Part shown: positions 1 to 33,934 of the stretch, one piece after another | How positions within the stretch are numbered: the stretch's first letter is position 1 | Layout of the letters: the number at the start of each line of letters is the position of its first letter | Virus record (IMG/VR): IMGVR_UViG_3300046534_000742 | Location: 1-33,934 of that record | DNA length: 33,934 bases | From: a virus | Reading direction: 5' to 3' (one strand) | Translations under genes and position numbers: made by a program | Notes under the pieces: model-generated | Database searches by the model: none | Told to the model about the DNA's origin: nothing | The model's input: only the letters and a program-made list of their open reading frames with translations

Positions 1-1877
1 GCGGCAAAGTTTTTGCGTATGAGATAATTGATGGTGGCACTAACTCTGGTTCTGATATTGCTGATCAGCTTAATTACGATGCTGCTGCTAATCCCAACAC
101 TGTTATCCCTGGAGGTACTGGTTTACGCTATTTTGAAATGCCTGACGGTATTATTTACAACGCAACTGGGCAAGAGACTGAAGTAGGGTATAGAGAAGGC
201 TCAACGCCAACCCAAGTCGGATTTTATGTTAGTCGTTCAAGCGCTGACCACCCTGATTTCTCAAGATTCCAAGCTGATGATGGGACGTACTACACGCCAA
301 CAGTAACTTCCAACATAACCGTGACAGGTTTGGTAGACGCAGGCGCACAGGCAAATGATAGACTACAGATACTTAACGTAACAGCCCTAACAGCCTCAGT
401 ATGGCAAGCAAGCAATACCTATGCAACTGGGTCGATGGTATTGAGGACGGCTGGCATTGGGACTGAGGGAGTAGCTGGCCTATACATGAGGGCCACAACG
501 GGCGGGACATCAAATACTGTAGAGCCTACATGGGACACAACTGTTGGAAATACATCAGCTGATACCAATGGCACTGGCGCGGGTAATGTTGTTTGGTCCA
601 CTTACGGCGTATTACTTTATGACAATGATCCAGCAGGCACCGGCTATTCGGCCACTTATGTTGATGGTGAAGAGTTTGCAACTGGTGATGCTTACGAAAT
701 TAAGTTCGCTGAGATGGATGAAGACACTACATTTAAAATTGGTCGAGCAACAGGTGTAACAACGGTTGCAGGATTCACGGTTGCAATGGAATTAACCGCA
801 GATAGCGTATTCGCCTCATTAGCCTTAGACGGCTCAGATTATGAAGCGACATTCTCTCCTGACTTTACTAATGACTATATCGTTTTAGATGCTAATATTG
901 ATTTTTCAGGCGCTTCGGCATTTGCTTATTACGCTTACACTTTGACAACTGCCGAAGGCATGTACAAATTTTGGGATGGTGTTACGGCAATTGACTCGGG
1001 CAACTTCCGCATTAATACTGCTAACCTTGATTTGTATTTTGATGAATCAGGTGGGTTTGTTAAGCAAACTGATAGTGCTCGAATTTTTCGAGATGATGGC
1101 GCTAGACCTGCCATTGATCCGACCACTGGCGGCAATGGTATTGAGATCAATTGGCGAAACCCCGTTTATGTAACAGAAGTTAATACTGGTTCAGCAGTCA
1201 ATCAAGCAACAGTTCAGTCGGCTTTAACGGCGCAAGGCTATACATCAGGTAGAGCGCCAGAGCTTGACAAGATTACTACTATACTTGCTGACACTAACGA
1301 GCTACAAATTAACCAAGGCGATTGGGCTACTGGTGGAGGGTTAACAGCATCAGAAACCCGTGACGCAATAGGATTGGCATCAGCAGACCTTGACGCACAG
1401 CTTACAGCAGCTACCACAGCAACAGGTTTTGCAACAAATACTAAGCAGAATTCAATGGAAATAACGCTAAATGCCGCAGCCACCTCTGTGGAGATAGCCT
1501 CACTTGATGCTGTAGTTCACACAGTAAAAGCAGAAACAGCGTTGATTGTAGCTGATACCAATGAGTTGCAGACTGACAATGTTCCGGGACTTATATCTAC
1601 ACTAGATGCGGTAGTTGATACTGTTAAATCTGAGACTGTATTAATACTTCAAGACACAGCAGAATTGCAAGCTAACCAGGGCGATTGGGCGACAGCTACC
1701 GGGTTCAACACAACAGCACCAGACAATGCTGGAATAGCTGCAATTCAAAATAAAACTGATGATATTAATTTTGTTACTGACAGCGGCGGTAATAAAAATC
1801 TACAATCCAACATTCGTTCGGTTAATGAAGTTGAATTAGCTGGAGATGGAACAACAACACCAATGGACGCGGCATAA
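1..1877 (+). CDS. Tail fibre protein, 3' part (5' end lies at the end of the window)
   Basis: The frame is open from base 3 with no start of its own, and the start at 33871-33934 joins it in frame, giving about 646 residues. The protein is rich in Thr, Ala, Asp and Gly. Its C-terminal third carries approximate repeats: DTNELQ or DTAELQ three times, INQGDWATG and ANQGDWATA, and two LDAVV-TVK-ET segments. These look like rod-forming trimeric fibre repeats. Such repeats are common in phage fibre proteins; the receptor target is unknown. It lies directly downstream of the holin-like genes and upstream of the repeat protein at 1879. An internal ATG at 138 is not a likely start because the reading frame and composition continue upstream of it. 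Confidence 0.75.
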   Translation, partial: GKVFAYEIIDGGTNSGSDIADQLNYDAAANPNTVIPGGTGLRYFEMPDGIIYNATGQETEVGYREGSTPTQVGFYVSRSSADHPDFSRFQADDGTYYTPTVTSNITVTGLVDAGAQANDRLQILNVTALTASVWQASNTYATGSMVLRTAGIGTEGVAGLYMRATTGGTSNTVEPTWDTTVGNTSADTNGTGAGNVVWSTYGVLLYDNDPAGTGYSATYVDGEEFATGDAYEIKFAEMDEDTTFKIGRATGVTTVAGFTVAMELTADSVFASLALDGSDYEATFSPDFTNDYIVLDANIDFSGASAFAYYAYTLTTAEGMYKFWDGVTAIDSGNFRINTANLDLYFDESGGFVKQTDSARIFRDDGARPAIDPTTGGNGIEINWRNPVYVTEVNTGSAVNQATVQSALTAQGYTSGRAPELDKITTILADTNELQINQGDWATGGGLTASETRDAIGLASADLDAQLTAATTATGFATNTKQNSMEITLNAAATSVEIASLDAVVHTVKAETALIVADTNELQTDNVPGLISTLDAVVDTVKSETVLILQDTAELQANQGDWATATGFNTTAPDNAGIAAIQNKTDDINFVTDSGGNKNLQSNIRSVNEVELAGDGTTTPMDAA

Positions 1878-1878
1878 A

Positions 1879-2277
1879 ATGTCAAATCACACTATTGGTA
1901 ATTTTTGGGCGCAAGGGTTTTGGGCCAATGATTTTTGGGCGCAAGGGTTTTGGGCTGATCAAAGTAGTGTTGTTTTATCAGATCACAGAATACGTGTTAT
2001 ACTTGCGGGAAATAGATATCGATCTATTGGCGCTGAGTCGAGAAACCGATCTGTTGGGTTAGAGGTAAGATCTAGGACAATTGAAGGTGAATTAAGAACC
2101 CGGGCTATTGATAGCGAAACCAGAAACAGATCAATTATGTTTGAATCAAGAATAAAAACTTTTGACAATGAAAACAGAATTAAGGTTATCGAAAGTGAAG
2201 ACAGGCAACTAGAGATTGAAAGCGAAGAAAGAACACGCAAAGCAGCGGCTGAAAGTCGTGCTAGGTTAATAAATTAG
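1879..2277 (+). CDS. Small virion-associated repeat protein (FWAQG and 9-residue repeats)
   Basis: 132 residues, start chosen at ATG 1879, just after the fibre stop at 1877; an in-frame ATG at 1846 would overlap the fibre. Residues 9-27 hold FWAQGFWA twice, encoded by a near-perfect DNA repeat. From about residue 35 to the end run ten copies of a 9-residue unit resembling ESRNRSIGx, with Glu, Arg, Arg/Lys and Ile at fixed places. That regular charged period suggests an extended beta or coiled fibre segment. Proteins with this kind of Arg/Glu repeat occur beside phage fibres, but the function is not known. It is probably co-expressed with the fibre. Confidence 0.7.
   Translation: MSNHTIGNFWAQGFWANDFWAQGFWADQSSVVLSDHRIRVILAGNRYRSIGAESRNRSVGLEVRSRTIEGELRTRAIDSETRNRSIMFESRIKTFDNENRIKVIESEDRQLEIESEERTRKAAAESRARLIN
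1901..1955 (+). repeat. Tandem direct repeat, 25 bp identical, period 30
   Basis: Bases 1901-1925 and 1931-1955 are identical and separated by 5 bases. They encode the two FWAQGFWA units of the gene at 1879. The exact identity at third codon positions suggests recent duplication. Confidence 0.9.
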
Positions 2278-2285
2278 GATATTAA

Positions 2286-2633
2286 ATGAAGATATCGCCT
2301 TATCTTGAAAGTATTTTAAAAAAGTGGGGAAATGATACCAAACGGCTTAAGCCTTGGTACACAGAGTCGCCTTATATAAAAGAGTTTATCGGCAAGACCG
2401 ATAGATCTAATAGGTTAAACTTAGAAATGGATGATAGCGAAAAATTAGGGCAGTTTATTGGGTCAATGTCTGAATCACTTAGAAGATCCCTCGATGCAAT
2501 GTACAGACATAATTTAAAAACAGATAAGTTTAGAGCAGAATGGTGCCGGTGTTCAAAGCGTGAATATAAAGCTCACTTTTGGGAAGCTATTGGGAAACTA
2601 GAGTCTTTTATAGAATCGAAAATAGCTATTTAA
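2286..2633 (+). CDS. Q-like late antitermination protein
   Basis: 115 residues. An N-terminal LESILKKWG-type helix is followed by a C-terminal helical block: MDDSEKLGQFI, then a segment around residues 60-110 with LRRSLDAMYRHNL and a REYKAHFWEAIGKLESFI helix. This order fits the phage antitermination Q (phage 82-like) pattern, in which a sigma region 4/HTH-like C-terminus is preceded by WG and a short DD motif. The call is supported by context: a promoter at 2641 and a terminator at 2717 follow immediately, and all head and tail genes lie beyond. It would load on RNA polymerase at that promoter and allow read-through. Family assignment is from pattern only. Confidence 0.6.
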   Translation: MKISPYLESILKKWGNDTKRLKPWYTESPYIKEFIGKTDRSNRLNLEMDDSEKLGQFIGSMSESLRRSLDAMYRHNLKTDKFRAEWCRCSKREYKAHFWEAIGKLESFIESKIAI

Positions 2634-2640
2634 TAAAAGA

Positions 2641-2669
2641 TTGGTATATTTTTCAAAAAATGGTATTAT
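2641..2669 (+). promoter_or_regulatory. Candidate late promoter (pR'-like)
   Basis: TTGGTA, 17 bases, TATTAT. It starts 8 bases after the Q-like stop and would initiate near 2676, about 40 bases before the terminator at 2717. The leader between them holds a second -10-like TATAAA region near 2693, as in sigma-dependent pause sites of lambdoid late promoters. Confidence 0.55.
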
Positions 2670-2716
2670 TTATCCCTAGATGGGTAAATACATATAAACC
2701 TAATCAACCAGTCATT

Positions 2717-2749
2717 AAGCCTGATTTCTAAATATTTCGGGCTTTTTTT
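2717..2749 (+). terminator. Intrinsic terminator in the late leader (tR'-like)
   Basis: AGCCTGA pairs with TCGGGCT (one T-G wobble) around a 12-base AT-rich loop, followed by a run of T. It lies between the candidate late promoter and the first structural gene, so it should keep late region 2 off until antitermination. Confidence 0.75.
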
Positions 2750-2775
2750 ATGCTTAAACTAAAGGTAAATCACTT

Positions 2776-3045
2776 ATGGAGTTCAAAGGCCCAACTGAAG
2801 TCCTAGAATATCAACATAATTTCTCTTTAGAACTAGGAACTGACACTGTTTCAACAAGCACATGGACAACTGATAGTGGTATAACAAAGAATTCAGACAG
2901 TAACACTGATACAACATCAACTATATGGATATCTGGCGGCACATTAGGCCAGACTTATTTGGTCAGAGTTGAAATAACAACTGTAGATGGTCGAACACAT
3001 AATTATAGTTTTTATCTTCGAATACAAGATCAAAGGGCAGATTAA
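2776..3045 (+). CDS. Phage fibre/tail adaptor-like beta-sandwich protein
   Basis: 89 residues with a sequence style seen in small phage fibre-associated beta-sandwich proteins: a STWTTDSGIT segment, then a WISGGTLGQTY-V segment and a GRTHNYSF strand. It is the first gene after the late terminator and sits directly before the lectin-like gene at 3048 (2-base gap). Likely a virion protein. Function by analogy only. Confidence 0.55.
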   Translation: MEFKGPTEVLEYQHNFSLELGTDTVSTSTWTTDSGITKNSDSNTDTTSTIWISGGTLGQTYLVRVEITTVDGRTHNYSFYLRIQDQRAD

Positions 3046-3047
3046 AA

Positions 3048-4346
3048 ATGTCAATAGTTCAGCCCATAGTTTCATCGGTTGTTAAGTCAATAATAAAATC
3101 GATAACGGGCCTTATTAGCAGATACTTTTTAACCTTTGATTCATCGCTTAACAGCTATTGTGAGCTTTCTACGCTATTCCAACCATCGGGAAACTTTAAA
3201 GCAAAGATTGATTTTTCAACAACTAGCAATGACGCACAAACTTTATTCGGTGGGGAATTAGCGGGAACAGATGAAATAAAACTAGAAATAAATACTTCTG
3301 GTTATGTTGTCGCTTCGGCTTACGTTGGCACTTCATTGCAAACAGCAATAACTGGCAGCCTAGCGTTAGATGATGGAAAGCTTCATAGCGCTGAAATAGT
3401 CTATACTGGGACAACAGTTGAATTATTTGTTAATGAGTTTTCAAGTGGTACTCAAACATGGTCTTTAAACGGAAGCCAGACAATTAAATATGTTGGTAGG
3501 CTATCAACAGGCGCATATTTTGACGGTGTACTGGCTAATCCCGTACTAACAGACCTAGAAACACCCGCTAACAGTCAAGCATATCGCTTAGATCAATCAA
3601 CAGGTACGACGGAAAGTTCACTTGTCAATACAGGTACATTAACCTACAACAACATACCCGAATCAAGTCGCGAGATTTACGAGTTATTAAATGGTCAATG
3701 GAACAATCTATTTTATCCTAACTTGCTGACTTATTCTGAGGAATTTGGTAATGCGGTATGGAATAAAAGCGGTAGTCATACAATAACTTCTAATGCCATA
3801 GCAGCACCGGACGGCTCAATTACTGCGGATTTAATAAACGACACGGACACCAGCGGTAATAGTTTTTATATTAATCAAACATTGTCAACACCTGATGATT
3901 CATTAGAAAGAACTTTTAGTATATATTTAAAAGAAGGCACTGCGCTGGAAACAGAACTTAAACTGATATATATAGGCAACTCAAATACCTTAGCTAGCGC
4001 AATTATTAACTGGTCTTCTCACACTGTAAATAACGGAACAATTGAATCAGTAGGAAACGGATGGTATAGAATCAGTGTTTCACATGCTAATAATTTAAGC
4101 GGGAATGAATCGGTAGTATCAAGGTTATATCCAGCAACAGATGAGTCAGATTTAACCGGCAGCGTATACGTTTGGGGTGGTCAACTAGAAGAAGGACCGG
4201 TAGCCACAGCTTACAAAAAGACAACTAATGTAGCTTCAAAATCACTAGTGGTTCCAACACCACCAGCACCACTGTTTAATTCAAGCGGTGTGTTAACTTG
4301 CAGCGGCACACTGTCCTGCTCAGAAATAATTCCTTGTGGAGTATAA
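3048..4346 (+). CDS. Virion fibre/spike with two concanavalin-like (LamG-type) domains
   Basis: 432 residues. Residues about 25-165 look like a LamG/concanavalin sandwich (FKAKIDFST, DDGKLHSAEIVYTGTTVELFVN, FDGVLANPVL). Residues about 225-395 match the second lectin-like type common in phage head spikes (LLTYSEEFGNAVWNKSG, APDGSITAD, NGWYRISVS, YVWGGQLEEG). The C-terminal tail contains several Cys residues. Such proteins bind glycans on the cell surface. The N-terminal 24 residues are amphipathic and may be the virion anchor. Confidence 0.65.
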   Translation: MSIVQPIVSSVVKSIIKSITGLISRYFLTFDSSLNSYCELSTLFQPSGNFKAKIDFSTTSNDAQTLFGGELAGTDEIKLEINTSGYVVASAYVGTSLQTAITGSLALDDGKLHSAEIVYTGTTVELFVNEFSSGTQTWSLNGSQTIKYVGRLSTGAYFDGVLANPVLTDLETPANSQAYRLDQSTGTTESSLVNTGTLTYNNIPESSREIYELLNGQWNNLFYPNLLTYSEEFGNAVWNKSGSHTITSNAIAAPDGSITADLINDTDTSGNSFYINQTLSTPDDSLERTFSIYLKEGTALETELKLIYIGNSNTLASAIINWSSHTVNNGTIESVGNGWYRISVSHANNLSGNESVVSRLYPATDESDLTGSVYVWGGQLEEGPVATAYKKTTNVASKSLVVPTPPAPLFNSSGVLTCSGTLSCSEIIPCGV

Positions 4347-4349
4347 ATA

Positions 4350-4904
4350 ATGCCAATCGCAGACATAGTATGTGGAGTAACTACCGGCTCACAAATGGCA
4401 GATAGAAATAACGCAGCTAAAGATTTAGCCGAGTCGCAAGCAAACAGTACTTATTGGTTTGTTACCAGAAGTAATGCTGCGGCTATCTCTCATACGGGAG
4501 GCGCTACTAATACGTACCTAACTAATAACGCTAACACTACAAAGGAACAGAATCCAGATGGGCATGCTAACTTATGGGACTCTGCAACTGGTAAATTTGA
4601 CCTGTCTAACAATAAGATTGGAGATGTCATTCACTTTACAGCAAAAGCTACCTTTGACAACCTAGCTGCGCAAGAGATAGATTTATTCATTAGCGTAGCA
4701 GAAGGAACAGGTACAGCGCATGAACATCAAATTGGTCATAACTACTATAAGACAGCTAAGGTTGGTAGTGGTATCGCATTTTCATATCACATGGTTATTG
4801 AAGATGCAGATGAAAGAGATGGTGGAGTCAGATTCAGATTCGCATCTACAGAAGCTGCATCTATAACTGTAGATAACTTCACAGCTATAGTCACAGTAGT
4901 ATAA
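4350..4904 (+). CDS. Probable virion fibre or decoration protein
   Basis: 184 residues, low in Cys, rich in Ala, Thr and Asn, with alternating beta-strand-like stretches in the second half (IGDVIHFTAKATF, IDLFISVAE, FSYHMVIED, VRFRFASTEA), suggesting a jelly-roll-like domain of the C1q/TNF type. It lies 3 bases after the spike gene in the fibre block. No firm family is recognised. Confidence 0.5.
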   Translation: MPIADIVCGVTTGSQMADRNNAAKDLAESQANSTYWFVTRSNAAAISHTGGATNTYLTNNANTTKEQNPDGHANLWDSATGKFDLSNNKIGDVIHFTAKATFDNLAAQEIDLFISVAEGTGTAHEHQIGHNYYKTAKVGSGIAFSYHMVIEDADERDGGVRFRFASTEAASITVDNFTAIVTVV

Positions 4905-4906
4905 CT

Positions 4907-5269
4907 ATGTACTACGTCTACCACATAGACCACATACCCGAAGCACTAACCGCAAAACACACTAATCATGCGGTCTATGGAGGGTTAGCAGTCTTTGGTG
5001 AAAGCATTGAAGCACTGACAGGCATAGCGCTTACACCCGAACAAATAGACAGTTACATCAACACTGATGCAGACGAAGGCCACATGTCTCAGTTAGCCGA
5101 TGAAGCTGACCAAGATCAAGCCCGTATTGATGCAAGAGAAGCATTAAGAACAGCGCTACAACTAATTTTAATGGCACCAGACAGTCGAGAGATTAGAGTT
5201 ACAAGCCAACAAGGCCGAACGCTTCACGATGACTGGCTAGCAGCACAACCACAAACAACAGGTATATAG
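4907..5269 (+). CDS. Hypothetical protein in the fibre block
   Basis: 120 residues, Ala- and Asp-rich and largely helical. The middle (EQIDSYINTDADEGHMSQLADEADQDQARIDA would span about residues 44-75) is acidic, followed by a helix of Leu and Ala. The position between two virion genes and the soluble helical acidic character would suit a small fibre chaperone or linker, but this is inference. Confidence 0.45.
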   Translation: MYYVYHIDHIPEALTAKHTNHAVYGGLAVFGESIEALTGIALTPEQIDSYINTDADEGHMSQLADEADQDQARIDAREALRTALQLILMAPDSREIRVTSQQGRTLHDDWLAAQPQTTGI

Positions 5270-5271
5270 AC

Positions 5272-5544
5272 ATGGCAACATCAGTATCAGGCACATTTGC
5301 CGCCACGGGCACCAGCGCAGCACAGAATCATTCAGGTGGTGGGTTACTAGGATTGTCAATCTCAGGAACGTTTGTCGGTACGATTAAATTAGAGCGATAT
5401 ATGGGAGCTGCATGGCATACCATTGAAACATATACATCAATCACAGAAAAGAATGTATCTACTGCTAGCGCTAGTATTTTGTATAGACTTAATTGCAGCG
5501 CTTACACCAGCGGGACAGTTACCTACTACCTTGGATATGCTTAA
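5272..5544 (+). CDS. Small virion decoration-like beta protein
   Basis: 90 residues rich in Ser, Thr and Gly: SGTFAATGTS, GLSISGTFVGTIKLERY, WHTIETYTS, YRLNCSAYTSGTVTYYLGYA. This is the pattern of small all-beta phage head or fibre decoration proteins. It starts 2 bases after the preceding stop. Confidence 0.5.
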   Translation: MATSVSGTFAATGTSAAQNHSGGGLLGLSISGTFVGTIKLERYMGAAWHTIETYTSITEKNVSTASASILYRLNCSAYTSGTVTYYLGYA

Positions 5545-5546
5545 AA

Positions 5547-5783
5547 GTGGCTATAGTAACCGGCAACGATATTCTCGTACAGATACTAAAAACGTTTGGT
5601 GTGGATGATTGCAATCAGGTAAGGAAAGCAATTATAACCATTGAAGCTAATGAGTTGGCAATGGTTACTGTCGAGAGATACGCAAGAGCTGAGATTGACA
5701 AAGATGGCAACCTAATATTGCCTGTCGAGTTAGAAGAATATGAGCTATCAGTAGTTAAGAAAAAGGTTAAACTAAGCAAATGA
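5547..5783 (+). CDS. Hypothetical protein
   Basis: 78 residues from a GTG at 5547, two bases after the preceding stop; the longer ATG reading from 5493 would overlap a real gene by 50 bases. Contains NDILVQILKTFGV and a YARAEIDKDGNLILPVELEEYELS stretch (residues about 41-65). No family recognised. It links the fibre block to the packaging block. Confidence 0.5.
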   Translation: MAIVTGNDILVQILKTFGVDDCNQVRKAIITIEANELAMVTVERYARAEIDKDGNLILPVELEEYELSVVKKKVKLSK

Positions 5784-5790
5784 ATATTTA

Positions 5791-6219
5791 ATGCCTTATT
5801 CTCCCCCACAGCATAGAGCAGCGTTCACACCGACACGCGAAGCAGTGAAGAAGGCCAGCGCAAAGCATTACAATAAACATATCAGAAAAGGCCACGAGTT
5901 TTATCATTCAAAAGCATGGAAGGAAACGCGCAACTGGTTTGCAAAGCGTCATCCTCTATGTATTGTCTGTAAAGCTAATGGGATAGCTCAGTCAGTTGAG
6001 ATAGTCGATCACATAGTAGAGATCAAAGACGGTGGGAGCATGTTATGCGTTACTAACCTGCAAAGCCTATGCAAGCGCCACCACAACACAAAGACGGCTC
6101 AGGTAGCCACTGAGAGGGTAGGGCGGGTAGAAAGTCTACAACCTGTCGATACAGAGAACGACGCCGAAGCACAATTTTTACACCTCCAAAATGAAGTGTT
6201 CCCAAAGGTAGCAGGATAA
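5791..6219 (+). CDS. HNH endonuclease next to terminase
   Basis: 142 residues. A zinc-binding pair CIVC (Cys57, Cys60), then VDH (Asp73, His74), Asn89 and CKRHH (Cys94, His97-98) make the HNH fold. HNH proteins encoded directly before terminase in HK97-type phages (HK97 gp74-like) stimulate terminase and are linked to cos-type packaging. It is followed after 3 bases by the small terminase. The basic N-terminus (residues 15-45) may bind DNA. Confidence 0.85.
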   Translation: MPYSPPQHRAAFTPTREAVKKASAKHYNKHIRKGHEFYHSKAWKETRNWFAKRHPLCIVCKANGIAQSVEIVDHIVEIKDGGSMLCVTNLQSLCKRHHNTKTAQVATERVGRVESLQPVDTENDAEAQFLHLQNEVFPKVAG

Positions 6220-6222
6220 AGC

Positions 6223-6627
6223 ATGGCTGGTAGACCGAGAACACCGACAAACATACTGAAACTTAGGGGCGCTGATAAGGCTCACCCCGGCAGATTAAAG
6301 GAACGTGAGAACGAGCCAGAGAATAATATCTCAATCGGTGCGGCTCCTGATTATTTGAACGAGCAAGAATCGAAAGCCTTTGATCTGATTGTTAAAGAAT
6401 CAATTGACGGGGTGCTTGGTGGCGCTGATCGGATGGCAGTCGCGCAAGCTGCAAAGCTATTCGTGATTTGTACTGGTCAAAATTTTGAAGATGGCGAACC
6501 AGTGAAAGCAACATCCAATCAACAGAATTTATTTTTTAAATACTTGTCGCAGTTTGGAATGACTCCATCGGATCGATCTAAAATTAATATCCCTAAATCT
6601 AAACCTAAAAACAAGTTTGATGACTAA
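6223..6627 (+). CDS. terS: Terminase small subunit (P27-like)
   Basis: 134 residues starting MAGRPRTPTNILKLRG, the typical N-terminus of the P27 family, with a LNEQESKAF-D helix and C-terminal TPSDRSKI. It recognises phage DNA and recruits the large subunit for headful or cos cleavage. Its stop overlaps the large-subunit start by one base, so translation is coupled. Confidence 0.85.
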   Translation: MAGRPRTPTNILKLRGADKAHPGRLKERENEPENNISIGAAPDYLNEQESKAFDLIVKESIDGVLGGADRMAVAQAAKLFVICTGQNFEDGEPVKATSNQQNLFFKYLSQFGMTPSDRSKINIPKSKPKNKFDD

Positions 6628-8315
6628 TGCTGAAAGCCCTTTCGGATTACTCGCACAGCCAAGATGCTTACATCTATGCGAGCCAGGTAACTAAAGGTCA
6701 TATACCAGCATGTAAAGAAATCATCCAAGCCTGCCAAAGGTTTATTGATGATTTCAATCGCGACTTTAAATATCAATATGACGCGAGCAAGGCAGATCAA
6801 GCCTGTAAGTTCATTGAGAACATGCCACACACCAAAGGTAAATGGGCGGCAAAGAAACAAGATTTAACCCTTGAAGGTTGGCAGAAGTTTATTGTTTGCA
6901 ATTTGTTTGGCTGGGTTAATTCAACAGGGCTTCGACGGTTTCGGAAAGCCTATTTAAAAATCTGCCGTAAAAATGGCAAGTCGGCAATGGCGGCGGCTAT
7001 TGGTCACTATCTTTTTTCTAAAGATGGCGAGTTTGGCGCAGAAATCTACAGCGGCGCGACAACAGAGAAGCAAGCCTGGGAGGTTTTCGGGCCCGCCCGG
7101 TTGATGGCATTACGAACGCCAGACTATACCGAGAAGTACGGCATAGAAGTCAACGCTAAAAACTTAACGATCATTGAAAATGGGTCAAAGTTCGAGCCCT
7201 TGATTGGTAAGCCTGGAGACGGGGCAAGCCCTTCATGTGCGATTGTTGACGAATACCACGAACACGACACAGACGACTTTGTTGAAACGATGGAAACCGG
7301 CATGGGAGCGCGAGAACAGCCGCTTCTTTTAATGATTACAACAGCCGGCAATAACATTTCAGCGCCTTGTTTCGATATGGAAAACGAATGCAAGAAAATG
7401 CTAGATGGCGTTTTCGATGATGATCGTATCTTTGCTTTAATCTACGGCATTGATGCGGGTGACGATTGGACAGACCCGGCGATCTTACAAAAGGCTAATC
7501 CCAATTTTGACGTATCAGTATCAGGTGAATTTTTACTAGCGCAACAAAAGGAGGCGATCCGTTCAGCAGCAAAGCAAAACGCTTTTAAACGAAAGCATCT
7601 AAACATGTGGGTTGGCGCAAATTCCGCCTTTCTAAACATGGAAGATGTTAGGCGTTGCGCTGAAGTATTAGATATTAATGATTTTATCGGGGATGAATGC
7701 ATTATCCCCGTCGATCTAGCGTCAAAAATTGACATCGTTGCAACGCCTAAAGTGTTTACACGAGAGATTGACGGCAAAGATCACTACTATTTTTTCTCGA
7801 AATTCTACATTCCTGAAGAAACCGCGCTGGACCCTAAAAACGATCATTACCAAAAGTGGGTAAACGATGGATTTTTACGGGCGACAGACGGGAACGAGGT
7901 GGATTTTAACGAGATTCAAGCGGATCTCAAGTCCGATATGGACACACACGGCGCGAAAGAAATCACTTACGATCCCTGGCGAGCAACACAACTGGCGCAA
8001 GGCTTGCAAACAGATGGCGCTAACATTATCGAGTTTAGGAATACGGTGGCGAATATGTCGCCTGCGATGTATGAGATGGAGGCGGCAATTATTTCTGGCC
8101 GATTTCATTATGACTCTAATCCGGTTATGACTTGGATGCTTTCTAATCTGGTTGCAAAGATAGACGCGAAAGATAATGTATATCCGAGAAAACAAAAACC
8201 AGATAACAAAATTGATGGCGTGGTTGCCTTAATCATGGCGGTTGGCCGCTTCATGGTTCCGCCAGAAGAAGATAAAAACCCTTACAAATCGCGAGGCTTG
8301 CGAACCCTTGGATAA
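6627..8315 (+). CDS. terL: Terminase large subunit (HK97-type)
   Basis: 562 residues, usual length for the family. The N-terminal ATPase has Walker A RKNGKS (residues 114-119) preceded by RRFRKAYLKI, Walker B AIVDE (205-209), and a coupling motif ITTAG (about 237). The C-terminal nuclease region includes VDLASKIDI (about 348) and NKIDGVVALIMAVGR near the end, with Asp residues in the places expected for metal binding. It cuts concatemers and pumps DNA into the prohead. Confidence 0.95.
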   Translation: MLKALSDYSHSQDAYIYASQVTKGHIPACKEIIQACQRFIDDFNRDFKYQYDASKADQACKFIENMPHTKGKWAAKKQDLTLEGWQKFIVCNLFGWVNSTGLRRFRKAYLKICRKNGKSAMAAAIGHYLFSKDGEFGAEIYSGATTEKQAWEVFGPARLMALRTPDYTEKYGIEVNAKNLTIIENGSKFEPLIGKPGDGASPSCAIVDEYHEHDTDDFVETMETGMGAREQPLLLMITTAGNNISAPCFDMENECKKMLDGVFDDDRIFALIYGIDAGDDWTDPAILQKANPNFDVSVSGEFLLAQQKEAIRSAAKQNAFKRKHLNMWVGANSAFLNMEDVRRCAEVLDINDFIGDECIIPVDLASKIDIVATPKVFTREIDGKDHYYFFSKFYIPEETALDPKNDHYQKWVNDGFLRATDGNEVDFNEIQADLKSDMDTHGAKEITYDPWRATQLAQGLQTDGANIIEFRNTVANMSPAMYEMEAAIISGRFHYDSNPVMTWMLSNLVAKIDAKDNVYPRKQKPDNKIDGVVALIMAVGRFMVPPEEDKNPYKSRGLRTLG

Positions 8316-8318
8316 TAT

Positions 8319-9752
8319 ATGAATTGGTTTACTAAATTATTTAGCAATGCGACTTTGAAAGAGCCTGAGTGGTGGAAGCAGAAAGGATTTATTCGTCCTA
8401 CTGGATCTGGTCAAAGTGTTACTGTTGACAGTGCTATGCGGGTATCAGCGGTTTATGGTTGCGTTCGTATTATATCTGAAGCAATCGCAGCGCTACCAAT
8501 TAAGATTTATGAGAAGACTGAAGATGGCCGCGAGGTTTCAGACCATTACTTAAATAATTTGATTAATTTGCCTAACTCTATTCAAACCGGTTTTGAGTTG
8601 AGAGAATTTCAACTATCTGATTTATTGCTTCGCGGTAATTCATACAACCAAAAAGTAAGAACCAATCGCGGTCAACTTGGGGAGATTATTCCGTTATATT
8701 CTCAGTATATGAATGTAGATAAGACGAGAAACGGTAAATTAATTTTCGACTATCAAGAAACCGGGTCGGCTCGCGTCTATAACCAGGATGAGATTTGGCG
8801 GATATCAGGCCGAAGCTCCAACGGCGTGACTGGTGATAGCCCGATATCACAAGCCAAAGAAGCGATTGGTTTAGCATTGGCATTAGAAGAACATGGCGCA
8901 GCTTTGTTTAAAAACGGAACACAAACCGGCGCAGTTTTTGAGATACCTGGGACATTAGACGACAAGGCTTTCAACCGGCTACAAGAAGAACTCAAGAAAA
9001 AGCAAGGTTCATCACACGCGCACGAAAATCTAATCCTAGAAGGTGGTTTAGTTCGTAAGTCTATCGCGATGACAGCCGAAGATTCACAATTCATCGAAAC
9101 GCGAAAGTTCACGATTGCTGATATTGCTCGATTTTACCGGGTGCCTTTGCATAAGCTGAATGAAATGTCAGCGGCTACCTTCTCGAATATTGAACACCAG
9201 TCAATCGAGTTTGTCACCGACACGCTAACGCCTTGGATGGTCCGTATTGAATCTTCAATCTATCGCGACCTGCTAACTAGTAAAGAACGTGAAAAGCTCT
9301 ACGCGAAACACTCGGTCAACGCATTGCTTCGCGGTGCCACCAAAGAACGATCAGACTTTTATAAAGCTGGTATCAATGATGGATGGCTGAAACCTAACGA
9401 GGTTAGAGGCTACGAAGATTTAAACAAAGAGAACGGGCTTGACACATTTAGGCAGCCACTCAACACCACTACAGTGGGCGCTAAAGAGCAGCAAATGACA
9501 GACGCGGCAATTAGTAACTTGGTTGAGATGGAAGTAAAAGCACTCAAGCAAGATAAAGCCAAAGACCCAAAACACTTTGTAGATTTCTACGCTCGACACT
9601 TAACCAAAGCGGCCAACATGCTCGCGATTAACAAGCAAGATTTAATCCCTTATGGCGAAGCGCGATTGAAAGCGATTGAGACAGGTATTAATGACACTCT
9701 ATTAACCAATATTTCAGCCAACGCGGCTGATGAAATGAAGGCGATCTTATGA
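8319..9752 (+). CDS. Portal protein (HK97 family)
   Basis: 477 residues. Family signatures include the N-terminal SAVYGCVRIISEAIAALP, LLLRGNSY, IPLYS, GDSPI and ADIARFYRVPLHKLNE followed by FSNIEHQSIEFV. It forms the dodecameric ring at the capsid vertex through which DNA enters and to which the tail joins. It starts 3 bases after TerL and overlaps the protease by 4 bases. Confidence 0.93.
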   Translation: MNWFTKLFSNATLKEPEWWKQKGFIRPTGSGQSVTVDSAMRVSAVYGCVRIISEAIAALPIKIYEKTEDGREVSDHYLNNLINLPNSIQTGFELREFQLSDLLLRGNSYNQKVRTNRGQLGEIIPLYSQYMNVDKTRNGKLIFDYQETGSARVYNQDEIWRISGRSSNGVTGDSPISQAKEAIGLALALEEHGAALFKNGTQTGAVFEIPGTLDDKAFNRLQEELKKKQGSSHAHENLILEGGLVRKSIAMTAEDSQFIETRKFTIADIARFYRVPLHKLNEMSAATFSNIEHQSIEFVTDTLTPWMVRIESSIYRDLLTSKEREKLYAKHSVNALLRGATKERSDFYKAGINDGWLKPNEVRGYEDLNKENGLDTFRQPLNTTTVGAKEQQMTDAAISNLVEMEVKALKQDKAKDPKHFVDFYARHLTKAANMLAINKQDLIPYGEARLKAIETGINDTLLTNISANAADEMKAIL

Positions 9753-10444
9753 ATGAAATATATATTGATGATGTAATAGGTGGCGATTATTTTTATGATG
9801 AAGGCACCACTAACCGGGGCATCAGGGAAACACTAGATTCAATGTCTGGTGATATTCGGGTTTTTATTTCATCTCCTGGTGGCAGCGTTTTTGAAGGCCA
9901 CGACATTTACAACAGCATCAAAGATTATGATCGGGGCAGTGTTCAAATTGTTATTGGTAGCATTGCCGCAAGTATTGCCAGCGTTATCATGCTAGCCGGT
10001 GATGGATTGCCAATGGTAAGAGCCAACTCAAGCATTATGATTCACGACCCCTCAACGATTGTGATGGGTACAGCCGCAGAAATGCGACAGACAGCCGACA
10101 CGCTCGACACGATAAAAGAAACAATCATCAGTGTTTATAAAGAAGCGGTCCCAGGTGACGCGATAGACTTCAATGATTTAATGTCAAAAGAGTCATGGTT
10201 TACAGCTCAACAAGCAATTGATATGGGTTTAGCTATTGCTTATGACAAAGCCCAACCAGCACCCACCAATCAAACAAAATTACATGGGTTAAGTTATCAA
10301 GATTTAATGGCAGCATTCAAAGATAGCATTAAACCGATTATTGAGCCGATTATTGATCCAGTTATTGAGCCGATTATAGAAAACACACTCCCCAATCTGG
10401 AAGCAAGAAAAAGATTTTTAGAAATACAGTCGGATGACTGCTAG
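9749..10444 (+). CDS. Head maturation protease (ClpP-like serine protease)
   Basis: 231 residues. SSPGGSVFEG (41-50) is the oxyanion strand, Ser75 in AASIAS the nucleophile and His99 in MIHDPS the base, as in ClpP-type prohead proteases. It should cut the capsid N-terminal scaffold segment during maturation. The C-terminus (about 194-212) carries unusual tandem IEP/IDP repeats (PIIEPIIDPVIEPII) that may be a linker or scaffold interaction segment. Directly upstream of the capsid gene. Confidence 0.9.
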   Translation: MNEIYIDDVIGGDYFYDEGTTNRGIRETLDSMSGDIRVFISSPGGSVFEGHDIYNSIKDYDRGSVQIVIGSIAASIASVIMLAGDGLPMVRANSSIMIHDPSTIVMGTAAEMRQTADTLDTIKETIISVYKEAVPGDAIDFNDLMSKESWFTAQQAIDMGLAIAYDKAQPAPTNQTKLHGLSYQDLMAAFKDSIKPIIEPIIDPVIEPIIENTLPNLEARKRFLEIQSDDC

Positions 10445-10525
10445 GGCGGATGCTCTAAACAAGAAAACCCTTACCGATTAATTCGGTTTATTAATGCCTT
10501 ATGGCAAATTATAGGAAAAAATATT

Positions 10526-11695
10526 ATGTTACAATTAGACGAAATGAGATTGAAGCGCGGTCAAGTAGTTGATCAAATGAAAAACCTGATTGGCGCCAAC
10601 CCAGGAGACAAGTGGACTCCAGATGTTGAAGCCAGTTATCAAAAAATGGATACTGACCAGATTAGTATCAAAAATGAAATCGGCAGGATTGAAAAGCAAA
10701 CTAAACTTGATGCTGATTTAGATAGCGTCATTGTCAATGTTTCTCGAAGCACTGGCAAAGATGCAAAAGGCGTTAAGTCACCAGAGTATAAAAACGCTTT
10801 TATGAATTTGATGCGAGTCGGCAAAGGCAATGTAGGCCATGACGTGTTAAACGCCTTGCAAGTAGGCGCAGCGACAGAGGGCGGCAATATAGTGCCTACT
10901 GAGTTGGACGCTGTGATTGTTGAATATTTGCAGGACTATAACGAATTTCGGGCTTTTGTAAATGTCGAACAGGCTGGATCTGATCGCGATATTCCACTTG
11001 AAACAACTTTAGGCGCAGCAGCTTGGACAGCAGAAGAGGCAGCATATAACGAAAGTGATGCGGCTTTTGGTAAGGTTTCATTAACTGCTCACAAACTAAC
11101 CAGGATTATCAAAGTTTCAGAAGAACTTGTACAAGATTCCGTCTTTGATTTGATGACTTATTTGGGACGCAATTTTGGCAAGTCTTTCGGACTAGCAGAA
11201 GAGGCCGCGATTGTTGCTGGTAATAACTCTGGTAAACCCAATGGTTTTAACACGGCGGCCGGTACTGGCGTTACTGTAGCAGGTACAACCGCGATCACTG
11301 CCCTTGAATTGGTTGATTTTTTTCATTCATTAACCGCACCTTATCGAAGAGCGGCGACTTTTGTGATGGCAGATGCAACAGCTGCAGCTATTAGAAAGTT
11401 AGTTGACGGTAATGGTCAGTTTATTTGGCAACCTGGATTACAAGCGGGACAGCCTGACATGCTATTAGGTAAGCCTGTTATCACGTCTGCGTCAATGCCT
11501 GCAATGACAACTGGATTAGATTCAATCTCATTTGGTGATATGTCAGCTTATACTTTGATGGAGCGAGGATCACGCCAAGTTCAAGTGCTTAATGAGCTTT
11601 ATGCTGGTACAGGTCAAGTTGGCTATCGCATGTTTGCTAGAATGGATGGTGACTTAATTGACACCAATGCAGTCAAAAATCTCACTATGGCTTAA
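10526..11695 (+). CDS. Major capsid protein (HK97 fold)
   Basis: 389 residues. The N-terminal roughly 80 residues are charged and helical (the delta or scaffold domain), then a cleavage-prone linker and the HK97 core: AATEGGNIVPTELDAVI, a Glu-rich E-loop region, LTRIIKVSEELVQDS, NNSGKPNGF, LLGKPVI and a C-terminal GYRMFARMDGD. The N-terminal domain is probably removed by the upstream protease. An 81-base gap separates it from the protease; the RBS is GGAAAA. A terminator follows it. Confidence 0.95.
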   Translation: MLQLDEMRLKRGQVVDQMKNLIGANPGDKWTPDVEASYQKMDTDQISIKNEIGRIEKQTKLDADLDSVIVNVSRSTGKDAKGVKSPEYKNAFMNLMRVGKGNVGHDVLNALQVGAATEGGNIVPTELDAVIVEYLQDYNEFRAFVNVEQAGSDRDIPLETTLGAAAWTAEEAAYNESDAAFGKVSLTAHKLTRIIKVSEELVQDSVFDLMTYLGRNFGKSFGLAEEAAIVAGNNSGKPNGFNTAAGTGVTVAGTTAITALELVDFFHSLTAPYRRAATFVMADATAAAIRKLVDGNGQFIWQPGLQAGQPDMLLGKPVITSASMPAMTTGLDSISFGDMSAYTLMERGSRQVQVLNELYAGTGQVGYRMFARMDGDLIDTNAVKNLTMA

Positions 11696-11711
11696 AGGTC
11701 ATTTATTAATC

Positions 11712-11736
11712 GGGGCGGCTAATGTCGCCCCTTTTT
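11712..11736 (+). terminator. Intrinsic terminator after the capsid gene
   Basis: GGGGCGGC, loop TAAT, GTCGCCCC (one G-T wobble) and five T. Placed between capsid and connector genes, it would give far more capsid transcript than tail transcript. Confidence 0.85.
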
Positions 11737-11752
11737 AATTACGGAGGTAAGC

Positions 11753-11920
11753 ATGATTAAATTATTAGTTTCATTAGCCGGGACAGATTTTGACGGGAAA
11801 CCATTTTCTAAAAAAAATGGTGATACGGTTAACCTAGACGCGAAAAGCGAGGCTAACTATATCCGCGAAGGCATGGCGGAACCGGCAGCAAAGCAAAAAA
11901 CTATCAAACTAAAAAAATGA
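11753..11920 (+). CDS. Small Lys-rich head protein of unknown role
   Basis: 55 residues, MIKLLVSLAGTDFDGKPFSK at the start and a Lys-rich end (KQKTIKLKK). A strong RBS (GGAGG, 11743) precedes it, and its stop overlaps the next gene as ATGA. Small basic proteins between capsid and connector are frequent in HK97-type phages; no function is assigned. Confidence 0.6.
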   Translation: MIKLLVSLAGTDFDGKPFSKKNGDTVNLDAKSEANYIREGMAEPAAKQKTIKLKK

Positions 11921-12483
11921 AGATCGAAAGAATACTAGACGCTAAAGCCGAGGCGGTTTCTCTCGGAGAAGCGCGTAGGCAATGCCGAATATTAGGAACT
12001 GACGATGACGACACGTTAAGGTCATACATTGAAGCAGCGCGTAATCACGTTGAAACAGTTACCAGAAACGCACTTATTGAAAGCACCTATGCATTTTATT
12101 TTGATGAGTTTGAAGATTTCTATAATATTTATAGCCCGATTGTTTCAATAACTTCGTTTGATTATAAAATAACTGATAATATTGGCACTTATGCAGCTAG
12201 TTTAACCGGTACAGATTACCATTTAAATACTGACCAAGGTTTGATAACATTGGCAGATGATGCAATGGATGATTTATACGAGCAATCAAATGCTATCAAG
12301 ATTATTGCTGTAACAGGTCAGCCTAATATCGGCGCTGTAAAGGGTGATATAAAATTGGCTATGCTTTTATTAATAGGCCATTGGCACGAAAACCGAGAGG
12401 CTACTATTAGCGGAACCATAATTAAGCCAATACCTTTTGGCGTTAGTGACTTATTGAACCCCTATAGAGCTTATCGATTATGA
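11917..12483 (+). CDS. Head-tail connector (HK97 gp6-like)
   Basis: 188 residues. LGEARRQCRI-GTDDDDTLRSYIEAARNHVETVT is the conserved connector start (residues about 17-51), followed by a beta region and IKLAMLLLIGHWHENREA (about 147-164). It forms the ring below the portal. Overlaps both neighbours by 4 bases. Confidence 0.85.
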   Translation: MKIERILDAKAEAVSLGEARRQCRILGTDDDDTLRSYIEAARNHVETVTRNALIESTYAFYFDEFEDFYNIYSPIVSITSFDYKITDNIGTYAASLTGTDYHLNTDQGLITLADDAMDDLYEQSNAIKIIAVTGQPNIGAVKGDIKLAMLLLIGHWHENREATISGTIIKPIPFGVSDLLNPYRAYRL

Positions 12484-12797
12484 GAGCTGGCAAGCTACGC
12501 GATAAAATCGAAATACACAGCCACACATCGGCGGTAGATGATTTCGGCCAGTCCGTTAAAACGTACGCCTTATTAAAAACCGTCTGGTCTGAAGCCTTAA
12601 CCATCTCAGCTAACGAGACAGAAACGGGCGGCAAGTATGAAGGGCGCTCAATCTTTCAATTTACAATCCGATATACGGCGGGAGTCAACAACAAAAACCG
12701 CATTGTTTTTGGTGGGCAGAATTACGAAATATTCGAGGTTCTAAATACAGCGGCGCGAAATGTAGAGCTAAAAATTAAGGCCGTTTTAGATGAGTAG
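12480..12797 (+). CDS. Head-tail adaptor/joining protein
   Basis: 105 residues with the head-tail adaptor pattern: AGKLRDKIEIHSHT at the start, a WSEAL turn, TIRYTAGVNNKNRIVFGGQNYEI and a closing beta strand. It plugs or extends the connector for tail docking. ATGA overlap with the upstream gene, 8-base overlap downstream. Confidence 0.85.
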   Translation: MRAGKLRDKIEIHSHTSAVDDFGQSVKTYALLKTVWSEALTISANETETGGKYEGRSIFQFTIRYTAGVNNKNRIVFGGQNYEIFEVLNTAARNVELKIKAVLDE

Positions 12798-13206
12798 CTT
12801 TGTTGACATATCGGTTGTGGGCGATAAAGAGTTGCAAAAAAAGCTCAAGCGACTCGACATTAAATTACAAAAGAAAATTGTCCGCAACGCTATCAGCCGC
12901 GCAATTTTGCCGGTTAAGCATAAAGCTAAATCTCTGGTCCCGGTAGAAAGCGGATTATTGAAAAAAAGCATCAAACGCAAAACGGGCGTTAAAAAAGGCG
13001 TTGCTAGGGCCAGAATTGTAACAGGCACCCGAATCGAACTAGGAATACCCATAGATGCAAAAGGCTATTACCCAGCAGCGATTGAGTACGGAACACAACA
13101 CCAACCCGCTAAATCATACATGCGCGCGGCAATTACAGCACTCAGAAGTCAAGTTTTAAAGAAAACCGGCGATCACATTGACGAAGGAATTAAGAAAAAC
13201 CTATGA
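12790..13206 (+). CDS. HK97 gp10-like tail component
   Basis: 138 residues, basic. VVGDKELQKKLKRLD, then SLVPVESGLLKKSIKRK, then YYPAAIEYGTQHQPAKSYMRAAI are the family hallmarks. Part of the neck or tail completion set. It overlaps the next gene by 4 bases. Confidence 0.88.
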   Translation: MSSFVDISVVGDKELQKKLKRLDIKLQKKIVRNAISRAILPVKHKAKSLVPVESGLLKKSIKRKTGVKKGVARARIVTGTRIELGIPIDAKGYYPAAIEYGTQHQPAKSYMRAAITALRSQVLKKTGDHIDEGIKKNL

Positions 13207-13634
13207 CTATTGAAAGTGCGATTACAACAGGTTTAACAGCGGCATTTGTTGCTGATGGTACTTTGTCAGGTTTGAGCGTGCCGGTTTACGCGCATATTGC
13301 CCCACAAGATGCGGTTTACCCCTATGTGAACTATTCAATTTTAAATAGTGTGACAGAGAATTTATTGGACCCGGTGGGCGCTAGTTTGACGCTAACCTCT
13401 GTTGATATTGATTTTAGCGTTTATTCAAGCTCGGTATCACAACGCGCGCTAATTAAGACCAGCATTAAAAACAAGCTACACGGATTTAGAGGGGCTTTAG
13501 GCACAGAAAACCTTGACATCAGAAGTTCCACAATGTCATCGGTTTCAGATTTTACAGAATCAGACCTTACTGGGTCAGATGCACAGATTTACCGATCAAG
13601 TTTCACTTTCAATTTATTTTACAACTGGAGTTAG
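13203..13634 (+). CDS. Tail terminator/completion protein (DUF3168-like)
   Basis: 143 residues. LSGLSVPVYAHIAPQDAVYPYVNYSI is the DUF3168-type opening, with a VDIDFSVYSSSVSQRALIK-type middle and a beta-rich end. It caps the tail tube. Followed after 4 bases by the tube gene. Confidence 0.8.
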   Translation: MTIESAITTGLTAAFVADGTLSGLSVPVYAHIAPQDAVYPYVNYSILNSVTENLLDPVGASLTLTSVDIDFSVYSSSVSQRALIKTSIKNKLHGFRGALGTENLDIRSSTMSSVSDFTESDLTGSDAQIYRSSFTFNLFYNWS

Positions 13635-13638
13635 AAAA

Positions 13639-14037
13639 ATGTCCGATACAGGCACAGGCACAACTATTGCTTTTGGAACCTCATCATTTAGTGCTGAGAT
13701 CACCAGCATTTCATCCGGCGGCATATCCCGCGAAAGCTATGATACCTCGCACATGGGGACCACTGGCAGCATGACCAAAGCGCCTAAGAAATTAGTCGAT
13801 CAAGGTACGGTTGATCTGGAATTTAAATTTGATCCAGATGCTCAACCACCTATTAGTGGCCCTACTGAAACAGTCACAATCACTTTTCCTATTCCCTCTG
13901 GTGATAGTGCCGGTGCTACGCTGATCGGTTCAGGATTTATAACCAATTTTGAATGGGGCGCAGAGCTTGAAGAAGAGATGACCGCATCAGCAACGTTAAC
14001 CTGGGCAGCAGCACCCGCATGGACGGCAGCAAGCTAA
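13639..14037 (+). CDS. Major tail tube protein
   Basis: 132 residues from ATG 13639; a longer frame from 13513 overlaps the upstream gene and is not used. ITSISSGGISRESYDTSHM, a VDLEFKFDPDAQ stretch and FITNFEWGAELEEEMTASATLTW are typical of siphovirus tail tube proteins. Its stop overlaps the chaperone start (TAATG). Confidence 0.85.
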   Translation: MSDTGTGTTIAFGTSSFSAEITSISSGGISRESYDTSHMGTTGSMTKAPKKLVDQGTVDLEFKFDPDAQPPISGPTETVTITFPIPSGDSAGATLIGSGFITNFEWGAELEEEMTASATLTWAAAPAWTAAS

Positions 14038-14381
14038 TGTCACTATCTCAACAGATATTAGACTGCGACGATTCGACAATTGAACCCATAGACCTCCCTG
14101 AGTGGGGCGTCAAGGCTTTTATACGCACCATGACTGGCACTGACCGCGATTCTTGGGAATTGTACGCTAGCAAGCAACTAGAGAAGGTCAACGGCGTCAA
14201 TATCCGCGGTAAGCTGGCTTGTCTTTCTTTGTGTGACGAAAACGGCAAGCGCTTATTTGGCGATGGACAGGCCGAGGCTTTATCAAAGAAAAGCTCGAAG
14301 GCTTTAAACCGAGTTTATGAAGCATCGTTAAAGCTCAATAAACTCAGTGATGAAGATATTGAGGCGTTAGAAAAAAACTAG
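14037..14381 (+). CDS. Tail assembly chaperone, short form (G-like)
   Basis: 114 residues from ATG 14037. SLSQQILDCDD, LPEWGVKAFIRTMTGTDRDSWE and AEALSKKSSKALNRVYEASLKLNKLSD are typical of tail chaperones that coat the tape measure. The end of the frame carries the slippery site; most ribosomes should stop at the TAG at 14379. Confidence 0.8.
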   Translation: MSLSQQILDCDDSTIEPIDLPEWGVKAFIRTMTGTDRDSWELYASKQLEKVNGVNIRGKLACLSLCDENGKRLFGDGQAEALSKKSSKALNRVYEASLKLNKLSDEDIEALEKN

Positions 14382-14689
14382 AATGCCGACCTGAAAGAAT
14401 GTTTTGGGTCGGCTTATCTTTAAAAATGGGCATGAGTGTTAGCCGGTGCCAGAAAGAATTTAATTCGGCTGATTTTGCCGAGCTAATCGCCTACAACAAC
14501 CTCAATCCTTTTATGATCGATAGGTCTGAATACATGCTAGCCACTCTTTGCGCTTTGACCGCTAATATCAATTCAAAAGCCAAGCAATACACCCGTGATG
14601 ACTTTCTATTGCAGCAAGCAAAAAAAGTTCCTCAAAGCTCACAAATGATGGAGAAACAAATGGAGGCGCTATATGGCCCTAATAAGTAA
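14037..14689 (+). CDS. Tail assembly chaperone, frameshifted long form (GT-like)
   Basis: A -1 shift at 14372-14378 joins the G-like frame to the frame ending at 14689, adding 103 residues (217 total). The second frame has no stop between 14372 and its end. The added part (ERMFWVGLSLKMGMSV, FAELIAYNNLNPF) resembles the T domain that contacts the tube protein. The T part alone could start at ATG 14399, but it lacks a convincing RBS. Overlaps the tape measure start by 17 bases. Confidence 0.8.
14372..14378 (+). other. Programmed -1 ribosomal frameshift site
   Basis: A AAA AAC in the zero frame (codons AAA AAC), directly before the TAG at 14379. This is the X XXY YYZ slippery pattern at the conserved G/T location of tailed phages. 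Confidence 0.8.
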
Positions 14690-16055
14690 CCTATCGGTTG
14701 GCATTAGTGCCAATATGAAGCCGTTGCAGAAAGGTTTAGCGAAGACCCGAAAGAAAATCAAAGGTTTTGTTAAGTCGGTGGCTAATATTAAATCTGGTAT
14801 TGTCGCGGCGCTAGGTGGCGTAGCGATTACGGCTGTTTTAAACAAATCACTTGCGGCATGGAAAGAGCAGGAACAGGCAGTGGCTAGCCTGCAAGCGGCT
14901 AATGAATCGATGGGACGGTCATCGATTGGATTAACGCAAGCAATGATCAATCAGGCGGCCGAGCTACAAAAAGAGGGCATCATTGGGGATGAGGCTATCA
15001 TTCAAGGGCAATCATTTTTAAGCACTTTTGGTCAAATATCAGACGACATGCTACCCAGGGCTACCCGCGCAATGGTTGATTTGATGGCTAAAACTGGCAA
15101 GTCAGGACAAGGCGCAGCCAACATGATCGGCAAGGCAGCAATGGGTATGGGCGGCGCATTGCAGATAGCAGGCATTACTTTGTCTGATACAACCAAAGCA
15201 GCCATAAAAGCCGAAAACCAAATGAAAAAGTTAGCCCTAGAGGGTGGTATTAATTTACGCGGACTGGGTGAAGACGGTAAAGTTTTTAAGATGATCTTAA
15301 CTGACATAGAATCTCAGATAGGCGGCACCAATAAAGCATTGGGCGCAACCGCTTCGGGCGGCATAGAGCAGTTCAAAAACGGTATTGGTGATTTGTATGA
15401 AATTCTTGGGTCCGTTACCAGTAGCGCCATTTCACCCTGGCTAAGAGAACTTGCTGCTAATATAGGAAATGTTAGTGTAGATTCAGAATCAATGGGTAAA
15501 CAATGGAGAAACACAATGAGAAATATTGTTCACGCGTCAATACCTTTTTTGAATGCGTTGGGCGGTATTAAGCTAGCGGTTAAAACTTTAGAATTAGCCT
15601 TTGGCGGTTTTGAACTATTCACACTGACGGTATTTAAAAGCCTAGCCAGCGGGGTTAGTTCAGTCGCGGGGTTTTTCGGCATGGACACTGCTGGAGCTGA
15701 TGAAGCCTTAAGGGGACTAAATAAAGATTTCAATAGTCAATTGGGTTTAGTCGAAAACCTTAAAAAAGAGTTAGGTACTATTTATGATGATGTTGAAAAT
15801 AGACAATTCGGTAAAGATTTATTAAATTCTTTTAATGATTTTGATAAACGATCAGAAGCAAATTTTAATGCAATAAAAAATTCCAAAGTCACTCCTGAAT
15901 CATTCGCACCCAAACCAACGAGTAACTTTTCTGTTAAATCAGGCGACACAACTGGCAGCGACATTCGGCCCCTGTTCCCCAAAGTTGATAGAACAAACGA
16001 ACTGTTAGGAATAATCAGCAATAATATCGGACGACAATCGGCGGTTTTCCAATAA
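14673..16055 (+). CDS. Tape measure protein (short)
   Basis: 460 residues, short for this class. SNLSVGISANMKPLQKGL opens it as in many tape measures. A hydrophobic segment KSGIVAALGGVAITAVL lies at about 41-57, a Gly/Met-rich helix AANMIGKAAMGMGGALQIAG at about 149-168 and another hydrophobic region around 286-330. At roughly 0.15 nm per residue it predicts a tail near 70 nm. Its stop overlaps the next start (TAATG). Confidence 0.85.
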   Translation: MALISNLSVGISANMKPLQKGLAKTRKKIKGFVKSVANIKSGIVAALGGVAITAVLNKSLAAWKEQEQAVASLQAANESMGRSSIGLTQAMINQAAELQKEGIIGDEAIIQGQSFLSTFGQISDDMLPRATRAMVDLMAKTGKSGQGAANMIGKAAMGMGGALQIAGITLSDTTKAAIKAENQMKKLALEGGINLRGLGEDGKVFKMILTDIESQIGGTNKALGATASGGIEQFKNGIGDLYEILGSVTSSAISPWLRELAANIGNVSVDSESMGKQWRNTMRNIVHASIPFLNALGGIKLAVKTLELAFGGFELFTLTVFKSLASGVSSVAGFFGMDTAGADEALRGLNKDFNSQLGLVENLKKELGTIYDDVENRQFGKDLLNSFNDFDKRSEANFNAIKNSKVTPESFAPKPTSNFSVKSGDTTGSDIRPLFPKVDRTNELLGIISNNIGRQSAVFQ

Positions 16056-16810
16056 TGGCAACGCAATTAGATATTCAACAAAACTCACGCATAAGCCAGA
16101 ATAAAGACGGTTTTAGAGTCGATAGAATAGCGCTGGTTTCTGGTGTAACTGGCGACCCAGACGAACGACTCTATAACGCAATAACAGACGCAGGTTTGCC
16201 TGATTACGGCGATGAACACCCGTCAATTTCTGGGATATACCTGAATGAATTAAGCGCTGATGTCATTGACCCAGAAACCGTAAAAGTGACGCTGAGTTAT
16301 TACAATGACTCAGAAACAGCAGAGGGCGGCGAAACTACCTCAAGGGCGTCAGGATCAACCAACATAGAAGAAACAAAGCTAGATATTAATGGCGATGACA
16401 TGACAACTCGTTATGTTAAAGGCGGGATTATCTATCCTGGCGTTAGTTTTACAGCAGAAATAGAACGGCCAAGAGTGACGTTTGATTTTGAGTACACAGT
16501 GTCGAGCTTTCCTAAAACAACGATTGATACCTACTTAGGGAAAATTAATTCTGTAATCTGGAATGGTTACGCGGTTGAAACTATCCTTTGTGTTGCGGTA
16601 GATGTTAGCCAGGAGGGTTCATTATATCGAGTAAGGATATCATTCGCGTATAACTCTCAAACATGGGCGTTCTTGGCGAAAATGCCAACAGCGCCACCTT
16701 TAACCGCACATGCCACAGACCCAGATAGCGATCTAAACTTAACAACTGGAATCAGGCCGTTTGATGTTTATGAGCAAGTGGACTTTTCATCACTTAGCCT
16801 GAGTTTATAA
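16055..16810 (+). CDS. Tail tip protein, unknown family
   Basis: 251 residues, acidic and beta-rich (VKVTLSYYND, RVTFDFEYTVSSFP, YRVRISFAYNSQTWAFLAK). Placed right after the tape measure, where distal tail proteins are encoded, so a tail-tip or baseplate role is inferred. The acidic head segment (residues about 31-60) mentions no known motif. No J-like or tail-tip hub family is recognised. Confidence 0.6.
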   Translation: MATQLDIQQNSRISQNKDGFRVDRIALVSGVTGDPDERLYNAITDAGLPDYGDEHPSISGIYLNELSADVIDPETVKVTLSYYNDSETAEGGETTSRASGSTNIEETKLDINGDDMTTRYVKGGIIYPGVSFTAEIERPRVTFDFEYTVSSFPKTTIDTYLGKINSVIWNGYAVETILCVAVDVSQEGSLYRVRISFAYNSQTWAFLAKMPTAPPLTAHATDPDSDLNLTTGIRPFDVYEQVDFSSLSLSL

Positions 16811-17124
16811 TGTCGAATATAACCATATTAAGAAACGTCAAAATAGGTGATAGGATAACTAGTAAATTATTCAACGCCATTACTGACGCTATTAATAAAA
16901 ACACAAATTCAATTGCGGCACCTAGAAATTTTACAAAAAACAACAGCACTGAAGTTGAAGCGTCTGGTTTAACAGATTTAACTTTCAATTCAACCAGTGT
17001 AACCGAGTCTACCCAGACCGCAACGGATAGCAACGGCGATACTGTAGATATTGAACGAGTTGATAGTATTGTTTTTGAAAATTCCAGCGGTAACGTATTG
17101 ACGCTAAATATCACTTATTCTTAA
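16810..17124 (+). CDS. Small tail tip protein
   Basis: 104 residues. N-terminal KIGDRITSKLFNAITDAINKN helix, then a Thr/Ser-rich beta half (SVTESTQTATDSNGDTVDIE). Shares a one-base overlap with the gene before it. Probably a virion protein by position; family unknown. Confidence 0.55.
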   Translation: MSNITILRNVKIGDRITSKLFNAITDAINKNTNSIAAPRNFTKNNSTEVEASGLTDLTFNSTSVTESTQTATDSNGDTVDIERVDSIVFENSSGNVLTLNITYS

Positions 17125-17178
17125 TTGATAGACAAATCAGAGTTTCCATTGTATGCCTTTTATGAGTAAATTAAAAAC

Positions 17179-17574
17179 ATGACCAGCATAGGATTGTTCC
17201 GGCGTGTTATCGTATCGGTAGACCATTATACAACAGCCAATAATACTATTAGTAACTCCCGTTACCAAGTCACAGTAACACCAACATCAGACGCTCCAGC
17301 CACGCTCGGTCTTATAGAATTAAAGTTTGAAAGTTCGGGTGGTACGCTTGACTGTAGGGATGCGAATTCGGCAGGTGAGCCAGGGGAATACAATAAAACA
17401 ATCACTGTTGGGAGTGAAACTGTTGAAATATTTATACAGCCGTGGTACCCGGAAGGCGGTGACGTACCACGATTTTTATTAACAGATTCGGATTCAGCCG
17501 GAGCGACATTAATAACATTGGGCTTTTTAAATGCAGACCTATCAACACAAGTAGCGACTGATTTAACAACTTAA
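17179..17574 (+). CDS. Small beta-rich virion protein, end of the late operon
   Basis: 131 residues. IGLFRRVIVSVDHYTT start, then repeated short strands (RYQVTVTPTSDAPATLGLIELKFES would span about residues 28-52) and ETVEIFIQPWYPEGGD. The last rightward gene before the convergent junction. Likely tail tip or fibre; not assigned. Confidence 0.55.
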   Translation: MTSIGLFRRVIVSVDHYTTANNTISNSRYQVTVTPTSDAPATLGLIELKFESSGGTLDCRDANSAGEPGEYNKTITVGSETVEIFIQPWYPEGGDVPRFLLTDSDSAGATLITLGFLNADLSTQVATDLTT

Positions 17575-17586
17575 TGTATTAATTAA

Positions 17587-17637
17587 CCCGTCCTAATGTG
17601 AATTAGTTACTCTTACAAAAATGAGTTCACGGACGGG
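17587..17637. terminator. Large hairpin between convergent operons
   Basis: CCCGTCC pairs with GGACGGG (7 bp), with an inner GTGAA/TTCAC and ACTC/GAGT stem. It lies between the rightward late operon and the end of the leftward operon. There is no T run, so a Rho-assisted or processing role is as likely as intrinsic termination. The rest of the gap (17575-17767) is AT-rich with no gene seen. Confidence 0.4.
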
Positions 17638-17767
17638 GATTGCTCTGGCTTAACTGCATTTCCTTTGATATTCTCGCTAATTACATACGAATATATTTAT
17701 CCAATATTTATATTCATAATTCCTCGCTTTCAATCATACTTCCTTGGTTGGGGTGGTAAGTAAATAA

Positions 17768-18082
17768 CTACCCTTCGCCCCCTTCGCCCCTTTCGGCTGG
17801 TGTCTGTCTGCGGTAGTTGTCCCATTCGCAGTCCCATTCGCAGTAGTCCCCGTATACACCTTTAGTTAATATGTTACCGTGAGCGTCAAGGCTGAAAAAT
17901 TTACGCCATGCCCCCTCATCAGTAGCGCCGTTGCCGTTCCACACCCAAATCAGCTCCCCCACCTTTGGCAGCTCTGGGAATAGCTTTTCAAAAATAGCAT
18001 TAAGGCAAACCCTCTCGTCCAGAGGCAAAGGCTTATTAAAAGCGTCGATTACTTGCTGCTCTGTTACTGTTCTTTCAGTCAT
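17768..18082 (-). CDS. Hypothetical early protein, paralogue of its neighbour
   Basis: 104 residues. Starts MTERTVTEQQVIDAF, with a central GELIWVWNGNG segment and an RRQTPAERGEGGEG tail. The start and the tail match the adjacent gene at 18085, so the two arose by tandem duplication. Last gene of the leftward operon. No function recognised. Confidence 0.6.
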   Translation of the reverse strand: MTERTVTEQQVIDAFNKPLPLDERVCLNAIFEKLFPELPKVGELIWVWNGNGATDEGAWRKFFSLDAHGNILTKGVYGDYCEWDCEWDNYRRQTPAERGEGGEG

Positions 18083-18084
18083 TG

Positions 18085-18390
18085 CTATTCTCCTTTCTGC
18101 GTGGGGGTTTGGGGTTTGGCATATTCATAATTAACATTACCGGTTCCGTCAATATTCCCACCGCCAAAACATTCATACCTTCCGTTATTTACATTCATGT
18201 GTTTAAACACTCTAATTTTAGAATTTTTAAAGTCTTTAAAATCACTAACACAAATAACCTCGCCCTCTTTAGGCTTAAAAATGGGCGGGAATGCTTTGTT
18301 TAGTACAGTATTAAAAGCAGCATAATCAATGCCTATTGACATAATTAATATGTTTTTCAATTCTTGTTCGGTAATCGTTCTTTCAGTCAT
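18085..18390 (-). CDS. Hypothetical early protein, paralogue of its neighbour
   Basis: 101 residues. Starts MTERTITEQELKNIL, has GEVICVSDFKDF where its neighbour has GELIWVWNGNG, and ends TPTQKGE. It overlaps the upstream gene by 8 bases and is 2 bases from the downstream paralogue. Function unknown. Confidence 0.6.
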   Translation of the reverse strand: MTERTITEQELKNILIMSIGIDYAAFNTVLNKAFPPIFKPKEGEVICVSDFKDFKNSKIRVFKHMNVNNGRYECFGGGNIDGTGNVNYEYAKPQTPTQKGE

Positions 18391-18700
18391 TTGTTAATTC
18401 CTCTACAGTCACAACATGAATGGAACCCGACAAATCTAAATTATTAGAATCACAGTAATTTGAAGTAAGGCGCTTAGTGTTGAAACTTAAAACTTTAAAG
18501 CCCGAACCATCTAGATAAGGCAACAGCCAATATTCCTTTGGCTCAGGCTTGGGGCGGTAAACAAAACTAATAAAGTCCATGCTGGGGTCTTTACGGGTTC
18601 TATCCGTAAACTCTGTATCGCTATCACGCACAAGCCTGCGCTGAATAACCTTGCCATCCTTATGCGCTTGGATAACTTCAATCATTTCGTCATGTGTCAT
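18383..18700 (-). CDS. Hypothetical phage protein
   Basis: 105 residues. MTHDEMIEVIQAHKDGKVIQ opening and a DFISFVYRPKPEPKEYWLLP centre. Small phage early proteins with this opening and a RPKPEP-type centre are widespread, but no role is known. Overlaps the downstream gene by 8 bases, so coupled. Confidence 0.6.
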   Translation of the reverse strand: MTHDEMIEVIQAHKDGKVIQRRLVRDSDTEFTDRTRKDPSMDFISFVYRPKPEPKEYWLLPYLDGSGFKVLSFNTKRLTSNYCDSNNLDLSGSIHVVTVEELTND

Positions 18701-18719
18701 TTTATAATTCCTCTATTGT

Positions 18720-19688
18720 TTAGTAATTGATCTGGATGTGACTAACCCGGTGGGCAGCTATCAGCCTGACTGCTAGAACTGCGTCATCGTGTGAAAGGCC
18801 GCCATCTTCAAAGCATTTTACAGCTTCATTATTTAGCTTTTTACAGTGCTGTTTATTAGCTTCACGTTTATCCGACTCGGCTTTCTCTGTAACCTTCTGA
18901 GCTTCATACTTTTCTTTTTGTTCATCGATTGCCTTTTGCTGGTCAAACTTTGCTTGTGCCGCCTGGTCAATCAATCTTTGAGCGGCATCCTTTTCAGCTT
19001 TGTCTGTTCTAACTCGTTCAGCTTCAACGGCGGCAAGTGCTTCTTCTTTCTGTTGCAATGCCTCGCGCTTTGCTTTCTGCTTTTCGTACTCAGCATCAAT
19101 CAATGCTTGTGCGTGTTTATCTCGTTCAGCTTTGGCGGCGTCTTCTGCTATTTGCTTGTTTCGGGCTTCAAGTTCTTTTAACTGTTTAGCCTCAAGCTCG
19201 ACCCGTTCAGCTTCTGCTTTGGCTTTCAAATCGGCCAAATCACGGTCAAACTTTTCATCTATCATTAAAGCAAATTCGTGGTCAATTTCTTTTACAATAG
19301 CTAGCCTTTCCGTCTCCAATTTTTTAGCCTTTGCAACTTCTTTAGCTTGCTCGGCAGCCTCATATTGTGTTAATGGCTCACGTGTTTTATCGCGCAATGA
19401 GTCTAAAGTGTCCCGCGCTAGCTTTCTTTCAGCATTGATAGGTTTAAGTTTTGCGTTTAGATCGTCGGCTAATGCCTTGCCCATTCCGTCAAGTAATGTC
19501 TTTGATTTTGATACTTTAGAAGCGTTACTTCTGATAGCGTCTCGACCTTTTGCGGTGCTAGTGTCTGGCACTTCCTGAGAGACTTCTTTTTCTATTGCGT
19601 CAAGGATTGGTTGAATTCCTCCTAATTTAAAAATTGTGGAAGGCACTAACGCATTAAGATTTTCTATTGTTGTAATTTCATTTTTCAT
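18720..19688 (-). CDS. Long coiled-coil protein of the recombination operon
   Basis: 322 residues. Residues about 50-300 are a near-continuous charged coiled coil (Ala, Glu, Lys-rich). The ends are different: a folded N-terminus (TIENLNALVPSTIFKLGG) and a C-terminal LNNEAVKCFEDGGLSHDDAVLAV segment. Such proteins are often misnamed TolA in phages; here the partner genes are the YqaJ exonuclease and its upstream neighbour, so a role in recombination or DNA-end processing is inferred. No catalytic motif is seen. Confidence 0.65.
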   Translation of the reverse strand: MKNEITTIENLNALVPSTIFKLGGIQPILDAIEKEVSQEVPDTSTAKGRDAIRSNASKVSKSKTLLDGMGKALADDLNAKLKPINAERKLARDTLDSLRDKTREPLTQYEAAEQAKEVAKAKKLETERLAIVKEIDHEFALMIDEKFDRDLADLKAKAEAERVELEAKQLKELEARNKQIAEDAAKAERDKHAQALIDAEYEKQKAKREALQQKEEALAAVEAERVRTDKAEKDAAQRLIDQAAQAKFDQQKAIDEQKEKYEAQKVTEKAESDKREANKQHCKKLNNEAVKCFEDGGLSHDDAVLAVRLIAAHRVSHIQINY

Positions 19689-19698
19689 TTTATATTAC

Positions 19699-20310
19699 CT
19701 ATTCAGTTATATCTTGTTTAATTTCGTAAACCAAAGTCATAAAATCAGCTATACGATTATCCATTTTTGCAAAGTCTTCGGTTTGATCTTTAGCATATAT
19801 TCGGTGAACATAAAGCCGCTTGTCTTCGGTGAAGTTGTCGCAGTAACTAACAAAGTCAATCCAGTCTTTTCCTGACTCTTTCAGGTTAAACATTAATTGC
19901 CATCGATATGATGAGTCAAAACCGCCTCTCTTAACGCGTTGATAATGCACTGAGGGGATTACAGATTTAATCTCAATCAATCCATTTCCAACAATCCCAT
20001 CAGGTGAGCAGCCAGTAAAGCCATTATCAAAAAACCCGCCGTTCGTAACATCACAAAAATAGTTGCTTTCGTATAGTTGCCTGGCGAGTGGTTCCTGTTC
20101 GTGGCCTCTTTGCATGTGTTCATTTGAATAGCCGCTTGATATCGATTTACCTGTTATCTGTTCAAGGGCTATGTCAACCGCTAGCTTCTTTGCCGGATCT
20201 CCAAAAGCCTTGCCATCGTTAGCCATAACTTTTGAAACTGCCGAGCCGGTCAAGTGACCGCCTCGAAGCTCAAGCCATTCATCAGTGTTTTGGCTTATGT
20301 CGTAAAACAT
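19699..20310 (-). CDS. YqaJ-type (lambda Exo fold) exonuclease
   Basis: 203 residues. Motifs in order: WLELRGGHLTGSAV (12-25), RGHEQEPLAR (68-77), SPDG with Asp104, and EIK (113-115), the PD-(D/E)XK nuclease core. It would resect DNA ends 5' to 3' for strand-annealing recombination during replication. Starts exactly at the stop of the upstream gene. Confidence 0.88.
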   Translation of the reverse strand: MFYDISQNTDEWLELRGGHLTGSAVSKVMANDGKAFGDPAKKLAVDIALEQITGKSISSGYSNEHMQRGHEQEPLARQLYESNYFCDVTNGGFFDNGFTGCSPDGIVGNGLIEIKSVIPSVHYQRVKRGGFDSSYRWQLMFNLKESGKDWIDFVSYCDNFTEDKRLYVHRIYAKDQTEDFAKMDNRIADFMTLVYEIKQDITE

Positions 20311-20807
20311 TACTCAACCCCAGTAATCAGTGTAACGTGCTCAGGTGCTATGTGAGCGCGTTTAAGAACTGCATCTAGGTTGCCATCCCTTTTATAAGCA
20401 TCTATTGCTGACTGCCAATTGGGGCTGTCTGGTGTTAGCGTTTGTTTGCTTTTTGGCGCATTTGGGTGAATACGAACACCACCAGTAATTTCACCCTTTA
20501 ATCTTACGTCAGGATTAATATAAAGCGTAATTGGTATATTGTTCCAATCTTCAACAAACGGACTGTTTTTAGCAAAGCTTTTCATTATCTTCGCATTGCC
20601 AGCGTTAATCACTAGCGGCTTAATTCCCTCGACAAAATAAGCCATATTGCAGTTTATTTTTTTACCTGCTACGACCTCATTTGTTAGTTGCAAAACATGC
20701 GAGACTGTAAACGTCATGTTTGAACCAGCTTCGATAAAATCCTCAAGGTCTGCTACGCCTAAGTGGTCACTTTTAAATACTTTCCTGTAATGTGTTTTTT
20801 CGGTCAT
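20310..20807 (-). CDS. Conserved phage protein paired with the exonuclease
   Basis: 165 residues. TEKTHYRKVFKSDHLGVADLEDF, VAGKKINCNMAYFVEGIKPL, FVEDWNNIPITLYI and KGEITGGVRIHP read as a compact alpha/beta fold. This protein commonly sits beside YqaJ-type nucleases in phages; its biochemical role is not known to me. It could be the annealing or end-binding partner, since no RecT, Erf or Beta-like gene is visible. Confidence 0.65.
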   Translation of the reverse strand: MTEKTHYRKVFKSDHLGVADLEDFIEAGSNMTFTVSHVLQLTNEVVAGKKINCNMAYFVEGIKPLVINAGNAKIMKSFAKNSPFVEDWNNIPITLYINPDVRLKGEITGGVRIHPNAPKSKQTLTPDSPNWQSAIDAYKRDGNLDAVLKRAHIAPEHVTLITGVE

Positions 20808-20992
20808 TAGACTGCCTCATAGTGTATATTATCGTCAAGGATGTAAGTGCTTACTACACGCTCAACCTTGCTAACTTCAATTATTTTGTCCCAAAACCGC
20901 ATATTAAAATATGCTCTGTTAAGGTCTAGCTCCTGAACAATTGGCACATTAATGTGGTTGGTGCGTTGGTAATAAGTGTAAAATTGCTTCAT
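20807..20992 (-). CDS. Hypothetical early protein
   Basis: 61 residues, MKQFYTYYQRTNHINVP opening, mixed alpha/beta. First gene after the operator/promoter at 21017. Overlaps the next gene by one base. No family recognised. Confidence 0.55.
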   Translation of the reverse strand: MKQFYTYYQRTNHINVPIVQELDLNRAYFNMRFWDKIIEVSKVERVVSTYILDDNIHYEAV

Positions 20993-21016
20993 GTTTAATC
21001 CTCTATTTGTCTATGC

Positions 21017-21059
21017 ATAGTAACCTAATGTTACGCACTAATCAATAACATTAGGTTAC
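21017..21059 (-). promoter_or_regulatory. Leftward promoter with two operators (recombination operon)
   Basis: On the minus strand TTGATT (21045-21040), 17 bases, TACTAT (21022-21017). Two copies of GTAACCTAATGTTA sit as a perfect 14-bp inverted repeat (21020-21033 and 21046-21059), one over the -10/spacer and one upstream of the -35. Strong candidate repressor sites. Confidence 0.75.
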
Positions 21060-21068
21060 ATTTATAAT

Positions 21069-21347
21069 CTACCCGTCTTTTCTTATTGATTCTTTCAGTT
21101 CTTTTAGTTGTTTAACAGTGCGACAATGTTGATAATGATCAGCGATAGCAAAATCAAGAAGTGATGGCACTAAATCACTTGGCTCAATTCGATCAATAAT
21201 CAATTCTGCTCTTACGTCTTCTTCTTCACGGTCACCTTTGATGAAATGCTGAAATTTAAAAACGGCTACCAGGTCAATCTCAATTGGCTGAGAAAATACC
21301 GGGCTTATTACTTCGACCTTGAACGGGAATCTGCTAAAATTAGGCAT
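21069..21347 (-). CDS. Hypothetical early protein
   Basis: 92 residues from ATG 21347, one base after the upstream stop and preceded by GAGGAT; the longer reading from 21464 lies inside the upstream gene. Sequence MPNFSRFPFKVEVISPVF then a Asp/Glu-rich ELIIDRIEPSDLVPSLLDF. No function recognised. Confidence 0.55.
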   Translation of the reverse strand: MPNFSRFPFKVEVISPVFSQPIEIDLVAVFKFQHFIKGDREEEDVRAELIIDRIEPSDLVPSLLDFAIADHYQHCRTVKQLKELKESIRKDG

Positions 21348-21348
21348 G

Positions 21349-21738
21349 CTATTTATCCTCTTTGTTGGCTTTCTCGCAAAAATTCCAAACGTATAATTGA
21401 TCATCTTCACTAGACGTGAATGAGGTTTTACCTCCAGCAAAAGTGGTAGGTTTTCCATCCTCATCTAAACCAGACCAGTGAGCCTGTATTGGGTCGCCAT
21501 CCTTAAAGTCAGTCACATTAACCTTATCATCAATCTTAAAATCAGCGTAAGGCTTGTATGGGATTAGGTCGTACTCTCTTAACAAAGAAGAAGCATCTAT
21601 TCTTCTTCCTAGTGGGTTATGTTTGATGGTGTAGCCGCTTTTGACAATTGATATAATAACGATATCACCATCAGGCAATTCTATATCAGTCACGCTAAAA
21701 GGCATTTGTCCGTTGCGGTATATCCATTGCTTATTCAT
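21349..21738 (-). CDS. Hypothetical early protein
   Basis: 129 residues. The second half is a small beta barrel-like region (FKIDDKVNVTDFKDGDPIQAHWSG would run residues about 66-89; then DQLYVWNF). The KVNVTDFKDGDP part resembles early phage proteins that carry a short KVWV/DG motif. Overlaps the upstream gene by 4 bases. Confidence 0.55.
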   Translation of the reverse strand: MNKQWIYRNGQMPFSVTDIELPDGDIVIISIVKSGYTIKHNPLGRRIDASSLLREYDLIPYKPYADFKIDDKVNVTDFKDGDPIQAHWSGLDEDGKPTTFAGGKTSFTSSEDDQLYVWNFCEKANKEDK

Positions 21739-21965
21739 TTTTTACTCTCCTGGTTGCTGTATATAGGTTTGTTGGGTAAAAAAGCCCAATCTGTGACTTT
21801 AAACTTTCCGCTCCAACCATTATGTTGAGGATCAAACCACAACGAGCAAACTTTATTTATAGGGGCTGTAGGGCGGTAGACAAGATAGCTGTCGCTAACT
21901 CCTTTCGGTAGTCTTTCCTTGCATGAAATCCAAATAACAACTTCTTCAGCTCGTAATTTACCCAT
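21735..21965 (-). CDS. DUF551-like small protein
   Basis: 76 residues. WISCKERLPKGVSDSYLVYRP and VTDWAFLPNKP match the DUF551 pattern (WI-RLP then W-PLP). Common in phage early regions; role unknown. Coupled to the next gene by ATGA overlap. Confidence 0.65.
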   Translation of the reverse strand: MGKLRAEEVVIWISCKERLPKGVSDSYLVYRPTAPINKVCSLWFDPQHNGWSGKFKVTDWAFLPNKPIYSNQESKK

Positions 21966-21984
21966 GTTCTAGTCCTATTTGGTT

Positions 21985-21998
21985 GCCCCTTTCGGGGC
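21985..21998 (-). other. Strong hairpin in the leftward operon
   Basis: GCCCC-TTTC-GGGGC between two leftward genes. No T run follows it on the minus strand, so it is more likely an mRNA stability or processing structure than a terminator. Confidence 0.45.
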
Positions 21999-22005
21999 GG
22001 TTGGT

Positions 22006-22245
22006 TTAAGCCTTGATAAAATCAACAGCTTCTTTTAAAAATTTAGCCATTTCTTTTCCTTGGTTGTTGATTCCATTCCAAAAGCAATCACAAGAAGATG
22101 AGCGGCGTTGCTTGTTAGTTTTAAAAACTTGAATGCAATCTTCAAGAAGAAAAATTGAGTATTCAATGTTGCTTCTTGAAAAGTGGTAGCTCATTCCGTC
22201 AACAGTGTCGTTGTTAGTGCTTGTGGTGATTTGTAAGTTGGCCAT
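22006..22245 (-). CDS. Hypothetical early protein, first leftward gene
   Basis: 79 residues. ANLQITTSTNNDTVDG, YHFSRSNIEYSIFLLEDCIQVFK, then WNGINNQGKEMAKFLKEAV. First gene after the leftward promoter at 22279-22307, so it is expressed at once on infection. No family recognised. Confidence 0.55.
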   Translation of the reverse strand: MANLQITTSTNNDTVDGMSYHFSRSNIEYSIFLLEDCIQVFKTNKQRRSSSCDCFWNGINNQGKEMAKFLKEAVDFIKA

Positions 22246-22278
22246 TTTATTTCTCGCTTTGCGTTAGTTGATGAGTAC

Positions 22279-22307
22279 ATAGTAACAAAGTGTTACCACT
22301 CAGTCAA
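22279..22307 (-). promoter_or_regulatory. Leftward early promoter with operator (PL-like)
   Basis: On the minus strand TTGACT (22307-22302), 17 bases, TACTAT (22284-22279). The 15-bp operator GTAACAAAGTGTTAC (22282-22296) covers the -10 and spacer, as at 21017. Confidence 0.78.
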
Positions 22308-22329
22308 CAACTAATTGCAACTTAATGTA

Positions 22330-22358
22330 TTGACCAGCTCGGAACATTCATTTACACT
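22330..22358 (+). promoter_or_regulatory. Promoter of the HTH gene, giving a leaderless mRNA
   Basis: TTGACC, 17 bases, TACACT. Only six bases separate the -10 from the ATG at 22365, so transcription should start at or beside the A of ATG. Confidence 0.7.
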
Positions 22359-22364
22359 TCGAGA

Positions 22365-22598
22365 ATGGAAAAACAAAATTTAATAACAAAAGCAATAAGC
22401 ATAATAGGCATAAACAAATTAGCCTCATTATGTGCAGTCACACGCCAAGGCATTAAGCGTTGGGAAAAGAACGGACGAGTCCCTAGCTCTGATTTTGTGT
22501 GGAAAACTAATTATTGTGACATTATCGAAGCTGAAACAAATAGCGAAATCACCCGCGAAGAACTATTAAACCCTGAGAACATTTTCCCCCTCCCTTAA
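22365..22598 (+). CDS. Small HTH regulator (Cro/YdaS-like)
   Basis: 77 residues. Residues 8-36 form a helix-turn-helix (KAISIIGINKLASLCAVTRQGIKRWEK would be residues about 9-35), the VTRQGIKRWEKNGRVPS style of YdaS/Cro-type regulators. It lies between the divergent early promoters where lambda-type phages put cro and cI. No other repressor is visible, so this is the best candidate binder of the GTAAC-N5-GTTAC operators. No RBS precedes it. It may repress its neighbours or act mainly as a timer of early expression. Confidence 0.75.
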   Translation: MEKQNLITKAISIIGINKLASLCAVTRQGIKRWEKNGRVPSSDFVWKTNYCDIIEAETNSEITREELLNPENIFPLP

Positions 22599-22629
22599 TC
22601 GATACCCTCCTCTAGTCGGTTAAGGTCTT

Positions 22630-22657
22630 GCATCGTCTTCGGGCGGTGCTTTTTTTT
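22630..22657 (+). terminator. Intrinsic terminator after the HTH gene, with an alternative hairpin
   Basis: GCATCG, loop TCTTCGGG, CGGTGC (one T-G wobble) and eight T. A competing stem TTCGGGC (22638-22644) with GCCCGAA (22658-22664) cannot form at the same time and would open the terminator. Confidence 0.7.
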
Positions 22658-22681
22658 GCCCGAAATAAAGTAAATTAACCC

Positions 22682-22710
22682 TTGCGCTCGGTAACGCGTT
22701 ACTATATAAT
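22682..22710 (+). promoter_or_regulatory. Rightward early promoter with operator (PR-like)
   Basis: TTGCGC, 17 bases, TATAAT. The palindrome GTAACGCGTTAC (22691-22702) lies in the spacer and shares half-sites with the other operators, with a 2-base centre. Confidence 0.72.
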
Positions 22711-22741
22711 TCACTTACTTAAACAAACCGAGGACTAACAA

Positions 22742-23008
22742 ATGGCAACTTCAAACCAAAAACGCATCGCTTCAAACTTCCGCAAATTAGCAGCTCGTTT
22801 GGATGTTTCTTGCTTTGTTCGTTGTAACGGTGCTTTTTCTGTATCTGTTCAGACCAAGTCTTTAGATCAGGACTTTTCTGCTGACTTCATTACTCGTATT
22901 TGTGAAGCTGCAAAAATTGAAGGTATGACCGGAGTTCGCGCTTCTGCCATAGATACAAATGAAGAAGTGCATAGCTTCGGGAAAGGCAACTTTGAATTTT
23001 GGGTTTAA
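22742..23008 (+). CDS. Hypothetical first rightward early protein
   Basis: 88 residues. KRIASNFRKLAARLDVSCFVRC, FSVSVQTKSLDQDFSADFI and KGNFEFWV. A good RBS (GAGGA) precedes it. The first gene from the rightward promoter, so likely host-takeover or regulatory, but no family is recognised. Confidence 0.6.
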   Translation: MATSNQKRIASNFRKLAARLDVSCFVRCNGAFSVSVQTKSLDQDFSADFITRICEAAKIEGMTGVRASAIDTNEEVHSFGKGNFEFWV

Positions 23009-23041
23009 TTACCCGCCACTTGTATAAAAGACAGGAACAAC

Positions 23042-23206
23042 ATGATTAAACCAACCCCTAAATCCAGGGCAGCCGATAACGCTGCCCTACGAGCGCGAAG
23101 AAAAAAGGCAGGCTTAGTTAGCTTTAGAGAGTATGTGACGCCAGAAGAGAAGGTGCGGCTTGTGGTGTGCTTGGATAATTTACGCGGTATAACAACAGAG
23201 GGATAG
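23042..23206 (+). CDS. Small basic, Arc-like protein
   Basis: 54 residues, Arg/Lys-rich: AADNAALRARRKKAGLVSF, then REYVTPEEKVRLVVCLDNL. Small phage proteins with RARRKAAGLV then a VxPEEK helix resemble ribbon-helix-helix DNA binders. RBS AGGAAC. Function inferred only. Confidence 0.55.
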   Translation: MIKPTPKSRAADNAALRARRKKAGLVSFREYVTPEEKVRLVVCLDNLRGITTEG

Positions 23207-23209
23207 ATT

Positions 23210-23491
23210 ATGAAAAAGTTAAAATATGAAAGATGCTTAAAAGAGCGCATCAAAAAGGTTGAAGATCAAAACGCCGCGTTTAAAGATGCATTGAGTGCAT
23301 TTCTTAATAATTCGTCAATACAGGCTAATCAACCATCCGAATGTGAAAAAGCCGAAGCACTGATAAACAATCAGAAAAAGGCTGAATTTGATAGTCAAGG
23401 TTTTATTGCTGATGACTATCTCTCATTAGATACGGAGGTTTTTGAATCACTATTAACACCCCAACCAAGGAAGTATGATTATGAACGGTAA
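23210..23491 (+). CDS. Hypothetical early protein
   Basis: 93 residues. Coiled-coil N-terminus (KYERCLKERIKKVEDQNAAF) and an acidic C-terminal half (DDYLSLDTEVFESL). It overlaps the next gene by 11 bases. Role unknown. Confidence 0.5.
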   Translation: MKKLKYERCLKERIKKVEDQNAAFKDALSAFLNNSSIQANQPSECEKAEALINNQKKAEFDSQGFIADDYLSLDTEVFESLLTPQPRKYDYER

Positions 23492-23636
23492 AGAATTAAT
23501 TGATGCATTAGTAATAATGCTAGAAAAAGAAGACATTAGGGTATACGACCATAATATTATAATAAAACTTAGATCACTGGACTCAGCTCAGTTGGCTAGT
23601 GTGATAAATGGATGGTCTAACCCGATAAACGATTAA
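23481..23636 (+). CDS. Small hypothetical protein
   Basis: 51 residues, NGKELIDALVIMLEKEDIR then a helix-like SLDSAQLASVINGW. It overlaps the upstream gene. No family recognised. Confidence 0.45.
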   Translation: MNGKELIDALVIMLEKEDIRVYDHNIIIKLRSLDSAQLASVINGWSNPIND

Positions 23637-23653
23637 CTAACGAGGTAAAGATT

Positions 23654-23842
23654 ATGAAAATAACAAGATATTTAAAAGGTAAAATTACCATTCAATATAT
23701 AAAACAAATTTCTTGGCAATGGCCGCACTTTGCAAGGTATTGGTCGGGTCGCATATTACATTTCAGTGTTGGTAAAATTACGCTGGTACTGGATTGCAGT
23801 GGAAATTTTATAAAAGACATGAAAACAGGTAAGCCGGAATGA
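23654..23842 (+). CDS. Small hypothetical protein
   Basis: 62 residues, basic and Trp-rich (QISWQWPHFARYWSGR). Good RBS (GAGGTAAAG). ATGA overlap with the next gene. Unknown function. Confidence 0.5.
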   Translation: MKITRYLKGKITIQYIKQISWQWPHFARYWSGRILHFSVGKITLVLDCSGNFIKDMKTGKPE

Positions 23843-23997
23843 GCGATACTGATTGCAAAAAATATGATATTTATGACCACATGGCTTTTTCTTGTGAATG
23901 CGGATGCGTAAGATTTAACTTACTTAGAAGCGGTTTTATTGAGTGCGCCGAATGCAATAAAAAACAAAGAGATATTAATTGGAGTCAAGATACTTAG
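23839..23997 (+). CDS. Small zinc-ribbon-like protein
   Basis: 52 residues with CECGC and CAEC pairs (Cys19, 21, 23 and 36, 39), a likely zinc ribbon. Last of the small genes before the replication initiator. Role unknown. Confidence 0.5.
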   Translation: MSDTDCKKYDIYDHMAFSCECGCVRFNLLRSGFIECAECNKKQRDINWSQDT

Positions 23998-24089
23998 CAC
24001 ATAAAAAAGCCCTAATTGACAAGGCGTCGATGAAGGCTTAAAATACATATGCGGCTACTCAGGCTTGATCACCTGGGGACAGCCATACA

Positions 24090-24134
24090 CCCTGACATGG
24101 TGCCGCGTTCTTTTCGTCAGGTCTTCAGTCAGGG
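24090..24134 (+). promoter_or_regulatory. Alternative hairpins over the initiator RBS
   Basis: CCCTGAC (24090-24096) can pair either with GTCAGG (24116-24121) or with GTCAGGG (24128-24134). The second contains the AGGG ribosome-binding site (24131-24134) of the gene at 24142, so that fold would hide it. The rest of the 23998-24141 gap also has an AAGCC/GGCTT stem. Confidence 0.45.
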
Positions 24135-24141
24135 TTAGAAT

Positions 24142-24930
24142 ATGCATTATTTTAAATTTAATATAGCTACATGGATACAGTCTACACGGCACCTATCGCC
24201 GCAAGACGAAGGCATCTATCTACGTTTAATAAATCACTATTACGACACAGAGGGTTCATTCCCTGTCGATCTCAAGCCTGTTTTAAAGCGTCTACAATTA
24301 CTGCAATATGCTGACTCAGTTGATGAGATATTGTCAGACTTTTTTGTGTTAACTGATAAAGGTTGGCAACATAATAAATGTAACGAACTTTTAAAAGAAT
24401 TTAAGAAATCAGCCAAGAAAAACAAGGTTAATGGTGCTAAGGGCGGTAGACCCGCTAAAGCAAAGGCTCTCAGCGTAACCGAAAAAGAACCCAATGGGTT
24501 ACCAGTGGGAACCCAACCGGAACCCAAACATAACCCTAACTATGAACTAGAAACTAATAACTATAAATCATTACCTAAAGAAAAAACACTTGTCGGAAAA
24601 CCCGACGATAGCGAGTTTGAATCTCTCTGGATTTTGTACGGTAAAAAAGGAAATAGAAAAACAAGCCTTCAAAAATTTAACAAACTGAACAAAGCTAATC
24701 TGGCCTTGTTAAAAAATCATTTGCCAAAATACGTTCAGTCAACTCCTGACCTGCAATATAGAAAAGGCTTGCAGTCATATATCGAGAAAGAATGCTGGAA
24801 CGATGAAATAACAACTACCGGAAACTATTATGAAACAGCTAAAAACAATCATGCCAGACCTGAATCAAATCTCGCTAGGCTCAGTCGTCAACTCCAAGCT
24901 GACATCTCAGCAGAAGATCCCTTTAAGTGA
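24142..24930 (+). CDS. Replication initiator (DUF1376, O-like)
   Basis: 262 residues. The N-terminal DUF1376 domain (1-about 90) has MHYFKFNIATWIQSTRHLSPQDEG-type sequence and LINHYYD; a basic linker follows (KSAKKNKVNGAKGGRPAK), then a repeat-rich segment that overlaps the candidate origin and a C-terminal ESLWILYGKKGNRKTSLQKF part. It fills the place of lambda O, with a P-like gene behind it, so it should recognise the origin and recruit helicase loading. The two genes overlap by about 100 bases. Confidence 0.75.
   Translation: MHYFKFNIATWIQSTRHLSPQDEGIYLRLINHYYDTEGSFPVDLKPVLKRLQLLQYADSVDEILSDFFVLTDKGWQHNKCNELLKEFKKSAKKNKVNGAKGGRPAKAKALSVTEKEPNGLPVGTQPEPKHNPNYELETNNYKSLPKEKTLVGKPDDSEFESLWILYGKKGNRKTSLQKFNKLNKANLALLKNHLPKYVQSTPDLQYRKGLQSYIEKECWNDEITTTGNYYETAKNNHARPESNLARLSRQLQADISAEDPFK
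24487..24600 (+). other. Candidate replication origin (iterons plus AT-rich stretch)
   Basis: GAACCCAA occurs at 24487, 24509 and 24520, spaced 22 and 11 bases (whole helical turns); the first forms a dyad with TGGGTT. A strongly AT-rich stretch follows to about 24600. As in lambda, this lies within the initiator gene. Confidence 0.5.
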
Positions 24931-25288
24931 TCCGATAATAACACGGATATTTTCTGTACTGATGATTAAATACTCTCACAAATGGGCCAGTCAATTCCCT
25001 GATGAAGCATTTACGATTGAAGCCAAAAAGGTTTGGGCAATGGATTTAACTGGTTTGACTAATGATCAAATCAAGCAGGGACTAGATACAATGATTGATG
25101 AATATCCATCTTGGCCGCCAACGATAGGAGAGTTTAAAGCACTCTGCAAAGTTGGTGCTGAGTCGCGAAAACTTGACCAGCTAGCACTAGCAGATAGAAG
25201 CAACCAAGCCATCACGAAGGATGAGCGCGTAGCTATGATGGGTAAATACGCAAGTCAACTGGCGAAAGCATTAAGTGGCGGTAGTTGA
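24830..25288 (+). CDS. Replication protein, P-like helicase loader
   Basis: 152 residues from ATG 24830. The C-terminal half, KYSHKWASQFPDEAFTIEAKKVWAMDL then QIKQGLDTMIDEYPSWPPTIGEFKALCK (about 45-100), matches lambda P-type proteins (ASQFP-, WPPT-EF-ALC). Such proteins bring the host replicative helicase to the origin. The start is uncertain because of the long overlap; ATG 24962 is an alternative. Confidence 0.7.
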   Translation: MKQLKTIMPDLNQISLGSVVNSKLTSQQKIPLSDPIITRIFSVLMIKYSHKWASQFPDEAFTIEAKKVWAMDLTGLTNDQIKQGLDTMIDEYPSWPPTIGEFKALCKVGAESRKLDQLALADRSNQAITKDERVAMMGKYASQLAKALSGGS

Positions 25289-25313
25289 TTATTAATTGAT
25301 AAATCTTTATAAT
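25285..25313 (+). promoter_or_regulatory. Rightward promoter before the HNH-AP2 gene
   Basis: TTGATT, 17 bases, TATAAT, overlapping the end of the P-like gene. It would give a leader of about 140 bases. Confidence 0.65.
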
Positions 25314-25319
25314 ACAAAA

Positions 25320-25458
25320 ACGCGGCGTGATAACCGCAAAACGCAGGTATAAGTCAGTCTCTTTTAGTCAGTCGATTTGTACCGCCCCGACTAACCCCAT
25401 AGTCAACCTGCTCGGAATTATCACCAAGTCGGCTGAACTAAAGGAGATTGATTTAAAA
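25320..25458 (+). other. Structured leader of the HNH-AP2 gene
   Basis: GTGATAA (25327-25333) can pair with TTATCAC about 90 bases later, CCGACT with AGTCGG, and GACTA with TAGTC; AGTCAGTC is repeated. A GTG at 25327 opens the same reading frame, so a longer protein start cannot be fully excluded. Confidence 0.4.
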
Positions 25459-26007
25459 ATGAAAGGTCTACCAGATAAAAAATATCTAAACGAGTGTTTC
25501 AACTACGAGACAGACACGGGACACCTTTTCTGGAAGGTTCGCCCGATCCATCATTTCAATACATCTCGCGGAATGAATATAGCGAATAGTATGTATTCTT
25601 ATAAAAAAGCCGGAGCACTTAGTCCGGATGGGTATATTTATTTGAAAATTGCTGGGGTGTGTTATCTAGCGCATCGAATTATTTGGTGCATGATTAACGG
25701 TGAATTCCCACCAGATCAGGTCGACCACATCGACCATTGTCGATCAAACAACCATATCGAAAATCTACGCCTAGCGACAAACCAAGAAAACCACAGAAAC
25801 CGGTCAATCTCCTCCAATAACAAATCTGGAACTACAGGTGTTACCTGGCATAAAAGAGACAGGAGCTGGAGGGCGCAAATACAAATTGACGGTAAAAGCA
25901 CCACATTAGGCACTTTCAAAGACAAATCCGAAGCCATAAAAGTCCGTGAAGCAGCAAACATAAAATACGGCTATCACCCGAATCATGGATGCAAGGGGGA
26001 GATGTGA
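25459..26007 (+). CDS. HNH homing-type endonuclease with AP2 domain
   Basis: 182 residues from ATG 25459, which has the RBS AAGGAG. An HNH_3 core (DHIDHCRSNNHIENLRLAT, about 89-107) is followed by an AP2-like DNA-binding domain (TGVTWHKRDRSWRAQIQIDG, about 126-145, then LGTFKDKSEAI). This fusion is typical of free-standing phage homing endonucleases. It has its own promoter. It may spread by cutting phages that lack it. Confidence 0.85.
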   Translation: MKGLPDKKYLNECFNYETDTGHLFWKVRPIHHFNTSRGMNIANSMYSYKKAGALSPDGYIYLKIAGVCYLAHRIIWCMINGEFPPDQVDHIDHCRSNNHIENLRLATNQENHRNRSISSNNKSGTTGVTWHKRDRSWRAQIQIDGKSTTLGTFKDKSEAIKVREAANIKYGYHPNHGCKGEM

Positions 26008-26618
26008 AGGTACTAATAGCATGTGAGTATTCCGGCAGAGTCCGCGATGCTTTTATCAAAAAAGGGCATGACGCTATAAGCTGTGATTTATTGCCAACTG
26101 ATGTACCTGGACCGCATTATCAGGGAAATGTATTTGACATTATTAATGATGGTTTTGACTTAATGATAGCCCATCCACCTTGCACCCGGCTTACAAATAG
26201 CGGTGTTCGATGGTTAAAAGTTGCACCTAAAGGTAAATCACTGGTTGAAATGTGGAACGATTTAGATGATGCAGCAAACTTTTATAAAAAACTATCCCGG
26301 GCTGACATTCCAAAAAAAGCTATTGAAAATCCAATTATGCATAAATACGCGAAAGATCGTATTGGCGCAATAACCCGGCAAGTAGTCCAACCTTGGTGGT
26401 TTGGAGAAAAAACTTTTAAGGCTACCGGGTTTGAATTAATTGGATTGCCTGACTTAGTTTCTACTAATAAGCTAATTACACCAAAGCCCGGTACAGATGA
26501 GCATAAAGCCTGGTCATGGGTTCATCGAGCTTCACCCGGCCCTAATCGATGGAAGGTCAGAAGCACAACCGCGCAAGGGATAGCTGATGCTATGGCTGAC
26601 CAATGGGGTGAGTTATGA
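26004..26618 (+). CDS. C5-methyltransferase-like protein without a target recognition domain
   Basis: 204 residues from GTG 26004 (RBS AGGGGGAG; GTGA overlap with the upstream stop). VLIACEYSGRVRDAF is a motif I-like SAM site, HPPC with Cys60 a motif IV-like catalytic cysteine and ENP (108-110) a motif VI-like triad, as in Dcm-type enzymes. The usual target recognition domain and later motifs are absent. Related proteins are common in phages. Base specificity or loss of activity cannot be told. Confidence 0.7.
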   Translation: MKVLIACEYSGRVRDAFIKKGHDAISCDLLPTDVPGPHYQGNVFDIINDGFDLMIAHPPCTRLTNSGVRWLKVAPKGKSLVEMWNDLDDAANFYKKLSRADIPKKAIENPIMHKYAKDRIGAITRQVVQPWWFGEKTFKATGFELIGLPDLVSTNKLITPKPGTDEHKAWSWVHRASPGPNRWKVRSTTAQGIADAMADQWGEL

Positions 26619-26842
26619 AAGCCCAACACATACCCAGGTATTGCACAGTAGGCTCCTGCCGAAACGAGATATCACGTTTCGACAGGAACGGAGACGAGTT
26701 ATACGAAAGCCGGTACAAGCTCAGAACAACCTGTTGTGATGATTGCATGGGCCGGGTTAGAAAACTCAAAAGGGTAAGCTATGTGCAGTTATCTGCTATC
26801 GAAAGATTTAGTTTGGTAATACCTCAAATGAATAGGAACTAA
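26615..26842 (+). CDS. Zinc-finger-like small protein
   Basis: 75 residues, basic. CTVGSC and CCDDC supply four or five cysteines for a zinc site; LRTTCCDDCMGRVRKLKRV is followed by a helix. ATGA overlap with the methyltransferase-like gene. Possibly its partner. Confidence 0.5.
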   Translation: MKAQHIPRYCTVGSCRNEISRFDRNGDELYESRYKLRTTCCDDCMGRVRKLKRVSYVQLSAIERFSLVIPQMNRN

Positions 26843-26873
26843 ATGTTGCAATGATGGCAGTTATCTATATAAT
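26835..26873 (+). promoter_or_regulatory. Early promoter with variant operator
   Basis: TTGCAA (26846-26851), 16 bases, TATAAT (26868-26873). The palindrome GGAACTAAATGTTGC (26835-26849) covers the -35, a symmetrical variant of the GTAAC-N5-GTTAC sites. An ATCAACTAAC leader follows. Confidence 0.6.
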
Positions 26874-26905
26874 GGTTTTATCAACTAACAAAACGGAAAA
26901 GTAAA

Positions 26906-27172
26906 ATGCTTACATCAACAAAATCCTACAAGTTTAATGACACCACTTTTAATTTTCCTGTTGGAATAATGGGGATTCACTGCATCGAAAGGGTTGAAGA
27001 TTATGTTGATTCTGCTAGGGCTGAATATAGTGTTGAAGGTTTCTGTTACAAAAAACTTGAAAGAATGGAAATAGCGGCGAATAAAGATGTTCATGGTGTT
27101 ATGGCAAAGCTGGCGGCTGAACCAAAGCTAACTTTTATTTGCGATTATGATTTAAGTATTATTAACGCCTAA
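26906..27172 (+). CDS. Hypothetical early protein
   Basis: 88 residues. TSTKSYKFNDTTFNFPVG, then a helical middle and FICDYDLSIINA. Has its own regulated promoter and the shared ATCAACTAAC leader. No family recognised. Confidence 0.55.
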   Translation: MLTSTKSYKFNDTTFNFPVGIMGIHCIERVEDYVDSARAEYSVEGFCYKKLERMEIAANKDVHGVMAKLAAEPKLTFICDYDLSIINA

Positions 27173-27227
27173 TTACTAGCCCGTTAGCCGGGTTTGGTTG
27201 CATCAAATAACGAAAGAGGAATATACA

Positions 27228-27419
27228 GTGGAAATATTAGTTATTAACCAGTATGGACAAAATGAATTAAAAACGAGTGATTTTTTACCCAGGGTAGGTG
27301 ATAGGGTTGATATGTTTTATAACCCGCTGCCAACTGTAACTCAAGTTGTTTGCTGGCCTTCTGAAAGACAAATGGCGACACTTGGCGTTAAAGTTGACGC
27401 AATAATCACAGTAAGTTAG
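27228..27419 (+). CDS. Hypothetical small protein
   Basis: 63 residues from GTG 27228, preceded by AAAGAGGA; an ATG at 27198 lacks an RBS. EILVINQYGQNELKTSDFLPR then VTQVVCWPSERQMATLG suggests a small beta fold. The gap 27173-27227 has a weak GC hairpin and the shared leader. Confidence 0.55.
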   Translation: MEILVINQYGQNELKTSDFLPRVGDRVDMFYNPLPTVTQVVCWPSERQMATLGVKVDAIITVS

Positions 27420-27441
27420 CACCCCAACAGGAGAATAGAAA

Positions 27442-27774
27442 GTGAGCGCATTAAAACAGCAGGTAGGCGGCGACCATTACAAAAAGCAAGGTCTACAACC
27501 GTTTGAGGTGACATTTGCAAACTTCGGTTATTTTGGATTAAGGGCAGCAGTTTACACAAAAGTGAATAAGTACCTAAACCGCGATAAGGAAACGCACAGG
27601 GAAGATATCCAGAAGGCGATCCACTGCCTACAGATTCAGCTTGAATTTTTAGACAGGCATGAAGTGGAAGCAGACCAATTATCACCAGAAATAGATGAAA
27701 CAATAATGCACAACAGACGGAGAGTAGAACATGAGCAGAACTCAATGGAAAAAACAACAAGCGGTACAGCATAA
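27442..27774 (+). CDS. DUF3310 protein
   Basis: 110 residues from GTG 27442 (RBS AGGAGA). VGGDHYKKQGLQPFEV is the family signature, followed by LRAAVYTKVNKYLNRD and EDIQKAIHCLQ. These phage proteins sit among nucleotide and replication genes; the role is unclear. Overlaps the next gene by 44 bases. Confidence 0.82.
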   Translation: MSALKQQVGGDHYKKQGLQPFEVTFANFGYFGLRAAVYTKVNKYLNRDKETHREDIQKAIHCLQIQLEFLDRHEVEADQLSPEIDETIMHNRRRVEHEQNSMEKTTSGTA

Positions 27775-27913
27775 CCACTTACGCGATTGGCGAATGGCAA
27801 TCGATGAACATGAAGAACGAGGTTTTGCTGCCTGTAGTAGATACCGGAAAGTATCAAGGACCAGTGCAAAGAATGTCCAAAACAGTATAGCTATTTTTTC
27901 AACAGGAGAATAG
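27731..27913 (+). CDS. Small basic protein
   Basis: 60 residues, rich in Arg, Lys and His (RTQWKKQQAVQHNHLRDWRM). RBS GGAGAG. Could bind nucleic acid; no family seen. Confidence 0.45.
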   Translation: MSRTQWKKQQAVQHNHLRDWRMAIDEHEERGFAACSRYRKVSRTSAKNVQNSIAIFSTGE

Positions 27914-27915
27914 AA

Positions 27916-28284
27916 ATGGCAAAGCGAATATCAGCAAAGATTGAAGAATATCAAAAAGACGGACAGACCAAGGGTAAGTATGTTGATATCGGCGTGATCA
28001 TGCAAAACGCTAACGGTGAATATATGATGTTAAACCCATCGGTTGACCTCGCTGGAGTGCTTTTGATGCAGAATGTATTAGCGGTAAATTCCGGTAAAGA
28101 AGCAAGGGGGAATGTCATGTGCTCAATCTTTGATAATGACAACCAGTCATCGGCACCAGCGTTTATACCACCAGCAGCGGAGAGACAGCCGCAACAGCAA
28201 GCACCAGCACAAGGCGGATCTGGCACCGGTGATGATGGATTCGACGATATTCCCTTCGGCCCTGTAGATTTTAGAGCTTACTAA
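27916..28284 (+). CDS. SSB-like single-strand DNA-binding protein
   Basis: 122 residues. A small beta domain (KYVDIGVIMQNANGEYMMLNP, about 21-41, then CSIFDNDN) leads to a Gln/Pro/Gly linker (84-104) and an acidic GFDDIPF (108-114), the hallmark C-terminal tip of bacterial SSB. Here eight residues follow the tip, which is unusual. It is likely the phage SSB, calling host repair and replication proteins by its acidic tail. Confidence 0.7.
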   Translation: MAKRISAKIEEYQKDGQTKGKYVDIGVIMQNANGEYMMLNPSVDLAGVLLMQNVLAVNSGKEARGNVMCSIFDNDNQSSAPAFIPPAAERQPQQQAPAQGGSGTGDDGFDDIPFGPVDFRAY

Positions 28285-28478
28285 TGCCTATCGAATGGCC
28301 TGCACCAATCAAGTCTGGCGGGATGCATTATATAACAGCAGACGGTTACATGATTACTAAGCAGGCCGACAGGTATCAGGCATCAAGGCTAGTTAAGTGG
28401 GTCAATATTGGGCCAACAATGTCGCTAGCAGAAGCAAAACAACTTTGTGAGGATGATAAGGGAAATGAGAGAGATTAA
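28284..28478 (+). CDS. Small hypothetical protein
   Basis: 64 residues. PIEWPAPIKSGGMHYITADGY, YQASRLVKWVNIG and SLAEAKQLCE form a pattern frequent in small phage early proteins. One-base overlap with the SSB-like gene. Role unknown. Confidence 0.5.
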   Translation: MPIEWPAPIKSGGMHYITADGYMITKQADRYQASRLVKWVNIGPTMSLAEAKQLCEDDKGNERD

Positions 28479-28836
28479 ATTTAGAGCATGGCAGAAACGT
28501 TTAAAAGCAATCTATTCTGTTACTGGCTACCATGTTAATGAAGCTATTTACTATTGCGAAAGCAAAAAAGGAACACGACACACTTTTGGATTAATTGACC
28601 TTGAAATAATGCAATACACAGGACTCAAAGACAAGGCCGGCGTTGAGATTTATATAGGAGATGTATGCGAATTTGATAACAAAGATAGGTTTATTGTATG
28701 TATGGAAGACTGGCTTGAGGTTTACGCTGATTGGATTGGCGAGCCTGAATGTGAAGATCAAACACGTGACTTATATAGAATCGGTCGTTCAAAAGTAATC
28801 GGCAATATCTACGAAAACAAGGAGTTGATCAAATGA
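28465..28836 (+). CDS. YopX family protein
   Basis: 123 residues from ATG 28465. REIKFRAWQKRLKAIY start, YTGLKDKAGVEIYIGDVCEF centre and VIGNIYENKEL end are the YopX family marks. Common in phage early regions; function unknown. Overlaps both neighbours slightly. Confidence 0.85.
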   Translation: MREIKFRAWQKRLKAIYSVTGYHVNEAIYYCESKKGTRHTFGLIDLEIMQYTGLKDKAGVEIYIGDVCEFDNKDRFIVCMEDWLEVYADWIGEPECEDQTRDLYRIGRSKVIGNIYENKELIK

Positions 28837-29015
28837 ATGAAGGTATTAGCTTTTACACAATATTAATAACCGCCGTATTTATTTTGGTAGTTTCATCGCT
28901 GGCCGCACTTGCATGGTTATTCAATGACCTTGCCTGGTTATTAAATGACTATGACGATGATTTGCCAGTTTATAAGGATGATGAGTACGAAGACTACAAC
29001 GACAGGACAGGATAA
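28833..29015 (+). CDS. Small single-pass membrane protein with acidic tail
   Basis: 60 residues. A hydrophobic helix about 8-30 (FYTILITAVFILVVSSLAA), a WLFNDLAWLLND turn and a very acidic C-terminal tail. ATGA overlap with the YopX gene. May act at the inner membrane, for example in superinfection control, but this is inference. Confidence 0.55.
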   Translation: MNEGISFYTILITAVFILVVSSLAALAWLFNDLAWLLNDYDDDLPVYKDDEYEDYNDRTG

Positions 29016-29320
29016 TGAAAAAAGAATACGGCTTTTACACAGAGCAATATATCAATGGTAAATCAATCGAAACTTTAATGACTGGAGACGGGAAAGCACA
29101 ATTTACAGATTTAATTTTTGAGGATGGATCTGTTGCATTAGGCATAAGCTATGGTCAAGGCGTTGGGGTAGGTGCTAAAGAAACGCACGAACCAAATACT
29201 TTAGCGACTTCAACGGGGGTTAAATGGCAAGTAAAATTTGAAAGCCAAAAATCAATAGATGCAATGATTGAATCTTTGCTTAGAGTTAAAAACTTGCTAA
29301 AGGAGAAAGACAATGGATGA
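29015..29320 (+). CDS. Hypothetical protein
   Basis: 101 residues. KEYGFYTEQYINGKSIETLM, FEDGSVALGISYGQGVGVG and a C-terminal helix ESLLRVKNLL. Alpha/beta pattern; no family recognised. Confidence 0.5.
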   Translation: MKKEYGFYTEQYINGKSIETLMTGDGKAQFTDLIFEDGSVALGISYGQGVGVGAKETHEPNTLATSTGVKWQVKFESQKSIDAMIESLLRVKNLLKEKDNG

Positions 29321-29477
29321 TGCAATGGCACTAAGAAGACTAAACTATGATTTAGGGATAGCAAGAAACGGTCTAAAGATCGTAAGCGGCCAGGCCAATG
29401 TGGTTTATCAAGAAAACCAAGATCTTAAGCGTGAAGTTGACCGGCTTAAAACCAAGCTCGCGGAGGTAACCCAGTGA
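29313..29477 (+). CDS. Small coiled-coil protein
   Basis: 54 residues. MDDAMALRRLNYDLG then a coiled coil YQENQDLKREVDRLKTKLAE. RBS AAGGAGA. Its stop overlaps the next GTG start. Function unknown. Confidence 0.55.
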   Translation: MDDAMALRRLNYDLGIARNGLKIVSGQANVVYQENQDLKREVDRLKTKLAEVTQ

Positions 29478-29605
29478 GCAAGTACACATTGAGGTATCAG
29501 TATCAAGCCCATTGGGGAATGGTAAATGTAGTCGTCAGAAGAACCCAAATATCCGAAGCTGTATCAATAGCATGTGAATTAATGCGTTATCAGGTGACCC
29601 AGTGA
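29474..29605 (+). CDS. Small hypothetical protein
   Basis: 43 residues from GTG 29474 (RBS GGAGGT in the preceding gene). SKYTLRYQYQAHWGMVNVVV then a short helix. Both ends overlap neighbours as GTGA, and the two stops share the sequence around CCCAGTGA, suggesting duplicated junctions. Confidence 0.5.
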   Translation: MSKYTLRYQYQAHWGMVNVVVRRTQISEAVSIACELMRYQVTQ

Positions 29606-30030
29606 GTGACGTAATGCTTCACGGCATCTTAAATATGCCACCAGGGATTTGGGATAATAGCGATATACATAAGGCCCAAAGGCATGACGCATACAAACAG
29701 GCTAGTAAGCGTATTAAAGAGCTTGAGATTAGGCTTCAGATTGACACCTTAAACCCTAACAGGCGTGAACATATAGTTCAGCAAGACGCTAAGATTGCAG
29801 AACTTGAACAAAAGTTATCAAGCGTTGTTGCTGGTTTATTTAGTGAGAATGACTTAGCAATACGTGACCTAGAGCAGCAGGCGAGAGGGATTGAAGATTT
29901 AATTCTTGAAGAAACAAGTGTCGGACGGTTACACAGTGGAGATAAAAGATCTTTTATATTTTGCCAAGACGCAAAAAATCGCATTCTTAATTTGCAAAAT
30001 TACGTTAAAGCACTAAAGGATCAAGGCTAA
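29602..30030 (+). CDS. Coiled-coil hypothetical protein
   Basis: 142 residues from GTG 29602. SDVMLHGILNMPPGIW, then long coiled coil from about residue 30 to 100 (KQASKRIKELEIRLQ, QQDAKIAELEQKL) and a short C-terminal helix. No family recognised. Confidence 0.55.
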   Translation: MSDVMLHGILNMPPGIWDNSDIHKAQRHDAYKQASKRIKELEIRLQIDTLNPNRREHIVQQDAKIAELEQKLSSVVAGLFSENDLAIRDLEQQARGIEDLILEETSVGRLHSGDKRSFIFCQDAKNRILNLQNYVKALKDQG

Positions 30031-30374
30031 TGACTGATGAGTCAGAGCTACAGCGAACAATTAAACAAAATAAATGTTTGCATCAGTTCTTTGACAATCT
30101 AGCCGAAGCATTGAACGACAGCGGGTACAGTGTTCAGGAAGCTATCACACTGCCCATTAGCCACACGCCAGAGAACGTGAAGACCAACATAGGCCATAGG
30201 TTTATGATGGCTCTGTACCCGCAACTAGAACGTGAAGATGGAACTTACAGCACAGCAGATCTAAACACTAAGCAGATTAAATTTTTATACGAAAATATCA
30301 ACAATGCAATGTCGGTTAAGTTTGGCATAGGATTAGCATGGCCGGATAGGTTTAACGGCGGCAAGTGTAAATAA
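30030..30374 (+). CDS. Conserved phage nin-region-like protein
   Basis: 114 residues. TIKQNKCLHQFFDNLAEALNDSG followed by TPENVKTNIGHRFMMALYP and a TKQIKFLYENINNAM helix is a pattern seen in small phage proteins of nin-like regions. One-base overlap with the upstream gene. Role unknown. Confidence 0.55.
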   Translation: MTDESELQRTIKQNKCLHQFFDNLAEALNDSGYSVQEAITLPISHTPENVKTNIGHRFMMALYPQLEREDGTYSTADLNTKQIKFLYENINNAMSVKFGIGLAWPDRFNGGKCK

Positions 30375-30384
30375 TAAATTTAAT

Positions 30385-30423
30385 GGAACAAAGTGTTGCA
30401 ATAGTCATGGATAGGTATACACT
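30385..30423 (+). promoter_or_regulatory. Early promoter with variant operator
   Basis: TTGCAA (30396-30401), 16 bases, TACACT (30418-30423). GGAACAAAGTGTTGC (30385-30399) differs from the operator at 22282 at two mirrored positions only. Confidence 0.6.
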
Positions 30424-30455
30424 GTTTATATCAACTAACGCAACGGGAAAAGAAA

Positions 30456-30572
30456 ATGTTAACAGTAAAACAGTATGGCCGGTTCGCCCTCGCAGCAATC
30501 AATCCAGAGGCTAACGGTGGAAATGAAAAGTACATTCACATTATTGGTAATATTTATTTCCAGATCAATTAA
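30456..30572 (+). CDS. Very small protein behind a regulated promoter
   Basis: 38 residues, MLTVKQYGRFALAAINPEAN at the start and ending FQIN. It follows the shared ATCAACTAAC leader with an AACGGGAA RBS. Nothing recognised. A terminator follows within 20 bases, so this is a self-contained unit. Confidence 0.5.
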   Translation: MLTVKQYGRFALAAINPEANGGNEKYIHIIGNIYFQIN

Positions 30573-30590
30573 ACCAAACCACTCTCAACC

Positions 30591-30611
30591 AGCCCCTTAA
30601 TTGGGGCTTTT
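30591..30611 (+). terminator. Intrinsic terminator
   Basis: AGCCCC, loop TTAATT, GGGGCT and TTTT. It closes the unit driven from 30385. Confidence 0.75.
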
Positions 30612-30616
30612 GGGGT

Positions 30617-30666
30617 ATCAACTAACGAAAGAGGAATTAGATAAAATGTTTAATAATGGGCTGTGA
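30617..30666 (+). repeat. Fourth copy of the shared leader, ending in a 6-codon remnant ORF
   Basis: ATCAACTAAC (30617-30626) and an AAAGAGGA RBS lead to ATG 30646, but the frame ends after six codons, inside the 5' end of the tRNA-like RNA. Related leaders precede 26906, 27228 and 30456. The RNA gene seems to sit where a coding start used to be. Confidence 0.5.
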
Positions 30667-30794
30667 AGGTTTCTATATAAACTGGATGTACTAGCGAGTG
30701 GGTTCCCGGGTCATAAGTTAGCATCAATAGCAAGTTAGTACCTTGTGATGCAAAAAGGTTTATATGCAGGGTTCGATCCCCTGACAGTCCACCA
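30658..30794 (+). ncRNA. tRNA-like RNA with pseudoknot (mini-tmRNA-like), 137 nt
   Basis: Acceptor GGGCTGT (30658-30664) pairs with ACAGTCC (30784-30790), giving a G3-U70 wobble, discriminator A and encoded CCA. T arm CAGGG-TTCGATC-CCCTG (30767-30783). The D region GAAGGTTTC (30665-30673) is a minimal stem with GG. A helix of 8 WC plus 2 wobble pairs (30674-30683 with 30757-30766) abuts the T arm in place of an anticodon arm. Inside, GTACTAGC (30688-30695) pairs with GTTAGTAC (30734-30741), which is the loop of a GCATCA/TGATGC hairpin (30721-30726, 30746-30751), a pseudoknot. G3-U70 and A73 are alanine identity elements. The layout resembles the tRNA-like domain of tmRNA but is far shorter. 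Confidence 0.75.
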
Positions 30795-30816
30795 TTAAAA
30801 ACTTTATCAAGAATTT

Positions 30817-30903
30817 GGACTAGCCTTAAGGAGCAGGCCAGATGGGAGCCATCCCCTCAAGGTGGTAAATTAGTCCGGTCGAGTGGCTAGAGCCATAGAC
30901 CGG
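30817..30903 (+). ncRNA. Second structured RNA segment, cloverleaf-like
   Basis: GGACTA (30817-30822) pairs with TAGTCC (30871-30876) around hairpins GCCT/AGGC, GATGG-GAG-CCATC and CC-TCAA-GG. A 3' hairpin CCGGTC/GACCGG (30875-30880, 30898-30903) with inner TGGC/GCCA competes for the two shared C bases. It lies between the tRNA-like RNA and the Lar-like gene, so it may be a separate small RNA or a leader switch. No CCA end. Confidence 0.5.
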
Positions 30904-30929
30904 CATTATTTAATAGAGGAAGGATTGTT

Positions 30930-31133
30930 ATGAGTGAATTAAAACCATGCCCTTTTTGCGGAGGCGAAGCCAAAGAGACGCAGACAGGCAAAAACTATGT
31001 GATAGTCAGATGCATGTCTTTACATTGTGGAGTTCGCCCCAGTGCCGTTTGCTACAAAGACAAAGATGATTCAGCCTATGACTTTTGGGCTTGGAATTTA
31101 CGGCCACGACAAATTAACCCGGTAGAGGAATGA
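30930..31133 (+). CDS. Lar-like restriction alleviation/zinc-ribbon protein
   Basis: 67 residues. ELKPCPFCGGEAKETQTG, CMSLHCGVRP and AYDFWAWNLRP are the Lar family pattern; cysteines CPFC and C-x5-C form a zinc ribbon. Lar-type proteins soften type I restriction in lambdoid phages; for this one the role is by family only. RBS GAGGAAGG. Confidence 0.8.
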   Translation: MSELKPCPFCGGEAKETQTGKNYVIVRCMSLHCGVRPSAVCYKDKDDSAYDFWAWNLRPRQINPVEE

Positions 31134-31330
31134 TGATGCATAAGCTCATTAGCGTTGGTAATTGTGAAAAGAAAGAAGTTAGTCAATTAAATAACGATTT
31201 GTTTTTGGCGGCCAAGGATATAATGGAAAAAGGCACAGAAAATAGCAAGAGATGCCATCACATTGGCTGGGCCTCCGTCGGTGATTACATTGACTGGCTT
31301 GAAATTAACTACTATATAAAACCAAAATAG
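31130..31330 (+). CDS. Hypothetical small protein
   Basis: 66 residues. KLISVGNCEKKEVSQLNNDLF, then SVGDYIDWLEINYYIKP. ATGA overlap with the Lar-like gene. No family recognised. Confidence 0.5.
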   Translation: MMMHKLISVGNCEKKEVSQLNNDLFLAAKDIMEKGTENSKRCHHIGWASVGDYIDWLEINYYIKPK

Positions 31331-31340
31331 AGTAATAACA

Positions 31341-31562
31341 ATGTCAAACATGAGAGGAACACCTAAACCCTGCCATGAATGCATTTATGTCGGGGTAATC
31401 AAACACCCGAATGGCAACGCGCTCTATCAAACGTGTGAAGTCACGCAGCAGGAATGCCAGACAGCCGTAGTCAATTGTCACATAGCTGGAAAGTATGAGC
31501 TTGTCGTTTTAGATTATCCACGGTTGCTGGCTTTTGATAAGCAAAAGCCTAGAGTTCAATAG
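31341..31562 (+). CDS. Cys-rich hypothetical protein
   Basis: 73 residues with CHEC, then three more cysteines spaced through residues 32-46 (YQTCEVTQQECQTAVVNC). Likely metal-binding. Unknown function. Confidence 0.5.
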   Translation: MSNMRGTPKPCHECIYVGVIKHPNGNALYQTCEVTQQECQTAVVNCHIAGKYELVVLDYPRLLAFDKQKPRVQ

Positions 31563-31572
31563 GAGAAAGATT

Positions 31573-31734
31573 ATGCCGGAAATAGAATGTACTAATTGTG
31601 GTTGGCAAGGTTATATAGCTGATTTGCTTTGTACTGATGAAGACGTTTTTTCTTCTAAACTTTTAGATGAGGTTGTTTTTAATATTTGCCCTGATTGTCG
31701 ATCGGTGAAAAGCTATGAACCTTATGAAGATTAA
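31573..31734 (+). CDS. Zinc-ribbon-like small protein
   Basis: 53 residues from ATG 31573 (RBS AGGAGAAAG); a longer frame from 31534 lacks an RBS. CTNCGWQGY and CPDC form a two-pair zinc site, with an acidic middle. Overlaps the NinG start. Confidence 0.55.
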   Translation: MPEIECTNCGWQGYIADLLCTDEDVFSSKLLDEVVFNICPDCRSVKSYEPYED

Positions 31735-32329
31735 GCAAAGAACATGCAAAAACAAAGGTTGCAATAATACCTTTCCACAATACAACTCAATAGTTGTTTG
31801 GTGCAGTCCCAAATGTGGCGCTGAGATTGCACAGGCTAAAGTCAAGGCTAATTACAAAGCCGAAACTATTGTGTTGAGAAATAAATATTATGCCAATGAC
31901 CGAGCGCACCAGCTTTATTCAACGCAAGTTGTATTTAACAAACTACGTAAATTTCAAGAATATAAATGGTTTGCTGACAAGGGGCTAGAGCCTGAATGCA
32001 TATCCTGTGGTAAGAAAAATATGGACTGGTGTTGTGGTCACCTTAAAACTATAGGTTCTCAAGGTGCGATTAGATTCGATAAAAATAACACGCACCTGCA
32101 ATGTAACAGATATTGCAATCAAAATTTGAGTGGCAATATAAACGGCAATAAAACGACTAGAGGGTATTTGCTCGGACTGGCTGAAAGGTTTGGGGAAGAA
32201 GAGGCGAAGCGCATTATAGAATATTGCAATAAAGATCAAGTTAAAACTTGGGATTGTGACGAGTTGATTTATATGAGAAAAGCATTTAATAAAGAAATCC
32301 GCCAATTATCTTTAAATATGGTAAAATAA
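31715..32329 (+). CDS. ninG: NinG (Rap) recombination protein
   Basis: 204 residues. An N-terminal zinc module (CKNKGC, CSPKC), a helical middle and the hallmark CISCGKKN, CCGHLKTIGSQGAIRFD, LQCNRYCNQNLSGN with C-terminal GYLLGLAERFGEE. NinG/Rap binds branched DNA and aids phage recombination. The start may be ATG 31724. Last gene before the terminator at 32503. Confidence 0.9.
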   Translation: MNLMKIKQRTCKNKGCNNTFPQYNSIVVWCSPKCGAEIAQAKVKANYKAETIVLRNKYYANDRAHQLYSTQVVFNKLRKFQEYKWFADKGLEPECISCGKKNMDWCCGHLKTIGSQGAIRFDKNNTHLQCNRYCNQNLSGNINGNKTTRGYLLGLAERFGEEEAKRIIEYCNKDQVKTWDCDELIYMRKAFNKEIRQLSLNMVK

Positions 32330-32502
32330 TTACTGTATTACATGGAACATTATGTTATATTAAGTTTCTAGTAGAAAAAAGCACACAGTCTTTTAACTAA
32401 ATTAAAATAGGGGATTGACATGAAATAGGTTAATAAAAATAGACGACCAGTACGGAATATGTTTAGGTATATGCCAAGAACTTCTGAGCTAAATCCACAG
32501 AA

Positions 32503-32529
32503 AGGCCCGATCTGAGTCGGGCCTTTTTT
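32503..32529 (+). terminator. Strong intrinsic terminator
   Basis: AGGCCCGA, loop TCTGAG, TCGGGCCT and six T. It closes the rightward early region. The preceding gap 32330-32502 has no gene; a TTGACA at 32415 with a poor -10 could start a short RNA ending here. Confidence 0.88.
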
Positions 32530-32542
32530 ATGCCTGCAATAC

Positions 32543-32572
32543 TTAACCACTAATTGAAATATATGATATAGT
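32543..32572 (+). promoter_or_regulatory. Candidate promoter for the lysis/fibre operon
   Basis: TTAACC, 18 bases, TATAGT, 21 bases before the start at 32594. No operator palindrome is seen near it. Confidence 0.45.
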
Positions 32573-32593
32573 GTGGTAATAGGAGCCGATTAA

Positions 32594-32845
32594 ATGAAAA
32601 CTCTATTTGTACTTGTAATTTTACTCTCTGTTGCATCAGTTAATGCCGCTAGTCTTTTACATTACAAATTCCCTTTTTATTATTTCATGGTCGGTAATGA
32701 ACTTTTAGCGTGTAAGTCAATAAGAAAGGGCACTATTTGCTATGCTACTGACATTAAAACTCACATTAAAGTAGTTTATAAATGCCAAAGAGTTTCTAAA
32801 GATCAAGGTTATATCAAAGACTGCTTAACTAAGCCAACTATTTAA
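32594..32845 (+). CDS. Secreted small Cys protein, tandem paralogue 1
   Basis: 83 residues. MKTLFVLVILLSVASVNA is a clear signal peptide (cut after about 18). The mature part has four cysteines (ACKS, TICY, YKCQ, KDC). It starts the lysis/fibre operon (RBS AGGAG). Matches the next gene over its whole length. Likely periplasmic with two disulfides. Unknown family; a role in lysis or host-envelope interference is inferred from position only. Confidence 0.65.
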   Translation: MKTLFVLVILLSVASVNAASLLHYKFPFYYFMVGNELLACKSIRKGTICYATDIKTHIKVVYKCQRVSKDQGYIKDCLTKPTI

Positions 32846-32860
32846 ATGGAGCAAGACAAG

Positions 32861-33115
32861 ATGAAAACGTTATTTTTTATTTTACTATTTACTTTTATTG
32901 GATCAGTTGGCGCTGTTGATTCGATAGGGTTTAAGAGTCCGTTTTTTTACATTTCTGCGGATGATAAGGTATTAATTTGCCAGCAAAATAAAATGGTAAC
33001 TAATTGCTGGATTTATAAAGACAACGTTCCTGTTAGATATACGTGTAAAGCAGTCTCCGAATCAGAGGGTTATATAAAAGACTGTAAGACTGAACTAGCC
33101 ATTAAGGTTAAATAA
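32861..33115 (+). CDS. Secreted small Cys protein, tandem paralogue 2
   Basis: 84 residues from ATG 32861, RBS GGAG. MKTLFFILLFTFIGSVGA is the signal peptide; mature part has the same four cysteines (ICQQ, TNCW, YTCK, KDC) and the GYIKDC end shared with its neighbour. No lipobox. Directly upstream of the holin-like gene. Function unknown. Confidence 0.65.
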   Translation: MKTLFFILLFTFIGSVGAVDSIGFKSPFFYISADDKVLICQQNKMVTNCWIYKDNVPVRYTCKAVSESEGYIKDCKTELAIKVK

Positions 33116-33116
33116 T

Positions 33117-33554
33117 ATGGGATGGTTTAGCAAAATTCTTAGCGGCGGCATTGACAAAACTGTTGACTCAGTAGGCAATGCTTTAGACGGTTTATTTACA
33201 TCTGACGAAGAACGGCTACAAGCAAAGCAGATTATAACGACAGAAATGAATAAGTTTAAAATGGGTGTAATGGAAGCCCAAAGTAAACATGACGCTGAGA
33301 TTACAGCTAGATGGAAAAGTGACAACGAGCATTCAGTAACTAGACTGGTTCGGCCTCTATCTTACATTTCGGTTCTACTTGTGTTTTTTATAATTGCCTT
33401 TGCAGATGGCAACGCAGGCGGTTTTACGCTAAATGAAAAGTATATACCGGTGTTTGAGGGCTTGCTTTCAATTATGACAATAGCCTATTTTGGTTCAAGA
33501 GGCGCAGAAAAAGTCACTAAAATGTTTAAATCTACAAGTAATAATAGGGATTAA
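33117..33554 (+). CDS. Holin-like protein (3TM holin family)
   Basis: 145 residues. Soluble N-terminal coiled half (SDEERLQAKQIITTEMNKF) then two hydrophobic helices (about 79-97 LVRPLSYISVLLVFFIIAF and 109-127 around GLLSIMTIAYFG). RxVRP before the first helix and GSRGAEK after the second are marks of the 3TM holin superfamily (GTA type). It would set the timing of lysis. Confidence 0.75.
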   Translation: MGWFSKILSGGIDKTVDSVGNALDGLFTSDEERLQAKQIITTEMNKFKMGVMEAQSKHDAEITARWKSDNEHSVTRLVRPLSYISVLLVFFIIAFADGNAGGFTLNEKYIPVFEGLLSIMTIAYFGSRGAEKVTKMFKSTSNNRD

Positions 33555-33559
33555 CTAGA

Positions 33560-33760
33560 ATGACAACCGATATCCCCTCAACAGTAGGCTACGTCATAGG
33601 CACATCAGGCATATTGATTGGGGGTCTATCGCTCAGTCAGTGGGGAATAATCGCAGGAATAGTGACTTGTATGACTACGACATTGTTGCAAATAGCGAAA
33701 TTCTGGTGGGATATTAAACACACAGAGCGCAGAGTTAAACCGAGAGATGGTGAAGGTTAG
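33560..33760 (+). CDS. Holin-like small membrane protein
   Basis: 66 residues with two helices (about 8-24 and 27-45: YVIGTSGILIGGLSLS and WGIIAGIVTCMTTTLL) and a basic tail HTERRVKPRDG, the class II holin layout. Second holin-like gene in the cassette; may be holin, antiholin or both. Confidence 0.65.
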   Translation: MTTDIPSTVGYVIGTSGILIGGLSLSQWGIIAGIVTCMTTTLLQIAKFWWDIKHTERRVKPRDGEG

Positions 33761-33871
33761 ATGACAACATATTACTGCATGGACGGTTTAACAAAAGTGA
33801 TTTTAGCTTTAACGGCTTTTGGTGCTTCATTAGCGGCACTTTGGCATTACTTCTCAGATGGGAATGGCTAA
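33761..33871 (+). CDS. 36-residue single-pass membrane protein
   Basis: MTTYYCMDGLTKVILALTAF begins it; one membrane helix about 11-30, charged end. Its start follows the holin stop directly and its stop overlaps the fibre start (TAATG). Could be a holin partner or part of the lysis set. Confidence 0.5.
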   Translation: MTTYYCMDGLTKVILALTAFGASLAALWHYFSDGNG

Positions 33872-33934
33872 TGCCTAGAATAACAGCATCCAAAGGATCT
33901 GATACAGGTGGAAATACAGAAGTCCAAATAATCC
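33871..33934 (+). CDS. Tail fibre protein, 5' part (continues at base 1)
   Basis: MPRITASKGSDTGGNTEVQ opens a frame that runs off the window end with one extra base. That base completes a codon with bases 1-2 and the frame at base 3, so the two pieces are the same gene. Confidence 0.8.
   Translation, partial: MPRITASKGSDTGGNTEVQII

Follow-up and report, generated by a model that had tools for sequence, protein, structure and literature searches.

We found that a phage genome encodes a 137-nt tRNA-like RNA that is probably a divergent mini-tmRNA, one that we do not file as an RF00023 tmRNA. The window, by which we mean the whole stretch of DNA analysed, is an entire virus record of 33,934 bases, and from its gene content (terminase, portal, major capsid protein, tape measure, YqaJ recombinase, repressor, primosomal protein, HNH nuclease, NinG and holin) it is a lambda-like tailed phage. 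The closest relatives of its terminase in bacterial genomes belong to gammaproteobacterial MAGs (73% and 66%), and the phage host is probably a gammaproteobacterium. The RNA gene sits in a non-coding gap of ~360 nt within a co-directional operon, with a short reading frame on one side, which stops near 30571, and on the other a Lar-like gene that lies at 30930; no intrinsic terminator or promoter above background was detected at the gene. We found no relatives of the neighbouring protein (30030-30374) among viral contigs, or of NinG among genome contigs.

Two features of the surroundings were seen in passing. Near-duplicate TATCAACTAACG...GGAA segments lie at 30429-30449 and 30616-30636, each followed by an ATG; at the second ATG (30646) begins a frame of 6 codons, which extends into the acceptor stem. 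Downstream of the RNA gene, a second possibly structured stretch (30816-30905), for which Rfam gave no match, contains a strong hairpin, CCGGUC...GACCGG, at 30870-30905.

Anatomy of the RNA and specificity of its fold

An earlier note, based on reading the sequence, had placed at 30658-30794 an acceptor stem with G3-U70 and A73-CCA, a perfect T arm, a D-like element and a long helix against the T arm, and each of these parts lies where it was claimed to be (Table 1). All seven pairs of the alanine-type acceptor form, with ACCA (30791-30794) directly after the 3' strand; the T arm pairs at five of five positions; and GGUUUC (30668-30673) follows GAA, where a D arm would stand. The order is thus GGGCUGU-GAA-GGUUUCUA-P2 ... 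P2'-CAGGG-UUCGAUC-CCCUG-ACAGUCC-ACCA. The P2-like helix is 8-10 bp long, and because its 3' strand adjoins the T arm the RNA has no variable loop, as the note had also held. Beyond P2 lies a structured loop of ~75 nt, which in a mini-tmRNA would replace the tag-coding part.

Table 1. Features of the mini-tmRNA-like RNA gene (window positions)
Feature	Position	Strand	Basis
Whole mini-tmRNA-like RNA gene, 137 nt	30658..30794	+	R1 match with exactly these ends, 34.5 bits; descriptor
Acceptor stem 5' strand GGGCUGU, G3 = 30660	30658..30664	+	7/7 pairs with 30784-30790
GAA linker and D-loop core GGUUUCUA (family consensus GGUUUCGA)	30665..30675	+	Alignment to R1 consensus
P2 helix 5' strand AUAUAAACU	30675..30683	+	Pairs with 30757-30765
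Possible pseudoknot stem S1, 5' strand GUACUAGC	30688..30695	+	Partner 30734-30741; modest support
Possible pseudoknot stem S2, 5' strand GCAUCA	30721..30726	+	Partner 30746-30751; modest support
Possible pseudoknot stem S1, 3' strand GUUAGUAC	30734..30741	+	Modest support
Possible pseudoknot stem S2, 3' strand UGAUGC	30746..30751	+	Modest support
P2 helix 3' strand GGUUUAUAU	30757..30765	+	Pairs with 30675-30683
T arm CAGGG-UUCGAUC-CCCUG	30767..30783	+	5/5 pairs, canonical T loop
Acceptor 3' strand ACAGUCC (U70 = 30788), discriminator A73, encoded CCA	30784..30794	+	Sequence reading, R1 alignment

A chance origin of this fold is excluded. With the 3' half held fixed and the 200 nt upstream shuffled (n = 60,000), an acceptor stem together with GGWTTC at the right spacing arose in 8 shuffles, and no shuffle combined acceptor stem and D element with a P2 of 7 bp or longer; the full descriptor, which includes GGG, U70 and A73, had no match across 13.6 Mb of shuffled window. 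The total folding energy of the RNA is ordinary (z of -1.1), so the case for it rests on the specific arrangement of its parts.

The internal pseudoknot that the earlier note had included in the fold fared less well. Its two stems are able to pair, and the summed stacking of S1 and S2 beats most shuffles (as good in 14 of 500 and 14 of 300 in two runs), but this margin is modest, and a nested alternative fold competes with the knot. The connecting loop L3 would have only 4 nt, and a comparison of the other phage mini-tmRNAs of 106-140 nt did not support a pseudoknot common to them. The predicted knot is therefore possible but weakly supported, and we do not regard it as established.

Existing models and searches pass over the locus. 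ARAGORN called no tRNA or tmRNA gene in the window, and Rfam gave no match to the RNA at gathering thresholds. The tmRNA model RF00023 failed to match even at relaxed thresholds, and the tRNA model RF00005 at E<=10, a cloverleaf with an anticodon arm being absent. The permuted tmRNA model RF04321 scored 8.6-10 bits against a gathering threshold of 47, covering the T arm and 3' end only. The exact 3' 38 nt occur in none of the viral contigs, and BLASTN of the region against phages returned chance and tRNA-like matches only. No close homologue was found, leaving a single known copy, and for that reason the helices of the window RNA cannot be examined by covariation within a close family.

A family of phage mini-tmRNAs

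RNAs of the same plan were found by motif scans of IMG/VR followed by pairing checks. The search patterns specified the D motif, U70 and the T loop; acceptor and T-stem pairing served as filters in the first pairing check, and P2 and G3 were forced neither there nor in the scans leading up to it. These RNAs, 63-140 nt long, consist of an acceptor stem with G3-U70, 3-6 nt, GGWUUCGA, P2, a GAC-type linker, the T arm and UCC-A-CCA. A stricter filter that required P2 kept 98 elements in IMG/VR phage contigs (loci L085-L240), 68 of them distinct and most 60-90 nt long. In 22 family RNAs, in whose choice P2 played no part, 91% of P2 cells are paired and each of the six P2 pairs has changed on both sides; covariation is strong, with an overall score, P2 included, of 0.751 against 0.149 in shuffles. 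Of the 51 other records, 45 have a mini-tmRNA that RF00023 matches end to end (positions 1-374) with a score over its cut-off, at the coordinates of the minis themselves, and none of these matches is a full-length tmRNA. Gene neighbourhoods revealed no shared partner, with neighbours recurring only within phage groups.

Among the other records, two copies lie in cultured Streptomyces phages, LuckySocke (OR725497.1:17977-18057, the same as L329 791-871) and BRock (KX925554.1:97140-97220, minus strand, the same as L335), and the feature tables list no tmRNA at either site. The Streptomyces phages GiJojo, pSt2308 and Alone3 have similar matches, known by BLAST alone. Several other named phages first picked by BLAST proved to carry permuted or full tmRNAs or a tRNA-Ala, and are hence not counted as minis. 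In three loci (L093, L101 and L107) the last ~35 nt of the pattern match resemble the enterobacterial ssrA 3' end; these are probably attachment-site remnants and were left out of the family. By eye, we also noted a candidate mini-tmRNA near L333 770-845 (Aeromonas phage MQM1), which has A1-U72, G3-U70 and a discriminator G73 and lies within a tRNA cluster. Four minis of 138-140 nt (L085 1623-1762, L095, L105 and L109) have AGCAAATACGG in common, with a possible tag frame after it, which by eye reads ANTAGLTE* in L085/L095 and ANTVGMFK* in L105, both lacking an ALAA-like end.

We compared the window RNA with this family through R1, a covariance model built from 22 other phage minis with the window sequence excluded. 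Given a short stretch, R1 returned exactly the ends in Table 1 and kept 18 of 18 pairs, with acceptor, P2 and T pairs all standard. Over the whole window with filters off it gave a partial match (30700-30794, 18.7 bits), probably because the maximum hit length of the model is below 137 nt. With the same model, tRNAs from two host-like MAGs reach as much as 31 bits, so 34.5 bits alone is no proof, and it is the arrangement that separates the window RNA from tRNAs. Those R1 matches in the host-like MAGs that we checked were tRNAs, and one match falls within the host's own tmRNA gene.

The sequence of the window RNA is its own in P2, and its acceptor pairs 4-7 (CG, UA, GC, UA) differ on both sides from the commonest family pairs, each pair type also occurring within the family. 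It departs from the family further in a U for G in GGUUUCGA, so that the GA of GGWUUCGA reads UA in the R1 alignment behind a GGUUUC at its expected place, and in a shortened P2-to-T linker without GAC. Given the missing GA of GGUUUCGA and GAC linker, the RNA could be degenerate. The view that it resembles a miniature tmRNA, not an intron-bearing tRNA, is well supported, in that R1 recognises it where the Rfam tRNA model fails to, and this view is backed by the 63-140 nt phage RNAs of the same plan that the Rfam tmRNA model matches.

Possible function and competing explanations

A tmRNA owes its charging with alanine to G3-U70; together with SmpB and EF-Tu it enters stalled ribosomes, and it provides the message for a tag. 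In the window RNA, inspection found only short candidate tag frames, located inside predicted stems. The reading that we favour, to which we give about even credence, is that this is the gene of a divergent mini-tmRNA, apparently without a tag, that damps trans-translation as a competitor of host tmRNA. After transcription and trimming, the RNA would receive alanine from the host enzyme and be bound by EF-Tu and by host SmpB, which would have to serve because none of the 52 records (the 51 others and the window) contains an SmpB gene. With no usable tag frame it could not complete trans-translation, so it would most likely compete with host tmRNA for SmpB and stalled ribosomes during infection; the loop beyond P2 could, speculatively, add stability or a further contact. 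That it acts as a decoy, whether its target is SmpB, EF-Tu or stalled ribosomes, is argued by analogy and seems to us plausible at slightly less than even confidence. Phage lambda-immP22 depends on host trans-translation (PMC2862035), so blocking the process is not obviously good for every phage.

The RNA might instead be a functional minimal tmRNA that rescues ribosomes with a very short tag, read for example from GCA-UCA-AUA-GCA-AGU-UAG or GCA-AGU-UAG in the loop. Tags of 2 aa do exist in some bacterial tmRNAs (PMC11915505), and the similar-sized minis L085/L095 and L105 share the possible frame after AGCAAATACGG; we nonetheless consider this unlikely, as frames of such length are expected by chance and those of the window fall within predicted stems, the 63-90 nt minis have little or no room for a tag, and no tag is conserved across the 106-140 nt members. 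We likewise give a low probability to a decaying tmRNA or tRNA relic without function: the departures of the D loop and P2/T linker from the family consensus, the failure of RF00023 to match and the single known copy all speak for decay, but in a compact phage genome the loss of pairs would be expected, whereas all 18 model pairs are intact, CCA is encoded and the T loop is canonical.

The position of the RNA in the non-coding gap of a co-directional operon would suit a tRNA-like processing signal, a substrate of RNase P or tRNase at which a late transcript is cut with no role in translation. G3-U70, A73, GGUUUC and P2 are not needed for cutting, however, and the same features recur in sister RNAs of unrelated contexts, which makes this explanation quite improbable. 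Phages often integrate at the 3' ends of tRNA or tmRNA genes, and L093, L101 and L107 look like ssrA attachment remnants, so the locus could in principle be an attachment site copied from the 3' end of such a host gene. We think this very improbable, because besides the 3' half there are a 5' acceptor strand, a D element and P2, a combination absent from all 60,000 shuffles. With up to 2 mismatches allowed, the 28-nt 3' half occurs in none of 274 genomes from the class to which the nearest MAG, and presumably the host, belongs; with up to 3 allowed, its 26-nt part is missing from both of the nearest MAGs; and the 3' half is unlike ssrA of one nearest MAG. The case against an attachment site is strong, and not final in that the genomes compared, the nearest MAGs and their class, may not include the true host.

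Relation to known tmRNAs

A short tmRNA is not without precedent, as the earlier note had taken it to be: the tmRNA of mycobacteriophage DS6A is TLD-only, and in E. coli a similar molecule is a strong inhibitor of tmRNA whether or not it can be charged, perhaps because it titrates SmpB (PMC4131195, PMC11915505). DS6A and the window both encode a phage tRNA-like domain of tmRNA that has no tag message, or in the window apparently none; compared by description, the window RNA differs in its ~75-nt structured loop beyond P2, its departing D loop and its probably gammaproteobacterial host. With phage minis such as L175, L171, L235, L085, L088, LuckySocke and BRock it shares G3-U70, a D element GGWUUC that starts 3-6 nt beyond the acceptor, P2 directly next to the T arm and, as in most of them, an encoded CCA, but most minis keep GGUUUCGAC and the GAC linker and pass RF00023, and the window RNA does none of these. 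Standard bacterial tmRNA (ssrA, RF00023) likewise has a tRNA-like domain and P2, but measures ~350 nt against 137, and the window RNA has no convincing tag frame and no run of four pseudoknots. A tRNA-like domain with no tag message, as the window RNA apparently has, is also found in the CDS-less tmRNAs of mitochondria and Mallomonadaceae plastids, but these are organellar, and the mitochondrial ones are mostly permuted (PMC11915505). tRNA-Ala has the same G3-U70, A73, T arm and CCA; the window RNA differs from it in having no anticodon arm, D stem or variable loop, and it goes unseen by ARAGORN and the Rfam tRNA model.

When mRNA is cut by phages or defence nucleases, stalled ribosomes become common, and trans-translation serves to clear them. 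A phage-encoded RNA that copied only the tRNA half of tmRNA would amount to an RNA-based takeover of this pathway. We tentatively suggest that many unrelated phages carry tagless mini-tmRNAs of 63-140 nt, ARAGORN-overlooked decoys that would switch off host trans-translation, and that the window variant adds a structured, possibly pseudoknotted domain. DS6A supplied one such RNA, described as a curiosity, and the present survey points to ~68 distinct sequences in phage contigs, a breadth that is of more interest than the window RNA itself; the unannotated copies in cultured Streptomyces phages make the idea directly testable in laboratory strains.

The TLD-only kind was already known from DS6A, and as a class in phages mini-tmRNAs have apparently been overlooked: a search of freely accessible journal papers turned up no account of a broad class of them. 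Phage tmRNAs of full length are well known, occurring in ~2% of phage genomes by ARAGORN (PMC9004378), and the 2025 tmRNA database holds 79 phage sequences and, over all sources, 9 standard-form tmRNAs without a tag frame. ARAGORN missed nearly all minis tested, and at L175 5905-6228, where the mini measures 83 nt, its call is a tmRNA of 324 nt whose tag is odd; this is probably an over-extended annotation, and phage tmRNA counts in databases may be affected.
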